Assembly (NCBI GenBank): GCA_951812755.1
Contig: OX638329.1
Location: 2,837,339-2,901,338 of the forward strand
DNA length: 64,000 nt
Direction: 5' to 3'
Origin: an uncultured Latescibacterota bacterium
GTDB lineage: Bacteria; Latescibacterota; UBA2968
The number at the start of each line of letters is the position of its first letter. Position 1 is the stretch's first letter. This document shows positions 1 to 64,000 of this stretch, piece after piece. The notes beneath the pieces were generated by a model. That model was not told the DNA's origin. It made no database searches and worked only from the letters and a program-made list of their open reading frames with translations. A program made the position numbers and the translations under genes.

Positions 1-1379
1 ATGGCGGAGAAAATGCCTCAGATGGCAGCGATGTGGGGTCGGTTTGATCACCGATGGCTTGTTCGTCTCGCCAGTTGGGGTTGTAGCGTTCTCCTGGCAT
101 GGTGGCGTGGATCATTTCATAAACGCCATCTCCGAGGCGGTCCAGAAATACAAACTCGTAGTAGTTGAGGTGTTCGTAGGTCCAAATTTCAAAAGCTTTG
201 CCGGTGGCACTAAACGGACTGCGCTCAATGTCTGTTGGCAGGCCATATTTGATGTGAATGCGTCCCTGGTCGGTATCCGATCCCTTTTGCCCGGGACGCG
301 CAGAGAAGCGTTCGTCTGCATAGCGGATGCGCCTGAAATGTTCGGTGGCAAATTCATTTTCGGGCGTTAGAGGCGTTGGATCATGTTTTTTCCAGAAAGA
401 GAGAATAAATTTCACTTTCTCGACGGTGCTCAGGGAGGTATAGGTTTCGCGTTCAGCTTTTGTGGCGATGTAGCGGATTTGTTTGTAATAGCGTTTTAAA
501 GAGGCGGGGTCTGTTGCCAGTGTGGGTTTTTGCACATCTACAATTAAAAAGGTTCTCTGGCGCGTGGTCATTTTGCCAGTGCCATTATCGCGAGCAGTGA
601 TTTGCAGTACATAATGCCCTGGCGGTACACCTTTGAGATCGAGAGATTCGGTTTTAATTGCGGTTGTGCCGGGTTTGCGGTAGCGCGCTGAGGGAAAGTT
701 TTTGATCCGCTGTTCCGTGGTATCCAGGAGGGTATAGGCGAGGTCGAAAGTTGCAGCCCGTCCCTCGCCTTCGGAAAGGCCATACAGTTCAAAGTAGATG
801 TTTAAGGTCGTGTCTATTGACCTGCGTGCGTTGGGAACGATTTTGAACCCATTTTTGACCAGGCTGCTGCTGGTCTGTGAGTTCGCGGCGTCAATCCGAT
901 GGGCAAACTGGATGTCGCTCATGATCAAGGCTGCGTTGTCGAATTCGGGCATTGTAAAGGCAAGTTCACAGGTGCCTTCAGCATTGGCCTGCAAATCTTT
1001 CAGGCGAACGCGCCCCCGGTAGGTGCCGGGAGCGATTCTGAAGCGCAACGCCTCTGTAATCATTTGTTCGCGCAGATCTATTCCCGCGCCTATGACGATC
1101 TGTTTTTCCCATTTGAAGGGAATGGTATCGCGCTCGGTGTAAAAGGTTGCTTCTACGCGGTAGGTGGCCCGCTGGTGGTCATTTGATTCTTTAAATGTGA
1201 GGTGCTGGCAAAGGCATTGGAGATACAGTTCGCCATAGTTCAGGCTATCTGGCGTATAAAACCCGGATCTATCGACCCAAAACGGGATGACCCCCTGCGC
1301 CATAACGGGGATATCTTCACCCGAAATTGGTGCGATGAGAGCCTGCGCGAGACACAGCGTCAAAAGGACCTGTTTCATA
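1..1379 (-). CDS. GWxTD domain-containing protein, C-terminus cut by window edge
   Basis: The frame is open from an ATG to the window edge, about 459 residues, so the C-terminus is missing. The protein starts with a signal peptide (MKQVLLTLCLAQAL...), followed by beta-rich sequence. Near residues 325-440 it matches the GWxTD domain known from FCB and acidobacterial genomes: ERFSARPGQKG, then GSDTD near residue 366, then GRIHIKYGLPTDIE and FEIWTYEHLNYYEFVFLD. The eponymous Trp is replaced by Ser (GSDTD instead of GWxTD). The domain's function is not established; it is often found in exported proteins. The gene starts 13 nt after the PorV-like gene stop, so it is probably the last or next-to-last gene of the envelope operon. 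The family call is firm, the role unknown. Confidence 0.8.
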
Positions 1380-1392
1380 TCGCGACCGCTTC

Positions 1393-2334
1393 TTAGAAGG
1401 AACCGCCAATGGTTATCCGATAGGTGGGGTCCAATAGTTCGCCCATATCGCTATACGCAAAGTCCAGGGTAAAAGGACGCTCATTGAGCGCGTATTTGAG
1501 GCCAAATCCAAGGGCAAAGCTCTCGGTGTCGTTGTTGAATTTCCAACCGCCGCGCAGTGCGAGAATATTGTGCAACCAGAGTTCGGCACCCGTGTGAATG
1601 CGGCCTTCAAAATCGACAAAAAAGGCATTCTCCGCAGATACGGTAAGTGAAACTGGGTCGCCCAGATTGCCGTAGAGTTCCATTGAAGCCGCGATGCTGT
1701 AGATGAGGGGGCGGAAGGCTGTGTCATCGATAATGACGATATCCTGTCCGAAATTCTTTAGTGTCATGGCCAGGCGCAAAGAGCGGAATCCCGTGTAAAA
1801 GAGCGTGCCTATCGAGATATCCAGGCCGCTGTTGACGTCGGTATAGAGCGTCTCTCGAATATACCTGCCCTGGGCGCCAAATGACAATCTGTCGGTGAAT
1901 TTGATGGCATAGGTCAGGCCAACAGCAAAGTCGCTGTCTTTAATGATAGTGCCCGTGCCATTGGGCTGGAAAATGGTGGTTTCTTCAAATTCATCGGGTG
2001 TGAAAGACAAGACCGTGATGCCTATGGCCTGTGTTCCCAAATTGTAGGCAAATGCACCCGAATAAAATTGGGAGTTGACCATCCAGTTGTTGTAGCCCAG
2101 GCTAAAAGCGGCGCGATTGATTTGCGTGATGCCCGCTGGATTCCAGAACATGGCATCGACACCTGTGCCCACTGCGGTGTAAGCATCGCCCATAGCAACT
2201 GCGCGCGCGCTTTGAGAGACTTTGAGGAAGGTGAACCCGGCATTGCCGAGTTTTTTGAGCCCGGCTTCTGCGCCTGTTGCCGATAGCACAAAGGCAGTGA
2301 AGACCAGGATGAGCGTTGTTTGTAAGCGTTTCAC
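1393..2334 (-). CDS. PorV/PorQ-family outer-membrane barrel protein (copy 1)
   Basis: This is a 313-aa protein with an N-terminal signal peptide ending near ATGAEA. A conserved N-terminal block follows (SARAVAMGDAYTAVG, then DAMFWNPAGI), typical of PorV/PorQ (FadL-like) barrels. The rest is alternating beta strands ending in an aromatic-type C-terminus (RITIGGSF). In Bacteroidetes, PorV shuttles type IX secretion substrates to the cell surface. The start is GTG, six bases after an AAGGAG ribosome site. It directly follows a large secreted FlgD-Ig protein in the same operon. A paralogue lies at 37342-38298 next to a paralogous secreted protein and shares blocks such as EETTIFQ..GTG. Dedicated transport or anchoring of the neighbouring secreted protein is my inference. 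Confidence 0.85.
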   Translation of the reverse strand: MKRLQTTLILVFTAFVLSATGAEAGLKKLGNAGFTFLKVSQSARAVAMGDAYTAVGTGVDAMFWNPAGITQINRAAFSLGYNNWMVNSQFYSGAFAYNLGTQAIGITVLSFTPDEFEETTIFQPNGTGTIIKDSDFAVGLTYAIKFTDRLSFGAQGRYIRETLYTDVNSGLDISIGTLFYTGFRSLRLAMTLKNFGQDIVIIDDTAFRPLIYSIAASMELYGNLGDPVSLTVSAENAFFVDFEGRIHTGAELWLHNILALRGGWKFNNDTESFALGFGLKYALNERPFTLDFAYSDMGELLDPTYRITIGGSF

Positions 2335-2350
2335 GTGTATCTCCTTTGTA

Positions 2351-4660
2351 CTATTTGATGATCATAAACATCCCGGTTTGCTTTTTGCCCGTTTCACCAG
2401 CAACCAGAGATTCTACCACATAGTAGTAGCGTCCGGCGGCGACGCGCCCGGAAAATGTGCGCGTGCGCTGGTCCCAGGTAGCTTCGCCTCTGTCGGGGTC
2501 GGTGGTGCGCTGCGGGTGGTTGATGACGGCGATTAGATCTCCGGAGATGGAAAAGATGGAGATTTTGGCCTTTCGGGGAATATTGACAAAGCGAATATTG
2601 TTGCTGGCGGGTGGATACCGGTGATCAACGTCTCCCGGATCATCTCGAAAGGGATTGGGTACCACGCGCACCTGTTCGGCCAGTGCGTCTTTTTCAGCGG
2701 TTGCAATCACAATGGGGCTTCTCGAAACATTCATGCGCTGTTCCGGTGCGCTGTGCCCGGATTCCAGAGATGGAATGGATCGGCCTGTACCGTTCCAATC
2801 GCTGTGCCCGGAATCGTACGTACGCACTGCATACCAGTACCTGAAACCGGGAACTGATTCTACGTCTCGATAGGTGTAGGTTCCCCCATCGGCGTACGAG
2901 ATCGTGGGAGAAGTCCAGGGCGTGCTGGGAGCATACTCCGTGTTGGTTGGGGTAGTTCCTTTGGGGATATCGGCCACAAGTTCCCAGGGTCCCAGATGGT
3001 TGTTTTGGGTGCGATAGACCCGGTAGCCCTGCACATCCAGGGCTTCGTCGCCCGTGTAATCCGGGTCGGGGGACTTTTCGGCTCGATCAGACCAGGTGAT
3101 GGCGTTATTTCCATTTTCGTCGCTATCTACAAATACGGCAACATCGGGAGGCGCGTCTGGCAGGTCGTAATTGTTGTCGTAGGCAAATTGCGCGCGTTCC
3201 AGATGCTGTGCCATCGCCCGTTCGCCATCGGCTACCTGGCTCTGATTGCCCTGGCGTGCCCATTCGTAAACATCCATTGGACTGCCGCCAGGGCCGGCAA
3301 ATTCGGCACCCGATCCGGCGACCCAGGCGACCACGACTTTGGCTTTTTCACCGGGGGCCAGATCATAAGGGCCGTAGGTGTGTGCGAAGGTTACGCGGCT
3401 GATTTTAGAGGGATTATCCTGGACGGCTGGAACTCTACCTGAACCAATAAATTCATTGTAGAGATTCTCTTCGCTATTCAGGTTGGTAATATCCGGCGTG
3501 TCCCAGTCGAAGCGCCCGTAGATCTCCCACCAGTTGGCGAAGGCGGGCTGATCCATTGTTTTGGGGGCCACGTAGGTCTCGTTGTCGTTGGTGAACCCGT
3601 CGGTGGGATCGTAATCGAGGGGTGCCAGGCCGATGTACTGGAAAGCCAGGAGTTCGCCGTGGGTGAGTTGGCCCCGGTTGACATAGGCTGACTTGGCGTT
3701 GTTTTTATCGAAAGGCTGGCCCGTGTCGTCTGCGGCAGAAGAGAGCAAATCGCTGTCATAGACATAAGAGATTTTTTTTCCCCGAAGTGCGGGCAGGCCA
3801 TCGAAGTTGGAGGCTTCGCTGTATTTGTACCAGTCGTCCAGGATGATCGGGTCGGAATACGCCCACGGTACGGTTTGGTTTTGCCATCGGTGTCCAGCCC
3901 ACGATGGGGCGAGGTTGTTCACAAAGGCGAAATAGACATCCTGGTGATCAACGGGTAGCCCCGCATCGGGTATGCCGTCTCCGTTGTTATCTCCGGTGTT
4001 TTCGATGATGACTTCGAGAATAATAAAGTCGTCGTAGTCCGGATAACTCCACGCTCTGGCTTTGCGGGTGATGGTCAGGCCGCGTTCTGTCGTCCATTTG
4101 GAGATGATGATTTCTTCGGCCTCGCTGTCGTTGGGTATGTAGCGCCCGTAATCGTAGTTGTGGATTTCGATGGGTTCGTCGGCGACCAGTGCAGGTGCCC
4201 CGGGCCAGTAATTGGCCGTGGTATTGCCCGTGAGAGCTGATCGGGTTTCAACGCCCAGATCGCGCTCTGGACCCGAAGCCGCATCGTAGATCATTTCAAA
4301 GATGTCGTCGGTATTGTAGCGCGGGTTAGAGATCGATACATTGTATGATCCCCCTTCTCTGGTAAAAACCCAAAAACCCTCGCCCTGGCTGGTGTGATAG
4401 CGGTGATCGTTATCCTGTCCAATGATCCAGTATTCGGTAAAATCGCGCTCGCCAATGCCCCAGCCGGGATACATCAAGCCGGCATCTGCACCCAGGCGGC
4501 TGTCGTCGCGCAGGCCCTGGGTGCCGGTATTGCGAAAGGTGGCCCAGAGCTTGCCCCGGGTCAGGTGGCGTTGAAGTTCGGGTTGCTGAGCGCGGATTTC
4601 GGATGTAAACACCAGCACAGAGAGAACCCCAATCCATCCGATGTATTTCAATGGATACAT
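2351..4660 (-). CDS. large secreted protein with fibronectin-like region and C-terminal FlgD-Ig/T9SS-like domain (copy 1)
   Basis: This is a 769-aa exported protein with an N-terminal signal segment (YIGWIGVLSVLVFTSEIRAQ). The first ~480 residues form a repeat-poor, aromatic-rich domain that I cannot assign. They include an acidic Ca-binding-like stretch, NTGDNNGDGIPDAG. Residues ~500-650 look like a fibronectin type III region (VQGYRVYRTQ, then FRYWYAVRTYD). The C-terminal ~100 residues begin with VRVVPNPFRDDP and run to GRYYYVVES..TGMFMIIK, the pattern of FlgD-Ig/type IX sorting-like domains. ATG follows AAGGAG with good spacing. It lies between a TonB receptor and a PorV-like barrel. The 791-aa product at 34954-37329 is a full-length paralogue (LTRGKLWATFRNTGTQG versus LTRGQLWTGFRNEGTQG). 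Likely a surface lipoprotein or SusD-analogue partner, but this is not shown. Confidence 0.75.
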   Translation of the reverse strand: MYPLKYIGWIGVLSVLVFTSEIRAQQPELQRHLTRGKLWATFRNTGTQGLRDDSRLGADAGLMYPGWGIGERDFTEYWIIGQDNDHRYHTSQGEGFWVFTREGGSYNVSISNPRYNTDDIFEMIYDAASGPERDLGVETRSALTGNTTANYWPGAPALVADEPIEIHNYDYGRYIPNDSEAEEIIISKWTTERGLTITRKARAWSYPDYDDFIILEVIIENTGDNNGDGIPDAGLPVDHQDVYFAFVNNLAPSWAGHRWQNQTVPWAYSDPIILDDWYKYSEASNFDGLPALRGKKISYVYDSDLLSSAADDTGQPFDKNNAKSAYVNRGQLTHGELLAFQYIGLAPLDYDPTDGFTNDNETYVAPKTMDQPAFANWWEIYGRFDWDTPDITNLNSEENLYNEFIGSGRVPAVQDNPSKISRVTFAHTYGPYDLAPGEKAKVVVAWVAGSGAEFAGPGGSPMDVYEWARQGNQSQVADGERAMAQHLERAQFAYDNNYDLPDAPPDVAVFVDSDENGNNAITWSDRAEKSPDPDYTGDEALDVQGYRVYRTQNNHLGPWELVADIPKGTTPTNTEYAPSTPWTSPTISYADGGTYTYRDVESVPGFRYWYAVRTYDSGHSDWNGTGRSIPSLESGHSAPEQRMNVSRSPIVIATAEKDALAEQVRVVPNPFRDDPGDVDHRYPPASNNIRFVNIPRKAKISIFSISGDLIAVINHPQRTTDPDRGEATWDQRTRTFSGRVAAGRYYYVVESLVAGETGKKQTGMFMIIK

Positions 4661-4684
4661 GCTATTGCTCCTTAGATAATGAAA

Positions 4685-7600
4685 TTAGAATCCGAGTTGG
4701 AGACCTATGCTGATCTCTCGAGGTCGTCCTGCCCAGCGGTGGTATTCTTTGGTATCGCCAAAGTTGATATAGTTTTTGTCCGTGGGTTTGGGCATGTCCA
4801 TGCCGTAGAGATACCAGAGTTCGGACTGTGGGCCCTGATTGTGTCGATCAAACCAGGGACCGCGCCAGAAATATTCGGTGGCCGGGTCGCGCTGGTTGAA
4901 GAAGTTGTACACGTTCATAAACAGGGTGGCTTCGGTTCGACCTGTGCGGAAGCGTTTTTCCAGAGACAGGTTGGTTTTGGTTTCCATAGGCCCAAATCGC
5001 TCGACATTGCCCTGTGTGGGGTGCGGAATGCTGATTCGGCGTCCCGTTTTCAGGGTGTTGATCAAATTGAGCCTGAAGCCGCCGAGGGCCGGACCGTAAT
5101 GCATAGGCGTTTCATACGTAAACGCGATTTTCATGGTGCCGCGTCGGTCACCAAAACCAGCGGTTTCTGCGCGTCCCCCGCGACCCGCACTGCGATCAGA
5201 GGTGGTGTTGCGGGTGAAGAAGAAGACACCCGGAAGATTTTCCACTTCCTGAATTTCGCTGTCGGTCAGCGGATTCCAGTCGGGGTTGGTGCCCTCTCGA
5301 ATGGTCTGGATATAGCGGTCTGCTTCGGCGCTGATGTCCTGAATTTGCTGCGGTGTGAGCGGCACTTTTGCTTCTGATCCGTCGTCGTTGGCATCGACTA
5401 CGCCATCGCCGTTGGTGTCTTTGGTGTGCTGGATAAAATAGAGATCTGATGCGACGAATTGCGAGTTGGGGAAGTAAATAATCCGGTTGATTCCCGCATT
5501 GCCTCCCGACTGCCACTGGTGGTTGTACGCGACCTGGAAGGAGAAGTTCTGGCTGAAGTCCTTTCTCAGGCTCATTTCAAATCCCCGATTGTCTGTAAAA
5601 ACATAACCCAGCGGTGTGTTGCGTCCCACCTGGCTTTTGCGACTGGGATCTCGCCACAGGGCATTGCCGAATCGAACCTGACCATCTACGCTTTGTTGAT
5701 AAGTCGTAAAGCTCAGAACATAGTCCTGGTAGAAGTTCCAGTCTGTGCCCACCTCGAAATTGGTGGAGCGTTTGTAGTCGAGATGAGGATTGCCTGTGGT
5801 GGCTCGCTGGTTGTTTTTGTTCAGCCATTCGGTATCGTCGATTTGGCCGTTGTTGTTGAAGTCTTCGGGGGGCGCAACGCCGCGCCATTCGTAGGAATAG
5901 AGGTGCCAGAACCCGGGCATCTGGTGAAAGATGCCATAGGAAAATCGAATGATGGCACTGGCTGTAATGGGGTGCGAAACGCCCAGGCGAGGACTCCAGG
6001 CGGATTTGGTCGATACAGAGGTGCGCGGCATAAATTTGCGCTGTCGCGACCACGAGTTGGTCATGGGTGCTCCGCCCCAGGCATTATTGGCAAGTGGGGA
6101 GTAAAAATCGCCATTGTGGTCGTGCCTGTCGTAGCGGATGCCCAGGTTGACGATGATGCCTTCAAATTCCATTTTGTCCTGGAGGTAAAGGGCGGATTGT
6201 ATGGGGTTAATAGGTTGGCCCATTTCGTAGGGCACACCCGCGAGCTGATAGCGCGATTTGCCCGCCTGCGGCCAGTTGATCTGGTTCCACCAGTAGGTGT
6301 GTCGCGTTAGATCAATGCCGGTTTTGATGAAGTGGTTCTTGTTGATCTGACTGGAATAATCGAGTTTGAAATTGAGGCGAGCGCGATGGTCGTTGATCCA
6401 GATGGAGACTCGCCTGGGGCCAATGGTGAATACCCCGTCCTGATCTTTTCTGAGCGGTTCTGTAATGCCGCCGCCAAATTGGCTGGTGACACCCGGCACA
6501 TTGGTCGTATCTGTGGCGTCTCGGTAATAGGATAGCCGGGCTTCGTAAAAGGTTTTGTTGCTCAGGGTATGTGTGAGGGATATGTATGCCAGGTCGTGTT
6601 TGACGTTGGCGATGCCTGCACCGGCTTCGTTTGCGGGCAGGAAAATGTCGATGCCCTGGAGTTCTCGACCAACGGTGCGCTTGACCCCCTGTACCCAGCT
6701 TTCGCCCTCGCCGACCTGATAGGCTTCGTGGCGGGCATAGACCCCGCCGATTTTAACCTTTATGTTGGATTGCACATCCCATCCCAGCTTGTAGGTGCCT
6801 TTGATATTGTAGGGCGATTCGATCCAACGGGCGGTTTGTGGAGATGTTGAGACGGCCTGGTGGAAGATGCCGCGTTTGGTGGGGCCTGGAAAATGTGAGG
6901 CTTGCCCTTCGTGTTGTGCAGTGACAAAAAAGGAGACATTGCCCAGTAAAGGACCCGATACTGAGCCATCGACTTCATAGCCGTGAATGCCCGTGTAGTC
7001 CGTGCGCTCATGGGCCAGACGGCTGATGTCGTCGCCCGTTCCCATCTGGCGGTCTGGACCGGGATCTGTGTATGTTTCATTTTCCCATGCCGCGTCGCCC
7101 CATTTCATTCTGCCTTTGTGGATGGGGCTGTCATAGACATTGCCACCCCAGTGTTTTTTGCCGGGCGGAATATAGGTGAGGCGGCTCTTGCCGTGAAAAT
7201 TTTTGCCGCCTTCGCGGGTGATGATGTGAATGGCGCCGGATGTGGCATTGCCGTATTCGGCTTCCATCCCGCCAGTGATGACGGTAATTTCTTGGACGGC
7301 GGCACTGTTGACACCGACAAATTGAACATCTCCCCGGGCAGTGCCCGCATCCATTACAACGCCATCCACATATACGAGTGTTTCCGAGTTGCCGCGGTTG
7401 CCCTGATAGCTGCCGCGAATGGCGGGTTCGTTGTTGTCGAGGGAGACACCGGCCTGAAGGCTCATGAGTTCTGAGGTATTTGCCGCTGTAGATAGCCGAT
7501 CTATCGTATCACCACCCATGATGTATTTGCTTGTGGTTTTGTCTCTTTCCACGGGTGGGCGTTCGGCTACCACCGTGAGTTCGGCCAATTCGACTGTGGT

Positions 7601-7906
7601 TTCTTTGAGTTCAAAGTTGAGCGGCGTGGTGAAATCCGTTTTTACCGATACATCGCTCTGGGTTTGGTTGGTATATCCGATAAGCGAGGCCGTGAGTGTG
7701 TATCTTCCCGGCAGGATATTGATGATAAAATAGCTACCATCGGCATCTGCCACAGCACCGAGTCGCGTGCCTTCTACGATTACATTAGCACCGGGAAGCG
7801 GATTGTTCTGATCGTCTTTGATGATACCAGCGATTTTACCCGTGGTGCCTGCCTGGAGGTGAGAGGCAAAACACAGAAGTATGAAAATCATAACGATTCG
7901 TTTCAT
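4685..7906 (-). CDS. TonB-dependent receptor with carboxypeptidase-like regulatory domain (copy 1)
   Basis: This is a 1073-aa outer-membrane receptor. A signal peptide (FILLCFASHLQAG) is followed by a carboxypeptidase-regulatory-like beta-sandwich (GKIAGIIKDDQNNPLPGANV...). The plug domain contains AIRGSYQGNRG and VYVDGVVMDAG and is followed by a long beta-barrel ending in an aromatic residue (ISIGLQLGF). This is the architecture of SusC-like and other large-substrate TonB receptors. Two EF-hand-like acidic loops are visible in the barrel: DFNNNGQIDDTE near residue 687 and DTNGDGVVDANDDGS near residue 835. They suggest Ca2+-dependent extracellular loops. ATG follows a GGAG site. It sits between the small barrel and the secreted protein in one operon. 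The paralogue is at 31909-34935. The substrate is unknown. Confidence 0.9.
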   Translation of the reverse strand: MKRIVMIFILLCFASHLQAGTTGKIAGIIKDDQNNPLPGANVIVEGTRLGAVADADGSYFIINILPGRYTLTASLIGYTNQTQSDVSVKTDFTTPLNFELKETTVELAELTVVAERPPVERDKTTSKYIMGGDTIDRLSTAANTSELMSLQAGVSLDNNEPAIRGSYQGNRGNSETLVYVDGVVMDAGTARGDVQFVGVNSAAVQEITVITGGMEAEYGNATSGAIHIITREGGKNFHGKSRLTYIPPGKKHWGGNVYDSPIHKGRMKWGDAAWENETYTDPGPDRQMGTGDDISRLAHERTDYTGIHGYEVDGSVSGPLLGNVSFFVTAQHEGQASHFPGPTKRGIFHQAVSTSPQTARWIESPYNIKGTYKLGWDVQSNIKVKIGGVYARHEAYQVGEGESWVQGVKRTVGRELQGIDIFLPANEAGAGIANVKHDLAYISLTHTLSNKTFYEARLSYYRDATDTTNVPGVTSQFGGGITEPLRKDQDGVFTIGPRRVSIWINDHRARLNFKLDYSSQINKNHFIKTGIDLTRHTYWWNQINWPQAGKSRYQLAGVPYEMGQPINPIQSALYLQDKMEFEGIIVNLGIRYDRHDHNGDFYSPLANNAWGGAPMTNSWSRQRKFMPRTSVSTKSAWSPRLGVSHPITASAIIRFSYGIFHQMPGFWHLYSYEWRGVAPPEDFNNNGQIDDTEWLNKNNQRATTGNPHLDYKRSTNFEVGTDWNFYQDYVLSFTTYQQSVDGQVRFGNALWRDPSRKSQVGRNTPLGYVFTDNRGFEMSLRKDFSQNFSFQVAYNHQWQSGGNAGINRIIYFPNSQFVASDLYFIQHTKDTNGDGVVDANDDGSEAKVPLTPQQIQDISAEADRYIQTIREGTNPDWNPLTDSEIQEVENLPGVFFFTRNTTSDRSAGRGGRAETAGFGDRRGTMKIAFTYETPMHYGPALGGFRLNLINTLKTGRRISIPHPTQGNVERFGPMETKTNLSLEKRFRTGRTEATLFMNVYNFFNQRDPATEYFWRGPWFDRHNQGPQSELWYLYGMDMPKPTDKNYINFGDTKEYHRWAGRPREISIGLQLGF

Positions 7907-7918
7907 TCGCGGCTCTCC

Positions 7919-8620
7919 TTAATTTAAGTTGAATTTGATACCTGCACCGATATCAATGAGGTTGAAGGGATATGTTTTTTCAATGCCCCAAACAAGGAAG
8001 GGGCGCAACTCTCCCATCACAATATTATAGCGTACGCGTACATCTAACGCGGCTTTGTCTCCCATACCGATTTGAACCCCGCCGCCAAAGCTGGCACTAA
8101 AGGCTGTGCGCGTGTCGTTGATGGGTTCCAGGAGGATGGTTGGGTCGGGGGGCGCACCGGCACCCGAAGGTGTTTGACCGGCAAAGATCAGACCGCTGAC
8201 TTTGCTGGAATAATCGTGAAGGCCCGCGCCAAATGTGAGATAGAGTGCTGTGCCCTGGCCAAACCCCTGTTCTCGCAATGCAAATAGCCAGTTGGCATTG
8301 ATGCTGTTGATGGTCATGTTGGCTTCGGCCTGTGGGCTGGTGTATTCATTACCGTCGCTGAAACTGAAGGTGCGCGTTTCAAGACTGCCATCATTAAAGC
8401 GGGCATGGTGAAATTCTACTTCGACCATCTTGCGCTTGTGATAGATATAATGCGCTGTGCCTCCAAATTTTGTACCACTATCGTACATGTCTTTGAAGTT
8501 GAAGACGGGAATGTAGAAGTCAAAAAATCCGCCAGCGCCAAAAGCACCTTCTCGTGCTGTTGCCTGTGCATTTGGCAACAGCACGAGAATGCATAAAATC
8601 AAGAGTAATTTTTTCAACAA
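7919..8620 (-). CDS. small outer-membrane beta-barrel protein (copy 1)
   Basis: This is a 233-aa exported protein with a signal peptide (LLLILCILVLLPNAQATA), then alternating hydrophobic/polar strands and a C-terminal strand IGAGIKFNLN. That is the profile of an 8-stranded OmpA/OmpW-like barrel. No exact family is recognised. The start is one of two adjacent TTG codons (8620 or 8617) just downstream of AAGGAG; the second has the better spacing. It is the first gene of the envelope operon. The protein at 31196-31888 is a clear paralogue, with aligned segments EVEFHHARFNDGSLE / EFEYHHLTMDDGKIE, VSGLIFAGQ / ITGLIYPGQ and MGELRPF / LGDLRPM. It occupies the same first position in the second module. 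Confidence 0.75.
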   Translation of the reverse strand: MLKKLLLILCILVLLPNAQATAREGAFGAGGFFDFYIPVFNFKDMYDSGTKFGGTAHYIYHKRKMVEVEFHHARFNDGSLETRTFSFSDGNEYTSPQAEANMTINSINANWLFALREQGFGQGTALYLTFGAGLHDYSSKVSGLIFAGQTPSGAGAPPDPTILLEPINDTRTAFSASFGGGVQIGMGDKAALDVRVRYNIVMGELRPFLVWGIEKTYPFNLIDIGAGIKFNLN

Positions 8621-8750
8621 AGACTCCTTTCTCGACTGCGTATTGATATGTTGTGTTAAAGAGATTTCCCAAACGCAATTGCATCATATCATTTGACCTC
8701 CTTACCTGATATTAGGTCTGATTTTATCATGTCACTCTAAAACTTATTCA

Positions 8751-8793
8751 CTGATGTTACGCATGACAAAACGCCTGACATGCGTAACATCAG
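8751..8793. repeat. perfect 15-bp inverted repeat, MITE-like end pair
   Basis: CTGATGTTACGCATG and its exact reverse complement are separated by 13 bases. The right half with its loop (acgcctgacatgcgtaacatcag) recurs at 17264-17286. The same terminal motif bounds the longer element at 59870-60046. It therefore looks like an internally deleted copy of a dispersed element rather than a gene-specific terminator, as it has no T-tract. The surrounding gap 8621-8955 otherwise holds only the start region of the envelope operon and the terminator at 8891. Confidence 0.7.
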
Positions 8794-8890
8794 TTATTCA
8801 TAAAAACAAAATAATTTACTCTGATATATTAACTTACTTGAATTGTGAATGCAAGCAAAATGAATTTGTCCTGTAATCACTTAAAAAAAA

Positions 8891-8925
8891 GAACGGCAAT
8901 GCTTCAACTGTTGCCGTTCTTTTTC
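8891..8925. terminator. bidirectional rho-independent terminator
   Basis: Nine-base-pair perfect stem GAACGGCAA / TTGCCGTTC with an 11-base loop. It is flanked by an A-tract on the left and a T-tract on the right, so it can act on both strands. It sits 31 bases beyond the stop codon of the minus-strand amidohydrolase and ends that transcription unit. Confidence 0.85.
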
Positions 8926-8955
8926 TTTGTAAATGATTATATTTTCCGGCTGTTA

Positions 8956-10599
8956 TTACGCTTTGCAATAAACGGTCTTCCCGCCCACAATTGTTTCCAG
9001 CACGGCAATATCCCTTACAGCCAGTATATCCCCTACGAATGGATCTGATTCTAAAACCACAAAGTCCGCCAGCTTGCCCACCTCGATTGATCCTTTCGCA
9101 TCTTCTTCAAAATTTTGCCAGGCGGCGTCAATTGTGATTGCCCGAAATGCTTGTTCCAAACCGATCCTCTGTGCTTCGCCCATACACTGTCCACTGCGCG
9201 AGAGGCGGTTCACTGCGGACCAGACGGAAAATAGCGATTTTGTCGGGGTTACTGGCGAGTCGTTGTGGATGGTAAAGCGAATCCCTCGATCAGATGCCGA
9301 TTTCAATGGGCTGATTCGATGTGCCCGCTCTGGTCCCAAAAAAATCGCTTCATGGCGGTCGCCCCAGTAATAGGTGTGCTGAACAAAAAAAGAGGGTGTT
9401 ACACCCAGTGTCTGCATTTTATCGAGCTGATCCTCTCTCACTGTTTGACAGTGCTCAATGCGATGCCGCGTATCTGTGCGGGGCGTTTTTTGTTGTGCCT
9501 GTTCATAAGCGGATAAAATATCGTCGATTGCCGCATCTCCATTGCCGTGTATCGCAATCTGCTTGCCTGCCCGATGGGCTTCATCCACCATCTCGACCAA
9601 TGCTTCTCGGCTTCGCATCGGATAGCCGCGATACTGGGCATCGTCCATAAATGGTTTGTGATAGGGTTTGCTCAGATAACCCGTATAGCCCTGGATTGAT
9701 CCATCCTGAAACATTTTTACTGCGCCCAACCGCAAGCGGTCCGTTCCAAAACCCGTTTTCAATCCACTTGTCTCCAGAATCGACTGCTGCCCCGGTTTGC
9801 TTTTTCCGGTCATGCAAACTACTCGTAAGGGAAGCTTACCGCTGTCGATAGCTGTTTGTAGTCGGGCAATGTCGCGGCGGTTGCAGCCAGCGATTACTAT
9901 TGAGGTTACGCCCTCGCGGACATATTCATCTACTGCAATCTCCAACCCTTCAAACCACTGTGCTTGGTCCAATGGTGGAATCAGATTTCTTACCGGACGC
10001 ATTGCGGTCTCTTCCAAAACGCCGTCCAGTTCTCCCGTAATGAGGTCCTTGCGAATCACCCCGCCCGTTGGATTGGGCGTATCGGAATGGACTCCGGCGC
10101 GTTCCAATGCGCGTGTATTTGCCGAGGCAAAATGGCCCGAGGTGTGGACAATGCATATCGGGTGGGTCTGCGAAGCTCGATCCAGGTCTGTCCGTGTCGG
10201 GTGCCGTTTTTCTGCCAGCAGTGTATCGTCGTAGCCCCTGCCCAATACCCATTGGCCCTCTGGTATTCCTTTGGCTCGTTCTGCTAATAACTGGACAATA
10301 TCATCGATTTTTTCCACGGGCCCCATTGGCGGAGAATTGCAATTCTCCGAAGAAACAGCTACGATCCCTGCGCTCGGGAAGTGTCCGTGTGTGTCGTAAA
10401 ATCCGGGTAGCATGGTTTTTTCCATGAGGTCGGTGCGCTCGGTGTCGGGCCCTGCAAGATCCATAATTTCACAATCAGATCCCACAGCGCATATAGACCC
10501 ATTCAATACGGCAACCGCAGTCCCGCTACAGTCGGCCATGGTGATCAGGTTGCCATTGTAAAATATCCTGTCTGGTTGCAGGTTCTGAATGGTTTTCAT
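8956..10599 (-). CDS. amidohydrolase family 3 protein (YtcJ-like)
   Basis: This 547-aa metal-dependent hydrolase has no signal peptide and is probably cytoplasmic. It has the N-terminal beta-sandwich strand (RIFYNGNLITM). The metal motif HGH is at residues 71-73 (LPGFYDTHGHF). Downstream metal ligands are visible in IAIHGNGDAAID and HRIEHCQ, and a late Asp in FTIHNDSP. The C-terminal return strand is GSIEVGKLADFVVLESDP. Length and motifs fit the amidohydrolase_3/YtcJ group, which hydrolyses C-N bonds of mostly unknown substrates. ATG follows AAGGAG. The gene begins 17 nt after the sialidase-like gene, so the two are probably co-transcribed. The substrate cannot be read from the sequence. Confidence 0.88.
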   Translation of the reverse strand: MKTIQNLQPDRIFYNGNLITMADCSGTAVAVLNGSICAVGSDCEIMDLAGPDTERTDLMEKTMLPGFYDTHGHFPSAGIVAVSSENCNSPPMGPVEKIDDIVQLLAERAKGIPEGQWVLGRGYDDTLLAEKRHPTRTDLDRASQTHPICIVHTSGHFASANTRALERAGVHSDTPNPTGGVIRKDLITGELDGVLEETAMRPVRNLIPPLDQAQWFEGLEIAVDEYVREGVTSIVIAGCNRRDIARLQTAIDSGKLPLRVVCMTGKSKPGQQSILETSGLKTGFGTDRLRLGAVKMFQDGSIQGYTGYLSKPYHKPFMDDAQYRGYPMRSREALVEMVDEAHRAGKQIAIHGNGDAAIDDILSAYEQAQQKTPRTDTRHRIEHCQTVREDQLDKMQTLGVTPSFFVQHTYYWGDRHEAIFLGPERAHRISPLKSASDRGIRFTIHNDSPVTPTKSLFSVWSAVNRLSRSGQCMGEAQRIGLEQAFRAITIDAAWQNFEEDAKGSIEVGKLADFVVLESDPFVGDILAVRDIAVLETIVGGKTVYCKA

Positions 10600-10616
10600 T
10601 ATTTTCTCCTTGCGTG

Positions 10617-11732
10617 CTACTCTTCCTCGTTTAAGGGCGGGTCGTTTATCGTTCGATCTCTGAAATTTTCAATTCGGTGAAATGTCAAATAATTTGCATC
10701 ATGCGCGTTGTGCGCGCCTCCGAGACCATCGTCATAGGCTGTGCGAGAGGCCACGACTATATCGGTTCCTTCAAATTGCCAGTCAACGTATTGAAATGCG
10801 TGTTTTTCTGGATCGGGATGGTGCAGGATTACGGATTCGATTCGCCAGGTTTGCAAATTGGCAGATGATGTCAAGACGAGTGTATTTCGGTATGCCGGCG
10901 GATTGGTTTGTTTGCATCCCAACGACCAATAGCGCTGTGTTTGATCGTCAAATCGAATTGTGAATTTTACACCGCCACCCGGAAAATCGATCAGGTCTCT
11001 ATCCCGATCGTGTGTCAATGTCTTTCCGTCTTCTGAGATATGCAAAATAGCCGCTTTATCGCTTTCCGCCTGTATCTCTTCGGGAGAGACATTTCTCATG
11101 TTTGAACGCAAGATGTTTACCAGTTTGTTATCTGGCGTGATTGCGATATTGCCTTCAATCCATTGCGAACTTGACCAGAGGTGTTGATACGCTTCGCTAA
11201 ATCGCCAGTTCTCAGCTTGAAGCAGATCTGCATCTTCGGGTATGGAGAGAACCTGCGCTTTCCACTCTTCTCGCGGACCATGTGCCAATTCATAAGCGCG
11301 CCAGAGATATCCATTGTGGGCGACGACGGGCATTGGGGCACAGTGATAGCGATCCTCAGTAGAAATTTGTCCGGTGTGTTTGTCTTTTGGCACTGTCCAT
11401 GTTTTACCCGCGTCTGTAGATCGTCGAATTACCGCATAGCCATATTCGCGGCTTGTGCCGAGCAGATAGAGGTCGCCTTTGTGCAAAAACAGATTGGACC
11501 ACCACTGGCCAACCTGTTCAGATATTTTGGTCCAGGTTTCGCCTTTGTCGCGCGAACGAAATACAGCCATGCGGTCGTAATTTGTGCCCGGTCCAAAAAG
11601 ATCGTAGGATGCGATATAATCGCCGTTGGGCATGATGACGATGCTCGGGCTGCCCAGGTATTGTTTTGTGCTGGCGGGGCTGTGATCAATCACGACGCCA
11701 GGTACTTTTGAGTGGTCGGGTTTTAAAGACAA
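10617..11732 (-). CDS. sialidase-like BNR/Asp-box protein
   Basis: This 371-aa protein has a six-bladed-propeller sialidase pattern. Asp boxes are SRDKGETW (residues 60-67) and STDAGKTW (105-112). Further blades include GDYIASYD and FTIRFDDQTQRYWSLG. There is no signal peptide, so it is probably cytoplasmic or non-classically located. This sialidase-like family includes exo-sialidases and many glycan-binding or uncharacterised glycoside hydrolases; true sialidase activity is not shown. The start is TTG placed six bases after TAAGGAG. It is upstream of, and 17 nt from, the amidohydrolase, suggesting a two-gene operon. Confidence 0.8.
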   Translation of the reverse strand: MSLKPDHSKVPGVVIDHSPASTKQYLGSPSIVIMPNGDYIASYDLFGPGTNYDRMAVFRSRDKGETWTKISEQVGQWWSNLFLHKGDLYLLGTSREYGYAVIRRSTDAGKTWTVPKDKHTGQISTEDRYHCAPMPVVAHNGYLWRAYELAHGPREEWKAQVLSIPEDADLLQAENWRFSEAYQHLWSSSQWIEGNIAITPDNKLVNILRSNMRNVSPEEIQAESDKAAILHISEDGKTLTHDRDRDLIDFPGGGVKFTIRFDDQTQRYWSLGCKQTNPPAYRNTLVLTSSANLQTWRIESVILHHPDPEKHAFQYVDWQFEGTDIVVASRTAYDDGLGGAHNAHDANYLTFHRIENFRDRTINDPPLNEEE

Positions 11733-11778
11733 ATTTATCTCCTTAGTGGGCTTTCAAATAAGTTTCATGCCTAAACTC

Positions 11779-11855
11779 ACTGGACTCCGGCCTACGCCGG
11801 AGTGACGAACAGCGGTTGTCATTGCGGCATGGTGTTAGCCGCAATCCAGTCTATC
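11779..11855. repeat. two intergenic hairpin repeats
   Basis: The first hairpin has stem CTCCGGC / GCCGGAG (11783-11801). The second has stem TTGCGGC / GCCGCAA within a 37-base block, 11817-11853. The second block recurs almost unchanged at 25425-25459. These are dispersed intergenic repeats. They lie between two minus-strand genes and have no clear T-tract. Confidence 0.6.
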
Positions 11856-11891
11856 GAAAAAATATATCAACAAATTTTTTTGAAAGAGTAC

Positions 11892-13271
11892 TTAGTCATC
11901 CATCCGGTTATGACTGATTTGAACGCCAGCAGTTTCGTCTATGGATAATGCACCTGCTGTTCCGTTTCCGATTCGGTTGTTGCTCAATAAATTACCACGG
12001 CCTATGCCTTTCCAGCGAACCGTTGAAACGGTTTCTTTTTGTTTTCGCCTCTCCAGCAGGGTACATCCGGTGATGCTGATGTCTTCGGAGTCGGATACGC
12101 ATATCGCGCCTGGATAGCCGTCCAATATCTGGCAGCCGTTTATGGTGAACCGGGCGCAACGGGTGATTTCCAAAAGGCCCTGGCGATCATCCGCGTTTTC
12201 ATCTCGTCCGCTTTGGAACTCGTGAAGCGTTGATCCGCTCAGGATACAATCTGTGCTGTTTATAAATTGAATGCCAGTACGGCGTGAGGGACCGTAATCG
12301 GGATTGTGGTCAAAGCTGTTGCCGCCAACCACGATATTTTGCGCGTGTTCTACCAGGAGGTTTCGGTTGAATCCATTGTAGATCGCGTTGCCCGAGATGG
12401 TGACGCCTCTGGTCGCGATGAGGTGGATGTTGTTTTCCTGCGAGCCGATCAAATTGCCCGCGATGGTGAACATGCCTACCTTGTTATTCGTTTGAGGAGA
12501 GTGGCCTATCATCAATATATTCGCGCCTCCAGGCGATGACTTTGCCTGGATGGTATTGCCCGATATGGTGCCTTCGCGGACGGTGGCGGATCCGTCGCTG
12601 GTGTCGATCCAGATATCTGCGGAGCGGTCCGCATTTTCGTCGTAGTTGTATTCGATGTCGTTGCCGGTGATTTGTAAGTTGCGGATTTGCGAGCCGATGA
12701 TTTTGATGCCCCCGCGTTTGCAATAGCTTATGTGAGATGCGGTTACGATGATTTGATGAAGATCTACATGATCGAGGAAGATGCCTGCGCCGCGATTGTC
12801 GTGCAGGTGACAGTGAGAGATAAGGACATTGCGGGCGCGATCGTGTATGTGGATGGCGTGGTTTAGCTTTCGCAATAGTACGCCTTCAAAGGTTGCCTGC
12901 ATGGTGCCTGTTAGCAAGAAGCCATCTGCTTCGGGATGTTTGCCTTCTATCTCTAAATTTGATATTGTGGGCATTCTTTCATGGGTCCAGACGCGAGGTT
13001 CAAAGGTTTTGGGATCGGCCGAGCGCTCATGTGTGCCTGTGATTTGAAATGCGGGTCCTGCGCCCCTCATGAGGATTTTTGCCGTGCCTCCTGTTCCATC
13101 TATGCTTACCCGTCCGCTGTCGGCTAATTTTATTTTTATGGGGTGCGTAATGAGATAGTCGCCTTTAGGAAACTGTAGCGTTCCATCTCCTTTTGCCAGG
13201 GCATCCTCTATCGCTTTTGTATCATCGGTGATGCCGTCCCCTCTGGCTCCGAAATCTCGTACATTGCTCAT
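11892..13271 (-). CDS. right-handed parallel beta-helix protein (pectate-lyase-like)
   Basis: This is a 459-aa protein. It opens with the pectate_lyase_3-type motif NVRDFGARGDGITDDTKAI and GTLQFPKGDYLI. More than ten beta-helix coils follow with repeated N-ladder/I-x-G-N patterns (LQITGNDIEYN, TISGNTIQ, VTISGNAIYNG, ITGCTLLE). No signal peptide is seen. The fold is typical of polysaccharide lyases, epimerases and GH28-like enzymes. I do not see a catalytic set that decides among these. It may belong to the same glycan-degrading block as the downstream sialidase-like gene, but the 159-nt gap with repeats suggests separate transcription. Confidence 0.8.
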   Translation of the reverse strand: MSNVRDFGARGDGITDDTKAIEDALAKGDGTLQFPKGDYLITHPIKIKLADSGRVSIDGTGGTAKILMRGAGPAFQITGTHERSADPKTFEPRVWTHERMPTISNLEIEGKHPEADGFLLTGTMQATFEGVLLRKLNHAIHIHDRARNVLISHCHLHDNRGAGIFLDHVDLHQIIVTASHISYCKRGGIKIIGSQIRNLQITGNDIEYNYDENADRSADIWIDTSDGSATVREGTISGNTIQAKSSPGGANILMIGHSPQTNNKVGMFTIAGNLIGSQENNIHLIATRGVTISGNAIYNGFNRNLLVEHAQNIVVGGNSFDHNPDYGPSRRTGIQFINSTDCILSGSTLHEFQSGRDENADDRQGLLEITRCARFTINGCQILDGYPGAICVSDSEDISITGCTLLERRKQKETVSTVRWKGIGRGNLLSNNRIGNGTAGALSIDETAGVQISHNRMDD

Positions 13272-13460
13272 GGCTTCCCACCTTTCTGGTGACTGGAGAT
13301 TTGCAGTATCAGGACAGGCATCATATATAGAGAATTATTCTCTGTCAAGCGGAGCCGTTTCGCGGAACTGGGCGTTTTTCGGTTGCTTCTGGTGAATCCT
13401 GGTGATAGTTTGAAAGTTATCTAATCACACAAGCAGTCCAATTTTTGAGGAGGTCACACC

Positions 13461-14282
13461 GTGAATCCTCTCACGTCGTTTGACGATTCGCATCACGAAC
13501 AGTTTATGGCTGAGGGGTACCTGCGCCTGGGGCATCTCTTGTCGCCCGGGGGACTGGCTGCCCTGCAGCAGCGCATTGACGATATTATGCTGGGTCGCGT
13601 CCGCTACGAAAATATGCGCTTTCAACTCAATCCCAAAATGCCGGATGTTAGAATGGATCGCACTCTGGGGAATCAGGAGCAGACGCTCCATTATCGACGT
13701 ATCGATGATCTGGAACAAGATCCGCTTTTTCTCACCTATATGCAGCATCCTCTCATCCGCCAGATTACCCGTCGCTATATCGGCGAAAATGTTTCGGTTT
13801 TTCGCTCTATGTTTATGAATAAGCCCGCTGAAAGTGGCACGATTTTGCCCTGGCATCAGGATATCGGTGTGGGTTGGGGGATTGATACCAATCCGATTAT
13901 CACTGTGTGGACGGGGCTGGATGCTGCCACTGTTGATAGCGGCTGCATGCAGATTGTGCCGGGGAGCAATAATCTGGGTATTCTCAATGAGCGGCACTAT
14001 ACTTCTGAAGAGGATCAAGCGAAGTACGCCCAGCCCGAGGATGTGATTGATCTGGAGACCAGGGCAGGAGAGGCTGTTTTGCTGCACAATTTTTTGCTCC
14101 ACCGTTCGGCTCTCAATTCGACTCCTTCACCCCGGCGAGCTTTCAGCGCGACTTACATGGATGCGCGAACGCGTTCCTTGAAGACTGGTCAGACGTTTCC
14201 GCGCCTCTTTGGGGAGGGCGCACTCGACCCAGCGACTGTGGCGGGAAAAGCGTCTGATCAAGTGCAAGTTTTCCATGGTTGA
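13461..14282 (+). CDS. phytanoyl-CoA dioxygenase (PhyH) family protein, canonical HxD site
   Basis: This is a 273-aa non-heme Fe(II)/2-oxoglutarate oxygenase. Iron ligands are H132 and D134 (WHQD) and H214 (LLHRS). The 2-oxoglutarate-binding Arg is R225, 11 residues after the distal His. The core strand GCMQIVPGSN is also present. The start is GTG with GAGGAGG upstream. It stands alone on the plus strand, with the HigBA module inserted 80 bp downstream. PhyH-family enzymes hydroxylate diverse small molecules; the substrate here is unknown. It is one of three window members with a complete facial triad, in contrast to the HxG members. Confidence 0.9.
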   Translation: MNPLTSFDDSHHEQFMAEGYLRLGHLLSPGGLAALQQRIDDIMLGRVRYENMRFQLNPKMPDVRMDRTLGNQEQTLHYRRIDDLEQDPLFLTYMQHPLIRQITRRYIGENVSVFRSMFMNKPAESGTILPWHQDIGVGWGIDTNPIITVWTGLDAATVDSGCMQIVPGSNNLGILNERHYTSEEDQAKYAQPEDVIDLETRAGEAVLLHNFLLHRSALNSTPSPRRAFSATYMDARTRSLKTGQTFPRLFGEGALDPATVAGKASDQVQVFHG

Positions 14283-14302
14283 GGTCGCTGCTAATGACTC
14301 GA

Positions 14303-14319
14303 AAAAGCCGACGTTTATA
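14303..14319. repeat. 17-bp direct repeat, left copy, flanking HigBA
   Basis: AAAAGCCGACGTTTATA occurs here and again at 15173-15189, bracketing the toxin-antitoxin pair. It could be a target duplication or recombination scar from insertion of the module. Alternatively, two related terminator stems may have been kept. Confidence 0.75.
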
Positions 14320-14328
14320 AAATGGGGC

Positions 14329-14357
14329 TTGTATAAATATGGTGAAACCACTATAAT
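14329..14357 (+). promoter_or_regulatory. sigma70-type promoter for higBA
   Basis: TTGTAT, a 17-base spacer and TATAAT. The -10 box ends only five bases before the higB ATG, so the transcript is predicted to be leaderless or nearly so. The antitoxin probably binds here, but I identified no operator palindrome. Confidence 0.6.
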
Positions 14358-14362
14358 TAGAT

Positions 14363-14731
14363 ATGACCAATGAGATGCTTAAGCCCGTCGAATGGGTCGG
14401 ATCGAGTAAAGGGGACTTGAAGAAGTTTCCTGCTGCCGTACAGGATCGGGTCGGCTTTGCCCTGTATCAGGCTCAGATCGGACTTAGACACCGCGATGCT
14501 AAACTGCTCAAGGGGTTGGGCCCCCATGTTATGGAGGTCGTTTCTCGTCACGACGGCGACACCTATCGGGCGGTTTATACAGTGCGCTTCAAGTTGGCCG
14601 TTTATGTCTTGCATGTCTTCCAGAAGAAAGCCAGGCGAGGTATTGAGACACCGAAACAGGAGATTGATCTGGTCAAACGCAGGCTTAGGACAGCGGAACA
14701 ACACTATAAGGACGTTTATATAGAAGGGTAG
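14363..14731 (+). CDS. higB: HigB-type toxin (phage-derived Gp49-like, DUF891)
   Basis: This 122-aa basic protein has the RelE/HigB-superfamily pattern. It contains SSKGDLKKFPAAVQDRVGFAL, then a GLGPHVMEVVSRHDGDTYRAVYTVRF core and LAVYVLHVFQKKARRG. In the Gp49-like group these features mark ribosome-dependent mRNA interferases. No ribosome site precedes the ATG, in keeping with the leaderless promoter; a second ATG lies 12 bases downstream. The antitoxin gene starts four bases after the stop. Toxin-first order is usual for HigBA. Confidence 0.88.
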   Translation: MTNEMLKPVEWVGSSKGDLKKFPAAVQDRVGFALYQAQIGLRHRDAKLLKGLGPHVMEVVSRHDGDTYRAVYTVRFKLAVYVLHVFQKKARRGIETPKQEIDLVKRRLRTAEQHYKDVYIEG

Positions 14732-14735
14732 AGTA

Positions 14736-15098
14736 ATGAAGACAAAAGAGATCAAAATCGAACGTGGTAGTGGTAACGTGTTCGCGGACCTGGGGCGACC
14801 TGACGCCGAGGCTCACTTGTTAAAGGCAGAACTTGTCACCCGTATTGACAACATTATTCGTCAGCGCGGACTCAAGCAGGTCGAGGCGGCGAAATTGCTC
14901 GGTCTGTCCCAACCTGATGTTTCGCGTCTCCTGAGGGGGAATTTTCGAGAGTATTCTATGGAGCGTCTCCTGCGTCTGTTGACGGCACTTGGGAGGGATG
15001 TGGAAATCGTTATCAGGGAACCGGTATCTCATCGGCAGGGAAGGCTACATGTACAAATAGATCAAGATCGTACTACTGATCACCTGGTCTATAAGTAG
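14736..15098 (+). CDS. higA: HigA-type XRE antitoxin
   Basis: This 120-aa protein has an XRE-type helix-turn-helix at about residues 45-85 (QVEAAKLLGLSQPDVSRLL) followed by MERLLRLLTALGRDVEIVI, the hallmark of HigA/HTH_37 antitoxins that pair with Gp49-like toxins. It starts four bases after higB, so the genes are translationally linked. It should neutralise HigB and repress the promoter at 14329-14357. A hairpin terminator follows at 15173. Confidence 0.88.
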   Translation: MKTKEIKIERGSGNVFADLGRPDAEAHLLKAELVTRIDNIIRQRGLKQVEAAKLLGLSQPDVSRLLRGNFREYSMERLLRLLTALGRDVEIVIREPVSHRQGRLHVQIDQDRTTDHLVYK

Positions 15099-15172
15099 CA
15101 CACAGCGAGCGTTGCGATCCGTCGAGGAGTATATTCAAAAGTGTGGATGAAGTTGAGAAAAGAGGGGACCAC

Positions 15173-15207
15173 AAAAGCCGACGTTTATATGTTGGCTTTT
15201 TGTTTTA
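15173..15207 (+). terminator. rho-independent terminator of higBA overlapping the right direct repeat
   Basis: Stem AAAAGCCGAC / GTTGGCTTTT (one G-T pair) with an 8-base loop, followed by TTGTTTT. The left arm and loop are the second copy of the 17-bp repeat seen at 14303. Confidence 0.75.
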
Positions 15208-15227
15208 TGTTCGGCTCAGGCTGATAC

Positions 15228-16133
15228 CTATAACGGAATAGGTTCGCCCTGTTCGGCGGTGTGTTGGGCGTATTGTTCGCGCAGGTGGTTGGTGATGGGG
15301 CCGGGTTTGCCGTTGCCGATGGTGCGGCCATCAACTTCGAGGATGGGCGAGAGTTCGCCCATGGTGCCCGTGGTGAAGCTTTCGTCTGCTGTATAGACTT
15401 CGGTAAGTGATATGTTGCGTTCGGTCACTTCGATGTCCAGGTCGCGCGCGAGATCGATTACAACACCTCTTGTAATGCCGGGTAGGCAGGAATCCGCGTG
15501 GGGCGTGATAAGCACCCCTTTTTTTATGATGAAGATATTGGTGGCATTGGTTTCGGAAACATAGCCGAAGATGTCGAGCATGATCGCGTCATCAACACCT
15601 GCGACATTGGCTTCGATTTTGGCGAGGATGTTGTTGATCAAATTGTTGTGGTGGATTTTGGAGTCGATGCACATGGGCGGATTGCGGCGAACCGAGGCGG
15701 TGATCAGGCGGATGCCGTCAGAAGAGTAAACAGGGGGTTTCCATTCTGGTAGTACAATGAGGCAGGAGCCGTATTGATTAAAGTGCGGACTCATACCCGA
15801 TGAGGTTTTTTCCCCTCGGGTGAGCGTGAGCCGAATATGTACTTCATCGCGCATGTTATTGGCTTTGAGTGTTTCAAAGATGGCGGTTTTGATTGCTTCA
15901 CGAGAGGGGATATCCTCAAAAGCCATGGCTTTGGCAGAGTCGAAGAGGCGGTCGAGGTGCGCGTCGAGGTGGAAGATTTTGCCGTTGTACACGCGCAGGC
16001 CCTCCCATACGGCATCGCCGCCCTGTACCGCGCTGTCAAAGACGGATATTTTGGCGTCTTCGCGCGGGAGAAGTTCTCCGCCGACATAGATGAGGATGTT
16101 TTCGTTTCGCGGGTCGGGTAATTGGATAGCCAT
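15228..16133 (-). CDS. class IV (branched-chain/D-amino-acid type) aminotransferase
   Basis: This 301-aa PLP enzyme belongs to fold type IV. Visible family blocks are NILIYVGGELLPREDAKISVFDS, GGDAVWEGLRVYNGKIF, the Schiff-base Lys region SKIHHNNLIN, and GYVSETNATNIFIIK. An ATG further upstream in frame (16190) adds 19 unlikely residues. The chosen ATG is preceded by AAAGGAA and begins at the conserved N-terminus. Class IV members include IlvE, D-alanine aminotransferase and aminodeoxychorismate lyase; the exact activity is unresolved. The gene lies downstream of a sulfotransferase-like gene on the same strand, a pair that appears fused in some plant proteins (see findings). Confidence 0.88.
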   Translation of the reverse strand: MAIQLPDPRNENILIYVGGELLPREDAKISVFDSAVQGGDAVWEGLRVYNGKIFHLDAHLDRLFDSAKAMAFEDIPSREAIKTAIFETLKANNMRDEVHIRLTLTRGEKTSSGMSPHFNQYGSCLIVLPEWKPPVYSSDGIRLITASVRRNPPMCIDSKIHHNNLINNILAKIEANVAGVDDAIMLDIFGYVSETNATNIFIIKKGVLITPHADSCLPGITRGVVIDLARDLDIEVTERNISLTEVYTADESFTTGTMGELSPILEVDGRTIGNGKPGPITNHLREQYAQHTAEQGEPIPL

Positions 16134-16259
16134 GCGGGATTCCTTTGGTGAGTTGTGAGAGGATCTCACACAAAGACACGGAGACACCAAGAAAAGCGAG
16201 AGGCGATGGACTGGGGTCTGGGTGGTCGTCTCGCGTCTCGCGTTTTGCTTCTCGCGCCT

Positions 16260-17033
16260 TTAAGCTTTGATGGCATGCGCATAAAGCTGGTCGTAATAGG
16301 GTTGACATTTTTCGAGGAGCGGGCGCAAGCGATCGGGAAAGGGTTCGGTTTTGGGGCGATAGGGTTGAAAGCCGGTGGATTTGTGGACGTTGTGATACCA
16401 GTGTTTCGCCCATATTCCGTCTTCGGGGCGAGGTCCGGCTTTCCAGGTGAGCATTGCGGGGTCAAAGGGTATGTTCAGGGCGTCGCAGAGTTTTGTGAGG
16501 ACATGTCGTGGATTTTTGAGGAGTTCCCGGGAATCGAGCACAGGGAATCCTTGACCTGTGGCGTGAAATTCATGTAAAAGCTGGGCTTGCATTTTGTAGC
16601 CTGTGTCACGCAGGGTGGGGATTTTGAGCTGGTTGACGAGCGAGGGTAGCATGTCAACAGGGTCGCGCGTGAGCAAGACATTGTGGGTGTGTTCAAAAAA
16701 GTCGCGGCTGATTTCGACGAGGTGATGAGCCATCTGTTTCATAAAGAGCACGGGGCGATCACATGGGCCGAGAATGATATCGCGAATGACGTTTTCGGCA
16801 TTGCATTCCATGGCGGTCATGACTTCGCTTGCGCCGGGATGTGCGGCAGAAGACACGCGCAGATAGTGACCGTAGAGAGGTTCGTCAATTACGCGGGTGT
16901 CTGACCGCTGCGCGAATGAGTACATGAGGGCAGTTGAGACATTGCGGGGACCGGACCACATGTTTAGACGCAGGATATCGGCAGGCATATCACATTCGGA
17001 AGACGGGGTTAAAATTGGGATCGGTGATGGCAT
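16260..17033 (-). CDS. P-loop sulfotransferase-like protein
   Basis: This is a 257-aa P-loop protein. The N-terminal loop NMWSGPRNVSTALMYSF corresponds to the PAPS-binding 5'-PSB loop region of sulfotransferases. Downstream are NVLLTRDPVDMLPSL (like the 3'-phosphate-binding Arg/Ser region) and PVLDSRELLKNPRHVLTKLCDAL. The family is often annotated only as sulfotransferase-like or HAD/branched-chain-associated, and PAPS use is not proven. The start is either 17033 or the internal ATG at 16988, which lies closer to the conserved region; neither has a strong ribosome site. It is 126 nt upstream of the aminotransferase. Confidence 0.7.
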   Translation of the reverse strand: MPSPIPILTPSSECDMPADILRLNMWSGPRNVSTALMYSFAQRSDTRVIDEPLYGHYLRVSSAAHPGASEVMTAMECNAENVIRDIILGPCDRPVLFMKQMAHHLVEISRDFFEHTHNVLLTRDPVDMLPSLVNQLKIPTLRDTGYKMQAQLLHEFHATGQGFPVLDSRELLKNPRHVLTKLCDALNIPFDPAMLTWKAGPRPEDGIWAKHWYHNVHKSTGFQPYRPKTEPFPDRLRPLLEKCQPYYDQLYAHAIKA

Positions 17034-17120
17034 GCATCCGTAGCACGCATGTTAGGGATTTGGAATTGGGAAGTCAAGGCAGAGTTATCGCGTTTGACTT
17101 CTCTTAGATGGCGTTATATT

Positions 17121-17313
17121 CTAAGAGACTGTTTTAAAACTCATTTTGCCCCTTCTTGGCGACGCGCTATTGCCCTGTCATTCTGAGCGGAGCGCAGCGG
17201 AGTCGAAGAATCTCTTACCAACTCAGGTGGAAAAGATGCTTCGGCTTCGCTCAGCATGACAAAACGCCTGACATGCGTAACATCAGGTATTAATTTTAAA
17301 ACAGCTTCTAAAG
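17121..17313. repeat. MITE-like element with ~23-bp terminal inverted repeats and nested dispersed repeat
   Basis: The left end CTAAGAGACTGTTTTAAAAC and the right end (TTTTAAAACAGCTTCTAAAG) are inverted copies. The same ends flank the element at 59037-59172. Nested inside, 17173-17286 is a dispersed repeat (CATTCTGAGCGGAGCGCAGC... to CGTAACATCAG) shared with 59901-60046. No ORF is present. The element fills most of the 327-base gap between the sulfotransferase-like gene and the next operon. A weak promoter-like pair TTGACT/TATATT (15-base spacer) sits just outside the left end. Confidence 0.7.
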
Positions 17314-17360
17314 AGTGTTGGATCGAGAGTGTACGCTCAGAGACATCGGAGGTAGTTGCT

Positions 17361-18179
17361 ATGGGTTTGACCGAAGAGGAGAGATTTAGATTTGATTTGA
17401 CGGGGTTTATGGTTCGACCGGCGATTTTATCGGCGGATGAAGTGGCGGCGATTGTGGATCAGATTGATCGGATTAAGCACAATCCCGAATCTTTGCCCCC
17501 CGAACATCGCGCAGTACCAGGTGGACCGGCGAGTGTGTTGATTGATCATCCGAAGGTGATCGATGTTTTGCACGAGATTATCGGGCCTGAGATTCGGCTG
17601 GAGGCAGCCGGGTGTGTTTGGAGAAAGAAGGGGCAATCACATGGCGAATTGCATGGGGGGGCGCGGGGGCAGATAGATCCGATTTTTGGGTATCGGGTTC
17701 AAAATGGGCGCATCCATGCGGGGATGGTTCGGGTGATTTTTGAACTGTCGGGGGTGAACAAAGGGGATGGGGGCACCCATTTTATTGTGGGGAGTCACAA
17801 GGCCAATTTCCCGATGCACAAGGCGCATTTATCGTTGAAGGAGGGGAAGCGCAGCCCATTTTTGATGACGTATGAATGTCCGCCGGGCAGCGCGCTATTT
17901 TTTACGGAAAATGTGTGTCACGCAGGTCCTGTATGGCAACGGGATACGCCCCGGGTGACGATTTTGCACGCGTATTCCCATTTGGCGACGCACTGGCACC
18001 GGTTGAATATTCCACCGGTGGTACTGGAAAATTTGCCCCGCGAAAAACAGGCTTATTTCAGGCAGCCGTGGATTGCGGATTTCAAAACCCGACCGGCGAC
18101 ACATAATACTATGGCGCGATTTATTGAGGGAGATGATCCGGTTGTGGATACAACCCATCGGTTGGAAGTGGGGATTTGA
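17361..18179 (+). CDS. PhyH-family oxygenase homologue with HxG in place of HxD
   Basis: This 272-aa protein has clear PhyH architecture (FDLTGFMVRPAILSADEV, then GGTHFIVGSHKANF). The distal His is H187 (ENVCHAGPVW) and the 2OG-type Arg is R198. Where the proximal HxD is expected the sequence is LHGG (H98, G100), with no carboxylate. A second possibility, H94-G-E96, lies four residues upstream and cannot be excluded as the real pair. The window paralogue at 25623 has PHAGG at the aligned site without any acidic residue. The ATG is chosen for its GGAGG and conserved N-terminus; the in-frame upstream start reads through repeat sequence. It is the first gene of a five-gene operon ahead of a sulfatase. 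Confidence 0.85.
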   Translation: MGLTEEERFRFDLTGFMVRPAILSADEVAAIVDQIDRIKHNPESLPPEHRAVPGGPASVLIDHPKVIDVLHEIIGPEIRLEAAGCVWRKKGQSHGELHGGARGQIDPIFGYRVQNGRIHAGMVRVIFELSGVNKGDGGTHFIVGSHKANFPMHKAHLSLKEGKRSPFLMTYECPPGSALFFTENVCHAGPVWQRDTPRVTILHAYSHLATHWHRLNIPPVVLENLPREKQAYFRQPWIADFKTRPATHNTMARFIEGDDPVVDTTHRLEVGI

Positions 18180-18195
18180 ACAAATAGGAGGAGAT

Positions 18196-19701
18196 ATGAA
18201 GGCAGTTGTGGTGATGTTTGATTCACTAAATCGACATTTGTTGTCGCCCTATGGGTGTGACTGGACGCATACGCCAAATTTTAAACGACTATCAGAGCGC
18301 GCGGTGACGTTTGACAAGTCTTATGTTTGCTCAATGCCGTGTATGCCAGCCAGGCGGGATTTTCATACGGGGCGGCCCAATTTTTTGCATCGTTCGTGGG
18401 GTCCGCTGGAGCCGTTTGACGATTCGGTACCTCGCATGTTAAAGGAGCAAGGTGTTGCGAGCCACCTGGTGAGCGATCATCAGCATTATTGGGAAGATGG
18501 CGGGTGTACGTATCACACTCAGTATAGTACCTGGCAGTTTTTCAGGGGACAAGAAGGGGATCTGTGGAAGGGGCAGGTGGCAGATCCTTCTACGGAAAAT
18601 ACGTATGGGCGAAATTCGGGTGAAGATGACCTGTCCCGGCAGGATTTGATCAATCGGCAGTTTATGCGGCGGGAAGAAGATCAACCCCAGTCCAGGACAT
18701 TTGGAGCGGGGATTGATTTTATTCGGCGGAATCACACGGAAGACAATTGGTTTTTGCAGATTGAAACGTTTGATCCTCACGAACCGTTTTTCTCTCAGCG
18801 CAAGTTTAAGGATCTATACGCCGAGCATTATCAAAATTACGATGGTCCGTTGCACGATTGGCCGAGCTATGCACCTGTGGAAGAGACGCGGGAGCAGATT
18901 GAGCATATGCGGTTTGAATATGCTTCGTTGCTGGCGATGTGCGATGCCAAGCTGGGCGATGTGCTGGATTTGATGGATGAATTGGAGATGTGGGAAGATA
19001 CGATGCTGGTGGTGTGGACCGATCACGGGTTTTTGCTGAGTGAGCACGATTGCTGGGCCAAGATGTGGATGCCTTTTTATGAGGAAGTGGCCCATACACC
19101 GTTTTTTGTATGGGATCCGCGGTGTGGTAAGAAAGGGGAACGGCGGCAGGCATTGGTGCAGCCTTCGATCGATCTGGGACCGACGTTGCTGGACTTTTTT
19201 GGTTTGGAGCCGACAGAGGATATGCTTGGCAAACCACTTGGCGATGCGGTAGATAGTGATACGGCGGTGCGGGAGGCAGCGGTTTTTGGGATGCACGGAC
19301 ATCAGGGCAATGTGACGGATGGGCGGTATGTGTATATGCGGGCATCGGCAGATCGGGAAAATCAGCCTCTGTTTGAATATACGTTGATGCCAACCCATAT
19401 CCGATCTCATTTTGCACCGGAGGAATTGGTGGGTAAGATGGAGCTTTCCGAACCGCTCAGTTTTACCAAAGGGTGTGATGTGCTGAAGATTCACACCGGT
19501 CGGGATAGCAAGGGATTTAGTCCCAGATTGTTGAGAATCCATGATTTTGGGACCTTGTTATACGATTTGGAACAGGATGCAAAACAAGAAAAGCCACTGG
19601 AGGATCCGGAGGTTGAAAAACGAATGGTGGATCTTTTGATTCAGGGGATGGAAGCATGTGATGCGCCCCCGGAACAGTATGAACGACTGGGTTTGAGGTA
19701 A
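18196..19701 (+). CDS. sulfatase (type I, Cys-type)
   Basis: This is a 501-aa alkaline-phosphatase-superfamily sulfatase. The formylglycine motif is C49-M-P-A-R, followed by RDFHTGR. The metal-site Asp is D9 (MFDSLN). Later metal residues are in VVWTDHGFLLSEHDCW. No signal peptide is seen, so action on imported substrates in the cytoplasm is likely. The real ATG follows AGGAGGAGAT; an in-frame upstream start would overlap the previous gene. It begins 16 nt after the PhyH gene. The Cys needs conversion to formylglycine by a maturase that is not encoded in the window. The substrate is unknown. Confidence 0.9.
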   Translation: MKAVVVMFDSLNRHLLSPYGCDWTHTPNFKRLSERAVTFDKSYVCSMPCMPARRDFHTGRPNFLHRSWGPLEPFDDSVPRMLKEQGVASHLVSDHQHYWEDGGCTYHTQYSTWQFFRGQEGDLWKGQVADPSTENTYGRNSGEDDLSRQDLINRQFMRREEDQPQSRTFGAGIDFIRRNHTEDNWFLQIETFDPHEPFFSQRKFKDLYAEHYQNYDGPLHDWPSYAPVEETREQIEHMRFEYASLLAMCDAKLGDVLDLMDELEMWEDTMLVVWTDHGFLLSEHDCWAKMWMPFYEEVAHTPFFVWDPRCGKKGERRQALVQPSIDLGPTLLDFFGLEPTEDMLGKPLGDAVDSDTAVREAAVFGMHGHQGNVTDGRYVYMRASADRENQPLFEYTLMPTHIRSHFAPEELVGKMELSEPLSFTKGCDVLKIHTGRDSKGFSPRLLRIHDFGTLLYDLEQDAKQEKPLEDPEVEKRMVDLLIQGMEACDAPPEQYERLGLR

Positions 19702-19734
19702 TCTACTGACTCTATTTTGAAAGGAGTTTGCCGC

Positions 19735-20571
19735 TTGAAACGCGTCGGTTTTTACGATCTCGATCTGAATAATTTTCACACAAATGTGTATTTGAGTGCG
19801 TTCAGGAATGAATTGAAGCATCGGGGATTTGAGGTGACGGGTTGTACAGGGATTCGCCAGAAATCGAGCCTTGCATGGGCAGAGGAAAATGGGGTGCCCT
19901 ATTTCTCGAATGTGCAGGCTTTGAACGATGCTATTGATTATTATCTCATTCTGGCGCCGAGAAACCCAGAGCGACATCTGGCAATGTGTGAGGCGATTTT
20001 TCCATTTGGCAAAGCGACTTATGTGGATAAGACATTTGCGCCCGATCTCGATACGGCGCAACAGATATTCGCGCTTGCAGATAAGTATCGCGTCCCGATA
20101 CAGACTTCTTCTGCACTGAGGTATAGCAATGTGCAGGATTTTGTGCGGGATGTTGGTCCTCGCAAGGTGAAACATCTGGTTGTCTGGCAGAGTGGGCGGT
20201 CTTTTGATGAATACGGTATTCACCCGACAGAAATTGTGGTGAGTTGTATGGGCACAGGGGCTAAACGGCTGATGCGCCGGAGTAAGGGGAAGTACAATCA
20301 GGTTTTGATCGATTTTACAGGCAATCGAACCGCGGTGATCAATATGAATGAAAAACACAGGACACCGCAGGCTGCTGTTGTGACGACGACGGAGGAAACG
20401 CGGTATATGGAGGTGGATCGAGCGGTGATTTTCCCGCGTTCTACCGGGGCGATTATGGATCTTTTTGAAAGTGGTAAGGCGAATATACCACGTCTGGAAA
20501 GTCTGCTGATTCGACGTATTCTGGATGTGGCGGAACAAGAACGGGCACAACGAGGTTTTGTTGACATTTAG
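19735..20571 (+). CDS. atypical Gfo/Idh/MocA-like oxidoreductase
   Basis: This 278-aa protein resembles Gfo/Idh/MocA dehydrogenases: a Rossmann-like N-terminal part, a YVDKTFAPDLDTAQQI segment at the position of the EKP motif, and a C-terminal alpha/beta part. It lacks the usual GxGxxG near the N-terminus (it has GFYDLDLNNFHTN) and the GG..xDxGxH motif. Nucleotide binding or catalysis may therefore be altered. The start is TTG, eight bases after AAGGAG. Third of the genes in this operon is a typical family member; pairing of one typical and one divergent family member suggests a heteromeric enzyme or an accessory subunit, which is only an inference. Confidence 0.65.
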   Translation: MKRVGFYDLDLNNFHTNVYLSAFRNELKHRGFEVTGCTGIRQKSSLAWAEENGVPYFSNVQALNDAIDYYLILAPRNPERHLAMCEAIFPFGKATYVDKTFAPDLDTAQQIFALADKYRVPIQTSSALRYSNVQDFVRDVGPRKVKHLVVWQSGRSFDEYGIHPTEIVVSCMGTGAKRLMRRSKGKYNQVLIDFTGNRTAVINMNEKHRTPQAAVVTTTEETRYMEVDRAVIFPRSTGAIMDLFESGKANIPRLESLLIRRILDVAEQERAQRGFVDI

Positions 20572-20581
20572 GAGGGTGATA

Positions 20582-21565
20582 ATGATTAAAATGGCGCAAT
20601 ACGGTACAAAACACGGTCACGCAGCCGGGAAATTGCGGTCGATGCAAACCAATGCAGAGGTAGAGGTGGTTGGCGTGTTTGAACCCGATGAGAGTCGCCG
20701 CGAGGAGATGGCACAATCGGGCAGTTACGAAGGCGTTTATTGGTTTGAATCGGAAGTGGAGATGCTGGACGATGATGAGATTGTGGCTGTTGCCTCAGAG
20801 GGTGCAAATGTCGAGAGTCTGGATCAGACAGAGGCCATTATTCGGGCGGGGAAGCATGTGTGGTACGATAAACCTGCTGGCGAGAATTGGGGTCAGTGGC
20901 AGGAAATCATTGCACAGGCACAGGCGCAAGATTTACTGATTCAGATGGGGTACATGTTTCGGTATCACGATGGGTATTGCAAGATCGCAGAGTGGGTGCA
21001 TTCGGGTTTTTTGGGCGATGTGTTTGCGGTTCGGGCACATATGTCCACGTTTGTGGGAAAAGCGCAAAAAGAAACTGTCTCCGTGCATCAGGGTGGGATA
21101 TTTTTCGATTTGTGCGGGCATCAACTCGATCAGATTGTCCATCTTTTGGGCAGGCCCGAGCGCGTGACGCCGTTTTTGCGCAACGATATGCGCGAGGTTG
21201 AAGGATTTACGGATAATGGGGTGGGCATTTTTGAATTTGAGCGGGCGATTGCCATTGTCGATATTGCGGCACTGGAGCCGCGGCCCAATGCGCGCAGGTT
21301 TGAGGTATATGGCACAAAGGGTAGCGCGATTATGGAGCCGATGGAGCCTGCGGAGAAAATCCGCCTGTGTTTGGACGAGGCTCGCGATGGGTATGAAGCG
21401 GGTGTTCAATTTGTCGATGTGGCACAGCAATCGCGGCAGGATTTGTACGATTTGGAATTGGAGGCGTTTTTACCGGCTATTCGGGGCGAGCGCGCACCGG
21501 ATCGATCTTATGAACACGAGTTGCTGGTTCAGGAGACTGTGTTGCGAGGCGTTGGAAGTCTTTAA
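20582..21565 (+). CDS. Gfo/Idh/MocA-family oxidoreductase
   Basis: This 327-aa NAD(P)-dependent sugar-type dehydrogenase has the family signature pieces: VEVVGVFEPD at the end of strand 2, VWYDKPAGENW (EKP-like motif), and GGIFFDLCGHQLDQIVHLLG (substrate/catalytic helix with Asp and His). ATG is preceded by AGGAGGGTGATA, 11 nt after the previous stop, so it is translationally linked to the divergent homologue. Such enzymes oxidise sugars, inositols or their acids. With the adjacent sulfatases it probably processes a desulfated sugar. Confidence 0.85.
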   Translation: MIKMAQYGTKHGHAAGKLRSMQTNAEVEVVGVFEPDESRREEMAQSGSYEGVYWFESEVEMLDDDEIVAVASEGANVESLDQTEAIIRAGKHVWYDKPAGENWGQWQEIIAQAQAQDLLIQMGYMFRYHDGYCKIAEWVHSGFLGDVFAVRAHMSTFVGKAQKETVSVHQGGIFFDLCGHQLDQIVHLLGRPERVTPFLRNDMREVEGFTDNGVGIFEFERAIAIVDIAALEPRPNARRFEVYGTKGSAIMEPMEPAEKIRLCLDEARDGYEAGVQFVDVAQQSRQDLYDLELEAFLPAIRGERAPDRSYEHELLVQETVLRGVGSL

Positions 21566-21581
21566 AGATGAGGAGAAATAT

Positions 21582-22997
21582 ATGAACGTTATTTGTGTGA
21601 TGCTGGATTCGTTGCGGGCAGATCACGTGGGTGCTTATGGCGACCGGGCAAGGACGCCGAATATGGATCGCATCGCGCGTGAGTCGCTGGTGTTTTCAAA
21701 GGCTTATTCGGGGTCGTTTCCGACCCTGCCGTGCCGACGCGATTTGTTTACGGGACGGTGGGGGCATCCGTTTAATACATGGGATAAAATGGAACAGAAT
21801 TTGCCCACGATGGCCGAGCGTTTTCGCCGCGCAGGATATACAACGGGGCTGGTTTTTGATACGCCGATGTTTATGACCCAGGGCAATTTTCTGGATCGCG
21901 GATTTGGGTCTATTTCGTGGATTCGCGGGCAGGGCGGTGAGCCGTGGATTAGCGATGAATTGCAGGAGATCAAATGGCCGGCCAGTGAGGATAAAGTAAA
22001 ATCCGGGGTGATGCGCTATCTGGCGAATCAGCGCGGGCGTTTGTTTGAATCCGATTATCTGGGTCCGCGCGTGTTTACCGAGGCGATGCACTGGCTGGAG
22101 CGAAATTATGTGAAGGATGGGTTTTTTCTGTGGATCGATTCCTGGGATCCGCACGAGCCATGGGATCCGCCGCAGTACTATGTGGATATGTACGATCCGG
22201 GTTATGAAGGCGATGAGCTTATTTATCCGTGTTATGGGTTCAGCAATTATATGACGGATGAGGAACTCAATCATGTGCGCGCGTTATACGCGGCTGAGGT
22301 GACGATGACGGATCGGTGGTTGGGGATGTTGTGGGATACGATGGATGTGTTGGGCTTAAAGGAGAATACGGTTTTTTTGCTGATGGCAGATCACGGACAC
22401 TATTTTGGAGACCACGGATTGCAGGGCAAGCCCTGGGGAGATTGGGGGCAGCTTTACGATCCCATGATTCACATTCCGTTTATGGTGTATCATCCGGATG
22501 GGATGATGGCGGGCAAGCAAGTGGATAGTCTGGTGCAGCCTGCGGATGTGTTTCCCACACTTTGCAAATTGGCGGGATTGGATGTGCCCGATGGCGTACA
22601 GGGGAAGTCATTTGCCGATGTTTTGCAGGGCAAGACGGTGAAGCATCGAGATTTTGCAATTAGCGGGCGCAATTTGAATGATAGCTGGGGCACTGTGCCT
22701 GCGACAATAACCGATGGTACATGGACGCTGGTGTATTGGCCCAATAAAGATCTGAAATACAAAGGTCCCAAACCGATTCGCACCGAGCGCTACGATTGTC
22801 GCAATATGCCCGAGCGCCGCGTGGATGAGTTGTTTTATATGCCGGAAGATCCCGGTCAGGAGAGCAATGTGATTGCCGAACAGCCCGAAGAAGCAAGGCG
22901 TTTGCACAGGGCACTTTTGGAACTGATTGAGGATACAGAGACCGATCCGGAGATTGCGAAAACGTACTTGCCCGCGCCGGGCGATCAGTATCAGTGA
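21582..22997 (+). CDS. sulfatase-fold hydrolase with Thr at the nucleophile position
   Basis: This 471-aa member of the sulfatase/alkaline-phosphatase superfamily has D9 (MLDSLRAD) and MADHGHYFGDHG as metal ligands. The nucleophile motif reads T48-L-P-C-R-R-D-L-F-T-G, aligning exactly with C49-M-P-A-R-R-D-F-H-T-G of the sulfatase three genes upstream. The formylglycine-forming Cys or Ser is thus Thr. Thr nucleophiles are known in phosphodiesterases and phosphonoacetate hydrolases of this superfamily, so phospho- or phosphonate-ester cleavage is possible. ATG follows GAGGAG, 16 nt after the Gfo/Idh gene. Last gene of the operon. No signal peptide is seen. Confidence 0.85.
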   Translation: MNVICVMLDSLRADHVGAYGDRARTPNMDRIARESLVFSKAYSGSFPTLPCRRDLFTGRWGHPFNTWDKMEQNLPTMAERFRRAGYTTGLVFDTPMFMTQGNFLDRGFGSISWIRGQGGEPWISDELQEIKWPASEDKVKSGVMRYLANQRGRLFESDYLGPRVFTEAMHWLERNYVKDGFFLWIDSWDPHEPWDPPQYYVDMYDPGYEGDELIYPCYGFSNYMTDEELNHVRALYAAEVTMTDRWLGMLWDTMDVLGLKENTVFLLMADHGHYFGDHGLQGKPWGDWGQLYDPMIHIPFMVYHPDGMMAGKQVDSLVQPADVFPTLCKLAGLDVPDGVQGKSFADVLQGKTVKHRDFAISGRNLNDSWGTVPATITDGTWTLVYWPNKDLKYKGPKPIRTERYDCRNMPERRVDELFYMPEDPGQESNVIAEQPEEARRLHRALLELIEDTETDPEIAKTYLPAPGDQYQ

Positions 22998-23002
22998 GAT
23001 TT

Positions 23003-23905
23003 TTATGATCGGACGTCTTGTCTGCCGTCGCCGCATCCTCCATCGCCGGCAGATCGCACATGCGGTTGTCCCGTTATTTTGGTGCCTTTGTACGCATAAG
23101 GGTCTTCGCCGGCGATCATGATGATTTCTCGTATATCTGCCGTTGCCATGCGTTCGCCGGGTTTCAAATTGCGCCAGGGGAGGAGGGATTCCGCGCTCAT
23201 GTAGTGGTTGACGAATACGCGGCGGAAGCCGGATTTGGCGCGGTTGGGAAACGAGCGGTGGAGCAGATAGCCGTGAAAGAAGACGAGTGCGCCTGTTTTG
23301 ACTTCGACGGGGATGGCGTCGTCATCTGTGTAGGGAAATCGGAAGGTTTCATGGGCGCAGTCAAAACGCTTGTCGTGCTGTACGTGCTGGGGCCACAATA
23401 TGCCGCGCTTGTGCGAGCCGGGAATGACCCACAAGCAGCCGTTTTCAGTGGTGGCATCGTCCAGGGCAAACCAGCCACCGGTGAGTGACCGGTCGCGGGT
23501 GGGGATGTAGATTTCATCCTGGTGCCATGCTTGTCCTGGTTTGCCCGCACTTTTGATGAAGAGCATGGATTGCATGCATTTGACATTGGGACCGATGAGG
23601 CTTGTGAGGCCATCGACCATCACGGGATGGGATAGCGCGTCGTACATGATGGGCGAGGTTCTGTGTACGTGGTGGATACACAAGATGCGTTTGATTACGT
23701 CGTCGTCGGTGTCTTCGGGCGAAAAGGCGGGCAAATTACCCACGTTGCCGCGCTCCCCGCGACACAGGGCTGTGGTTTCGTCGCGCAGGATTTGGACTTC
23801 TTCGGGGGTGAGGGCATCGGGGATTACGAGGTATCCATTTTCGCGGTAAAAGGCCACGTCTTCTTCTGTGACGCGAGAAGTGGCTTCTTTGGAGATGGTT
23901 GCCAT
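23003..23905 (-). CDS. phytanoyl-CoA dioxygenase family protein, canonical HxD site
   Basis: This 300-aa Fe(II)/2OG oxygenase has ligands H128 and D130 (AWHQDE), H216 (LLHRS) and 2OG-type R228. The strand GCLWVIPGSHKRG is typical. The ATG is chosen because GGAG lies just upstream and the protein then begins MATISKEATSRVTEEDV; a longer in-frame reading to 25048 crosses the next gene and is not real. It is convergent with the operon ending at 22997 (five bases between stops) and divergent from the sulfatase at 24023. The substrate is unknown. Confidence 0.9.
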   Translation of the reverse strand: MATISKEATSRVTEEDVAFYRENGYLVIPDALTPEEVQILRDETTALCRGERGNVGNLPAFSPEDTDDDVIKRILCIHHVHRTSPIMYDALSHPVMVDGLTSLIGPNVKCMQSMLFIKSAGKPGQAWHQDEIYIPTRDRSLTGGWFALDDATTENGCLWVIPGSHKRGILWPQHVQHDKRFDCAHETFRFPYTDDDAIPVEVKTGALVFFHGYLLHRSFPNRAKSGFRRVFVNHYMSAESLLPWRNLKPGERMATADIREIIMIAGEDPYAYKGTKITGQPHVRSAGDGGCGDGRQDVRS

Positions 23906-23922
23906 TGAAAACTCCATAGAGA

Positions 23923-23952
23923 TTGACGGATGAAGCAGGTTTGTTCTATAAT
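23923..23952 (+). promoter_or_regulatory. sigma70-type promoter for the sulfatase at 24023
   Basis: TTGACG, 18-base spacer, perfect TATAAT. The predicted start lies about 60 bases upstream of the TTG start codon. The region also holds the start of the divergent PhyH gene, so the two could be co-regulated. Confidence 0.7.
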
Positions 23953-24022
23953 AATCGGGCAGTAAGGTATTGTCGTCAAGAACAATGCATATTGCAAAAC
24001 AGCTTATAGGGAGGATTTTATC

Positions 24023-25330
24023 TTGGATCGAAGACCAAATTTTGTGGTGATTTTTTTGGATGATTCCGGATGGGCAGATTTTCGGCCATTTGGAGAGACG
24101 GCGTATCCGACGCCCAATGTGGAAAAATTGGCGGAGGGCGGGTGTTGTTATCACCAGTTTTACGTGCCCCAGGCAGTTTGTTCGGCGTCGCGGGCTTCGT
24201 TGTTGACGGGGTGTTATCCGGGCAGGCATAAGGTTTATGGCGCGATTCCGCCCCGAGCGCGAGGGTTGGATCCGAGTTTTGCCACGATTGCCGAGGTGCT
24301 CAAGCCAGCGGGTTATGCAACAGGGGTGTTTGGCAAGTGGCATATTGGCGATCATGAGGACACGCGCCCACCCGCTCGAGGTTTTGATGAGTCGTCGGGC
24401 TTGATGTATTCCAACGATATGTGGAAGTACCATCCTCAGAGCAGGCATTTTGATACGATGGAATTGCAGTTCTGGAAAAATGGGGAGATCGTTATTGACG
24501 ATGTGTCGCCAGAGCAGCAGAAGATGCTGACGACCTGGTACACGGAGCATGCGGTTGATTTTATCGGGCGTCATGCCGATGAGCCGTTTTTCCTGTATGT
24601 GCCACACAATATGCCGCATGTGCCGCTGTTTTGCAGCGATAAGTTTGACGGGAAATCGGGTGAAGGTCTGTATGCCGATGTGATGATGGAGATCGATTGG
24701 TCGGTGGGTGAGATTATGAATGCGCTTGAAGAAGCGGGCGTGGCGGATGATACGGTTGTTGTTTTTACATCGGATAATGGCCCGTGGATTTCTTATGGCA
24801 ATCACGCGGGAAGGACGCCGTATCGCGAGGCGAAGGGGACGGGTTTTGACGGGGGTACGCGTTCGGCGTGTGTGATGCACTATCCCAATGGCATTCCCGC
24901 GGGTGAGGTATCGCATCAGGCATTTTGTTCGGTGGATTTTTTGCCGACCTTTGCTAAGTTGGCGGGGGCAGATTTGCCGGATTATCAGATTGATGGGGTC
25001 GATGTTTGGGATATTGTGACGTGCCAGCCGGGTGCGGCCAATTCCCATGTGTATTATCCGGTGTCAACCGGGCGGAATTTCGATGGGGTGGTCAGTGGCG
25101 ATGGCAAGTGGAAGTTGCATTTGCCACACGATTATCGCACGCTTGTGGAAGCGGGTAATGACGGAGAGCCAGGGCAATACGAGACCGCGCATATCGAGTT
25201 ATCGCTTTTTGATATGGAAAACGATCCCTACGAGACGACCAATGTGATTGATGAGTATCCCGAGGTGGCGCAAGAACTCAAGGCATTGGCTGAAAAGCAT
25301 CGGGATATGTGGTGGGTAGAAAGAAATTAA
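24023..25330 (+). CDS. sulfatase (arylsulfatase type, Cys-type)
   Basis: This is a 435-aa type I sulfatase. The N-terminal metal site is FLDDSGWADF. The formylglycine motif is C53-S-A-S-R-A-S-L-L-T-G. GKWHIGD and VVFTSDNGPW carry further active-site Lys/His/Asp residues. No signal peptide is visible. The start is TTG with AGGGAGGA upstream; a strong promoter lies at 23923. It is followed, after a repeat-rich 292-base gap, by an HxG-type PhyH gene. The call is secure, the sulfated substrate is not known. Confidence 0.92.
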   Translation: MDRRPNFVVIFLDDSGWADFRPFGETAYPTPNVEKLAEGGCCYHQFYVPQAVCSASRASLLTGCYPGRHKVYGAIPPRARGLDPSFATIAEVLKPAGYATGVFGKWHIGDHEDTRPPARGFDESSGLMYSNDMWKYHPQSRHFDTMELQFWKNGEIVIDDVSPEQQKMLTTWYTEHAVDFIGRHADEPFFLYVPHNMPHVPLFCSDKFDGKSGEGLYADVMMEIDWSVGEIMNALEEAGVADDTVVVFTSDNGPWISYGNHAGRTPYREAKGTGFDGGTRSACVMHYPNGIPAGEVSHQAFCSVDFLPTFAKLAGADLPDYQIDGVDVWDIVTCQPGAANSHVYYPVSTGRNFDGVVSGDGKWKLHLPHDYRTLVEAGNDGEPGQYETAHIELSLFDMENDPYETTNVIDEYPEVAQELKALAEKHRDMWWVERN

Positions 25331-25602
25331 AAATTAGGAATTAAGAATTAAGAATTAGGGAGCAGTGTACAACTGTGTAGTACATCGCGGCAAAAAAGTA
25401 TAGCCATATCAATCTTACTTGCGATTGTCATTGCGGCATGGTTTCAGCCGCAATCCAGAAGGTTTTGCTGTTCATGTCTATATGGGTCATGACTTACGCC
25501 ACGATGCAGTAGTAGTTCATTAAGGGTTGGGTAGTTGGGCGGGCTGACTGCTTGGGGGCTGGGGCTGGTTGGGTTAATTCTCAATTTTTAATTTTTAATT
25601 CA
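25331..25602. repeat. repeat-rich intergenic region
   Basis: No gene is visible. It starts with AT-rich units of the type AATTAAGAATTA (25329-25360). It includes the dispersed TTGCGGC/GCCGCAA hairpin (25425-25459), also present at 11817, and a GTAGTAGTTCATT motif shared with 27346-27358. It ends in more AT-rich units (25578-25601) just before the next ribosome site. Confidence 0.6.
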
Positions 25603-25622
25603 TGAAAACAGGAGGTTTTGCG

Positions 25623-26411
25623 ATGGGTATTTCGGCAAAAGAATGGACACCGACTTTGACGGAGAAAGAGACCGTGATGTTTGACCTGAAGGGGTATATT
25701 CTTTTTCCGGCTGTTTTGAGCGAGGATGAGATTGCGCCGATTAAGGAACAGTGTGAGAAATTGCGTACCGATAAAGCGTCTTTGCCACCTGAGGCGCGTT
25801 GTTTGCCGGGTGGTCCCGCGTCGAAATTGATCGATCATCCGGCGATTATGCGGGTGTTGCATACGGTTATCGACGATGAGATTGAGAAGATCCGCCTGGA
25901 AGGCGCATTTTTGAGTTATCGCTTTAAGGGAGATAATCACAGGGGATGGACGCCGCATGCCGGGGGTAAGTCCGTGAATCCCAATTATAGCTATCAGTAC
26001 CACGATGGGCGGATTTATTCCGGGATGACGAGGGTGGTTTGGGAATTAAATGGCGTGGAGAAGGGCAAAGGGGGGACGGCGTTTATTCCGGGGAGCCACA
26101 AGTCCAATTACAGGAAAAAGCTGCCTTTGTTCGACGATCCCGATTCGGGGGTTTGGGATACGTATGGCTGTCCGCCAGGTTCCTTGCTGGTTTTTTCCGA
26201 GGCGGTGCGCCATACGTCTTGTGTTTGGACACAGGACGAGCCGCGGATGGCTCTGTTTTATGCTTATAATCACATCAATGTACGCCATCACAAGCCCGGA
26301 TTTACAGACGAGATGCTCGGTTCACTCTCGCCAGAACACCGTCGGTTTTTCAGCGAGGTGTATCATCCACAATTTGATGGCGATGAGTGGAAAAGGCGTC
26401 TGAATCGTTGA
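25623..26411 (+). CDS. PhyH-family oxygenase homologue with HxG in place of HxD
   Basis: This 262-aa PhyH-like protein has FDLKGYILFPAVLSEDEI at the N-terminus and GGTAFIPGSHKSNY in the core. The distal His is H197 and the 2OG-type Arg is R208. The expected HxD is H112-A-G114 (PHAGG), so the metal-binding carboxylate is missing. It resembles the protein encoded at 17361 (shared SLPPE.R..PGGPAS.LIDHP). The chosen ATG has AGGAGG seven bases upstream; the ATG 21 bases earlier lies before that site. It follows a sulfatase gene. Either an unusual oxygenase, a halogenase-like enzyme, or a two-His metal site. Confidence 0.85.
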   Translation: MGISAKEWTPTLTEKETVMFDLKGYILFPAVLSEDEIAPIKEQCEKLRTDKASLPPEARCLPGGPASKLIDHPAIMRVLHTVIDDEIEKIRLEGAFLSYRFKGDNHRGWTPHAGGKSVNPNYSYQYHDGRIYSGMTRVVWELNGVEKGKGGTAFIPGSHKSNYRKKLPLFDDPDSGVWDTYGCPPGSLLVFSEAVRHTSCVWTQDEPRMALFYAYNHINVRHHKPGFTDEMLGSLSPEHRRFFSEVYHPQFDGDEWKRRLNR

Positions 26412-26459
26412 GTTTTTATAGGGGAAGTATTGGTCAGAGGAGATCACAAATCGAGCGGT

Positions 26460-26705
26460 TTACAAAAATCGCTCGGCGTAAATGTCGAGGACTTTGCGGA
26501 TCATACGCTGATAGGGAATGCCGTTTTCTTGTGCTCTTAGTTTGAAGAAATCAACACTTTTTTTGTTGAGGTTCAACGTGATCCGCACGGTTTCTTCTTT
26601 GAGGACGAGTTGGTCTGGTGGCGGTAGAAAATCCGCAATGACTTCTGCCTGTTCGATTGCTTCTGAAATATCAGAAGGTGCTTTCTCATATTTTTGCTTG
26701 CTCAT
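26460..26705 (-). CDS. brnA: BrnA/CopG-like antitoxin
   Basis: This 81-aa acidic-then-basic protein has a C-terminal ribbon-helix-helix-like segment (VRITLNLNKKSVDFFKLRAQENGIPYQRMIRKVLDIYAERFL). That is the pattern of BrnA-type antitoxins that bind DNA and cap BrnT. The ATG at 26705 overlaps the end of the upstream toxin gene by 20 bases, giving coupled translation in the usual toxin-antitoxin order. Its N-terminal part (PSDISEAIEQAEVIADFLPP) is duplicated at the front of the toxin ORF. Confidence 0.78.
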   Translation of the reverse strand: MSKQKYEKAPSDISEAIEQAEVIADFLPPPDQLVLKEETVRITLNLNKKSVDFFKLRAQENGIPYQRMIRKVLDIYAERFL

Positions 26706-27120
26706 AACGCTTCCTTCCTGCGCGCCAATAACCGGCACCGAATATGCGAATGTTGTCTGCCCGATAAGTAAAACGGACTGTCAATACGCGATCGCCAACC
26801 TTTCCAAAACAAAAATACCGCGTTTCTTCAGAGATGCTGTGTTTATGGTCAACGGCAATAATGCGATGAGGATCCATAAACGCAAGCTGGGCTTCGGAAA
26901 ATGATACTTGGTGTTTAGATTGGTTGATACGATCTTTGTTTATATCCCACTCGAAGTTTGTTATGGGACTTTTTTCTTTCACCATGAAGGAATCAAACCT
27001 GTTCCCTGTCGCTTCCTTCAGATCAAGTTGGTAGAGTGATGGCAGAAAGTCCTCAATGACTTCTGCTTGTTCGATCGCTTCTGCAAGATCAGAAGGGGTA
27101 TTTATGTAATCTATATTCAC
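26686..27120 (-). CDS. brnT: BrnT-like toxin with an antitoxin-derived N-terminal extension
   Basis: From about residue 54 onward the 144-aa ORF is a BrnT-family RNase: FEWDINKDRINQSKHQVSFSEAQLAFMDP, then GDRVLTVRFTYRADNIRIFGAGYWRAGRKRYE. BrnT proteins are normally about 90-100 aa. The first ~45 residues (PSDLAEAIEQAEVIEDFLPS...) instead match the N-terminus of the antitoxin next door, and the DNA matches at 38 of 42 positions. A partial tandem duplication has fused in frame ahead of the toxin. Translation may start at the GTG at 27120 or at an internal ATG at 26985; no strong ribosome site decides. Confidence 0.75.
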   Translation of the reverse strand: MNIDYINTPSDLAEAIEQAEVIEDFLPSLYQLDLKEATGNRFDSFMVKEKSPITNFEWDINKDRINQSKHQVSFSEAQLAFMDPHRIIAVDHKHSISEETRYFCFGKVGDRVLTVRFTYRADNIRIFGAGYWRAGRKRYEQAKI

Positions 27121-27179
27121 AATACTTCTTTCATGAGATTACACAATTTCATATTGATTAGCATATTTAGATCCATATA

Positions 27180-27207
27180 ATTATACATATATTGTACCTC
27201 ATGTCAA
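27180..27207 (-). promoter_or_regulatory. consensus sigma70 promoter for brnTA
   Basis: On the minus strand TTGACA (27207-27202), 16-base spacer and TATAAT (27185-27180), about 55 bases before the GTG at 27120. The rest of the gap up to 27421 shows only a GTAGTTCATT motif and AT-rich AATTCTTAATTTTTAATT units shared with other intergenic regions. Confidence 0.75.
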
Positions 27208-27421
27208 GGTCTTTGCGCTGTTTTTTTCGGATGACACCCGTTTCTGAATGACTGGCGGGTTTAGATGCTATGTCGTAAATTATTTTGAGTGGTCTGGTTT
27301 TTACATGTTTTACTAAGGAATGCGAATGATAAACTACGGATGAACCGTAGTAGTTCATTGGAGGCGGGAAGCGGGGCCAATTCTTAATTTTTAATTCTTA
27401 ATTGACATTAAGGAGTGTGCA

Positions 27422-28795
27422 ATGGCAAATAAGGTGACGATTTTTGGTGCGGGTAGCGTGGTGTTTTCGCTCGGGCTGGTGAAGGATTTGTGTCTGACAA
27501 AGGAGTTGAATGGCAGCCACATTTGTTTTATGGATATCAATGAGGAAGTGCTCGATGTGATTTACGAACTCGGGCGGCGGTATGCTGAGGATTTGAGCGC
27601 GGATATGACGTTTGAGAAAACGACGAGCAGGAAGGCCGCGTTACAGGACGCCGATTTTGTTATCAATACGGCAACGGTGACGCACAATGAGTATTTTATG
27701 CAGCGACGGCGCAAGATGACAGCGAAGCTCGGTTATTTTTACGATAAAACCGGGATGCCCGAGTATCACAATTTGCAGCTGATGCTGGATGTGGCGAGGG
27801 ATATGGAGAAGCTGTGTCCCGATGCGTGGATTTTGCTGGCAGGTAATCCGGTTTTTGCAGGTACGACATTGATGACGCGGGAGACGGGCATCAAGGTGTG
27901 CGGGTTGTGTCACGGGCATTACGGGTACGCGGGTGTGGCGCGCACATTGGGATTGGACCCGGATGAGGTGACCTGGCAGGCTCCGGGGTTGAATCACAAT
28001 ATTTGGATGACGGATTTTATCTATGAAAATGAGGATATGTATCCAAAGCTGGATCAATGGATTGCTGAGGAGAGCGAGGCGTATTGGGAGCGGTTGGCCC
28101 GAGAAGGGAAGGCGATTCCCACGCAGATGTCGCGCGCTTCGATTCATCAATACAGGATGTATGGCTTGATGCCTATTGGCGATACACCTCGGCGAGGCGG
28201 TTGGTGGTATCATACGGATCTGGATGCGCGGAAATACTGGTACGATCCCAATGGCGGTAAAGACACGCCGGCCGGCCGCGATGCGGTGCTGGCGGGTAAG
28301 GCAAAAAAATACGAGCAGATGAAGGCGGCGGCTTATGATGAGAAAATTCGACCGGTTGATTTGTTTGGCGACCAGATGACGCACGAGCAGCATATTCCGA
28401 TTATGAATGGGCTGGTCAATAATGTGGAAGGTCAGTTTCAGGTGAATATGCCCAATTGCGGCGTTTTGCCGGGCATTCCCGACGATGTGGCGGTGGAAGT
28501 GCCCGCGATTGTGAATAAGAAGGGGATTCAGCCTTTGCGCGTGCCGCCATTGCCGAGGAAGATTATGCTGGAGTGCATTTATCCCGATTGGCTCAATATG
28601 GAGCGTACGCTCGAAGCGGTTTTATCGGGCGATAAATCGATGATGCTATTTGGCGTGCTCGAAAGTAAGGAGACAAAGTCATACCAGCACGGGGTGGAGG
28701 TGCTGGACGCGCTGTTTGATATTGAACCCAATGAGCCGATGAAATACGTGGAAGATATCAACGCGCATTTTGCCTGGCCGAAGAATTGGGCGTAG
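27422..28795 (+). CDS. glycoside hydrolase family 4 (alpha-glucosidase/galactosidase/glucuronidase type)
   Basis: This 457-aa NAD- and Mn-dependent glycosidase has the Rossmann start VTIFGAGSVVFSLGLVKD and FMDINEEVLDV for NAD binding. The GNPVFAGT loop is near residue 141. C163 and H164 lie in GLCHGHYG, and H192 in GLNHN; in GH4 the corresponding Cys and His bind the divalent metal. GH4 enzymes cleave by redox elimination in the cytoplasm and act on alpha-glucosides, galactosides or glucuronides; the subtype is not clear. ATG with AAGGAG upstream. It lies upstream of a GC-rich insert and a sugar isomerase-like gene. Confidence 0.9.
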   Translation: MANKVTIFGAGSVVFSLGLVKDLCLTKELNGSHICFMDINEEVLDVIYELGRRYAEDLSADMTFEKTTSRKAALQDADFVINTATVTHNEYFMQRRRKMTAKLGYFYDKTGMPEYHNLQLMLDVARDMEKLCPDAWILLAGNPVFAGTTLMTRETGIKVCGLCHGHYGYAGVARTLGLDPDEVTWQAPGLNHNIWMTDFIYENEDMYPKLDQWIAEESEAYWERLAREGKAIPTQMSRASIHQYRMYGLMPIGDTPRRGGWWYHTDLDARKYWYDPNGGKDTPAGRDAVLAGKAKKYEQMKAAAYDEKIRPVDLFGDQMTHEQHIPIMNGLVNNVEGQFQVNMPNCGVLPGIPDDVAVEVPAIVNKKGIQPLRVPPLPRKIMLECIYPDWLNMERTLEAVLSGDKSMMLFGVLESKETKSYQHGVEVLDALFDIEPNEPMKYVEDINAHFAWPKNWA

Positions 28796-28796
28796 G

Positions 28797-28970
28797 GCAT
28801 CTGCAAAGGCTAAGCGGACGCTGCGCGAAGGACTGGCGCAGACACGCGCCTACCTGGACCGCTGCACGGTGGCAGTGGTACTCTTCGACCGCAGTGAGGA
28901 CGCGTCGTGGGACGACAAGGTGTATCGCCGCGAGGCAACCGAAGGGGGGCGGTTGTGGTATGGGGGATGT
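28797..28970 (+). pseudogene. C-terminal remnant of a PD-(D/E)XK nuclease-type protein
   Basis: Directly after the GH4 stop, one plus-strand frame reads KRTLREGLAQTRAYLDRC, then VVLFDRSEDASWDDKVYRRE and GGRLWYG. This resembles the C-terminal tail (..QTxxYxDR..LVxFDRR..SWxExIxxRE) of AAA-ATPase/PDDEXK-type proteins. No upstream part of such a gene exists here. The similarity is from memory and by eye. The segment is GC-rich like the aminotransferase gene that follows. Confidence 0.4.
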
Positions 28971-29139
28971 GATTCTTGTCAACGTGCAAAAGGAAGGATC
29001 CGAATTGAAGTATCCACAGGGTCACACAAGAGCCGCTTGGCGGCCCGTGGGGCCGGACGAGTGCGCCGATCCGCGGGTGGTGCTCGCCGTCTTCATTGGC
29101 TATGCCGAAGACGACGACGAAATCTACGTGTGGTCTTAA
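28960..29139 (+). CDS. hypothetical small protein
   Basis: A 59-codon frame (MGDVILVNVQKEGSELKYP... ending AEDDDEIYVWS) with a G-rich stretch upstream. It ends three bases before the GTG of the aminotransferase gene. I do not recognise it. It could be a small acidic protein translated ahead of the aminotransferase or a chance ORF in a relic region. Confidence 0.25.
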   Translation: MGDVILVNVQKEGSELKYPQGHTRAAWRPVGPDECADPRVVLAVFIGYAEDDDEIYVWS

Positions 29140-29142
29140 CCC

Positions 29143-30258
29143 GTGTTGCCGTTTACGCACATCGTCCGCGCCCTGCCAGCGACCATTCCCTTTGTACCAC
29201 CCGAGGCATTGGAGCGGGAGCAAGGGCAGCCGCTCGCCCTGCGAGTTGGGGCTAACGAGAGCAATTTTGGTATCTCGCCGCGGGCGCGGCAGGCCATGGT
29301 AGAGGCGGTGGAGCAAGTGCATTGGTACAACGATCCAGAGGGATACGAGCTGCGCTCGGCGTTGGCGGTGCGGCACGGGGTGGCGCGGGAAGAGGTCGTC
29401 TTGGGTGCGGGGATTGACGAGTTGTTGGAGCTTTTGGTGCGCCTTTTTGCCGAGCCGGGCGACGCAGTGGTGACGTCGCTGGGGGCCTATCCCACGTTTA
29501 ACTACCACGTCGAGGGGCACGGGGCGGTGTTGCACAAGGTGCCCTATCGCGCGGATCGGGAGGACTTGCCGGCCCTGTTGGACAAGGCGCGGCAAGTGCG
29601 CCCCAAGCTGATCTACGTGGCCAATCCCGACAACCCCATGGGCACCTATCAGCGAGCCGACGAGTTGCGGGATTTTATCGCGGTGTTGCCGCCGGATTGT
29701 GTGTTGCTGCTCGACGAGGCATATATCGACTTCGCGCCGGAGGATGCCCTGTTGCCGCTGGAAGTGGAACGGGCACAGGTGGTGCGGTTGCGGACGTTTT
29801 CCAAGGTGCATGGCATGGCTGGGGCCAGGGTCGGCTACGCGCTGGCACACCGCGATGTGGTGGCCGCGCTCGACAAGGTGCGCAATCACTTTGGCGTCAA
29901 TCGCATCGCCCAAGCCGGGGCACTTGCTTCGCTGGGCGACGATGCGTTCGTGCGCTCGGTAGTGCGGCAAGTAGAGGAAGGCCGACGGGAATACGCGGTG
30001 CTGGCGGCGGAATTGGGGCTGCAAACGGTGCCTTCGGCGACTAATTTTGTGGCCCTCGACGTGGGTAGTGGCGAACGAGCGCGGCGGCTGATGCAGATGC
30101 TTTTGCAGCACGGGGTCTTCGTGCGGATGCCGGGCGTGGCTCCGCTCGACCGCTGCATTCGCGTGACCGTGGGGCCATCCGCCGAGCGGCAAGCCTTTGC
30201 GAAGGTGTTGTGTGCGGTGTTGCCGCAATTAGATATTGGAGACGAAATCTTCTGTTGA
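29143..30258 (+). CDS. HisC-like class I/II PLP-dependent aminotransferase
   Basis: This 371-aa fold-type I aminotransferase has the Schiff-base Lys K221 in RTFSKVHGMAGARVGYA. N164 is in YVANPDNPMGT, and D191/Y194 are in LLLDEAYIDF. The N-terminus LRVGANESNFGISP matches histidinol-phosphate aminotransferase relatives. These include HisC, CobD-like and other amino-acid aminotransferases; no his genes are nearby, so a different substrate is likely. The start is GTG without a clear ribosome site. The gene is much richer in G/C-ending codons than the genes on both sides, which suggests recent acquisition. Confidence 0.85.
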   Translation: MLPFTHIVRALPATIPFVPPEALEREQGQPLALRVGANESNFGISPRARQAMVEAVEQVHWYNDPEGYELRSALAVRHGVAREEVVLGAGIDELLELLVRLFAEPGDAVVTSLGAYPTFNYHVEGHGAVLHKVPYRADREDLPALLDKARQVRPKLIYVANPDNPMGTYQRADELRDFIAVLPPDCVLLLDEAYIDFAPEDALLPLEVERAQVVRLRTFSKVHGMAGARVGYALAHRDVVAALDKVRNHFGVNRIAQAGALASLGDDAFVRSVVRQVEEGRREYAVLAAELGLQTVPSATNFVALDVGSGERARRLMQMLLQHGVFVRMPGVAPLDRCIRVTVGPSAERQAFAKVLCAVLPQLDIGDEIFC

Positions 30259-30308
30259 CAGCGTTTCAAGGGTTCTTCCGCACATTTACACGATAAAGGA
30301 GATCTGTT

Positions 30309-31079
30309 GTGAAATACGGTATTCGAGATAATATGTTAAAAGCACCGATGGATACGGTGTTTTCGGTGGCGAAAGATATTGGGTTTGACGGGGTGGAGTT
30401 TTGTGTTGGGCGAGACTATGGGGAGAATATTTTGTGGGAGGATGGCGGGGCAGAGAAGTTGAAGGGGTTGGCAGATGCGGCGGGTGTTGAGATTTCTTCA
30501 CTGTCGCCGGGGGTGTTTTCGCAATTTCATCCCGCCTTGCCAGAAGCGGAAATACGCGCCGAGGGCGTTGAGATCTTAACGCATGTGATTGCGTCGTGTG
30601 CGGCGGTTGATACGCGGCATATTCTGGTGCCGATGTTTCCGCGAGATATGGATGAGTGGCCGGATGCGACGTGGGATCAACTGGTGGATGGGTTTAAAGC
30701 ACTGGGTGAGGTTGCGGAAGAACACGACGTGATTTTGGATCTGGAGACGACATTTAGTGCGGATCAACTGGTGATGATTTTGGATCGCGTGGGGTCTCGT
30801 GCGGTGAAGGTGTATCACGATACGGGCAATACGATGACGCGCGGACAGGATCCGGCTGAGGAAATTTTGAAGTTGGGAAGTGAGGGGGTCGGGATGATTC
30901 ACGCCAAGGATACGGACCGGCAGGCGTTGGGAGACGGGCGCGTGGATTTTGATTCGGTAGATGCTGCGATGCGCGAGATCGGTTACGATGGGTATATTGT
31001 TCTGGAGACGCCTTCGGGCGATGATCCAAATGCCGATCACGCGAAGAATCTGGCGTTTATCAAGAAGCTGGGGGTGTGA
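30309..31079 (+). CDS. sugar phosphate isomerase/epimerase-like TIM barrel
   Basis: This 256-aa protein of the AP-endonuclease-2/xylose-isomerase-like superfamily begins KYGIRDNMLKAP. Metal-ligand-type residues are visible in ILDLETTF, VKVYHDTGN, GMIHAKDTDR and YIVLETPSGD. The order matches hexulose epimerases and related isomerases. The start is GTG with AAAGGAG eight bases upstream. It lies downstream of GH4 and the GC-rich insert. A role in the catabolism of a released sugar is likely, but the substrate is unknown. Confidence 0.85.
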   Translation: MKYGIRDNMLKAPMDTVFSVAKDIGFDGVEFCVGRDYGENILWEDGGAEKLKGLADAAGVEISSLSPGVFSQFHPALPEAEIRAEGVEILTHVIASCAAVDTRHILVPMFPRDMDEWPDATWDQLVDGFKALGEVAEEHDVILDLETTFSADQLVMILDRVGSRAVKVYHDTGNTMTRGQDPAEEILKLGSEGVGMIHAKDTDRQALGDGRVDFDSVDAAMREIGYDGYIVLETPSGDDPNADHAKNLAFIKKLGV

Positions 31080-31195
31080 GCGAAGTTGTACATCGCTTCA
31101 ATAGAGATAACCCCTTGTGCTCCCTGGAAAGGAGACAATATGACATGAGATGTGGAATGTTATACAACCGTTGATTATTAAAAGGAGGCATATCT

Positions 31196-31888
31196 ATGAA
31201 TAGATATTTGATGTTGAACGCATGGCTGCTGGCATTGTTGATCGCGGTGCCGGTTTCTGCCCAGGAGGCTCGATACGGCGCTGGCGTGTTTTTTAACCGC
31301 AGCGTGCCCGTGCTGGGGTTCCACGATCGGTATTCGGCTTCTCAGGTTTATGGTGCGGTGCTGGATTATCAGGTCAGTTCGCGCGCTACGATGGAGTTTG
31401 AATACCATCACCTGACAATGGATGACGGAAAGATCGAAGGTCTGGCATTTACGTGGCCCATTGATAAGCAAAAATATTTGAGTCCAGATGCCAATTCTCG
31501 GTTTAATCTCAACAGCTTTTTGATCAATGCTCTGGCGTATCTGAATACCCGAAAGTCCGGCAGTGATTTGCAGCTTTTGCCATATATCGCTGTGGGTGCG
31601 GGGTTCTACGATTATCAGGATCGGATTACTGGTCTGATTTATCCGGGGCAAAAAGAGGAGCCTTTGAATGCAGATCTGATGCTGGATGATCGAGAGGATG
31701 AACATACGGCTCTCGGTGCGAATGTGGGGTTGGGCATGACGGTGGTGCAGGGGCGATTCGGGCTGGATATCCGCGGGCGTTATCACATGATTTTGGGTGA
31801 TTTGCGTCCGATGGAAGCGTGGGATCTGCCCGGGGTATTTCCCATTGCGATGTTCGATTTCAGGACGGCGTTCAAATTATACTGGTAG
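31196..31888 (+). CDS. small outer-membrane beta-barrel protein (copy 2)
   Basis: This 230-aa exported protein has signal peptide LNAWLLALLIAVPVSAQ, alternating beta strands and a C-terminal aromatic end (FRTAFKLYW). It is a paralogue of the 7919-8620 product, sharing the EFEYHH..MDDG, ITGLIYPGQ and GDLRPM blocks. It opens the second envelope module, directly ahead of a TonB receptor, as copy 1 does in the first. ATG follows AAAAGGAGG. The function is unknown; a periplasm-facing partner barrel is possible. Confidence 0.75.
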   Translation: MNRYLMLNAWLLALLIAVPVSAQEARYGAGVFFNRSVPVLGFHDRYSASQVYGAVLDYQVSSRATMEFEYHHLTMDDGKIEGLAFTWPIDKQKYLSPDANSRFNLNSFLINALAYLNTRKSGSDLQLLPYIAVGAGFYDYQDRITGLIYPGQKEEPLNADLMLDDREDEHTALGANVGLGMTVVQGRFGLDIRGRYHMILGDLRPMEAWDLPGVFPIAMFDFRTAFKLYW

Positions 31889-31908
31889 ATCTCAAAGAGG
31901 AGAGGGTT

Positions 31909-34900
31909 ATGAAGCGGTTAATATTGGGTTTTATTTTGTTGTTGCTGATGGGTACATCGGCCATGGCGACAACAGCGGGGAAAATCACGGGTGTCATCAC
32001 AGATGCCGCCACGGGTGAGTCTTTGCCGGGCGCGAATGTGACGCTCGAAGGAACCCGCAAAGGAGCTACTACCGATGCAGAAGGTCGCTATTTAATTCTG
32101 GCTGTAGATCCCGGCATGTACAGCCTTACGGCGACGATGGTGGGCTATGGCACAGAGAAGAAAGAAGCCGTGCAGGTGATTGTGGATTATACATCTACGG
32201 TGAATTTTGCACTGAAAGAGGCCAGTCTCGAATTGGCCGAGTTGATTGTTGTTGCGGAGCGCCCGCCTGTTGAGCCGGATAAAACCACGAGCAAATACGT
32301 GGTTTCTTCGGCAGATATTCAGGCTGTGCCACAGGTGAGATCGACGTCGCAATTGATCGCGTTGCAACCGGGTATGGCGCTGGATGGCACCAACCGCATT
32401 CGCGGAAGTACGACGCGGGCGCAGACGGGGACGCAGGTGGGCTATTATATCGATGGGATTGAGGTTGATCGGAGCTTGCTCACTGGCGTGAATACCACAG
32501 CTATTCAAGAATTGAGTGTGCTCACTGGCGGGATGAATGCGGAGTTTGGCAATGCGGGTGCTGGTATTGTGAGTCTGGTGACAAAAGAGGGCCGGGGCAA
32601 TTTCTCTGGCCGGGTGGAGTATAAGTTCACACCTGCGGGCAAAAAACACTGGGGCAGAGATGTTTATGAAAGCCCTAACTTTGAAGACAATGTGCAGTGG
32701 GACAATCCCGATTGGGTGAACGAAACATATATGGATCCAGGACCAGATCGCACCCTGGGAACGGGTGACGATGTCGAGCGTATGGCGCACGAGCGCGTTG
32801 AATATACGGACAAACGAGGGCACCGTCTGGAAGGCACATTGGGCGGGCCGCTTGCACGCGATTTTTCGTTTTTTGCCAGTTTGAGTTATGCGCGCAGCCC
32901 GGCCAGATTCCCAGCGGCTGAACAGGTGTCGGACGATCCACCGCGCATGCAAGCGACGTTGACGTATCGGCCCAGTGCAGATATCAAGATTAAAGCACTG
33001 GGGATGTATCAACGTTCGGATCGGTTTCAGGGATCGACGCGCAACAATGCACAAAACATCTTCTTTCCCGAGGATTTTTCAGCTTCGGGCACTTATACAT
33101 TGTCTCGGCAACTCCAGGTGTTGACGCTGACACATACATTGGGCAAAAACACGTATTACGATCTGAAATTTTTCTACAACAAATACGATCGCAATGCGTT
33201 CGATGTGCCGGATGCTACCGAAGCCGTGCGCAAAGATAAGGCGGGATTTTTCAATTTGCCCACGTTGTTGCGCGAATACACCGAAGAGGAAGATACGAAA
33301 TACGGCATCAAATACGATTTTGTGAGTCAGGTCAACCGGTCGCATTTGATTCAGACGGGATTGGTGCTCACGCAGCGGGCGTATCACCGCACGCGGGAGG
33401 ATTTTGACAATACCAAGAGCCGTTTTCTCGAGTTTGTAGCCGATGGTTTTGAGTTGGGTAAAAATGTGAAGCCGTGGACGCTGAACCTGTATGTGCAGGA
33501 CAAGATCGAGTACGGGGGGCTGGTCGCCAATCTGGGCTTGCGCTGGGATTATTACAATTTTGGGCGCAACGGCTCAATGGGAGAGGCGCTGGGCAAATCG
33601 CCTATGTACAGCACGTTTACGCGGGCGCGATATGAGATAGACCATCTCGACAGTTCGACGCCAACGATGACGGCATTGAGTCCGCGCGTGGGCCTGTCTC
33701 ATCCGATTACAGATCGCCTGGCAGCGCACTATTTTATTGGTCGGGCGAATATCTTTCCCGTGCTTCTCGAAACCCATCGCAGGCAGTTTTCAAGCGAGGC
33801 GCCGGATAACGATCTCAACGGCAATGGCATGATCGATGAGACCGAGAAGTGGAATGCTATGGAAGTGCATACCACGGCGCGTCAACCGTCCGATGGCATG
33901 AAACCCCAACGTACGACGAGTATGGAAATAGGGGTGGACTGGAATTTTGTGTCCGATTATACGGCGAGTATTACGGCACACTATCGGCGCGATGAGGGGC
34001 TGTACGCCAGCAATAACATTTCCTATTGGGTAGATCCGCTCAAGGGCCAGTCCGCTCAGGTCAATGCCATACGCAATACCTATTGGCAAACAGCGCGCGG
34101 CCTCGAATTGTCGCTAAAAAAGACGTTTAGCAATAATTTCCAGTTCAATTTGTCCTACAATGCCGAATGGGTGCGCGATCCGGGCGGCATTCACTACGGG
34201 AAGCACTCTGCGAACTGGTATGTACTTCCCGATGCCGATTTTATTAGTGCCGGACATTACTGGACCGATTGGGAAGTGCAATCCGACGGTTCGGAAAGGC
34301 CTGTGCCACTCACATCTGAGCAAGTGGCTGATATCAGTGCCAGAGCCGAGGCAAATATCGTGTCGTGGACCGAGCAGGCCGGGAGACCAGGCCCCGGCGC
34401 AGGCCCCTGGCAGCCCCCTATCAAAACCAATGAGAACGGGATATGGACAGCTTCAAATGGACAGGTTTTTTCGGCAGAGCCTACCGGCGGACAGCGCAGG
34501 AATCAGTTGTCGCTTCAGTTGTATTATGCGACGCCGATGGCTTATGGTCCCCAAATGGGTGCGATTAATCCATTTGGAGGGCTTCGCATGAGTATGATCT
34601 ACCGCATTTTCAGCGGCGAGCCGTTTGAGTATGTTCCCCCGGTTGGCCCGCGCGAATTTCGCACCGGAGCAACGGTAATGAAGACGGATCTGTACGCGGC
34701 CAAAGATTTCCGGGCTGTTGGCAATTTGCGTCCCACATTATTTGTGGAGGTGAGCAATTTGTTCAATGAAAAGAGTACCGAGAGCCGAAATTCGGATTTC
34801 ACTTATGTGCAGTACGGACAACGGCTACCCCCGCCAGATGATACCGAGTATTTGCTTTATGGTGATCCAAACGAAGCCACGCGCTACAGGTACAATCCGC

Positions 34901-34935
34901 GCGAAGTGGAAATCGGTCTGGAAATTCAGTTTTGA
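31909..34935 (+). CDS. TonB-dependent receptor with carboxypeptidase-like regulatory domain (copy 2)
   Basis: This is a 1008-aa receptor: signal peptide MKRLILGFILLLLMG, a GKITGVITDAATGESLPGANV regulatory domain, a plug with RIRGSTTRAQTG and YYIDGIEVDR, and a barrel ending VEIGLEIQF. An EF-hand-like loop DLNGNGMIDETE lies near residue 636, at the same place as in copy 1. ATG at 31909 is chosen over an upstream in-frame ATG because GAGGAGAGG precedes it and the signal peptide then starts at once. It is 20 nt downstream of the small barrel. It shares AERPPVE.DKTTSKY with copy 1. The ligand is unknown. Confidence 0.9.
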   Translation: MKRLILGFILLLLMGTSAMATTAGKITGVITDAATGESLPGANVTLEGTRKGATTDAEGRYLILAVDPGMYSLTATMVGYGTEKKEAVQVIVDYTSTVNFALKEASLELAELIVVAERPPVEPDKTTSKYVVSSADIQAVPQVRSTSQLIALQPGMALDGTNRIRGSTTRAQTGTQVGYYIDGIEVDRSLLTGVNTTAIQELSVLTGGMNAEFGNAGAGIVSLVTKEGRGNFSGRVEYKFTPAGKKHWGRDVYESPNFEDNVQWDNPDWVNETYMDPGPDRTLGTGDDVERMAHERVEYTDKRGHRLEGTLGGPLARDFSFFASLSYARSPARFPAAEQVSDDPPRMQATLTYRPSADIKIKALGMYQRSDRFQGSTRNNAQNIFFPEDFSASGTYTLSRQLQVLTLTHTLGKNTYYDLKFFYNKYDRNAFDVPDATEAVRKDKAGFFNLPTLLREYTEEEDTKYGIKYDFVSQVNRSHLIQTGLVLTQRAYHRTREDFDNTKSRFLEFVADGFELGKNVKPWTLNLYVQDKIEYGGLVANLGLRWDYYNFGRNGSMGEALGKSPMYSTFTRARYEIDHLDSSTPTMTALSPRVGLSHPITDRLAAHYFIGRANIFPVLLETHRRQFSSEAPDNDLNGNGMIDETEKWNAMEVHTTARQPSDGMKPQRTTSMEIGVDWNFVSDYTASITAHYRRDEGLYASNNISYWVDPLKGQSAQVNAIRNTYWQTARGLELSLKKTFSNNFQFNLSYNAEWVRDPGGIHYGKHSANWYVLPDADFISAGHYWTDWEVQSDGSERPVPLTSEQVADISARAEANIVSWTEQAGRPGPGAGPWQPPIKTNENGIWTASNGQVFSAEPTGGQRRNQLSLQLYYATPMAYGPQMGAINPFGGLRMSMIYRIFSGEPFEYVPPVGPREFRTGATVMKTDLYAAKDFRAVGNLRPTLFVEVSNLFNEKSTESRNSDFTYVQYGQRLPPPDDTEYLLYGDPNEATRYRYNPREVEIGLEIQF

Positions 34936-34953
34936 AAATTGGAGGATAGTGAT

Positions 34954-37329
34954 ATGAACAGGAAATTTTTTGCTGCTGTCCTGATGATAGTGGTTGTCGG
35001 GTGGGCGTTAGGTGCGTATGCTCTGGACACGCAGAATATGCGACAACTCACGCGCGGGCAACTCTGGACCGGATTTCGCAATGAGGGGACTCAGGGCGGC
35101 GTCTGGGATGATCGAAGTTCTCGCGGCGCACCCCGCTTGACGTATCCGGGCATGGGCAATGGCCTTATGCTCAATATGGCGGGTGCTGACTATATTGAGT
35201 ATTTTGGCAAGAAGAACGGTTTTAGCTGGGCCGAGCAAAAAAATGAGGCACAGAATTTGTCGGCGGGAGAAGGTATATGGGTACTGACCAATGTCGGTGG
35301 CGAATACGGTGTGTCGTATTCGGGACCGTGGACGCCTTCGGCTGATATTGCGCCGATGTATTACGATATTGCCAATAGCCCCGAAGCCAATTGGGGGTAC
35401 CAGGTCGATGTGCCGCCTCATGGGCTGGGTGCGGGAGCAGTTATGCCCAACTGGTATCCCGGTGCTGCATTGCAAACCGATGCGCCGAGAACGGGCGTGC
35501 CCTATGAGGTCTTGAATCATCGGTGGGGGCAGTACATGGACGCCGATAAGGACGATCGCGCAGAAGATATCGTTTTTAGCAAATGGACGACCAAACACGG
35601 TATTACGATCACGCGCAAAGCCATGGCCTGGAGTTATCAGGGCTTTGATGATTTCTTTATTTTGGAAGTGGAATTTGAGAACACAGGTGATTCCGATGGC
35701 GATGGTGTGGCCGATGTGAACGGTGGCGCAGGGCATAATCTAACGGGTGCGTATTTCTCATTTGTTCAGGGCTTTACGGTGAGCATGTCGGGCGAGGGCA
35801 ATTGGAACAGCATCGGATCGGGCATGCCCGGGTCGTATGAGCCACAAGACGATCAATATCGCTATACGGGAGCGCCGAATTACGACGGACCTGCTGAATA
35901 CGTCGATTTGAAGATGAACTATCAGTGGGACGGCGACAGTATCCAGCGTGCTGAAGAAGACACCGGACAACCCGTTTATATTGAAAGCGTACACGGCAAT
36001 GCGAAAAGGTTGCCGGGCGGTGTGTTTGACGGACAGATGAGATCGCCGCAATACGTGGGCGTTGCGCCATTGGCCTATCGCGATAGTGGACCGTCGCATG
36101 TGTTCAATGCCAATGATCAGGGCAAATACGTCAATCCGCAAGGCGAACAACCCAGGACGTCAAAGTGGTGGGAAACACGCGATTTCTGGGGTTTGAACAC
36201 GGATTTACCGAATTTGCAGAGCGATTCTGAGCAGGGCATTTACGAAACGTTTTCGGGAACAACCGATGACAATCCAACGATCGTCAATGCAATGGCCAAT
36301 GCACTCACTTTTGGGCCGTATAATCTGGCTGTGGGCGAGAAGGCCAAAATCGTAGTGGCTTATGTCGCCGGGACAGGCGCACAGGCGATATCCCGCGAAG
36401 GCCAGTCGGCGTATGCAGTGGATGTGCAGACATTTTGTTTGAAAGACATTCCACTGCCCGTAGAAGAACGATTGGCGCGGTTGAGCAAGGGAGAAGCCGC
36501 TCTTGTGGCGCATTTAAAGGCCGCGCAATTTGCGTACGACAATATGTACGATCTGCCCGATTATCCGCCCGATGTTAAGTTTTCGCCGGGGGTGAATCAG
36601 GATGCAGAGATTACATTGACGTGGAACGGCGATGCCGAATCATCCGTAAACCCCGATTTTGGCGATGCCGATGTGGCGGGATATCGCGTTTTCCGATCTG
36701 CCTATCAGGAATTTGGCCCCTGGGAACACGTCGGTACAGTCACTGCAGGTACCTCCGGATCCACCTGGGACTATTCGGGTGGTCAATACGTGTGGCGCGA
36801 TAATACGGCAGTTGCCGGATTCCGGTACTTTTACAATGTGCGGGCTTTTGCGAAGCCTCGCGATTCGTGGAGCAATGGCATGTCGAGTATGGCTGATTTG
36901 CCCGAAGAAGTACAGGGCCATTTACAGGCTGGACTCGAAGGTGGATATTCTGCCCCCGAGCAGCGCGTGAACCTGGACCTCAGTCCGTTTCAGCCGGGCC
37001 TGGCGCCGTCATGGCCGGAAAAGCGCGTGCGCGTGGTGCCCAATCCGTTCAGTTTGTCGGAATCAGCTTATAATTACCAGAGTTCAAAAAAAATCCGCTT
37101 TCTGGGGTTGCCCCCCAAAAGCCGCGTGCTGATCTTCAATGTGGCGGGTGATATTGTGGGTGAAATCCTGCACGACGATGCCAGTTCAGGCGAAGCGTCG
37201 TGGTTCCAAATTGAACGCAATGTGACTGCGCCGGATGTGGCCAGCGGGATTTATTTTTACGTCGTTGAATCGCTGACGCCCGAAAGTATGGGGCAAACGG
37301 TGACGGGGACGTTTTACATTTTGAGATAA
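34954..37329 (+). CDS. large secreted protein with FlgD-Ig/T9SS-like C-terminal domain (copy 2)
   Basis: This 791-aa exported protein is paralogous along its length to the 2351-4660 product. It has the signal peptide AAVLMIVVVGWALGAYA, then LTRGQLWTGFRNEGTQGG and an acidic NTGDSDGDGVADVNGG stretch. A fibronectin-like region follows (VAGYRVFRSAYQEF). The C-terminal domain runs from VRVVPNPFSLSES to GIYFYVVES..TGTFYILR. ATG at 34954 has GGAGG eight bases upstream. It sits between receptor and PorV-like barrel as in module 1. Probably a cell-surface partner of the receptor; not shown. Confidence 0.75.
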   Translation: MNRKFFAAVLMIVVVGWALGAYALDTQNMRQLTRGQLWTGFRNEGTQGGVWDDRSSRGAPRLTYPGMGNGLMLNMAGADYIEYFGKKNGFSWAEQKNEAQNLSAGEGIWVLTNVGGEYGVSYSGPWTPSADIAPMYYDIANSPEANWGYQVDVPPHGLGAGAVMPNWYPGAALQTDAPRTGVPYEVLNHRWGQYMDADKDDRAEDIVFSKWTTKHGITITRKAMAWSYQGFDDFFILEVEFENTGDSDGDGVADVNGGAGHNLTGAYFSFVQGFTVSMSGEGNWNSIGSGMPGSYEPQDDQYRYTGAPNYDGPAEYVDLKMNYQWDGDSIQRAEEDTGQPVYIESVHGNAKRLPGGVFDGQMRSPQYVGVAPLAYRDSGPSHVFNANDQGKYVNPQGEQPRTSKWWETRDFWGLNTDLPNLQSDSEQGIYETFSGTTDDNPTIVNAMANALTFGPYNLAVGEKAKIVVAYVAGTGAQAISREGQSAYAVDVQTFCLKDIPLPVEERLARLSKGEAALVAHLKAAQFAYDNMYDLPDYPPDVKFSPGVNQDAEITLTWNGDAESSVNPDFGDADVAGYRVFRSAYQEFGPWEHVGTVTAGTSGSTWDYSGGQYVWRDNTAVAGFRYFYNVRAFAKPRDSWSNGMSSMADLPEEVQGHLQAGLEGGYSAPEQRVNLDLSPFQPGLAPSWPEKRVRVVPNPFSLSESAYNYQSSKKIRFLGLPPKSRVLIFNVAGDIVGEILHDDASSGEASWFQIERNVTAPDVASGIYFYVVESLTPESMGQTVTGTFYILR

Positions 37330-37341
37330 GGGGAGCCCAAC

Positions 37342-38298
37342 ATGAACAAACGAATATTACTGGTGCTGATGGTCGGGCTGATGACAGGACCGGCCTTTGC
37401 ACAGTCGGATTTTGGCGAATACGGTACGATTTTGCCGGTGAAGGGCCAGTCGTCGCTGGCGTTTCTCAAAATCGGTGCATCGCCCCGTGCCGTGGCTATG
37501 GGCGAAGCCTTTGTCGCGATGAATGGCGGGATTGATGCGTCTTTTTACAATCCCGGTGCATTGGGATTTGTCTCGGGTGGCGAGTACGCGCTGTCGTACA
37601 CGCGCTGGCTGGTCAATTCGGGATTGTATTCGGGGGCTTTGGCTTACAAATGGGGCGGCAATACATTTGGCGTTTCAATTGTGAGCTTTGTGCCCGAAGA
37701 GGTGGAGGAAACGACGATCTTTCAGGCCACGGGTACCGGGCGCATGATCCAGGGGGGCGATACAGCTATTGGGTTTATGTTTGCTCGTCAGATGACCGAT
37801 AAAGTATCCTGGGGTGTACAGGCGCGGTGGGTTCAGGAAGATCTGGTGCTCAAAACGACGAGTACATTTCAGTTTGACCTTGGCATTTCGGCATATACGG
37901 GCTATCGCAGTTTGCGTATTGCCGCCGCCGCGCGTAATGTGGGTACTGAGATTACTGTGGAGACCGAGCAGTTTTCACCGCCGATCAATTTCAATTTTGG
38001 GCTGGCAGGTGAAGTCTATGGTGAGCAAGGCGACCCTACGTATTTGACGCTTGCAGCCGAGACCATTATGGCAACTGATTACGGCCAACGGTGGAATTTT
38101 GGCGGTGAGTTGTGGATTGCCAATATGCTCGCATTGCGCGGTGGGTATAAGGTCAACTACGATGTGGAGGATTACAGTCTGGGTGCTGGCCTAAAGTACG
38201 ATTTTGGCGGGCGAGATATTCGCGTAGATCTGTCGTATAGCGATGGCGGTGTGTATTTTGATGCACCGCTGCGCGTTGCTGTTAGTGGGTCGTTCTAA
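37342..38298 (+). CDS. PorV/PorQ-family outer-membrane barrel protein (copy 2)
   Basis: This 318-aa protein has signal peptide LLVLMVGLMTGPAFAQ, the PRAVAMGEAFVAMNGG and DASFYNPGAL block, and the EETTIFQATGTG strand shared with copy 1. The C-terminal end is RVAVSGSF. PorV-type barrels bind and hand over type IX secretion substrates in Bacteroidetes. It starts 12 nt after the secreted protein and ends module 2; no GWxTD gene follows, unlike module 1. A terminator lies at 38329. Confidence 0.85.
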   Translation: MNKRILLVLMVGLMTGPAFAQSDFGEYGTILPVKGQSSLAFLKIGASPRAVAMGEAFVAMNGGIDASFYNPGALGFVSGGEYALSYTRWLVNSGLYSGALAYKWGGNTFGVSIVSFVPEEVEETTIFQATGTGRMIQGGDTAIGFMFARQMTDKVSWGVQARWVQEDLVLKTTSTFQFDLGISAYTGYRSLRIAAAARNVGTEITVETEQFSPPINFNFGLAGEVYGEQGDPTYLTLAAETIMATDYGQRWNFGGELWIANMLALRGGYKVNYDVEDYSLGAGLKYDFGGRDIRVDLSYSDGGVYFDAPLRVAVSGSF

Positions 38299-38328
38299 TA
38301 TCTGTCTGTGATTGATCGCTAACGTAGG

Positions 38329-38368
38329 TGTGTGCAGGGGATGGATTCCTTGCACACATTTTCTTTTT
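38329..38368 (+). terminator. rho-independent terminator after envelope module 2
   Basis: Stem TGTGTGCA / TGCACACA with a 14-base loop followed by TTTTCTTTTT. It closes the operon starting at 31196. Confidence 0.8.
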
Positions 38369-38430
38369 GAGGTACATTGCGCGGAAGATACTGTAGCGCA
38401 GGACCTGCCCTAAGTTTTTGAGGGATTGCG

Positions 38431-40407
38431 ATGGCCGAGTTGAAAGCGTTGGATGGGGATTTGTACCCAGCGAGCAAGCACCTGAGCGTAACTGCACGCG
38501 CTTTTTGCGTGGGGATTGCGGTGACGTTTCTGGTGAATTTGTTGCCCGCTTATTCGGCCTATATCGTGCATTCGTCGCGCATGGTTTTTGCCCATTTGCC
38601 CATGGCAACTATGGTGGTTTTCACGGTGCTGGCGTGGCCGTTGAATGCTCTGATTGCGCGGGTAAAGCCGCAATGGGCATTGTCGCAGGGCGAGATGGTG
38701 GTGGTTTTTTCAATGGGGTGGATTGCAGGGGCTGTGCCAGCGGCGAATTTTATGGGTTTGTTCATTGGGGGCATTGCCGCGCCTTATTATTACGCCTCGC
38801 CCGAGAATCAGTGGGGCGATTATTTGTTGGATGGATTGCCAAAGTGGGCCGCGCCGCCCAATCACGCCAATCAGATGACGTATTTTTTTGAGGGCAAACC
38901 CCCTGGCGTTGATATTCCCTGGGATGCGTGGATGACGCCGCTTGTGTGGTGGGGTGTTTTTCTCATTGCACTGGCGCTGGTGAGCGTGGCGCTGATGGCT
39001 GTGTTGCGGCGACAGTGGGTGGATCGAGAGCGCCTGCCTTTTCCCCTGGCCGAAGTACCGCTGACGATGTTGGAGGAGGTTGAGGCAGGAAAATACAGGC
39101 TTCTGCATTCTCGCTTGTTCTGGGTTGGACTGACAATTCCCGTGGTTGTGGTGGTGTGGAATATCGTGGGCTATTTTTGGCACACATTTCCACCTATTCC
39201 GTTGATGGATAGATGGGCTTTGCCACTTGGGCGCGGGTTTCCAAGTGTTACGATCAAATTGAATTTTTTTGTGCTGGGGTTCGCGTTTTTTACCAATCTC
39301 GATGTGTTGTTCAGTCTGTGGTTTTTCTACGCGCTGGGCATTGTTCAAACCGGTGTTTTTGACCGTTTGGGATATTCTATTGGGGCGTCTGATATCTGGG
39401 GGTCCCGCGGCGGTGCTGCGTTGGGCTGGCAGGCGATGGGGGCTTTTTTTGTATTTACGGCGTTGAGTATGTGGATGGCGCGCGCGCATTTGCGGGATGT
39501 GTGGCGCAAGGCGATGCGCGGCGATGATGCTGTGGATGATTCGGATGAGTTGTTGTCTTATCGGGCGGCGGTGTGGGGTATTATCGTGGGGTCTGTATTT
39601 CTCTTTTTCTGGTTGTGGCATTCGGGCATGTCCGCGCTCGTGTCCGGTGTTTTTCTTTTTGCGCTGATTTTGATGACGGTGGGCGTGACGCGGTTTGTGG
39701 CCGAGTCGGGGTTGGCTTATGCGCGGATGCCTATTACGCCGCAGAGTTTTACGTTTTATACGATTGGTATTCGGCAGATGGATACCAATAGTGCCGCATC
39801 TCTGGCGCTGTCTTATTCGACGTTTGGCCTGGGCAATACTTTTGGTGCTTCTACGCTGGCACATATTGCGCAGATGGGCGCGAGGCTCAAGCTCAAGACC
39901 CGCTCGCTATTCTGGACAACGATGTGCGCCCTGGTGGTGTCGATGGTTATTTCGGCGGTGTTCACGTTGTATCTGGGATATATGTATGGCGCGTATAATT
40001 TTAATGTTTATACGTTTAATTCCGGGAATGTGGTGATTTTTAGCAATGTGGTGATGAAATTGCAAAATCCCTTTGGCATCAGTCTGGACAGGCTGATGTT
40101 TTTTGGTATTGGTGCGGCTCTCACTGCTGTGTGTAGTTTTTTGCGCTATCGGTTTTTGTGGTGGCCGCTAAGTCCGATTGGATTGACGGTGTTTACAACG
40201 GGTATTTTGCAGCGGCAGGTGTTTACTGTTTTTGTGGCGTGGATGGTGAAATCCGTTCTGCTAAAAATTGGCGGTATTGGACTTTATCGCCAATCTCTGC
40301 CTTTGTTTATGGGGCTGATGCTCGGTTATGTTCTGGGTATTGGATTGATTTTTATTGCGGATGTGCTGTTTTTCTTTGGGCAGGGGCATCTGGTGCATCA
40401 CTGGTGA
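38431..40407 (+). CDS. polytopic membrane protein, DUF6785 type (OPT-transporter-like)
   Basis: This 658-aa protein has about 13-14 hydrophobic segments (e.g. FCVGIAVTFLVNLLPAYSAYI and LSQGEMVVVFSMGWIAGAVP). The sequence pattern matches DUF6785/DUF6784 membrane proteins known from planctomycetes and related phyla, which resemble oligopeptide transporters. Conserved SQGEMVVVFS and FVAESGLAYARMPITPQS blocks may form the transport core. It is 14 nt upstream of a sodium:solute symporter. The substrate is not known. Confidence 0.7.
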   Translation: MAELKALDGDLYPASKHLSVTARAFCVGIAVTFLVNLLPAYSAYIVHSSRMVFAHLPMATMVVFTVLAWPLNALIARVKPQWALSQGEMVVVFSMGWIAGAVPAANFMGLFIGGIAAPYYYASPENQWGDYLLDGLPKWAAPPNHANQMTYFFEGKPPGVDIPWDAWMTPLVWWGVFLIALALVSVALMAVLRRQWVDRERLPFPLAEVPLTMLEEVEAGKYRLLHSRLFWVGLTIPVVVVVWNIVGYFWHTFPPIPLMDRWALPLGRGFPSVTIKLNFFVLGFAFFTNLDVLFSLWFFYALGIVQTGVFDRLGYSIGASDIWGSRGGAALGWQAMGAFFVFTALSMWMARAHLRDVWRKAMRGDDAVDDSDELLSYRAAVWGIIVGSVFLFFWLWHSGMSALVSGVFLFALILMTVGVTRFVAESGLAYARMPITPQSFTFYTIGIRQMDTNSAASLALSYSTFGLGNTFGASTLAHIAQMGARLKLKTRSLFWTTMCALVVSMVISAVFTLYLGYMYGAYNFNVYTFNSGNVVIFSNVVMKLQNPFGISLDRLMFFGIGAALTAVCSFLRYRFLWWPLSPIGLTVFTTGILQRQVFTVFVAWMVKSVLLKIGGIGLYRQSLPLFMGLMLGYVLGIGLIFIADVLFFFGQGHLVHHW

Positions 40408-40421
40408 TCGGAGAATTCCCT

Positions 40422-42182
40422 ATGAGTGAAACTTCGGTTGAATACGTTGTGATTGGATGTTATTTGGGTGTGCTGGTTGGGGTGGGCATGGTGTTTCGCC
40501 GATTTAATGAAAATGTGAGTGACTATTTCCGAAACGGTTGCAAGGGCACCTGGTGGCTGGTGGGGTCGAGTGCGTTTATGACGGCGTTTAGTGCGTGGAC
40601 TTTTTCGGGTGCGGCGGGTGCGGCTTATGAAGCTGGCTGGAGTGTGCTGGTGATTTATCTGGCAAATTCCGTGGGGTTTGCAATTAACGGTTTGTTTCTC
40701 GCCAAATGGTTTCGACAGACCCGGGCTATTACAGGCCCCGAGGTCATTCGTCTGCGCTTTGGCATTCCAACGCAACAATTTTACGCCTGGATGTCATTTG
40801 TCATGCAGACCCTGTATTCGTCGCTGCATCTTCTGGGTTTGGCGATTTTCTGTTCGGCGGTGTTTGGATATAAAATTGAGCAGGTGATCGTGGTGGTGGG
40901 GGCGGTGGTGTTGCTCTATTCGCTTATTGGCGGTAGCTGGGCGGTGACGGCTACGGATTTTCTGCAGACGCTTATACTTATTCCCATTACCATTCTGGTG
41001 GGGGTGTTGTGTCTGGCGAAGCTCGGCGGCGTGGGTGCGCTGTTTCAGGGGATTCAGAATATGGGGCTGTCGTCGGCTTATGGCGTGTTTAATGCCCCTG
41101 ACCAGTTTCCGCTGCGGGCTTATACGTATGCGTGGGCTATAGCGATGCTGCTGAAGAATGTGATTGGATATAATACGCTTACGTCGGCGCAGCGGTATTT
41201 TCTGGTGAAGGATGGACGCGAGGCGCAAAAGGCGGCGTGGTTGGGTTTTGTGCTGATGACCGCGGGTGCGTTCCTGTGGTTTATTCCGCCGATGACTGCG
41301 CGGCTTTTGTTTCACGCCGAGGTGATGGCGGTCGATATTCCCAAGGCTGCTGAAGCGGCATATGCTATTGCGAGTTTGAATGTGTTGCCGCTGGGCATGA
41401 CGGGGCTGATGGTGGTGGCGATGTTTGCGGCGACGATGAGTTCGATGGATTCGGGGTTGAATCGCAATGCGGCGATTTTTACCAATGATATTTATCCGAC
41501 GCTGTGCCGGTTGTTTGGACGGGCGACTATGCAGGGCAAGAGCCTGATGCGGCTGGGGCAGGTGTTTTCTGCGGTGTTTGGGGTGTGCATTGTGAGTATT
41601 GCCACGTATTTTGCAAATACAGAGGGCAGAGGGGTGTTCGAGCATATGTTGAATATCGGCGCATTGCTGGCTCTGCCGATGGCTGTCCCTGCGTTGATGG
41701 GGCTGTTTATTCGCACGTCGCCGAGTTGGGCGGCTATTGTGACGGTGTGTGTGACGCTGATTCCATCGGCAATCGGATTTTTCAGCGCGGAACTCTTTGG
41801 CGAGACCTGGTCATTTCAGCAGAAGGTATTTACCAATCTCGCCGTGGGGATAGTGGTTTATTTGTTGACAATGCCGTTCTGGAATCGCGCACCGGAATTG
41901 TATAAGAGACAGGCGCAGGACTTTTTTGATCGCATGCTGACTCCTGTTGATTTTGAGAAAGAGATCGGCATACCAAATGATTTGCGTCAGCTCAAAATTA
42001 TCGGTAGTTTTGCTGCGATTATTGGTGGGTTGATTTGCACGCTTGTCTTGTTGCCCAATCCACTGATCGGCCGTCTGGGGATTCTGTTTGTGGGCGGTTT
42101 TGTGCTGGTCGTTGGCGGTGTGTTTATATGGTTGGGAAAGCGCAGTGAGTTGGAGACTTCGCAGATTGAGGCGGCGGATTGA
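40422..42182 (+). CDS. sodium:solute symporter family protein
   Basis: This 586-aa polytopic protein of the SSS/LeuT-fold family has roughly 13 membrane helices. The N-terminal helix is YVVIGCYLGVLVGVGMVF. The region FMTAFSAWTFSGAAGAAYEAGW and the GSWAVTATDFLQT stretch near helix 5 are diagnostic. ATMSSMDSGLNRNAAIFTNDIY corresponds to the conserved late Na+-site helix. The ATG with GGAGAA upstream is used; an in-frame upstream start overlaps the DUF6785 gene. Likely imports the organic substrate processed by neighbouring enzymes. Confidence 0.9.
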   Translation: MSETSVEYVVIGCYLGVLVGVGMVFRRFNENVSDYFRNGCKGTWWLVGSSAFMTAFSAWTFSGAAGAAYEAGWSVLVIYLANSVGFAINGLFLAKWFRQTRAITGPEVIRLRFGIPTQQFYAWMSFVMQTLYSSLHLLGLAIFCSAVFGYKIEQVIVVVGAVVLLYSLIGGSWAVTATDFLQTLILIPITILVGVLCLAKLGGVGALFQGIQNMGLSSAYGVFNAPDQFPLRAYTYAWAIAMLLKNVIGYNTLTSAQRYFLVKDGREAQKAAWLGFVLMTAGAFLWFIPPMTARLLFHAEVMAVDIPKAAEAAYAIASLNVLPLGMTGLMVVAMFAATMSSMDSGLNRNAAIFTNDIYPTLCRLFGRATMQGKSLMRLGQVFSAVFGVCIVSIATYFANTEGRGVFEHMLNIGALLALPMAVPALMGLFIRTSPSWAAIVTVCVTLIPSAIGFFSAELFGETWSFQQKVFTNLAVGIVVYLLTMPFWNRAPELYKRQAQDFFDRMLTPVDFEKEIGIPNDLRQLKIIGSFAAIIGGLICTLVLLPNPLIGRLGILFVGGFVLVVGGVFIWLGKRSELETSQIEAAD

Positions 42183-42208
42183 TCTGACAGTTTCTAAAGG
42201 AGGAATTG

Positions 42209-43183
42209 GTGAAAGCAGCACATGTTGTCGCTCATCGGCAGATTGAGATGTTTGAGGCTGATGAGCCGAATATTGAGGATTTTCCAAAGGGGTCGATAAA
42301 GGTTAAGGCGCATATGACCGCGATTTGTGGGTCGGATTCGCCAAAGTTTGTATTGAAACAGCCGGCCGCGGTGTATCCGATGAATATCGGGACTTCAATA
42401 CACGAGTGTATTGGAACGGTGGTTGCGTCGTCGTCGGATCGGTTTCAGCCCGGGGATTTTGTGCAGGCGCGGCCCACGGCGGGTATTGGTGGGTTGGCTG
42501 AGTATTATATTTCGAGCGAAAGAGTGGGGGTGCATCTCGCAGATTATAAACCTCTCGATGAATTGTTGATGTCTCAGCCTTTGGGGACGGTGATTTGGGC
42601 GTGTCGCAAGTTGGGCAATATTATCAATCGGGATGCCGTGGTGGTGGGGCAGGGTCCAATGGGTTTGTTGATGACGCATTTGCTGAGCAATTTGGGGGCG
42701 AAGACCGTGGTTGCCGTGGATACGGTCGATTTTCGTCTCGAGGCATCCAAAAAGATGCGGGCGACGCATGTGGTGAATCCCGATAGGGAAGATGTGGTGG
42801 GTATTGTGAGAGATATTACGGATGGGCGGATGGCCGATCTGGTGGTGGAGATTGTGGGGCACAATCAGGATACGGTCAATTTGTGTCTGAATTTAACCAA
42901 ACGTCTGGGTACGGTACTGGCATTTGGCGTGCCCGATGACGATGTGTATGCGTTTAATTATCGCGATTTTTTCCGTAAGAATGTGACGCTGATTGGCTCC
43001 GTGGGGCCAGATTCGTTGAACGATTATCCCCTGGCTATGGATATGATCGCACAGGGGCGCATCGATGTCTCGCCGATTATCACGCACCATTTGCCGTTTA
43101 CAGAGGTGCAAAAGGGTTTTGAATTGTTTATCGATCATCGCGACGAGGCGATTAAGGTTGTGCTGGATTATGAGGGGAATTAA
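42209..43183 (+). CDS. zinc-type medium-chain alcohol/polyol dehydrogenase
   Basis: This 324-aa MDR protein has the catalytic zinc Cys C40 (AICGSD), H65-E66 (IHECIG) and the Rossmann motif VVVGQGPMGLL. The structural-zinc four-Cys loop is absent. Members include threonine, sorbitol and galactitol dehydrogenases. The start is GTG, five bases after GGAGG. It begins 26 nt after the symporter gene, so import and oxidation of a polyol or hydroxy compound may be coupled. The product of the PhyH gene downstream is a possible next or previous step; not shown. Confidence 0.88.
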   Translation: MKAAHVVAHRQIEMFEADEPNIEDFPKGSIKVKAHMTAICGSDSPKFVLKQPAAVYPMNIGTSIHECIGTVVASSSDRFQPGDFVQARPTAGIGGLAEYYISSERVGVHLADYKPLDELLMSQPLGTVIWACRKLGNIINRDAVVVGQGPMGLLMTHLLSNLGAKTVVAVDTVDFRLEASKKMRATHVVNPDREDVVGIVRDITDGRMADLVVEIVGHNQDTVNLCLNLTKRLGTVLAFGVPDDDVYAFNYRDFFRKNVTLIGSVGPDSLNDYPLAMDMIAQGRIDVSPIITHHLPFTEVQKGFELFIDHRDEAIKVVLDYEGN

Positions 43184-43290
43184 GAATTAAGAATTAGGAA
43201 TTGGGAGTAGGGCGGACTGACTGCTGATCGCTGACTACTTGGGAATTGGGGTGGCTTAGGGTTGGGTCGTCTCACGTTTCACGTCTCACC
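43184..43290. repeat. AT-rich and low-complexity intergenic repeat
   Basis: Units AATTAAGAATTAAGAATTA are followed by G-rich and CTGACTGCTGATCGCTGACT sequence. The same style of spacer occurs at 25331-25602, 27380-27412 and 59838-60060. It separates the dehydrogenase gene from the PhyH gene; no ORF is present. Confidence 0.6.
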
Positions 43291-43307
43291 TTTAACTGGA
43301 GGTTCTT

Positions 43308-44054
43308 ATGCAAATGACCAGAGCGCAGAAGCAGCAGTTTTTTGAAGAAGGATATGTGCTTGTTCGAGGTGCTGTGCCAAAGTTGATGGCCGATCAAGCG
43401 CGCAGGGCGATTAATTATCACATGCGTTATCGTGTGATGCAACAGGGACGAAATCCGGGGTTGAGCAATGAGCCGGTGATTGCAGATTTGTTTAATAAGT
43501 CGCCGCTATGGACTCTGTGCGAGTCAGTTGTGGGAGAGGGGAAGTTGATCCAGCCGCAGGGAGGCAATGTGAAGCTCAATTTTCCCGATGCAGAGGAGCG
43601 TCCGCTGAGGGGTGGGCATCTGGATTTGGGTGGGAAGTTGAAGGATGGGTTGTTGAGTCGCGGGATGACGCTGCTGGTGGTGGTTCTGGTTCACGAGGTT
43701 CCGCGGCCGTTTATGGGCAATTTCTGTTTTTGGCCGGGGTCTCATCGCGCTTATGAGGCGGCGTTTCAAAAAGATCCCAATTATGTGGAGACGGCAAAGG
43801 CAAATCGCCGGATTCCCGATATCGATTTGCCACACGGACCGATTCAGTTGATGGGCGAAGCGGGCGATGCGGTGATCTGCCATCACCAGATGTATCACAA
43901 TGCGGGTCCAAATCATTCACCCGATATCCGGTATGCCGTGATTTTCAGACCCCGACACGTCAATTCCAGAGAAAATAGCACGGATGCTATGGCCGATATC
44001 TGGCGCGAGTTTGAAGGGCTGAATGATCTCAAAGAAGAGGCGATGGCGGTTTAG
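43308..44054 (+). CDS. phytanoyl-CoA dioxygenase family protein, canonical HxD site
   Basis: This 248-aa Fe(II)/2OG oxygenase has ligands H104 and D106 (GGHLDLGG), H197 (MYHNAGPN) and 2OG-type R208. The core strand NFCFWPGSHRAYE is typical. ATG follows TGGAGG. Its proximal motif keeps the Asp that is missing in the HxG members. It is separated from the transporter/dehydrogenase genes by a repeat spacer and may be transcribed alone. The substrate is unknown. Confidence 0.88.
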   Translation: MQMTRAQKQQFFEEGYVLVRGAVPKLMADQARRAINYHMRYRVMQQGRNPGLSNEPVIADLFNKSPLWTLCESVVGEGKLIQPQGGNVKLNFPDAEERPLRGGHLDLGGKLKDGLLSRGMTLLVVVLVHEVPRPFMGNFCFWPGSHRAYEAAFQKDPNYVETAKANRRIPDIDLPHGPIQLMGEAGDAVICHHQMYHNAGPNHSPDIRYAVIFRPRHVNSRENSTDAMADIWREFEGLNDLKEEAMAV

Positions 44055-44099
44055 AGATTTGTTTCGTCATGGTTCATCCAGCCCAATGGATAAAAGGTT

Positions 44100-44155
44100 C
44101 CCCCCCGATGACAAGAGCCCAAGGGGCTCTCTCCTTTACGGAGTAGTCGGGGGGG
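44100..44155. repeat. structured inverted repeat
   Basis: Outer arms CCCCCCCGA / TCGGGGGGG enclose two small hairpins, GAGCCC/GGGCTC and CTCC/GGAG. It follows the PhyH stop codon by 45 bases. It may act as an RNA structure or be a dispersed repeat. There is no T-tract. Confidence 0.55.
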
Positions 44156-44167
44156 TCACTTTTTTCC

Positions 44168-44541
44168 GCGATTCTGTGATGGCTTGTTACAGCTTGTCAT
44201 AGCTCCTGCGTCAAGCTATCCATCATTGAACACATATCGTTTGCCGGGGACTGTACGGCCAGTGGAAAAACAGATAAGACCCCAATAAGACCCTAATAAG
44301 CCAGAATAGGCCAGAATAAGCCAGAATAAGCCAAAATAAGCCAACCGCAGAGTCCCACTGGCGTTTCCAACGCGCCCCCATAGAACCTCTATAGTGCCCC
44401 TATAGTGCCCCTATAGTGCCCCTATAGTGCCCCTATTGCGCTCCCATTGCGCCCGATTACGCCCCCCGAACATGTATCAGCCCATTCTCTCACGATTCTA
44501 TGATGCCTTGTCATAGATCCTGAGCGTCAGGCTATCCATCA
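44168..44541. repeat. two tandem-repeat blocks between ~55-bp duplicated ends
   Basis: Block 1 (about 44275-44342) has six 10-bp units of the type CCAGAATAAG. Block 2 (44390-44433) has four perfect 11-bp units TATAGTGCCCC with decayed units on both sides. Related sequences at 44168-44225 and 44491-44541 flank both blocks, each running from CGATTCT.TGATG to CTATCCATCA. The second copy overlaps the 3' end of the broken DUF1016 gene, so the first is probably a relic of a similar gene end. No ORF is present. Confidence 0.7.
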
Positions 44542-45041
44542 CTTTTTCCATTTCTAAGCTCTCTCTGAATGCGCTCAAGCTGGGTCACGAGTTCTTGCTT
44601 TGATGGCAGGTAGAGTTGGTACTTCGACGCGTAAATATTGGCTTCTTCTGGCAGGGTCAGTTCGACCAAGGCGTCATTCTTACGGGCGCAGAGCACAATG
44701 CCGATGGTTGGAAGTTAGTCTTCGGTTTTCACATAGCGGTCGAAGTAGTTGACGTACATTTGCATCTGGCCCAAGTCCTGATGGGTCAATTCGCCGCGTT
44801 TGAGATCAATTAGAACGTAGCAGCGTAGCAGCCGGTTGTATAAAACGAGATCTACATGGAAATGGCGGTTGTCGAAGGTAAACCGCTTTTGTCTTCCCTC
44901 GAATAGAAATCCTTTGCCCAATTTCAATAAAAAGTGCGGAAATTTCATCACCGTATGCCAAGGATGCCAATTGGGCCGACAGTGTCGGCCCAATTCCCTT
45001 TTAATTTCAAGGGCAGGCGGTTGGGAGAACTGTTCTCGCAT
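44532..45041 (-). pseudogene. broken DUF1016/YhcG-type PD-(D/E)XK nuclease, C-terminal part
   Basis: The frame encodes the nuclease core (FLLKLGKGFLFEGRQKRF, then HVDLVLYNRLLRCYVLIDLKRGELTHQDLGQMQMYVNYFDR) and stops at TAA at 44715-44717 after KTED. The same frame continues for 60 codons with the expected family C-terminus (LPTIGIVLCARKNDALVELTLPEE, then ASKYQLYLPS). The gene therefore carries an in-frame stop, and its N-terminal half is missing. The first ~30 codons come from unrelated sequence including a 27-bp palindrome. DUF1016 proteins occur in restriction/defence islands. Confidence 0.8.
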
Positions 45042-45255
45042 GTGTGAGGTCCGCGTTGGTCACGGGATGCGCTTGTGATGGCAAAACTGTCGCGATGGCC
45101 ACTGTGTCGCCATTGAGGGACATGAACTCCACTACAAGAGCCTCTTCTCCCGGGTGGATGTGGATGATGGTACCTACGTCACCCGATTTCAGTTCTTCTC
45201 CTTCATCGCCGACTATATCGGCAGTGAGTAAGATTTGATCATGTTCTTTGAACAC
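45007..45255 (-). CDS. DUF4926 domain-containing protein
   Basis: This 82-aa protein has the DUF4926 pattern (DQILLTADIVGDEGEELKSGDVGTIIHIHPGEEALVVEFMSLNGDTVAIATV). It is an SH3-like small beta-barrel often found beside DUF6883 in toxin-antitoxin-like pairs; no DUF6883 partner is seen. The last ~20 residues run into sequence shared with the start of the broken DUF1016 frame. The start is GTG six bases after AGGAGG. The function is unknown. Confidence 0.75.
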   Translation of the reverse strand: MFKEHDQILLTADIVGDEGEELKSGDVGTIIHIHPGEEALVVEFMSLNGDTVAIATVLPSQAHPVTNADLTHARTVLPTACP

Positions 45256-45317
45256 TTTTTACCTCCTGAGCGCAACTGATCATACAACAGGTTTATTATT
45301 TTTTGTACCATCCCTGA

Positions 45318-46721
45318 TCACATCCAGTAAGTATTAACTTCGACTTCAGGCTTCATATAAACCTTAGGTTTCACTCCTCTGCGAACCCGCATCAACCGTG
45401 CAATTTCTACGTCATGGGAAGCACAAACTTTGTCCAAACTTGACTTTAGGACCGTTGTCATTGATCCAACAGCGGATTCGAGTTCAGTAAATATTGTGGG
45501 TTCCCAATCTGCATACCAGTGAACCCAACGAGAAAGCACTTCTCCTCCTGTTTCGAGACGAATTTCGGTAGGGCTACATTGGACATTGGCGGAAGTTCCA
45601 AACACGTATGGTGATGCGAGCTTGATGTCGCAGGCCATGCCTATGTGGACGCGCCCAATGAAATCCTGTAGGACGCTCTGAGTCAGGGCAAGAGGATACA
45701 CAATATCAAGGGAATCAATGCCTGCGTTCCGACCCACCAGACCTACCATTTCGCCGGGACATTCGTTTACTATGAGTCCGTTGAATTCTTCCGTCTCGAC
45801 AGGACCTGCAGTGAAGCCGGATGGGCCTATGGTCAGCGTCGAGTCAAATTCGACAAAACTCTCTGTGTCAAAATCGACTACTCTGACAGCAAGTAGTACT
45901 TCGCCGGGTTCCACAGAGGCTTCCGCGCTTGCCCAGATATTTTCTTCAAGTTCCTTCGTGCGTCCAGCATCGCAAGGGAGAAGGTTCTGCGCCCAATTTG
46001 GCCTATCGATAGGCTCCAGGTCGGCTAACCCCCGGTTCATCGTGAGAGCTATCATCGCGTAATGCTCTGCGATGTCATGCGGTAGCCCACGTCTGGCTGC
46101 AAAAGCCAACGTCCGAAGATATGCGGAGACATAAAGTTCTCTCTGTCCAAGGTCGAACTGACCGACGCGGTCCCGGTCCCCATTCGAGAAGAGGTGTGGG
46201 AACTGTGCTTCTGGTCCAGGATGGGTAGCTTGTAGCCAGCGCCAATCGTGTTCCCAGCGCTTCCTAAAGGGGAAATCAGTCGATTCTTGAAGTCGTGTAA
46301 GCTCACCCGAAAATATTGGTGGCACCGCCCACTTGCGGTAACGATCAAACCAGGCTTCCTCGTGCTGAGGTAACGTGGCTGGCTCGGGTGGTGAAATCGC
46401 GTAACGAAATGGGGACAAGCCGCTCGCATTGGCAAAATTTTTCTTCAGGAGGTAATCCGAAAGATGTGAAGGGGCTTGAATAGCCTTATGTACATCAGCG
46501 AATTCAAAGTAGGCACCGAGATCAAACGCATCAATAATGCCAAGACCGAGTATTACTTCGCTTTCCAACTGGCGAGCACTGATCCAGTTGAGAAGACCAC
46601 TCGCAGCCTCCCTATCGCCTTCACGAATAAGACGAGCCAGACTGCGAGCCACTTCCCATCTGACCCGAGGGACCGGCCACAGCAGTCGCTCAAGCAGCAT
46701 CTGGAGTATGGGGTTAGTCAT
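45318..46721 (-). CDS. unknown 467-aa protein coupled to the STAND NTPase
   Basis: I do not recognise this protein. The N-terminal ~90 residues look alpha-helical and HEAT-like (LLERLLWPVPRVRWEVARSLARLIREGDREAASGLLNWI). The middle is rich in Trp and charged residues. The C-terminal half seems mixed alpha/beta (EVLLAVRVVDFDTESFVEFD), with no transmembrane segment. Its ATG overlaps the TGA of the STAND gene as ATGA, and GGAG lies eight bases upstream. Strict coupling implies equimolar or regulated co-production. It could be a target sensor, inhibitor or effector partner. Confidence 0.7.
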   Translation of the reverse strand: MTNPILQMLLERLLWPVPRVRWEVARSLARLIREGDREAASGLLNWISARQLESEVILGLGIIDAFDLGAYFEFADVHKAIQAPSHLSDYLLKKNFANASGLSPFRYAISPPEPATLPQHEEAWFDRYRKWAVPPIFSGELTRLQESTDFPFRKRWEHDWRWLQATHPGPEAQFPHLFSNGDRDRVGQFDLGQRELYVSAYLRTLAFAARRGLPHDIAEHYAMIALTMNRGLADLEPIDRPNWAQNLLPCDAGRTKELEENIWASAEASVEPGEVLLAVRVVDFDTESFVEFDSTLTIGPSGFTAGPVETEEFNGLIVNECPGEMVGLVGRNAGIDSLDIVYPLALTQSVLQDFIGRVHIGMACDIKLASPYVFGTSANVQCSPTEIRLETGGEVLSRWVHWYADWEPTIFTELESAVGSMTTVLKSSLDKVCASHDVEIARLMRVRRGVKPKVYMKPEVEVNTYWM

Positions 46722-49700
46722 TTCGACCACTCCGGTGCTTTAATTGACTGTCCTGTCAGTTCTTCTTTGAACATCCGTGTCATCTCCAGGGCTAAGACCC
46801 GTGCTGTCTCCATTTCGCCAACTTTGACTAAAAAATATACAAGGCGCGACAAGCCTATAACGATGCCATTTCGTTCGATCTCAGTTACGAGTACAGGCTT
46901 TGAGGTATTTTTGATGAACTCTTGCCACTGCCCGCGATAATGTTGAGCCACTATCCTCATTCTGGCCTGTGCCTCATCGCTACCAGTAAACCACGGATGC
47001 CAGCCATAGCGTGTGATATGAGCTCGGACTAACCAGGGAAACGCCTTAGATCGACCTTGTGTCTTGAGTGCAATTTCGAATGCTACATCCAGCGCGTTAT
47101 CAAGATCGGAATCATACCTCGTCTCCGAGGTTGTAGCTTCAAGAGCAGTTAGCACCTCATCGGCATGTCCAGCAGCCTCCCAATATTTCAGCCACTTGAT
47201 GATGAGTTTTCGTCTATCATCGTAATCCACATTACGTGTTGCGCTCAGATATTCTTCCAGTTGACCGGGAGGAAATTCACTTGGGCCTGGAATAGATATT
47301 TCATCTTCTTCAGATTCAGCGTCATCGCTAATAGAGTACGGGTCTCCTGCAGTCATCGTTTCTTCCTGCTCGGACATAACCTCGCCAACCCTTCCGGTTT
47401 TTCGCCGGACAGCTATCAGGGCTGCCTCGGTATGGGGGCGTGTTGCTAAATCCTGTTCCTCCAGTACACTAATTTCTGAAGGAGTGATGTAGCTCTCGAG
47501 CAACGCACGTCCAGTTCTCGATTCGATCTGGTTAGTTTCAGCGATAGTGCTCGCTAACGCTTCAGCATAGCGCCATTCTCCGGCGCGAATCAAGTGCGCG
47601 TAGCAGGCCGGGACCCGTTCCGGAAAGTGCGTGAAGATCGCCTTGTAATATTCTCTTCGAACGTGGTCAGTTTCGTCACCATCTGTGTAGTCGGTTATAG
47701 CTTCAAACTCACCAGCAAGGTCAAGCATAGCTTTCTGGGCATCAGTATCGCCCTTTTTTGCCAGTAGATCCAAAGACTCAAGAACCTCGAGCGCAAACAG
47801 ATCCTTATGGTATCCATAACCAAGCAGACACTCTGCAGCTCGTTTAAGTTCCTTTTGCGCCAGCGGAATGAGATCATAGTCGGACGCGAACATTGCCAAT
47901 TTAGTAGCGTCCTGCGCCCGTTCATTAAACTCCCTGATCTCGGTGTCAAGGTTATGCCCCACGCGCTCTACGAGTGCCTGCGCCGCCTCTGGTGTGTGCA
48001 ATGGTAAGCGCCATTTGTCGGTGAATTGATGAAGCCAAACTTCATCCAGCCAAAACGGAGACATTGAAATGGAATCAATGTCACTCACGTCAATAAGAGC
48101 ATTCGAGTCGAGACCTTTCGCGATAGTACACAAATCAACAGCGATATCTCGAAGTGCAAAACGGACAGTTATGAAGAGGCGTTGCGCGTATTGAGAACGC
48201 GGGGCAGGCGGTTGCAATTCGAAATCGCTATAAATATCCTGAAGAGTCGGCCATCGCTGCGATGCTCTCCATTCTTCCGCAATACCTCCTGCCAGCCGTT
48301 CCAGTGCTCGCACTGCTTCACTCAGCCAGGTTTTTTGGGCATTCGCCGGTATATCTGACCATCCTTGGGCTTCACCCCCAGATAGTCCTGTAGCCAGTGC
48401 AGCGAAGAATACTTCGTACATAGCGTCAGATGTGTTATGTACGAATCCTGGTTCAGAGTAGTCGTCTTCAACGAACAAACGCGAGAGGTCCTTCTTTGCC
48501 CGAGATTTTTTAGCGGTACCACCTTTGAGGAGTGCGAGGCAGCGGATTGCCGGATGTGCAAGTGCCTTGAGTTCTGGTTTTGTAGCAGGATCCAAACCTT
48601 CAAAACACAGTGCCGCAAATATGTTATGGTCTATATCGTGTCGGGACCACTGCTTACCTACTTCAAAGATGTTATCAAAATTGGAGACAAGAAGGGATTC
48701 TTGGACGTAGGTAGCGATTAACGCCTTTGCCTCCGCCTTACCAAACCGATTAGTATATTCCAAGACGCGCTGGGCACTTTGGGATCCGTCGTTTGCGAGT
48801 ACAGCGACAATAGCGCGAGCTAGATCGTGATAACTCTGGTCGGCCCCCATCTCCTGGGGCTGGAGACGTAAAATCCGCTGATTCAGTTCGGCGATGGTAG
48901 CCTTAGCCAAGTTTGCACGGACAAACTCATCTGTACTACGTACGATGAAGGGTAGCAAGTCAACAGATGCACGATGGAGTGTTGCCCGTAAGAGGGCCTG
49001 GGCCTGGATGTGCGGATCTTCAGACAGTGAAACCGCAATCTCTTGAAAAAGTGGCCATTCGTTGGTCTGGAATTCAGGCCCATTTACTACGCGCGTCTTG
49101 AGCAAGCGAAGGGTGAGTAGGCGGGGAAGATCGAATGCATTGAATGCAGCCTTCTCTGCGTGATCAAGTATGGTGATGAGTTGCTCAATAGGGAATCCAG
49201 CAACGAGCGAATTGATCGCCCATTCACGATTGGGGCTGGCAAGAAGGTCTGATGGGTCGCCAAGTTGCGCTTTGGTGATCCACAGCCAGGCCCAGCGCCA
49301 ATACTCCGGAGCGTCTGTCTCTATCCAGGTGAGAACATCAGATGCATGTGTAAGAAAAGTGTCGTCATGCTCAGGAAGGTCCTGTACGAAGGCAAATAAA
49401 CTTCCATGGAAGGGGCGAACCTCTGTCTCTCGATAGTCGAGCAGGTGATTGATTTCGTCGAGTGCTAAGAAACTGTCGTCGGTACGTCCGAAGCAGTCGT
49501 TCATAGCAAAGGGAGGAGGTCCAAACTCCAGGCCCGTCAGGACATGCAGGATTGTCCGAGCCTTCGCACCTATTCTTTGCCAGAATGAACAGTAGTAGTC
49601 TCGAATATCGCCGGTAGGACAGGCGGGAAGTGCCGCTATGTCCTCTGTTGTTACCGCATTGCCAGTTCGGGCAATCGCCTCGAAAGAATAGATCAGATGA

Positions 49701-51142
49701 AGCGGCAATCCTTGGGAAATGTCGTGAAAAGCATTCGCTACTGCGCGGACTACTTGGTCATGCGTTTGCCTTCCGACTACTTCCACATTTAGTCTCCCGG
49801 CCTTGTCTTGGAAACTCAGCCAGCAATGCACCGCTGCCTGAGACATCAGTGGAAGTTCAGTCCAATGATCGGTTGGAAGGGCTTTTAGAAGACTCGCGGG
49901 CAAATGTTCTCTGGCGATCTTCTGCGTCCCCACGACGAGTCTGATATTTGCAGGAAGTGGAAGAAGTGCATTGAACAACATTTCCATATCTTCGTGATCG
50001 CGATGATCACGCCATACATGATCAAGTCCATCAATGACTACGATCAATAGGCGACCTTCTTCCTGTAGTCTGTGAGCCGCTGTTTCAAGAATCTCCCCAA
50101 AGTTTTTATCTATAGACGACTTTTGCAGATCTGGAATTGTCTTCTCTAGCTGATGTGTAAGTGATTGGACTATAGCAGGGTAATGGAACCGGCCCTCCGA
50201 ACGGTCATCAAGACTGAGAAAATAGTGATGGCGTATGCATACGATATTCTGTTGGTCAATGCTTTCAACGCAATGGCTGAGATAAGTGCTCTTTCCGCAT
50301 CCAGGGGGTCCCCACAGCACGGTAAGGCCCTCCGAACCGGTGATTTCCTCAAGAAACTCTCGGTCAAAGTCTTCGTCGGGTACATTGTATGCAGGCGGCA
50401 CAAGGAAGCCTTGTGGTAACGGCTTTGAGCGTTCGACGGAAAATGCCTGTCGAAGATGAATGTGCTTGATTTTGCCATCTGGGGTTGGTTGCCTCTTCCG
50501 CGTTGACCATCGTTGAACCTGTGCCCGAAATTGAAACCAGCCGCCGCTGTCCGTGTCGGAGGCGATTCTCGACCAAAGTTTCTCTTCGAGATCATCGAGT
50601 CTCGGTAGCGAGTGAATGAATTCGAAACTTTCGAAAAAGGACTGGGCTGCCTTGTGCGATCCGAGTTGCTTCTCGACTATTGCTTTGTCTTTTTTTGTCA
50701 ATAGTGTGTAGTCAACTTTCGTGCCTTTTAGGCATTTTGCTAACGCGGCATCTGGAACGCGATCAGTTTTAAGAGCCGCCTGAGCAAGATTACCGGCCTT
50801 CTTGTGAAGGAGAGTTGTCGCGGCCCATTTCTGTAATAGGGACTTCTTACGAGTGCCGCCATTTGTGGTGAGCCATTTCCAACTCAGATGGTTGGCATCG
50901 GGATCGGCGGTGAACTTGACCTGGATCAACTCATAGAGGCCATCGGGTCTGCAGGCGACTACATCCTCGATAGATCGGAATTCTTGGCCTTCTGCTTCGA
51001 GTTGTACCCAAGCATAGAGGTCCCGTTGTCTGTAAAAGTCGATCAGGGTCTCGATGGCAACGAGGTCTTGATACTGGAAGCCTGCCCTGAGCAAGCCAGT
51101 TTTTTTAAAGTCGTGTTTGGGCATTGTCTTCTTCAGGTTCAC
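46718..51142 (-). CDS. Cap4-like nuclease-STAND NTPase, Avs-like defence protein
   Basis: This 1474-aa protein has an N-terminal domain starting GFQYQDLVAIETLI that fits Cap4/DUF4297 dsDNA nucleases. PD-(D/E)XK-type residues are E51-D60 and Q74-V-K76 (LIQVKF). An NTPase domain follows with Walker A GPPGCGKST at 278-286 and Walker B LLIVVIDGLDHV at 365-376. About 900 helical, repeat-like residues follow, probably a sensor. Nuclease-STAND-sensor order is that of antiphage Avs/NLR-like proteins. The GTG at 51142 or ATG at 51124 is the start; neither has a strong ribosome site. The gene lies 38 bases from the IS1380 insertion. Confidence 0.85.
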   Translation of the reverse strand: MNLKKTMPKHDFKKTGLLRAGFQYQDLVAIETLIDFYRQRDLYAWVQLEAEGQEFRSIEDVVACRPDGLYELIQVKFTADPDANHLSWKWLTTNGGTRKKSLLQKWAATTLLHKKAGNLAQAALKTDRVPDAALAKCLKGTKVDYTLLTKKDKAIVEKQLGSHKAAQSFFESFEFIHSLPRLDDLEEKLWSRIASDTDSGGWFQFRAQVQRWSTRKRQPTPDGKIKHIHLRQAFSVERSKPLPQGFLVPPAYNVPDEDFDREFLEEITGSEGLTVLWGPPGCGKSTYLSHCVESIDQQNIVCIRHHYFLSLDDRSEGRFHYPAIVQSLTHQLEKTIPDLQKSSIDKNFGEILETAAHRLQEEGRLLIVVIDGLDHVWRDHRDHEDMEMLFNALLPLPANIRLVVGTQKIAREHLPASLLKALPTDHWTELPLMSQAAVHCWLSFQDKAGRLNVEVVGRQTHDQVVRAVANAFHDISQGLPLHLIYSFEAIARTGNAVTTEDIAALPACPTGDIRDYYCSFWQRIGAKARTILHVLTGLEFGPPPFAMNDCFGRTDDSFLALDEINHLLDYRETEVRPFHGSLFAFVQDLPEHDDTFLTHASDVLTWIETDAPEYWRWAWLWITKAQLGDPSDLLASPNREWAINSLVAGFPIEQLITILDHAEKAAFNAFDLPRLLTLRLLKTRVVNGPEFQTNEWPLFQEIAVSLSEDPHIQAQALLRATLHRASVDLLPFIVRSTDEFVRANLAKATIAELNQRILRLQPQEMGADQSYHDLARAIVAVLANDGSQSAQRVLEYTNRFGKAEAKALIATYVQESLLVSNFDNIFEVGKQWSRHDIDHNIFAALCFEGLDPATKPELKALAHPAIRCLALLKGGTAKKSRAKKDLSRLFVEDDYSEPGFVHNTSDAMYEVFFAALATGLSGGEAQGWSDIPANAQKTWLSEAVRALERLAGGIAEEWRASQRWPTLQDIYSDFELQPPAPRSQYAQRLFITVRFALRDIAVDLCTIAKGLDSNALIDVSDIDSISMSPFWLDEVWLHQFTDKWRLPLHTPEAAQALVERVGHNLDTEIREFNERAQDATKLAMFASDYDLIPLAQKELKRAAECLLGYGYHKDLFALEVLESLDLLAKKGDTDAQKAMLDLAGEFEAITDYTDGDETDHVRREYYKAIFTHFPERVPACYAHLIRAGEWRYAEALASTIAETNQIESRTGRALLESYITPSEISVLEEQDLATRPHTEAALIAVRRKTGRVGEVMSEQEETMTAGDPYSISDDAESEEDEISIPGPSEFPPGQLEEYLSATRNVDYDDRRKLIIKWLKYWEAAGHADEVLTALEATTSETRYDSDLDNALDVAFEIALKTQGRSKAFPWLVRAHITRYGWHPWFTGSDEAQARMRIVAQHYRGQWQEFIKNTSKPVLVTEIERNGIVIGLSRLVYFLVKVGEMETARVLALEMTRMFKEELTGQSIKAPEWSK

Positions 51143-51184
51143 AATCTAACACATGTGGCATCGACAAGGTTTCATGTTCTTTAA

Positions 51185-52893
51185 CCCGACTAATTCATGA
51201 ACAGTAATTGTTGGGTGTGTTTGGCAGGCGGCATCGGTTCCAAGCATCAAAATTAGTGTGCTTTCTGTCTTGTCAGTCCTCATAGGCGTCTTCATAGGGT
51301 TCAGGCAGCCCAGCATCGTCCCTTGACCTGTGCAGAGGGTGTCCAAAAGTCCAGACGGCTCCCTTGCCTGCTCTTTGTGTGGAGCGGTCGGTGTATTTGT
51401 AAAGTCAGCAAGTGATGAGGCAGCCCCCTTCCCCTCCCCGGTTGACGAGTTATGGCACAGCTTTTGCCAGATTGCATAGGATTTTATCATACATGTGTTG
51501 TAATGGAAAAGAGAGCGGCAGATGAAAGGTGATCTTAGTTTTCAACTCACAGACGCGTCCTGCGACTTTGAGGAAGCGGTTTTGTAGGGTATTGACCTGT
51601 GCATTTACCCACGTCGTGCCTTGTAGCCCAATGTGTGCTAAGGTGTGGAGTAAGACATAAGCGGCACTATGGAGGAAGAGGCGGAACTGATTGGCAGTAA
51701 AAGTATGACAGGACGTACGGTCTGAGTGGAGAAAGGTCTTGTGATTTTTAATGAAGTTTTCCATCTGTCCGCGCGCACAATAGATGTTTTGGTAGATAAA
51801 GGAGGCCCTTGAACTTTCAAGGTTGGTCACGACAAAGCGTGTGTTTTGGCCTCGGGTGGTGATTTCAGCTTTGCAGATGATGCGTCTGGCACAGGTCCAA
51901 GTCTGGGCTTGGTAATAAAATGAGGTAAAAAGTCGCACGGGCTTGTTGGTTTGTGCATAAAGGCTTTTGGCCTGATCCATTACAGGCTTTGAAAGGGCTA
52001 AGAGTCGGGTATTGGCACTTTGTCCGAGGATAAAAAAGAGGTCCTTTGTCACACAAAAGTCCTGGACTTCTGGACTTGAGAAGTGGGCATCGCCTCGCAA
52101 AAAGATCGCCACATTAGGCCAGGCGTGACGCAGATAGGCCACCAACCGTTTCAAGATGGTGACAATCTGTTTGCCATCAGGACGCACACCCGGACGTAAA
52201 ATCGTCGTGATTAGCTTACCCGATTGCCCTTCATAAATATGCAAGGGCTGGTAGCAGTAGGCACCCAAATACCCATTGAATAAGGACAACTGCTGCGCCC
52301 CATAAACCCTATCCTGCGTATCATCAATATCTAAGATGATCGACGAAGGCGGCTTTTTATACGAAGCAATAAAACAATCGAGGAAGGCACGAGCAACGCG
52401 ATACAAATCGCTTCTGCTCATCTGATTCTCAAACCGACTCATCGTGGGTTGACTGGCCAAGTCTTGCCCTTGCAGGGGTAAGCGACCACACGCCGCCTTG
52501 ATGCCGGGATCGCTGCGTAAGGCATTGCAATCATTGGCATCTTCATACCCACAGGCAATTTGAAACACGCGCTGTTTGATCAACTCTGCCACACTATGCG
52601 CCACATAACTTTGATGCCGATGGTCTTTAATCGCGCGACTCAAACGTGATAAAATGCCCGTTTTGGCCTCCACTTCTCTCAGCAATAAGACACCGCTATC
52701 GCTGGTGAGTATGCCGCCATCAAAGGCGAGGTCGAGACGTTTTCCGAAAATGCTTGCCAAAGGAACCTTGCAATGATTATCTTGTGTGCTCACGGTAGTT
52801 TCTCCCAAGTTTATTGTTCAATGGTTATGAGTGTAACCTAATATAATACAATAACTTGAATAGGGAAACTACCTTTTTTATGAATTTTTCGGG
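51185..52893. mobile_element. IS1380-family insertion sequence with TTAA target duplication
   Basis: The 1709-bp element has imperfect ~20-bp terminal inverted repeats: left CCCGACTAATTCATGAAC, right end reading inward CCCGAAAAATTCATAAAA. It is bracketed by TTAA at 51181-51184 and 52894-52897, a 4-bp duplication as expected for IS1380. A 265-base non-coding segment lies between the left end and the transposase stop. Removing one TTAA and the element rejoins the OLD-like gene stop to the leader of the STAND gene with 38 bases between, so the IS split an operon. Confidence 0.85.
51450..52808 (-). CDS. IS1380-family transposase (DDE)
   Basis: This 452-aa transposase of the IS1380 family has the N-terminal region DLAFDGGILTSDSGVLLLREVE. 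DDE-type residues are visible in IILDIDDTQDRVYG, IFLRGDAHFSSPEV and ARGQMENFIKNHKTFLHSDRTS. The reading frame is intact, so the element may still be active. It is transcribed in the same direction as the interrupted operon, so read-through could express the STAND gene. Confidence 0.92.
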   Translation of the reverse strand: MGETTVSTQDNHCKVPLASIFGKRLDLAFDGGILTSDSGVLLLREVEAKTGILSRLSRAIKDHRHQSYVAHSVAELIKQRVFQIACGYEDANDCNALRSDPGIKAACGRLPLQGQDLASQPTMSRFENQMSRSDLYRVARAFLDCFIASYKKPPSSIILDIDDTQDRVYGAQQLSLFNGYLGAYCYQPLHIYEGQSGKLITTILRPGVRPDGKQIVTILKRLVAYLRHAWPNVAIFLRGDAHFSSPEVQDFCVTKDLFFILGQSANTRLLALSKPVMDQAKSLYAQTNKPVRLFTSFYYQAQTWTCARRIICKAEITTRGQNTRFVVTNLESSRASFIYQNIYCARGQMENFIKNHKTFLHSDRTSCHTFTANQFRLFLHSAAYVLLHTLAHIGLQGTTWVNAQVNTLQNRFLKVAGRVCELKTKITFHLPLSFPLQHMYDKILCNLAKAVP

Positions 52894-54630
52894 TTAAGTA
52901 TTCCAGGATTCTATACGGGTAACAATTTCTTTCATCTGCTTGTTCCAATCAAATCTATCCGCCATTATATCGTTCGTCATGTGCGGAACGCTTGCCCTAG
53001 CTAAATCTTCCTTATGGGCATTGCGCCGATTCAGATTAGCTTCGATATATGACTCGGAACCTGCTTTTTTACGGGGAAAGAAGTTCTCATACTGTTCAGG
53101 ATCACGGAGACCTGAACGGTCTAATGCCTTCTCGAGAACAGAGCCGGGAATATAATTTTCAATTTCCTTAGCACTGGTTATCCAAATATGAGCATCAGGT
53201 ATTTTTTTTATCTCTCTATTAATCCTCTTCACCCTCCCCTTTATATCAGAATCTTTGGCAGTTCGATCCCCATCACACACAACCATGATATTTGGATTAA
53301 CCCGGATCAGATTCACAAGATCAGCGTCTGCTTCCTCGGGAGCCTTGATTTGTGTCCGTGCCAAAAGCGATCCACCGTAGAATGCACATTGATAATCCCG
53401 ACCCTCCTGAAAACGACCTTTCGAGTAGAGATCAATCCAGCGATTGAGATAAATTCGGTCCGATGGACCTTCTACCCAAATTATGCCATTTGCCTGGAGC
53501 AAATCCGATGGTTTCGCGCCCAGTTCTGATACCACTCCGAGGTGATCAAAGTGTGCGGAAACGGGTGTCGCACGAGCCGATTCGCCATCATGTACGACAC
53601 GGATTATTTGAGCATTCTCCGAGATACCAAAGAAGTCCAATGCCGTGCTTGAATGAGTTGTTAAAAAAATATGTATCTTCTCATTGATGGCGTATTCTTC
53701 AATATACCGAAAAAGCCGCCGCAGGAGTGCTGGATGAAGATTATTTTCAAGTTCTTCGAAAGCGAATACAAAACCAGATTTGTTTCTGTTCTCCGATATC
53801 TTGGCCTTGGGTATGACCAATAAGTTCAGCAGCACTAGAAGAATGGTTTTCAGTCCGCTTCCCGATTTGCTTAAGGGGATTAGACCCTTTTTATCTTCAC
53901 CGAGATAGACCTCCCAATGTTCTGGTGTCCCCCCTGCTCTTCCATCGTCATGATGTTGTACCTGGATTTCTGAAAACTGCCCGTCATTTCCAAAAATGAA
54001 ATTCAAGGCGTCCAGAAGTTCTCGCTGTATAATTTCTCGCGGGAATTCTTCATTGGCGGTAAGGATGAAACGCCGAATTATGTTGGAAGCACCATTTCCA
54101 TCCGGTCCAAGTGTTAGATTAACATCTTGCGGCTCGGTTTTTATGTCTCTATCTGCGAGAAGTCTGCGAAATGAATGCTCGTTAAATTGGTGAGATGCGT
54201 TCTGCAGGACCTGTCTAATGTGTAAGAGCCGTTCATTAGTTGAGGGTTCACTATAAGAGGAGTCTAATTTGAAATCTTCGGGAAAGACTTCGTTTGATAT
54301 GTTCCCATTTCCGTCAACCTCCCAAGTTATCGGAATATTGACAAAATATTGTCCATGCTCAGACCAATGATCCCCTCCCAGTGCGCCTCCTCTTGTTCCT
54401 GCGGAAAACGTACCTTGCAATGACTCCTCGTCTAATACGCCACTACACCGATATTGCCAACCGCGGCTTTTAAATGTGCCGTCGCATAATGCTTCAACCA
54501 AATCCAGAAGGTGCGATTTTCCAGAGTTATTACGCCCTATAATGACGTTGATAGGCTTGATTGTGTCGAAGCCAGCCCACTCCTTTTGAAAACAACTATG
54601 TCCCTTGAAGTGTATGGAATCAATATTCAC
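52894..54630 (-). CDS. OLD-like ABC-ATPase/TOPRIM nuclease
   Basis: This 578-aa protein has Walker A GRNNSGKS at 32-39, a signature-like LSKSGSG near 253, and Walker B FAFEELENNLHP near 289-300, then LTTHSS. A TOPRIM domain follows with E387 (IIWVEGPSD) and D453-x-D455 (VVCDGD). That is the class 1/2 OLD endonuclease arrangement, found in P2 Old and in Gabija GajA. No UvrD-like GajB helicase is adjacent. The stop codon TAA falls inside the IS target duplication but would also be the stop without the IS, so the gene is not truncated. The start is GTG with GGAAGGAA upstream. Confidence 0.88.
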   Translation of the reverse strand: MNIDSIHFKGHSCFQKEWAGFDTIKPINVIIGRNNSGKSHLLDLVEALCDGTFKSRGWQYRCSGVLDEESLQGTFSAGTRGGALGGDHWSEHGQYFVNIPITWEVDGNGNISNEVFPEDFKLDSSYSEPSTNERLLHIRQVLQNASHQFNEHSFRRLLADRDIKTEPQDVNLTLGPDGNGASNIIRRFILTANEEFPREIIQRELLDALNFIFGNDGQFSEIQVQHHDDGRAGGTPEHWEVYLGEDKKGLIPLSKSGSGLKTILLVLLNLLVIPKAKISENRNKSGFVFAFEELENNLHPALLRRLFRYIEEYAINEKIHIFLTTHSSTALDFFGISENAQIIRVVHDGESARATPVSAHFDHLGVVSELGAKPSDLLQANGIIWVEGPSDRIYLNRWIDLYSKGRFQEGRDYQCAFYGGSLLARTQIKAPEEADADLVNLIRVNPNIMVVCDGDRTAKDSDIKGRVKRINREIKKIPDAHIWITSAKEIENYIPGSVLEKALDRSGLRDPEQYENFFPRKKAGSESYIEANLNRRNAHKEDLARASVPHMTNDIMADRFDWNKQMKEIVTRIESWNT

Positions 54631-54706
54631 AGTGATCGTTCCTTCCGCACATCATTTTGTTGTTTACAGTATCAGTGTTGAGGGCAGTTTGGTACCCTAA
54701 TTTCTG

Positions 54707-54735
54707 AGTGTATCGTACATTGTATAGACTGTCAA
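54707..54735 (-). promoter_or_regulatory. sigma70-type promoter of the OLD-led operon
   Basis: On the minus strand TTGACA (54735-54730), 17-base spacer, TACACT (54712-54707), about 77 bases before the GTG. It would drive OLD, and before the IS insertion also the STAND and 467-aa genes. No operator could be identified with confidence. Confidence 0.65.
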
Positions 54736-54825
54736 TAATTATTTCTAATTTAATGTCCAATTCGTCTAAGTCGGTAGAGAATCGATACTTCTGTTTTACG
54801 ACATAGAGCAGGGGATTTTTTCGCA

Positions 54826-54854
54826 TTGACACACGGGGTTCTGTCGTCTATTAT
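54826..54854 (+). promoter_or_regulatory. consensus sigma70 promoter for the aldo/keto reductase operon
   Basis: TTGACA, 17-base spacer, TATTAT. The start codon follows 30 bases after the -10 box with AGGAGGAG between. It stands 90 bases from and divergent to the OLD promoter. Confidence 0.78.
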
Positions 54855-54884
54855 GCGAGGGGTTTTTTCAGGAGGAGATTTGCG

Positions 54885-55862
54885 ATGCAGAGTAAGGTAC
54901 TGGGCAGAACGGGGTTGGAGGTTCCAATCGTCGGTTTTGGCACGGCATTTCTCGCTCGCACCATGGGGGCAGATGGTCGTTTGTCGCCGGAAGTTGATGA
55001 AGATGTGGGTGTAGAGAATGTGGTGGCTGCTATTGAGGCCGGGTGTACGCTGGTCGATACTGCGCCACTTTACGGGAATACCGCGAGTGAAAAAATTATT
55101 GGTCGCGCGTTGCGCCAACGCCCCGACCTGGCTGAGAAGTGTACGGTGACGACAAAAGTGGGAAGATCGGGAAATGAATACGATTTCTCTTTCGACGGCG
55201 TGATGCAACAGGTGGAAGGCAGCCGGGAGCGGTTGGGGCTGGATGCGTTTGACGTGTTGTACATTCACGATCCGATGGATTTTCCCATGCAGCAGGTGAT
55301 GGCAAAAGATGGCGCGCTTGGGGCGTTGCGAAAATTGCAGGATGAGGGTGTGGTGCGTTTTGTTGGTATTGCGGCGAATGATCCCGATTCCAATGGTCCG
55401 TACATTGATACGGGCGAGTTTGATGCTGCGGTGGTTCCCGATGCATGGAGCTTGTTGAACCGCACGGCGGATACATTCATTTTTCCCGGTGCTGAAAAAC
55501 ACAATGTGGGCATTGCGCTTGCTACGCCTCTCGAACGCGGTTTGCTGGCGACGGGACCGTTGCCCGGGCATTCTTATGTGAATCGCAATTTTAGTCAGGC
55601 TGTTTTGGACCGCGTTGGGAGGGTAAAAGCACTTTGCGACGATTATAGCATTCCACTGGTGGCTGCATCGCTGCAGTGGTGTACAAGACATCCGTTGATT
55701 GCAACGGCGATTTGCGGGGGGCGAAACAAGGCGGAGACGATTCAAAATGCCGAAGCTGGTAGTATTACAATTCCCGAGGCGTTTTGGGATGATTTGGAGC
55801 CGTTGATCCAGGATTGGGATCTGGGACATGTGGTGAAAGTTGGTAAAAGGAGAATACCATGA
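54885..55862 (+). CDS. aldo/keto reductase
   Basis: This 325-aa NAD(P)H-dependent TIM-barrel oxidoreductase has the catalytic tetrad D58 (LVDTAP), Y63 (LYGN), K91 (TTKVG) and the His of YIHDPMD. The N-terminal LGRTGLEVPIVGFGT is typical of the family. Dehydrogenation of sugars (for example L-fucose or galactose) is one known role of close families. ATG with AGGAGG. The stop overlaps the next start as ATGA, so it is the first gene of a tightly packed four-gene unit. Confidence 0.9.
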   Translation: MQSKVLGRTGLEVPIVGFGTAFLARTMGADGRLSPEVDEDVGVENVVAAIEAGCTLVDTAPLYGNTASEKIIGRALRQRPDLAEKCTVTTKVGRSGNEYDFSFDGVMQQVEGSRERLGLDAFDVLYIHDPMDFPMQQVMAKDGALGALRKLQDEGVVRFVGIAANDPDSNGPYIDTGEFDAAVVPDAWSLLNRTADTFIFPGAEKHNVGIALATPLERGLLATGPLPGHSYVNRNFSQAVLDRVGRVKALCDDYSIPLVAASLQWCTRHPLIATAICGGRNKAETIQNAEAGSITIPEAFWDDLEPLIQDWDLGHVVKVGKRRIP

Positions 55863-56584
55863 CAGAACAGGAGATTTTGAAGGAGTTGGAGAATTTCGAT
55901 ACACCGTCTATTACAAATGTGGTGGCGACGTATCCGAATAATCCGTTGTGTTTGGGGCTTTATAATCCGTGGCTTGAAAACTGGTACACGGATCAGACGA
56001 TTAAGTGTATGTATCCAGAACTCGGTGCGCGGTGCGGTTATGCTGTGACGTGTACTTTTGCGTTGCCGGATGCGGGATTTAGCCGGTTGTCATTTATGGA
56101 TGTGTCCGAGGCGCTGGATGCATCGCCAAAGCCGACGGTATTGGCACTGGAGCAGAAGTTTCCGCCGGAGATTGCGGGTAAGGTTGGGCTTGCGGGCGGC
56201 AATATGACGACGACGATGAAAGCACTGGGGTGCGTGGGATGCGTGTCAAATGGGCCGTCGAGAGATATCGATGAAATCCGTCCGATGGAGTTTCAGTATT
56301 TGCTGACGGGGATATCGCCGGGCCATGGCGATCAGGCTGTGCAGGCGGTGAATGTGCCGGTGTCGATTTGCGGCATGGATGTTGCGCCTGGCGAGATTAT
56401 TCACATGGATGAAAATGGCGCGGTTAAGTTTCCCGCAGATCGGATGGCAGAGGTGCTGGCGAATGTGAAGGAACTGATCGCAGGTGAAGAGGCGCTTCAA
56501 GAGCGCGTTAAGAAGGCGACGAATATCGCCGAGTTGCGCGCGGCTTATCGCGGTGAAGAATACGGAGATGATGAGGAAGAATAA
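55859..56584 (+). CDS. RraA-family protein (HMG aldolase/oxaloacetate decarboxylase-like)
   Basis: This 241-aa protein has the RraA/DlpA fold blocks FDTPSITNVV, GGNMTTTMKALGCVGCVSNGPSRDIDEI and GEIIHMDENGAVKFP. Family members cleave 4-hydroxy-4-methyl-2-oxoglutarate or decarboxylate oxaloacetate with a divalent metal; others inhibit RNase E. The metabolic setting (reductase before, dehydrogenase after) suggests an aldolase-type role. Translation is coupled to the upstream gene by a 4-base overlap. The acidic C-terminal tail GDDEEE is unremarkable. Confidence 0.82.
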   Translation: MTEQEILKELENFDTPSITNVVATYPNNPLCLGLYNPWLENWYTDQTIKCMYPELGARCGYAVTCTFALPDAGFSRLSFMDVSEALDASPKPTVLALEQKFPPEIAGKVGLAGGNMTTTMKALGCVGCVSNGPSRDIDEIRPMEFQYLLTGISPGHGDQAVQAVNVPVSICGMDVAPGEIIHMDENGAVKFPADRMAEVLANVKELIAGEEALQERVKKATNIAELRAAYRGEEYGDDEEE

Positions 56585-57577
56585 ATGGAAAAAGTTAGAG
56601 CAGGTATTATCGGATTTGGGCGGGTGGCCGGCGGTCATCTGAGAACGATGCGCGAGACGGGGTTGTACGATGTGGTGGGGGTGTGCGATATTACGGAATC
56701 CAGGCGAGAAGAGGCGGTTGCCGAGGGCATGCGTGCGACCGATAATCTCGATGAATTTCTCGGTTGGGATATCGAGTTGGTTTTGATCGCGACGCATTCG
56801 GCGGCGCATTATGCAGACGCGCTCAAGGTGGCAGCGGCGAAGAAGCACATGCTGATTGAAAAGCCCATGTCACTGACTGGTCCAGAAGCCGAGGAAATGG
56901 TGCAAGCGGCCAAAGACAATGGCGTGATGTTGACGATGCACCACAACCGGCATTACGATCGCGATTATTGTCTGGTGAAGCACGCGGTTTTAGATGGCGC
57001 GGTTGGTGAGATTGTTGCGCTTGAGAATCGCACGATGGGTGCGCGTCCCGCAGTGGGTTTTGGCGTGCCCGATTACAATCAACAATGGCGCGTGACAGCC
57101 GCAGCGGGTGGGGGAACCCTGTTGGATTTTGGGCCGCACTGGGTCGAGCAGATTATCGATTTGATGTCGGGTCATAAGGTGGTATCGGTATTTGCCGATG
57201 TGCGGCATACAAAGTGGGGCGATTCAGACGATTTGTTCGACATTGTGATGGTGTTTGACAATGGGGTGCGCGCGCGTGCTGCCAAGGCGGATATTTCTCA
57301 TTATTCCCTGCCGTATAAGTGGATTGTTCTGGGCACGGAGGCCACGCTTGTGTGCGCGCGTGGGGGCGGTGGCGAGGTTACGGTCTATGGTGAAGATTCA
57401 GAGGAAGTGCGCACCGATGCGGTCCCTCGCGAAAATCTGCACGCGAATATTGCGCGGCATTTGCGCGAGGGAGAGGAGTTGATTATTACTGCTGAACACG
57501 GTTTGCGGGTGATGCAGGTGTTGCACGCCGCACGCGAGTCGGGCGCTTCTGGCAAGAGTGTGGATGTGGAGATATAA
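56585..57577 (+). CDS. Gfo/Idh/MocA-family oxidoreductase
   Basis: This is a 330-aa NAD(P)-dependent dehydrogenase. The Rossmann motif is VRAGIIGFGRVAGGH, the EKP motif is MLIEKPMSLTG, and the substrate helix is GGGTLLDFGPHWVEQIIDL. ATG directly abuts the previous stop, and its own TAA overlaps the next ATG by one base. It belongs to the unit of aldo/keto reductase, RraA-like protein and sulfatase. It probably oxidises a sugar or sugar acid. Confidence 0.9.
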   Translation: MEKVRAGIIGFGRVAGGHLRTMRETGLYDVVGVCDITESRREEAVAEGMRATDNLDEFLGWDIELVLIATHSAAHYADALKVAAAKKHMLIEKPMSLTGPEAEEMVQAAKDNGVMLTMHHNRHYDRDYCLVKHAVLDGAVGEIVALENRTMGARPAVGFGVPDYNQQWRVTAAAGGGTLLDFGPHWVEQIIDLMSGHKVVSVFADVRHTKWGDSDDLFDIVMVFDNGVRARAAKADISHYSLPYKWIVLGTEATLVCARGGGGEVTVYGEDSEEVRTDAVPRENLHANIARHLREGEELIITAEHGLRVMQVLHAARESGASGKSVDVEI

Positions 57578-59025
57578 TGGAGATGGGCAAACCAAATATT
57601 ATTTTTGTTTTGTTGGACGATTACGGGTGGGCAGATACGACGTGTTACGGAAGTGAATTTTACGAGACGCCCTATTTGGATCGGTTGTGCGCCGAGGGGA
57701 TGAAGTTTACGGATGCGTATGCGTCGTGCCCGGTGTGTTCGCCAACGCGCGCGAGTGTGATGAGTGGCAAATATCCCGCGCGGGTTGGGGTGACGAATTT
57801 TATCGATTGGAGCGGGAGAAATCATCCCAATCGCGGAAAATTGGTCGATGTGCCCTATTTCAGGTATTTGCCCCATGAAGAACGCACGGTTGCACAGGCG
57901 ATGAAGGATGGGGGATATGCGACCTGGCATGTTGGCAAATGGCATTTGGGAGGACCTGGGTTTTATCCCGATGAACACGGTTTTGAGGTGAATGTGGGGG
58001 GGTGCGAACAGGGGTCTCCCGGGCGAGGAGGTTATTTTAGTCCGTGGACGATTCCGGTGCTGGATGATGTGGATGTACCAGACGGGACGTATTTGACAGA
58101 TTATTTGACGGATCGCGTCATAGATTTGATCGAGAACCGCGACGACCGACCATTTTTCCTGAATTTGTGGTATTATACGGTGCATACGCCCATTCAGGCG
58201 AAGCGGGAAAAGATCGAGAAGTACGAAGAGAAAGCAAGAGCAATGGGCCTGGATAAAATTGAGCCATTTGAAGAAGGCGATTTTTTTCCGGGGGAACACA
58301 AGAAGGACAGGCGCATTACGCGGCGAAAGGTACAGTCCGATCCGGTTTATGCCGCGATGATCGAGAGCATGGATGAAAGTGTGGGGCGCATTTTGGATGC
58401 GCTGGAAGCAGCGGGTATTGCCGATGATACCGCGATTATGTTTACCTCAGATAATGGTGGGCTGGCGACGAGTGAAGGCTCGCCAACCTGCAATACACCG
58501 CTCGCCGAGGGCAAGGGCTGGATGTATGAGGGCGGAACGCGGGAGCCGCTGATTGTCAAATGGCCCGGTGTGATACAGGCGGGGGCTGTTTGCGATGTTC
58601 CCGTGACGAGTACAGATTATTATCCGACGATACTGGAAATGGCGGGTCTGGATCTGATTCCCGAGCAGCATTGCGATGGGGTGAGTATCGTGCCTTTGTT
58701 GAGGGGGGGCGATCTGGCGCGCGATGCGATTTTCTGGCATTTTCCGCATTATGGCAATCAGGGAGGGACACCTGGATCTTCGGTTCGAGCGGGGGATTAT
58801 AAGCTGATCGAATTTTTTGAATCCGGGCATGTCGAGTTGTACAATTTGCGAGAGGATATCGGCGAGGAGCATGACCTCTCAGGTGAATTGCCCGATGTCC
58901 GAGATCGATTGCACGGACTTTTGAAGGGATGGCAGGAGGAGATCGAAGCCAAAATTCCCGAGGAGAATCCAGATTTTGAGTCGTGGCAAGAAAGGCCGGT
59001 TTGGGAGACAAATCGAGGTCGATAG
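57577..59025 (+). CDS. sulfatase (arylsulfatase type, Cys-type)
   Basis: This 482-aa type I sulfatase has VLLDDYGWADTTCYG (metal Asps), the formylglycine motif C54-S-P-T-R-A-S-V-M-S-G, HVGKWHLGG, and IMFTSDNGG, all characteristic. No clear signal peptide is seen, so it may be cytoplasmic. The ATG overlaps the stop of the dehydrogenase gene; a second ATG six bases on is possible. As the last gene of the unit, it likely removes sulfate from the substrate whose carbon backbone the upstream enzymes handle. Confidence 0.93.
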   Translation: MEMGKPNIIFVLLDDYGWADTTCYGSEFYETPYLDRLCAEGMKFTDAYASCPVCSPTRASVMSGKYPARVGVTNFIDWSGRNHPNRGKLVDVPYFRYLPHEERTVAQAMKDGGYATWHVGKWHLGGPGFYPDEHGFEVNVGGCEQGSPGRGGYFSPWTIPVLDDVDVPDGTYLTDYLTDRVIDLIENRDDRPFFLNLWYYTVHTPIQAKREKIEKYEEKARAMGLDKIEPFEEGDFFPGEHKKDRRITRRKVQSDPVYAAMIESMDESVGRILDALEAAGIADDTAIMFTSDNGGLATSEGSPTCNTPLAEGKGWMYEGGTREPLIVKWPGVIQAGAVCDVPVTSTDYYPTILEMAGLDLIPEQHCDGVSIVPLLRGGDLARDAIFWHFPHYGNQGGTPGSSVRAGDYKLIEFFESGHVELYNLREDIGEEHDLSGELPDVRDRLHGLLKGWQEEIEAKIPEENPDFESWQERPVWETNRGR

Positions 59026-59036
59026 GTTATATTTTT

Positions 59037-59172
59037 TGAAGTTGTTTTAAAATTATTGGGACCTACCCCCCTAACCCCCCTTCCTGAGAGGAAGGGGGAA
59101 CCATGTCTCTCCTCCCCGTCTCGGGGAGGGGCCGGGGGAGGGGTCAGAATGAGTTTTAAAACAGCTTCTAAG
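59037..59172. repeat. MITE-like element, second copy of the TTTTAAAAC-end family
   Basis: The left end TGAAGTTGTTTTAAAATTAT is a degraded copy and the right end AATGAGTTTTAAAACAGC.. a good copy of the ends seen at 17121-17313. The core is different: C-rich and G-rich arms CCCCCCTAACCCCCC and GGGGCCGGGGGAGGGG can fold together. The outermost right end contributes the AAGGAGG used as ribosome site by the next gene. Confidence 0.65.
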
Positions 59173-59183
59173 GAGGTATGATT

Positions 59184-59840
59184 ATGGATGATCCAATTAA
59201 GGTTGCGGTGGTGACCGGCGGTCACCGTTTTGATGTGCCGAATTTTCACGGGTTGTTCCGCAAGATAGAAGGCGTGGATGCCTATATTCAGTCTCTGGAG
59301 GATTTTGCATCGCCGCGAGAAGAGGACCGCGATTTTTACGATGTGGTTGTGTTTTACAATATGCACAAAGAAGGTCCGACAGATGAGAACCGCCTCGGAT
59401 GGATGGGGCGACCTCTAAGCGCGCTGGAATCCTGGCTGGCAACGGGCAAGGGTATTGTGTTGTTGCACCACGCGATTTTGGCATTTCCCAATTGGGACCC
59501 CTGGGTGCAGATGGCCGGTGTTGTTGCGGGGTCGTTTGAGTCGTTTAGCCACGATGAGGTGATGCGGATTGCGGTAGAGGATGGGAATCATCCGATTACG
59601 CGAGGGATATCCGATTGGGAGATGGTCGATGAGACTTATGTGATGGGAGAGCCGGATGCGGATAGCCATTTGCTGCTGACGACAGATCACCCGGTGTGTA
59701 TGAAGTCGATTGGCTGGACGCGACAATACAATGATACGCGGGTGTTTTGCCTTCAGAGTGGACACGACAACCAGACGTGGAAGGATGAAAATTTTCAGTC
59801 GGTGTTAATGCGGGGTATTCAGTGGGTCAGCGGGCGGTGA
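59184..59840 (+). CDS. ThuA domain-containing protein
   Basis: This 218-aa protein of the ThuA-like (class I glutamine-amidotransferase-like fold) family has KVAVVTGGHRFDVPNF, DVVVFYNMH, GKGIVLLHHAI and HPITRGI in the expected order. ThuA proteins take part in sugar utilisation, such as trehalose, maltose and sucrose use via 3-keto intermediates, often with Gfo/Idh partners. The ATG at 59184 is seven bases after AGGAGG; an ATG six bases upstream is too close. It follows the sulfatase but is separated by a MITE-like element. Confidence 0.85.
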   Translation: MDDPIKVAVVTGGHRFDVPNFHGLFRKIEGVDAYIQSLEDFASPREEDRDFYDVVVFYNMHKEGPTDENRLGWMGRPLSALESWLATGKGIVLLHHAILAFPNWDPWVQMAGVVAGSFESFSHDEVMRIAVEDGNHPITRGISDWEMVDETYVMGEPDADSHLLLTTDHPVCMKSIGWTRQYNDTRVFCLQSGHDNQTWKDENFQSVLMRGIQWVSGR

Positions 59841-59869
59841 ATTAAGAATTAAAAATTGAGAATTAAGAA

Positions 59870-60046
59870 CTGATGTTACGATAGGTACACTATATTGCGC
59901 CTGTCATTTTGAGCGGAGCGCAGCGGAGTCGAAAAATCTACTACCAACGCAAGTGGAACAGATGCTTCGGCTCCGTTCCACGGAGTTTATCTTGAGCGGA
60001 GCCGAAAGGCTCAGCATGACAAAACCACAGACCCGCGTAACGTCAG
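59870..60046. repeat. dispersed repeat with CTGATGTTACG ends
   Basis: It is bounded by CTGATGTTACG and CGTAACGTCAG. The core (CATTTTGAGCGGAGCGCAGC... to CAGCATGACAAAAC) matches 17179-17286 with an extra internal GAGCGGAGCCGAAAGGCTC duplication. The minimal form is at 8751-8793. AT-rich AATTAAGAATTA units lie on its left side. No gene exists in the gap from 59841 to 60117. Confidence 0.7.
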
Positions 60047-60117
60047 TTAAGAATTGGGAGCGTGGAGGATTGGTGGTTGGTGAGACTGACCGCTAACGCA
60101 ACACAAGGAGGATCAAG

Positions 60118-61134
60118 ATGGCTGATACCAGAGTGGAGAGAGAAGTTGTAGATGGCGTTGCCCGGGATGAAAGTGGCGAGTGGCAGCCCGCAAAACGCCC
60201 GGCGCCTGCACCAATTTTTGCATGGCCTCCGCGTCCTGTTGAGGCCCTGAAGTGGATGTTCGGTTTTCCCGGCTATTTGTGGCCCTGGAATGCGATTTAT
60301 ATGCTTATTGCCATTGGAACATGGCTTTATTTGCAACCCGCGCTCGAGCGCTGTGCGGAGTTTCGCGTGGATTGGATTGCCGAGATGTATGTGCGCAATA
60401 TTGCGATGCTAAGCGTTATTGTGGGCGCGTGGCATGTGTATTTCTACAGGTTCAAGGCGCAGGGCACGCGGTATAAATACACGTCGAAATGGCTCGCCAC
60501 ATCAAACCGCAAGTTTTTGTGGGGCAATCAACTGCGCGATAATATTTTCTGGAGTTGTGTGAGTGGGGGGACGATCTGGACGGCTTATGAGGTGGTTTCT
60601 ATGTGGGCGTTTGCCAATGAAATAATCCCTTATGTCGATTGGCGCACAGAACCGATCTACTTTGTTGCGTTGCTGTGCGGTATTCAGTTCTGGCGGCTTT
60701 TCCATTTTTATTGGGCTCACCGCCTGACCCATTGGAAACCCCTGTACAAGTCCGCGCACTATTTGCATCACAAAAATATCAATATCGGACCCTGGTCCGG
60801 GCTGGCTATGCACCCGATTGAGCATTTGTTGTATTTTAGCTGTATTCTGATTCACTGGGTGGTGCCGTCCCATCCGATTCACATGTTGATGAATGCACAA
60901 CATGCGGCGTTTACGCCAGCGCAGGGGCATGTGGGATTTGACAAAATTGAGGTGGGAGGAAGTGATAGAATGCCCGCGGCGTCGTTTTTTCACCAGTTGC
61001 ATCACCGCTATTTTGAGTGCAATTACGGCGAGAATGATTTTCCTTTTGATTACTGGTTTGGCACGTTTCACGATGGGTCGCCAGAATCGCACGCCAGTAT
61101 GCGTGCGAAGCGCAAGGCGGTGCATCAGATTTAA
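60118..61134 (+). CDS. sterol desaturase/fatty acid hydroxylase-family membrane protein
   Basis: This 338-aa integral membrane protein has at least four hydrophobic segments. The histidine clusters of the fatty acid hydroxylase superfamily are present: HFYWAHRLTHW, SAHYLHHKN, and FHQLHHRYFECNYG. They bind a di-iron centre that hydroxylates or desaturates lipids. ATG with AGGAGG. The gene stands alone between repeats and a toxin-antitoxin pair. A polyhydroxylated or sterol-like lipid substrate is possible; not resolved. Confidence 0.88.
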   Translation: MADTRVEREVVDGVARDESGEWQPAKRPAPAPIFAWPPRPVEALKWMFGFPGYLWPWNAIYMLIAIGTWLYLQPALERCAEFRVDWIAEMYVRNIAMLSVIVGAWHVYFYRFKAQGTRYKYTSKWLATSNRKFLWGNQLRDNIFWSCVSGGTIWTAYEVVSMWAFANEIIPYVDWRTEPIYFVALLCGIQFWRLFHFYWAHRLTHWKPLYKSAHYLHHKNINIGPWSGLAMHPIEHLLYFSCILIHWVVPSHPIHMLMNAQHAAFTPAQGHVGFDKIEVGGSDRMPAASFFHQLHHRYFECNYGENDFPFDYWFGTFHDGSPESHASMRAKRKAVHQI

Positions 61135-61237
61135 TCGCCCGTACTTAATAATTTTATTGCATTTCTAGCTTATTTTAGTCAATCTTATAAGAAAGCCAAG
61201 TTCTGCCTGCAATATTGAGGGCGACTGGAGGGCCATC

Positions 61238-61543
61238 ATGAGTACCTTAATTGAGAAAATCCAAGCTATGGAGAATATTGGAGCAGGCTATCTCGCCCAC
61301 CAGGCACTGCAAAAATTGATTCATTTGCATTTGCAGAAATATGAAAAACAAATTGAAGAGGTCAAGAGAGATTTAAAACCCTTTGAGCGGCGGTATGGTA
61401 TGAGTTCTGAGGAATGCCACCGGCAATTTATGGCTGGAGAATTGGATGATGTAGCTGACTTTATGGAGTGGATGGGCCTTTATGACGATATGCAGCTTTA
61501 CAGGGAGCGAGTTAAAGCCTTACGTGCAGTGGTTGAAGAATGA
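61238..61543 (+). CDS. putative antitoxin partner of the TumE-type toxin
   Basis: This 101-aa, largely helical and charged protein (KYEKQIEEVKRDLKPFERRYGMSSEECHRQF, then FMEWMGLYDDMQLYRERVKAL) is probably a coiled coil. I cannot name its family with certainty. Its stop overlaps the start of the DUF6516/TumE-like gene as ATGA. The size, order and coupling are those of an antitoxin. ATG has TGGAGGG upstream. Confidence 0.65.
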   Translation: MSTLIEKIQAMENIGAGYLAHQALQKLIHLHLQKYEKQIEEVKRDLKPFERRYGMSSEECHRQFMAGELDDVADFMEWMGLYDDMQLYRERVKALRAVVEE

Positions 61544-61929
61544 TAGAGACGTACCTTCGGCAAATTGATGAACTCCTCAGCGCAAATCCACTTGTCAGCG
61601 AGGTACAGATTCTCAGACGATCTATTCGGGATACCGAACTGGAAAAGGTTCTGAATTACCGTTATCGTGTAACGTTGGCAGATGGTGGGTTTGTCGAGAT
61701 GACAGAACGAGTTCTGGAAGTACGGAGTAGCCTGGAAGTGACCAAATATCGTCATCACTGGCAGGCCAGCACCGGAAAATTGATCAAACGTTGGGATAAT
61801 GCCCCGCACCATCCTGAGATAGATACATTTCCCGATCATCTCCACGACGGAGCCGAGAACCAGGTTGTGAACCATGCACCGGTCAATGGCCTTGAAGTTT
61901 TAAGGCTTATTTTGGACGAACTCGAATAA
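61540..61929 (+). CDS. DUF6516/TumE-like toxin
   Basis: This 129-aa protein matches the DUF6516 pattern, annotated as TumE-family toxins: VLNYRYRVTLADGGFVEMTERVLE, then KYRHHWQASTGKLIKRWDNAPHHPEIDTFPDHLH. The His-rich middle may be catalytic. It is translated through a 4-base overlap with its putative antitoxin and followed by a strong terminator. Confidence 0.7.
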   Translation: MIETYLRQIDELLSANPLVSEVQILRRSIRDTELEKVLNYRYRVTLADGGFVEMTERVLEVRSSLEVTKYRHHWQASTGKLIKRWDNAPHHPEIDTFPDHLHDGAENQVVNHAPVNGLEVLRLILDELE

Positions 61930-61964
61930 TGGCTAAGTAAAGAAAATTTCACAGCAAGTTGCGA

Positions 61965-62001
61965 GAGGGACTTATGTTTATTTGTAAGTCCCTCATTTTT
62001 T
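61965..62001 (+). terminator. rho-independent terminator after the toxin-antitoxin pair
   Basis: Perfect 10-bp stem GAGGGACTTA / TAAGTCCCTC with a 10-base loop followed by ATTTTTTC. Confidence 0.85.
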
Positions 62002-62043
62002 CGTATAAAAATTCGATTTCACAACAGTATAAGCATTTTTATT

Positions 62044-62072
62044 TTGAATTGATCCGAAAATTGGCGTACTAT
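62044..62072 (+). promoter_or_regulatory. sigma70-type promoter for the PhyH fusion gene
   Basis: TTGAAT, 17-base spacer, TACTAT, with the ATG 46 bases downstream and AGGAGG at 62107. It may also transcribe purN, which follows the fusion gene closely. Confidence 0.6.
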
Positions 62073-62118
62073 GTTTTAGATGCATCAATAACCCCAATCT
62101 TCCAACAGGAGGTCAGAG

Positions 62119-63858
62119 ATGGACCGGGATACGATGAGCAATGAAGAGAACTATGCGTTTGATGTCGCCGGATATTTGCATGTTCCAGGGGTGTTGAGTC
62201 GGGGGGAAGTTGAGGCTTTGAACAGGGCACTGGACGAGGCGGGTGCGTCTGAAGGCATGCTGGGTTGGGAAGCACCCCAGCGGGATTTGTTTCGGGATTT
62301 GCTGGTGCATCCGCAACTGGTATGGTATTTGAATCAAATTATCGGACATGGGTTCCGACTGGATCAGGCACCCCGGTTGTTGGGGAGCCGGGAGGGGGAG
62401 ATTGGACAGGGTCTGGTTGGTGGAGATGAGCCTCGGAATCCGTCCCGGGCGTATTTTATTCAAAATGGTCGCCGCTCGTGCCAGGGGGTGAAGGCGATCT
62501 GGGTGCTGGAAGATGTGGAGGAGGGAGATGGCGGACCGGTGGTGGTTCAGGCGAGCCACAAGAGCAATGTGGAAACGCCCGAGGATTTGGTGACGGGGCA
62601 GGACGATATGGGGCTGGTGAGACAGCCAGTGTTGAAGGCGGGGGATTTGTTTTTGCTGGCTGAATCTACTTTGCAGGGGATGCGTCCGTGGACGGAGTCT
62701 CCGAAGCGGTTGTTGACATACTGGTATGCGGGGCGGGCAGTCATTCAGTCGAATGGACCGGGACCGGGTGCTGAGATTGAAACGCGACCCGAGTGGACGG
62801 AGAATGCGCCTCCCGAACAGAAGGCGGTGATGTACAGGCCGGGAGCTAAGGGATCTAATCCGCCACCGGTACTGAATACCGATGGCGAAAAGACGTGGGT
62901 GGAAGAGAGTTCTGAGGTGATTCATCCCTCGATTTATATTCGGGATCCAAATTCGAAGATTGATGAGAAGGAATTTTATTTTTGGGATTTGAACGGGTAT
63001 CTGGTGGTGCGCGGAGTGATGGACGGGGAATGGTTGGAAAAGGCGAATGAGGCGGTGGATAAATTTCAGGATCGGATTGAGGTCGGTGCAGAACTGGCGC
63101 GAGGGTCAAAGAGTCAGGCAGGGACGGGGCGGCCGTTATTGCCGGGTCTGGTGGATTTGCCCGCGCCTTATTGCGATCCGTTCCGGCGTATGATTGCCCA
63201 TCCTGCCGTGGTGCATCGCTTGAACTGGATGGGAGCCAGTGGGTATCGCACGGGTGGTGGTACGGTATTCTGTGCGGTTCAGGGCACATCGGGGCACTCT
63301 TTGCACGATGGGAATGAGCCGATGAGTCCGTCGCGGGGCTATCAGTTTAAGAATGGGCGGAGTTATTGCGAGACAGTGACGATTACGTGGCAGTTGCGGG
63401 ATGTAGAGCCGGATCTGGGCGGGTTTGCCTGTGTGCCTGGTTCTCATAAGACGCAGTATTCGATGCCGCCGGGAATCCGTACATGCGATGAGACGATGGG
63501 GTTGGTGGTGCAGCCAGCGATGAAAGCGGGCGATGTGTTATTTTTTATGGATGGCGGGTGTACACACGGCGCGCTGGCGTGGAAAAATCCGATTCCCAGG
63601 CGGGGTGTGCTGGTTAAATATCAGTCCAAAAATTCCAACTGGGGCGGTGGCGTGATCGATCCCCAGGAGCGCTGGGGCGATATGGTGGAAGATATGACCG
63701 AGGAACAGTTTGCAGTTATGCGCGGTCCCGAACGCGATGGATGGGATCGCACGGTGCCCAGGTTGGTAGTACACGATGGACAGGCGCATGTGTCGTACGA
63801 TCCAGAGGGCGACCGATATGCGGCTTCTTATCGGAAGCCTGGGGAAAAGTCGAGATAG
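62119..63858 (+). CDS. tandem PhyH-domain fusion; N-domain without iron ligands, C-domain HxG
   Basis: This 579-aa protein, about twice the usual PhyH length, contains two homologous domains (~1-205 and ~285-520). In the C-domain, H396-D-G398 occupies the proximal HxD site; H483 is the distal ligand and R494 the 2OG-type Arg. At aligned sites the N-domain has V100-G-G102 and Q186, so both His ligands are gone, while R197 remains. The N-domain is thus probably non-catalytic, perhaps regulatory or substrate-binding. Shared blocks such as EP.NPSRAYFIQNG / EPMSPSRGYQFKNG show common origin. ATG with AGGAGG; purN follows 14 nt after the stop. Confidence 0.85.
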   Translation: MDRDTMSNEENYAFDVAGYLHVPGVLSRGEVEALNRALDEAGASEGMLGWEAPQRDLFRDLLVHPQLVWYLNQIIGHGFRLDQAPRLLGSREGEIGQGLVGGDEPRNPSRAYFIQNGRRSCQGVKAIWVLEDVEEGDGGPVVVQASHKSNVETPEDLVTGQDDMGLVRQPVLKAGDLFLLAESTLQGMRPWTESPKRLLTYWYAGRAVIQSNGPGPGAEIETRPEWTENAPPEQKAVMYRPGAKGSNPPPVLNTDGEKTWVEESSEVIHPSIYIRDPNSKIDEKEFYFWDLNGYLVVRGVMDGEWLEKANEAVDKFQDRIEVGAELARGSKSQAGTGRPLLPGLVDLPAPYCDPFRRMIAHPAVVHRLNWMGASGYRTGGGTVFCAVQGTSGHSLHDGNEPMSPSRGYQFKNGRSYCETVTITWQLRDVEPDLGGFACVPGSHKTQYSMPPGIRTCDETMGLVVQPAMKAGDVLFFMDGGCTHGALAWKNPIPRRGVLVKYQSKNSNWGGGVIDPQERWGDMVEDMTEEQFAVMRGPERDGWDRTVPRLVVHDGQAHVSYDPEGDRYAASYRKPGEKSR

Positions 63859-63872
63859 GGAGGAATGGGAAA

Positions 63873-64000
63873 ATGCCGAGTAGAAGGGTCTTGCAACTGG
63901 GCTTTCTGGCTTCGCACAGAGGCACCAATATGCAGGCTATTCTCGACGCCTGCAAAACAGGACGATTGCAAGCGAGGCCCCGGGTGGTCATTAGCAATAA
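63873..64000 (+). CDS. purN: phosphoribosylglycinamide formyltransferase, N-terminal part
   Basis: The 42 visible residues (VLQLGFLASHRGTNMQAILDAC, then GRLQARPRVVISN) match the N-terminus of GAR transformylase PurN, which transfers formyl from 10-formyl-THF in purine synthesis. The gene runs off the window. ATG has GGGAGGA eight bases upstream, directly after the stop of the PhyH fusion gene, so it may be co-transcribed. Confidence 0.85.
   Translation, partial: MPSRRVLQLGFLASHRGTNMQAILDACKTGRLQARPRVVISN

Follow-up and report, generated by a model that had tools for sequence, protein, structure and literature searches.

Threonine at the nucleophile position in a large and apparently undescribed bacterial and archaeal family of sulfatase-fold proteins with both Thr and Cys members

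Introduction

The formylglycine requirement of type I sulfatases is a long-standing question. It is raised anew by a gene from an uncultured Latescibacterota bacterium whose product, here called ThrS, has a sulfatase fold and a threonine at the position where formylglycine would be made. We asked whether this threonine is the nucleophile, how widely it is shared and which ester such an enzyme might cleave. The window, i.e. the whole stretch of DNA analysed, is 64,000 nucleotides long and all coordinates refer to it unless a locus is named.

Results

Threonine at the nucleophile position of ThrS

The features needed here are the following.

21582..22997, + strand: ThrS, sulfatase-fold protein with a Thr nucleophile, 471 aa
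21723..21743, + strand: T48-L-P-C-R-R-D motif of ThrS, from translation and conservation (T48 codon ACC, 21723-21725; R52 codon, 21735-21737)
18196..19701, + strand: SulfC, Cys member of the ThrS clade, motif C49-M-P-A-R-R-D (C49 codon TGT, 18340-18342)

ThrS matched the Pfam family PF00884 (Sulfatase) at 8.5e-39, with 134.1 bits against a cut-off of 25, and SGSH_C at 5.7e-13. Its match to PF01663 (NPP / phosphonoacetate hydrolase) was weak (28.5 bits, cut-off 23), and with the NCBIfam PehA equivalog model NF045661 it scored 96.6 bits, below the cut-off of 900. The N-terminus is the first core strand, with no signal peptide or membrane segment ahead of it, and a start at the Met-Asn of strand 1 was found in all 19 clade proteins aligned.

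Formylglycine sites read [CS]-x-P-x-R in sulfatases and C-x-P-x-R in phosphonate monoester hydrolases (PMHs); ThrS has T48 at this place. An earlier note on this DNA had aligned T48-L-P-C-R-R-D with C49-M-P-A-R-R-D of SulfC, and conservation and profile alignments to solved sulfatases agree that this is correct: in the five profile alignments listed among 109 matches, the PT-x-P-x-R stretch falls on the nucleophile motif of solved sulfatases. The same note held that threonine cannot give formylglycine, in keeping with PMC5066984, according to which its oxidation would yield a ketone. It also named a shifted register, with C51 or S45 in the place of T48, as one case that would overturn its view. 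The alignment lends this no support. T48 and R52 are invariant in the 19 clade proteins, whereas position 51 is C, T, Y, F, V, N, I or Q and position 45 is S, C, G or A, which rules out either residue as the nucleophile. A lone odd gene or a sequencing error was likewise ruled out by the conservation of the motif throughout the clade and by orthologues 65-99% identical to ThrS at 20 loci in related genomes; they have Thr wherever the motif is readable (in L080 it reads X). One orthologue (L078 / L290, genome G011) is split by an in-frame TAG and looks broken or misassembled.

Size and spread of the Thr clade

The closest named relative among the matches listed, 99% identical to ThrS, came from a Latescibacterota assembly. 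Genome contigs were then scanned with one pattern made from the clade alignment, which does not touch the nucleophile. At least 586 stretches matched, at least 568 of them true relatives, and the best 80 were retained. The clade member has Thr at 79 of these 80 loci, a count biased toward Thr since the loci were ranked by similarity to ThrS; the exception, L139, has Cys, and L100 was counted as Thr on a residue that sits in a second reading-frame fragment. The bacterial sources of the best 80 loci are Latescibacterota, Chloroflexota, Armatimonadota, Planctomycetota, Bacillota, Deltaproteobacteria, Rubrobacter and Zipacnadia, and the archaeal sources are Bathyarchaeota, Brockarchaeota, Thermoprotei (including Caldivirga sp. 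MU80) and one Lokiarchaeon. No viral relatives matched the patterns used. Among the paralogues in its own genome, the eight closest (ThrS counted) all have Thr and the next 22 have Cys. In this genome (G000, a single contig of 6.53 Mb) the PF00884 genes number more than 150, and the FGE domain was matched 20 times.

In the main tree, of 135 proteins with the motif columns removed, one branch with an SH-aLRT of 100 holds 87 rows, of which 84 have Thr-x-x-R and three have Cys; on the other side stand 34 ordinary Cys sulfatases and 14 other Thr proteins. The independent count here is that of the 87-row clade, as T48 and R52 are present in the 84-row Thr group by definition. ThrS is thus part of a large bacterial and archaeal family, apparently undescribed, in which Cys members also occur.

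Archaeal Thr proteins with T-x-P-S-H or T-x-P-x-F motifs lack R52 and K283 and were set aside as a separate group. The PF00884 Thr proteins of archaea that lack the Arg and the second Lys read T-x-P-G-F (L171, L172, L182, L191), T-H-P-x-F/Y/W (L183, L193, L198) or W-T-L-P-S-H (L173, L192, L199); they make up several further Thr groups, of which some may be kin to the glycan-modifying Agl30/Agl31.

A pocket without the sulfatase lysine

The following residues of ThrS were placed by alignment.

21606..21608, + strand: D9, putative metal ligand, invariant in the clade alignment
21858..21860, + strand: D93, at the place of the catalytic Lys of ordinary sulfatases (register +/-1 residue; no Lys at 91-97)
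22137..22166, + strand: D186-S-W-D-P-H191-E192-P-W-D195, the sulfatase active-site His and clade-specific acids
22389..22394, + strand: D270-H271, putative metal ligands, by conservation
22428..22430, + strand: K283, conserved sulfatase-type Lys, by conservation

All 84 Thr rows have D9, H191, E192, D270 and H271, and nearly all have D186 (83/84), D93 (82/84), R115 (82/84) and K283 (81/84). A Lys at 91-97 was found in none of the 84, as against 64 of 69 ordinary Cys sulfatases. The partner of the sulfatase Lys is D93 or T94, the clade reading D-x-x-H where sulfatases read K-x-H. Residue 95 is Tyr in 16 of 36 rows (PMHs have Tyr at the LysA position), and a HisA-like His at 96, a sulfatase-like trait, is present in 73 of the 84 Thr rows, ThrS itself having Met. 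This Lys and the adjacent His are reported to distinguish arylsulfatases from PMHs, where the Lys is Tyr (PMC5488252). In choline sulfatase its loss is costly: with choline sulfate as the substrate, the penalty of K102L exceeds 10.7 kcal/mol, compared with 4.9 for C54S (PMC5870055).

The proline of the motif, P50, is replaced in 12 of the 84 Thr rows, against 3 of 69 ordinary Cys rows (p 0.055, kinship ignored) or 3 of 96 Cys rows when those of the clade are included (p 0.013, kinship again ignored). A P50 relaxed in this way would point in the same direction as Thr members that need no maturase.

Cys members and nucleophile swaps

The tree places SulfC within the ThrS clade, apart from ordinary sulfatases, and SulfC too is missing the Lys. 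We assembled a set of 27 Cys members from SulfC, its relatives and 14 plasmid homologues with Cys; the plasmid sample comprised 15 regions from the 40 listed of 593 matching records, the remaining one (Martelella) having Thr. They include proteins of Rhizobium, Deinococcus, Paracoccus, Streptomyces, Halocatena and Haladaptatus. Every one of the 27 has D93, H94, H96, R115, E118, D120 and E192, and none has the Lys. Members with the CMPARR motif (SulfC and those of Rhizobium, Halocatena, Deinococcus and Haladaptatus) thus resemble ThrS in D93, R115, E118, E192 and the missing Lys, and differ from it in the Cys of a complete C-x-P-x-R and in replicons that often carry an FGE.

Each of the three trees rooted with an outgroup nests the Cys members inside the Thr clade. 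In all four trees they group with three Thr rows (L033/L153/L146, T-L-P-C-R-R), apart from the other Thr proteins, with SH-aLRT values of 99-100. The two most widely sampled trees, one with and one without an outgroup, also show one Thr group nested again inside the Cys members. A single Thr/Cys split was never rejected by the AU test (p 0.198, 0.253 and 0.306, and 0.429 without outgroup), so the direction and number of swaps are not fixed. That the nucleophile was swapped within one pocket, as judged from the aligned residues, appears clear.

Maturases

In the 11 archaeal genomes with Thr members, an FGE-domain match was found in none, and a radical-SAM sulfatase maturase above cut-off in one (G044). 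Their PF00884 proteins gave 61 legible rows, 58 with Thr and three with Cys, all three in G044; the count covers all full-length and most partial matches, with 8 rows illegible and a few rows repeating a gene. The archaeal association of maturase with Cys is that of one genome in 11 (Fisher p 0.09). Of 44 further genomes (43 bacterial, one Lokiarchaeal), 29 have an FGE and 25 a radical maturase, while 10 lack both. A maturase is present in each of the two genomes (G098 and G100) whose examined loci include a Cys clade member. Counter-examples, both from the 10 genomes that lack the two maturases, are L103 and L134 (genomes G077 and G094, of uncertain completeness), where an ordinary Cys sulfatase lies beside a Thr member. 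On plasmid records, an FGE is on the same replicon in 6 of 10 with a Cys member and in 0 of 1 with a Thr member. These counts fit Thr members that have no need for a maturase; the main reservation is that assemblies may be incomplete.

FGE-family genes lie four genes off the Cys member on a Streptomyces plasmid (L245:3723-4652) and two genes off it on a Chelativorans plasmid (L242:5963-6979).

Neighbouring genes

ThrS and SulfC lie in a run of genes that also includes the following.

17361..18179, + strand: PhyH-family protein, first in the run
19717..20571, + strand: GfoA, Gfo/Idh/MocA oxidoreductase, found with SulfC and missing with it in L094 and L293
20582..21565, + strand: GfoB, Gfo/Idh/MocA oxidoreductase, constant neighbour in the nearer relatives

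GfoB is directly upstream of ThrS in the window and in all eight nearer relatives with sufficient flank (L090-L094, L097, L292, L293). SulfC and GfoA are kept in L091, L093 and L097 and absent from L094 (a closed genome of the same genus) and L293; since SulfC is missing there, the ThrS-SulfC pair is not fixed. Beside relatives at 67-70% identity (L096, L098, L288, L291) the neighbours are instead an 829-aa protein and a PhyH protein. The 829-aa gene directly follows the ThrS orthologue and is in turn followed by PhyH (L098:9496-11985, L096:4470-6956; also L287, L288 and L291). Its product is 72% identical between two lineages; it matched no Pfam family, and a search for solved relatives found none at E 1.

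Across the wider clade, the commonest Pfam families among 87 neighbour proteins are MFS, phosphodiesterase-like, ABC permease, mandelate-racemase-type, sulfatase and Gfo/Idh; no phosphonate gene is among the 25 neighbour Pfam families listed of 147. In Rhizobium and Haladaptatus a sugar ABC transporter precedes the Cys member. We infer from these neighbourhoods that imported sugar-like esters are processed in the cytoplasm.

Several other genes lie nearby. A third sulfatase-type gene (window 24023-25330), with C-S-A-S-R and the usual G-K-W-H, is an ordinary formylglycine-type sulfatase near ThrS and SulfC. A Sulfotransfer_5 gene (window 16260-17033, - strand), close to the sulfatase-type genes, is kept in L091, L093, L094 and L097. 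On haloarchaeal plasmids, at four loci, a small DUF1450 gene directly precedes the Cys member or overlaps it by 4 bases (L246:7795-8004, L284:7795-8004, L285:7780-8004, L283:7790-7996); its product is a possible dedicated partner of the Cys member.

These results change the picture of the operon. The earlier note had contrasted a Thr enzyme with a "sulfatase" and had called for tree placement of the two; they fall in one clade, not on separate branches, and share the same odd pocket without the Lys. SulfC is therefore no evidence for a separate sulfate activity, and the proposal that the operon handles a substrate with both sulfate and phosphate esters is weakened, as SulfC is a clade-mate of ThrS and is missing beside it in two relatives. 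The phospho side of that proposal remains plausible, given the missing sulfatase Lys and putative D/T/D/H ligands like those of LtaS, EptA and MCR-1; its other half, a sulfate activity brought by SulfC, is not supported. The assignment of Thr nucleophiles to phosphodiesterase and phosphonoacetate-hydrolase branches was too narrow, as LtaS, EptA and YejM also have Thr.

Discussion

We give even odds to the reading that ThrS works in the cytoplasm as a one-metal Thr hydrolase of imported sugar esters, more probably phosphoryl than sulfuryl ones. Within the alkaline phosphatase superfamily it would belong to the branch of the arylsulfatases and phosphonate monoester hydrolases. A single metal would be ligated by D9, T48, D270 and H271, and T48 itself, with no formylglycine, would attack the ester centre. 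As in sulfatases, R52, K283 and H191 would serve to hold the group or to give a proton to the departing alkoxide, and the covalent Thr intermediate would be released by in-line hydrolysis by water, for which the clade-specific acids D93, D186 and E192 are likely helpers. The position and conservation of the Thr, the fold, the lost Lys and the presence of Thr members where known maturases are lacking are observations, and the role as a hydrolase is a predicted one; the sugar-transport and sugar-oxidoreductase neighbours suggest an imported sugar or polyol ester as the substrate. The weakest step is the choice of a phosphoryl ester (phosphate mono- or diester, or phosphonate), which may hold about half the probability, sulfate being clearly the less likely substrate. 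Three points favour the phosphoryl choice: a covalent intermediate on Thr has to be hydrolysed in line, the Lys on which choline sulfate hydrolysis depends is lacking, and the other one-metal Thr enzymes of this fold described in PMC7576196 act on phosphorus. Against it stands the shared pocket of the Cys members, as formylglycine enzymes of this fold mostly cleave sulfate; the counterweight is that PMHs, formylglycine enzymes too, cleave phospho esters. The sulfatase-like His at 96 in most Thr rows and the lack of a phosphonate gene among the 25 neighbour families listed also speak against it.

ThrS could instead be a formylglycine-free sulfatase: T48 would attack a sugar sulfate at its sulfur, and direct hydrolysis of the sulfo-Thr would complete the reaction, a job that the Cys members do with formylglycine. 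We rate this as rather improbable, though it is to be taken seriously: the clade's own Cys members have the same pocket (D93, R115, E118 and E192 each in 27/27), an FGE shares the replicon in 6/10 Cys-bearing plasmids and 0/1 Thr-bearing ones, and sugar-catabolism genes adjoin clade members. A Thr sulfatase may also be chemically conceivable by analogy with choline sulfatase, where the C54S mutant turns over slowly (kcat 0.011 s-1; PMC5870055) and the unmodified and Ser-bearing forms still turn over (PMC6189696). The catalytic Lys that is indispensable to choline sulfatase (PMC5870055) is nevertheless missing from the clade, and Cys in a formylglycine enzyme alone is no proof of sulfate, as the PMHs show. 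Moreover, with no formylglycine hydrate there is no elimination route for release of the sulfo-enzyme, and sulfo-enzyme intermediates lacking that route are slow to hydrolyse. A related and doubtful possibility is that one pocket occurs in nature in a Thr and a formylglycine version, all else being unchanged, with maturase-free Thr members that act on the same ester as the Cys members and a nucleophile swapped more than once. If that ester were sulfate, the Thr members would be the first case of type I sulfatases that work without formylglycine, and would serve archaea devoid of any maturase.

Among the one-metal Thr enzymes of the superfamily, well-known ones act as transferases (PMC7576196), and T48 might likewise accept a sulfuryl or phosphoryl group from some donor and pass it on to a sugar or a lipid, in the manner of LtaS and EptA or of the Halobacterium sulfotransferases; Agl30 and Agl31 of Halobacterium salinarum, possible analogues, have the sulfatase fold and sulfate N-glycans in vivo (PMC11980604). 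We consider a transferase unlikely, as ThrS appears soluble, with no membrane anchor in its sequence, and its neighbours are importers and catabolic enzymes, not glycosyltransferases. That both the formylglycine site and the lysine are gone would also suit a pseudo-sulfatase without catalytic activity, a mere binder of sulfated or phosphorylated sugars. This is very improbable: the metal ligands, R52, H191 and K283 are near-invariant between bacterial and archaeal members that share about 35% identity, and the nucleophile was exchanged for another nucleophile and not for Ala or Gly.

With Thr and Cys/formylglycine in the same Lys-free pocket, the formylglycine question becomes testable by a one-residue swap and one substrate panel. 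Named hosts for this test are Martelella (Thr) and Rhizobium (Cys) among bacteria, and Caldivirga (Thr) and Halocatena (Cys) among archaea. In phyla rich in sulfatases, Latescibacterota among them, the annotation "sulfatase" is unsafe for many genes, and the same probably holds for their Cys partners.

Comparison with known systems

Threonine in PF00884 is already known, because the SulfAtlas authors recorded it in 30 of 59 Pfam seeds, with a T-x-N-x-E motif, and put it aside (PMC5066984). The T-x-P-x-R clade, its Lys-free pocket and its Cys members are apparently new: the open-access literature searched held no description of such a clade, and T-x-P-x-R occurred in no solved protein in the five alignments listed among 109 matches.

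The AlphaFold model of ThrS (pLDDT 85, pTM 0.89) has its best solved match in the S1_25 sulfatase 6hr5 (Z 36.7, rmsd 2.5 over 349 residues), followed by SpAS2 4upl (Z 34.9, rmsd 2.9 over 396), the PMHs 4uph (Z 32.5, rmsd 3.3 over 397) and 9gve (Z 31.8), and YejM 6vat (Z 31.7, rmsd 2.9, 17% identity over 319). With the formylglycine sulfatases of SulfAtlas S1 (S1_25 6hr5, SpAS2, choline sulfatase) ThrS shares the fold, R52, H191, K283 and D9/D270/H271; its clade differs in having Thr for Cys/Ser, in missing the catalytic Lys of K-x-H and in the added conserved D93, R115-G-Q-E, D186 and E192. The PMH / phosphodiesterases (RlPMH 2vqr, 4uph) resemble it in fold, in the His as fourth ligand and in the absence of LysA, but have a Cys-derived formylglycine and a Tyr where the ThrS clade has Asp (Thr/His in the other register). 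LtaS, EptA, MCR-1 and YejM share the Thr nucleophile and the PF00884-type fold. The D or E/T/D/H metal set of LtaS, EptA and MCR-1 appears to be matched by the aligned residues of the ThrS clade, while the fourth ligand of YejM departs from it (PMC7576196). LtaS, EptA, MCR-1 and YejM are membrane proteins, whereas ThrS begins at strand 1 with no anchor, and LtaS-like Pfam members have a TxNxE-type motif in contrast to the TxPxR of the clade (PMC5066984). The ThrS clade is nearer to the sulfatases than to LtaS/EptA/YejM or to the phosphodiesterase and phosphonoacetate-hydrolase branches.

Follow-up and report, generated by a model that had tools for sequence, protein, structure and literature searches.

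An ancient loss of iron ligands in the first domain of a two-domain PhyH-family protein shared by Latescibacterota and Poribacteria

The PhyH-family protein of 579 residues that is encoded at positions 62119..63858 (+ strand) of the window, i.e. the complete stretch of 64,000 nucleotides from an uncultured Latescibacterota bacterium that was analyzed, consists of two homologous domains, the first of which has lost the residues that should bind iron. This loss is ancient and fixed across two phyla rather than a recent decay, because 140 of 141 two-domain relatives do not have an N-domain with both His ligands. With moderate confidence, we consider the protein to be a 2-oxoglutarate/iron oxygenase in which the C-domain performs the chemistry, and in which the N-domain is a non-catalytic partner that descends from a formerly independent oxygenase belonging to that clade.

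The gene starts with an ATG at a position that its relatives share. In fact, a start of the form MDR..M(S/T)NEENY is common to the full-length relatives, and a likely ribosome-binding site (AGGAGGT; 62107..62113, +) can be read from the sequence. The N-terminal PhyH domain (residues 6-241; 62134..62841, +), non-catalytic by its lost iron ligands, is followed by a linker with an end hairpin (residues 242-280; 62842..62958, +; strands 252-254 and 259-261 in the AlphaFold model) and by the C-terminal PhyH domain (residues 281-538; 62959..63732, +), which has the complete pair of His ligands. The two halves had been called clearly homologous, and indeed residues 6-241 and 281-538 share 32% identity with a BLAST E-value of 4e-32. 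PhyH (PF05721) is the sole Pfam match of the protein, with 64.2 bits against a curated cut-off of 22. The AlphaFold model, for which an alignment of 40 sequences (A1) served as input, has a mean pLDDT of 86.5 and a pTM of 0.85, and comprises two complete beta-strand-rich domains in a confident mutual arrangement. A Foldseek search with the whole model recovered PhyH-type oxygenases of the double-stranded beta-helix fold as top matches (E 4.5e-15), and HygX ranked first both in this search and in the searches with sequence profiles of either half.

A comparison of the two halves, by self-alignment and in the family alignment, makes the difference between them explicit. V100 (62416..62418, +) aligns with the first iron-binding His of the C-domain, H396 (63304..63306, +), and Q186 (62674..62676, +), which is conserved as Gln, aligns with the second, H483 (63565..63567, +). 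Both His ligands are thus gone from the N-domain, as the earlier note had it, and its further reading that the Arg was kept also holds: R197 (62707..62709, +), the probable former 2-oxoglutarate Arg, lies 11 residues past Q186, aligns with R495 of the C-domain and with the Arg of HygX, and is retained in 115 of 121 aligned two-domain proteins. In the C-domain, the two His are invariant in all 141 proteins and the adjacent R494-R495 (63598..63603, +), one of which is the probable 2-oxoglutarate Arg, are invariant in 121; R494 has no counterpart in the N-domain. The presence of the two-His pair and of the 2-oxoglutarate Arg suggests that the C-domain is probably an active oxygenase. The carboxylate that is expected two residues past the first His (HxD/E) is absent, and the motif reads H396-D397-G398, in agreement with the HxG type assigned before. 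A candidate replacement is D478 (63550..63552, +), an acid five residues before H483 that is found in 107 of the 121 proteins; the position is occupied by Glu in many single-domain relatives and by Ala or Gly in the group of 505-residue proteins.

The age of the loss follows from its distribution. The aligned set comprised 121 two-domain proteins and was extended with deeper members to 141 distinct proteins from Latescibacterota and Poribacteria, many of them derived from metagenome-assembled genomes. The sampling beyond the phylum covered the best 78 loci of one scan, and two-domain relatives may also occur in other phyla. Only one of the 141 proteins has a His at position 100. At position 186, 103 proteins have Gln, 23 have His and 10 have Arg. 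Most N-domains therefore lack both ligands, and all lack at least one except that encoded at L059:295-1776 (- strand), a protein of 45% identity that has both and is a possible intermediate. The first His is thus missing throughout almost the entire family, and the second is missing in particular in the clade of 579-residue proteins. The suggestion that the Val and Gln substitutions might be fixed proved right for Gln (103 of 121 in the aligned set, and 94% of the 579-residue type) but not for Val, considering that column 100 varies freely, more so than 97% of the columns of the N-domain.

Five further full-length copies, with 61-66% identity to the window protein, are found in the same genome of 6.53 Mb. 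Orthologues of the window copy show 95-97% identity within the genus, 78-86% in other families and 77-82% in many records of Poribacteria, and these full-length orthologues from both phyla (77-97% identity) share the state of the N-domain. The Poribacteria orthologues (L079-L118) are closer to the window copy than are the paralogues from its own genome, which would reflect an early duplication or a transfer between the phyla. One of the two-domain paralogues (66% identity) is encoded at L001:9228-10991, some 3 kb downstream of the window gene, where a single-domain PhyH gene adjoins it on the opposite strand.

The trees bear on how the two domains came together. All N-domains form one clade and all C-domains another. 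The sister group of the C-domain consists of single-domain genes, termed S1 and S3, with a support of 100/99 and to the exclusion of the N-domain. Because of this placement, the protein is best described as a fusion of two paralogues; the same grouping rules out an internal duplication of one domain. The single-domain genes S1, S2 and S3 are found in tandem in the genome under study (L005:5338-8085; G000:C1, about 822.3-825.1 kb), in the same frame and separated by short gaps only. Read-through of the stops between these in-frame genes was ruled out, as every one of them has a separate start codon beyond the preceding stop. S2 retains the motifs LHGG and THG, and both His are present in every S2 copy that was aligned. 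Moreover, a C-type gene directly follows S2 in 13 of the fetched genomes, from three families, which is the order of the domains in the fused protein; the two genes stand as a pair in families f2 and f4. S2 and its C-type neighbour may encode a heteromeric oxygenase. S2 is also the single gene that most resembles the N-domain (mean identity 43% versus 36% to S1/S3). A quick tree joins the two (support 84), a careful tree places the N-domain just outside S2 with weak support, and in the AU test a joint clade was not rejected (p 0.34), so that S2 is likely to be the nearest kin of the N-domain.

These relations can be arranged in a sequence of events. The ancestral genes would have made a heteromer, which a gene fusion would then have fixed. 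The N-domain, freed from catalysis, would have lost the first His, and the second would have been lost later, in the main clade. The present role of the N-domain would be that of TlxI towards TlxJ, steadying the C-domain and lending loops to the substrate pocket of that domain; by analogy with that pair and with the fusion TalA, a contribution to both the formation of the pocket and the stability of the C-domain is the most likely role. That the N-domain probably still has a job is argued by the fact that relatives in two phyla keep the arrangement.

The pattern of selection is relevant to the nature of that job. The N-domain is under purifying selection that is looser than that on the C-domain: dN/dS is 0.10 versus 0.02 within the genus, and 0.12 versus 0.03 in the Poribacteria, where the ratio is rough since dS, at some 1.2-1.4, is near saturation. 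Because the N-specific residues Q73, R106, R119, V151, Q186 and R189 are found in 94-100% of 106 members, the domain looks repurposed rather than drifting. Indeed, R106, R119, R189 and Q186 are newly conserved within or close to the motifs of the lost metal site, in a pattern that is seen neither in the C-domain nor in S2 or S1/S3. Together with the retention of R197, this pattern could be taken to mean that the N-domain has a regulatory or a carrier function. Its former active site would then bind a small anion, possibly a sugar acid or, in the absence of metal, 2-oxoglutarate, and so control or feed the C-domain. We regard this as possible yet rather unlikely: the conserved polar residues could equally form the interface between the domains, and the N-domain has lost the equivalents of T421, F436, F476 and R494, which are common to all active-looking relatives. 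A related formulation, in which the first half of a fused heteromer would have become, with its newly fixed set of Gln and Arg, a site that binds a ligand without metal and controls or feeds the active half, is similarly unlikely. The earlier note had named allosteric control and a composite substrate pocket as what the fusion suggests, and either may apply.

The same data speak to a more modest role, namely that the N-domain would only stabilize or oligomerize the protein and have no contact with catalysis or substrate. The N-domain evolves some 4-5 times faster than the C-domain by dN/dS, column 100 is unconstrained, and TlxI also improved the expression of its partner (PMC11880133). Nevertheless, a purely structural domain would not easily account for near-invariant N-specific residues, nor for an arrangement that is fixed over two phyla and in six copies in this genome, and we judge such a role to be distinctly unlikely.

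The favoured reading, in which the C-domain carries the oxygenase chemistry, also has to be weighed against its being a halogenase with an HxG motif and no carboxylate. 2-oxoglutarate halogenases are characterized by an HxG/A motif, and position 398 is never Asp or Glu in the 141 proteins. However, it varies between Gly, Ala, Ser, Asn, Gln, Pro and Thr, and the acid is likewise missing from those single-domain relatives of the genome that were compared and from HygX, a protein of the hygromycin pathway, for which the structure paper reportedly described variation in metal coordination. Since these relatives also lack the acid, HxG is, judging from the alignments, a trait of the whole clade and uninformative on halogenation. 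The motif is therefore an ordinary one, without any special meaning, and a halogenase is very improbable. Finally, the gene might be pseudogenizing or chimeric, and its state confined to this genome or its assembly. The missing His alone would speak for this, and it is ruled out for practical purposes by the five full-length paralogues and the orthologues with the same N-domain state, and by the purifying selection on the N-domain.

The genomic context adds a weak hint about the substrate. The neighbouring genes include those for a sulfatase, Gfo/Idh/MocA oxidoreductases, ThuA, a dihydrodipicolinate-synthase-type protein and a D-2-hydroxyacid dehydrogenase, and in Poribacteria a pectate lyase. 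These glycan and sugar-acid related neighbours hint weakly at a carbohydrate-like substrate; no gene partner conserved across the phyla was found in the neighbourhoods in Latescibacterota and Poribacteria. In the window, a gene for a PurN-type formyltransferase (63874..64000, +) begins 15 bases beyond the stop of the PhyH gene, runs off the window and continues into L001. It is probably co-transcribed with the PhyH gene; the neighbour is seen in the genus and is not a conserved one in Poribacteria. Just upstream, at 61238-61929 (+), lies a pair of genes that is likely to be a toxin-antitoxin pair: the second matches the toxin TumE (PF20126, E 1.7e-21) and the first encodes a small protein with a weak likeness to DUF3782.

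The setting in which such proteins occur has been described in part. The Poribacteria show an expansion of phyH genes to more than 1.9% of all genes, mostly without known function (PMC3909097). That account concerns the same kind of organism and the same Pfam family, whereas two-domain proteins or lost iron sites do not figure in its passage on this expansion. The protein analyzed here provides a specific architecture that can be sought among the very numerous PhyH proteins of Poribacteria and Latescibacterota, the expansion of which is mostly unexplained. Moreover, a natural series is found within one bacterial group, from adjacent, active-looking single genes to fused proteins with both, one or no His in the N-domain, so that the conversion of an enzyme into a non-catalytic partner could be tested by expressing the members of the series.

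We found no literature on two-domain PhyH pseudo-oxygenases. The fusion of a pseudo-oxygenase to an active copy, which the earlier note had considered unusual, is indeed so, but it is not without close parallel. TalA of Talaromyces pinophilus is a natural fusion of TlxI-like and TlxJ-like non-heme iron oxygenases with a non-catalytic N-terminal and a catalytic C-terminal half, and thus shares with the bacterial protein the fold superfamily and the order of the halves (PMC12141560). The likeness shown is one of architecture rather than of close sequence kinship. TalA differs in that it belongs to a fungal meroterpenoid pathway, and in that its non-catalytic half is recognized by the loss of the 2-oxoglutarate Arg and a lid loop, as described for TlxI, and not by lost His. 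In the TlxI/TlxJ heterodimer (PDB 7VBQ), a non-catalytic oxygenase subunit is likewise needed for the full activity of the catalytic one: TlxI raises the kcat/Km of TlxJ from 0.02 to 1.63 per min per uM, supplying with its loop B' an element that substrate binding requires (PMC12141560). As in these systems, one half of the bacterial protein lacks catalytic residues that the other half keeps, and the profile of the N-domain weakly reaches TlxI (E 0.0025). However, TlxI and TlxJ are separate chains, and TlxI lacks the Arg, whereas the bacterial N-domain has the Arg and lacks the His. A partner domain without metal is known independently from OGFOD1/Tpa1, with two tightly packed double-stranded beta-helix domains of which one has no metal site (PMC4396695), although there the catalytic domain is N-terminal, the domains are only 12% identical and the family is that of the eukaryotic prolyl hydroxylases. 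HygX (PDB 4XC9, 4XCA, 4XCB and 4ZPI), the best solved relative of both domains in sequence and fold, likewise has an LHGG motif in which the customary acid is missing, but is a single-domain protein of the hygromycin B pathway with 18-25% identity. The fusion thus represents a bacterial form of an architecture that is already known, for which the evolutionary series is unusually complete.
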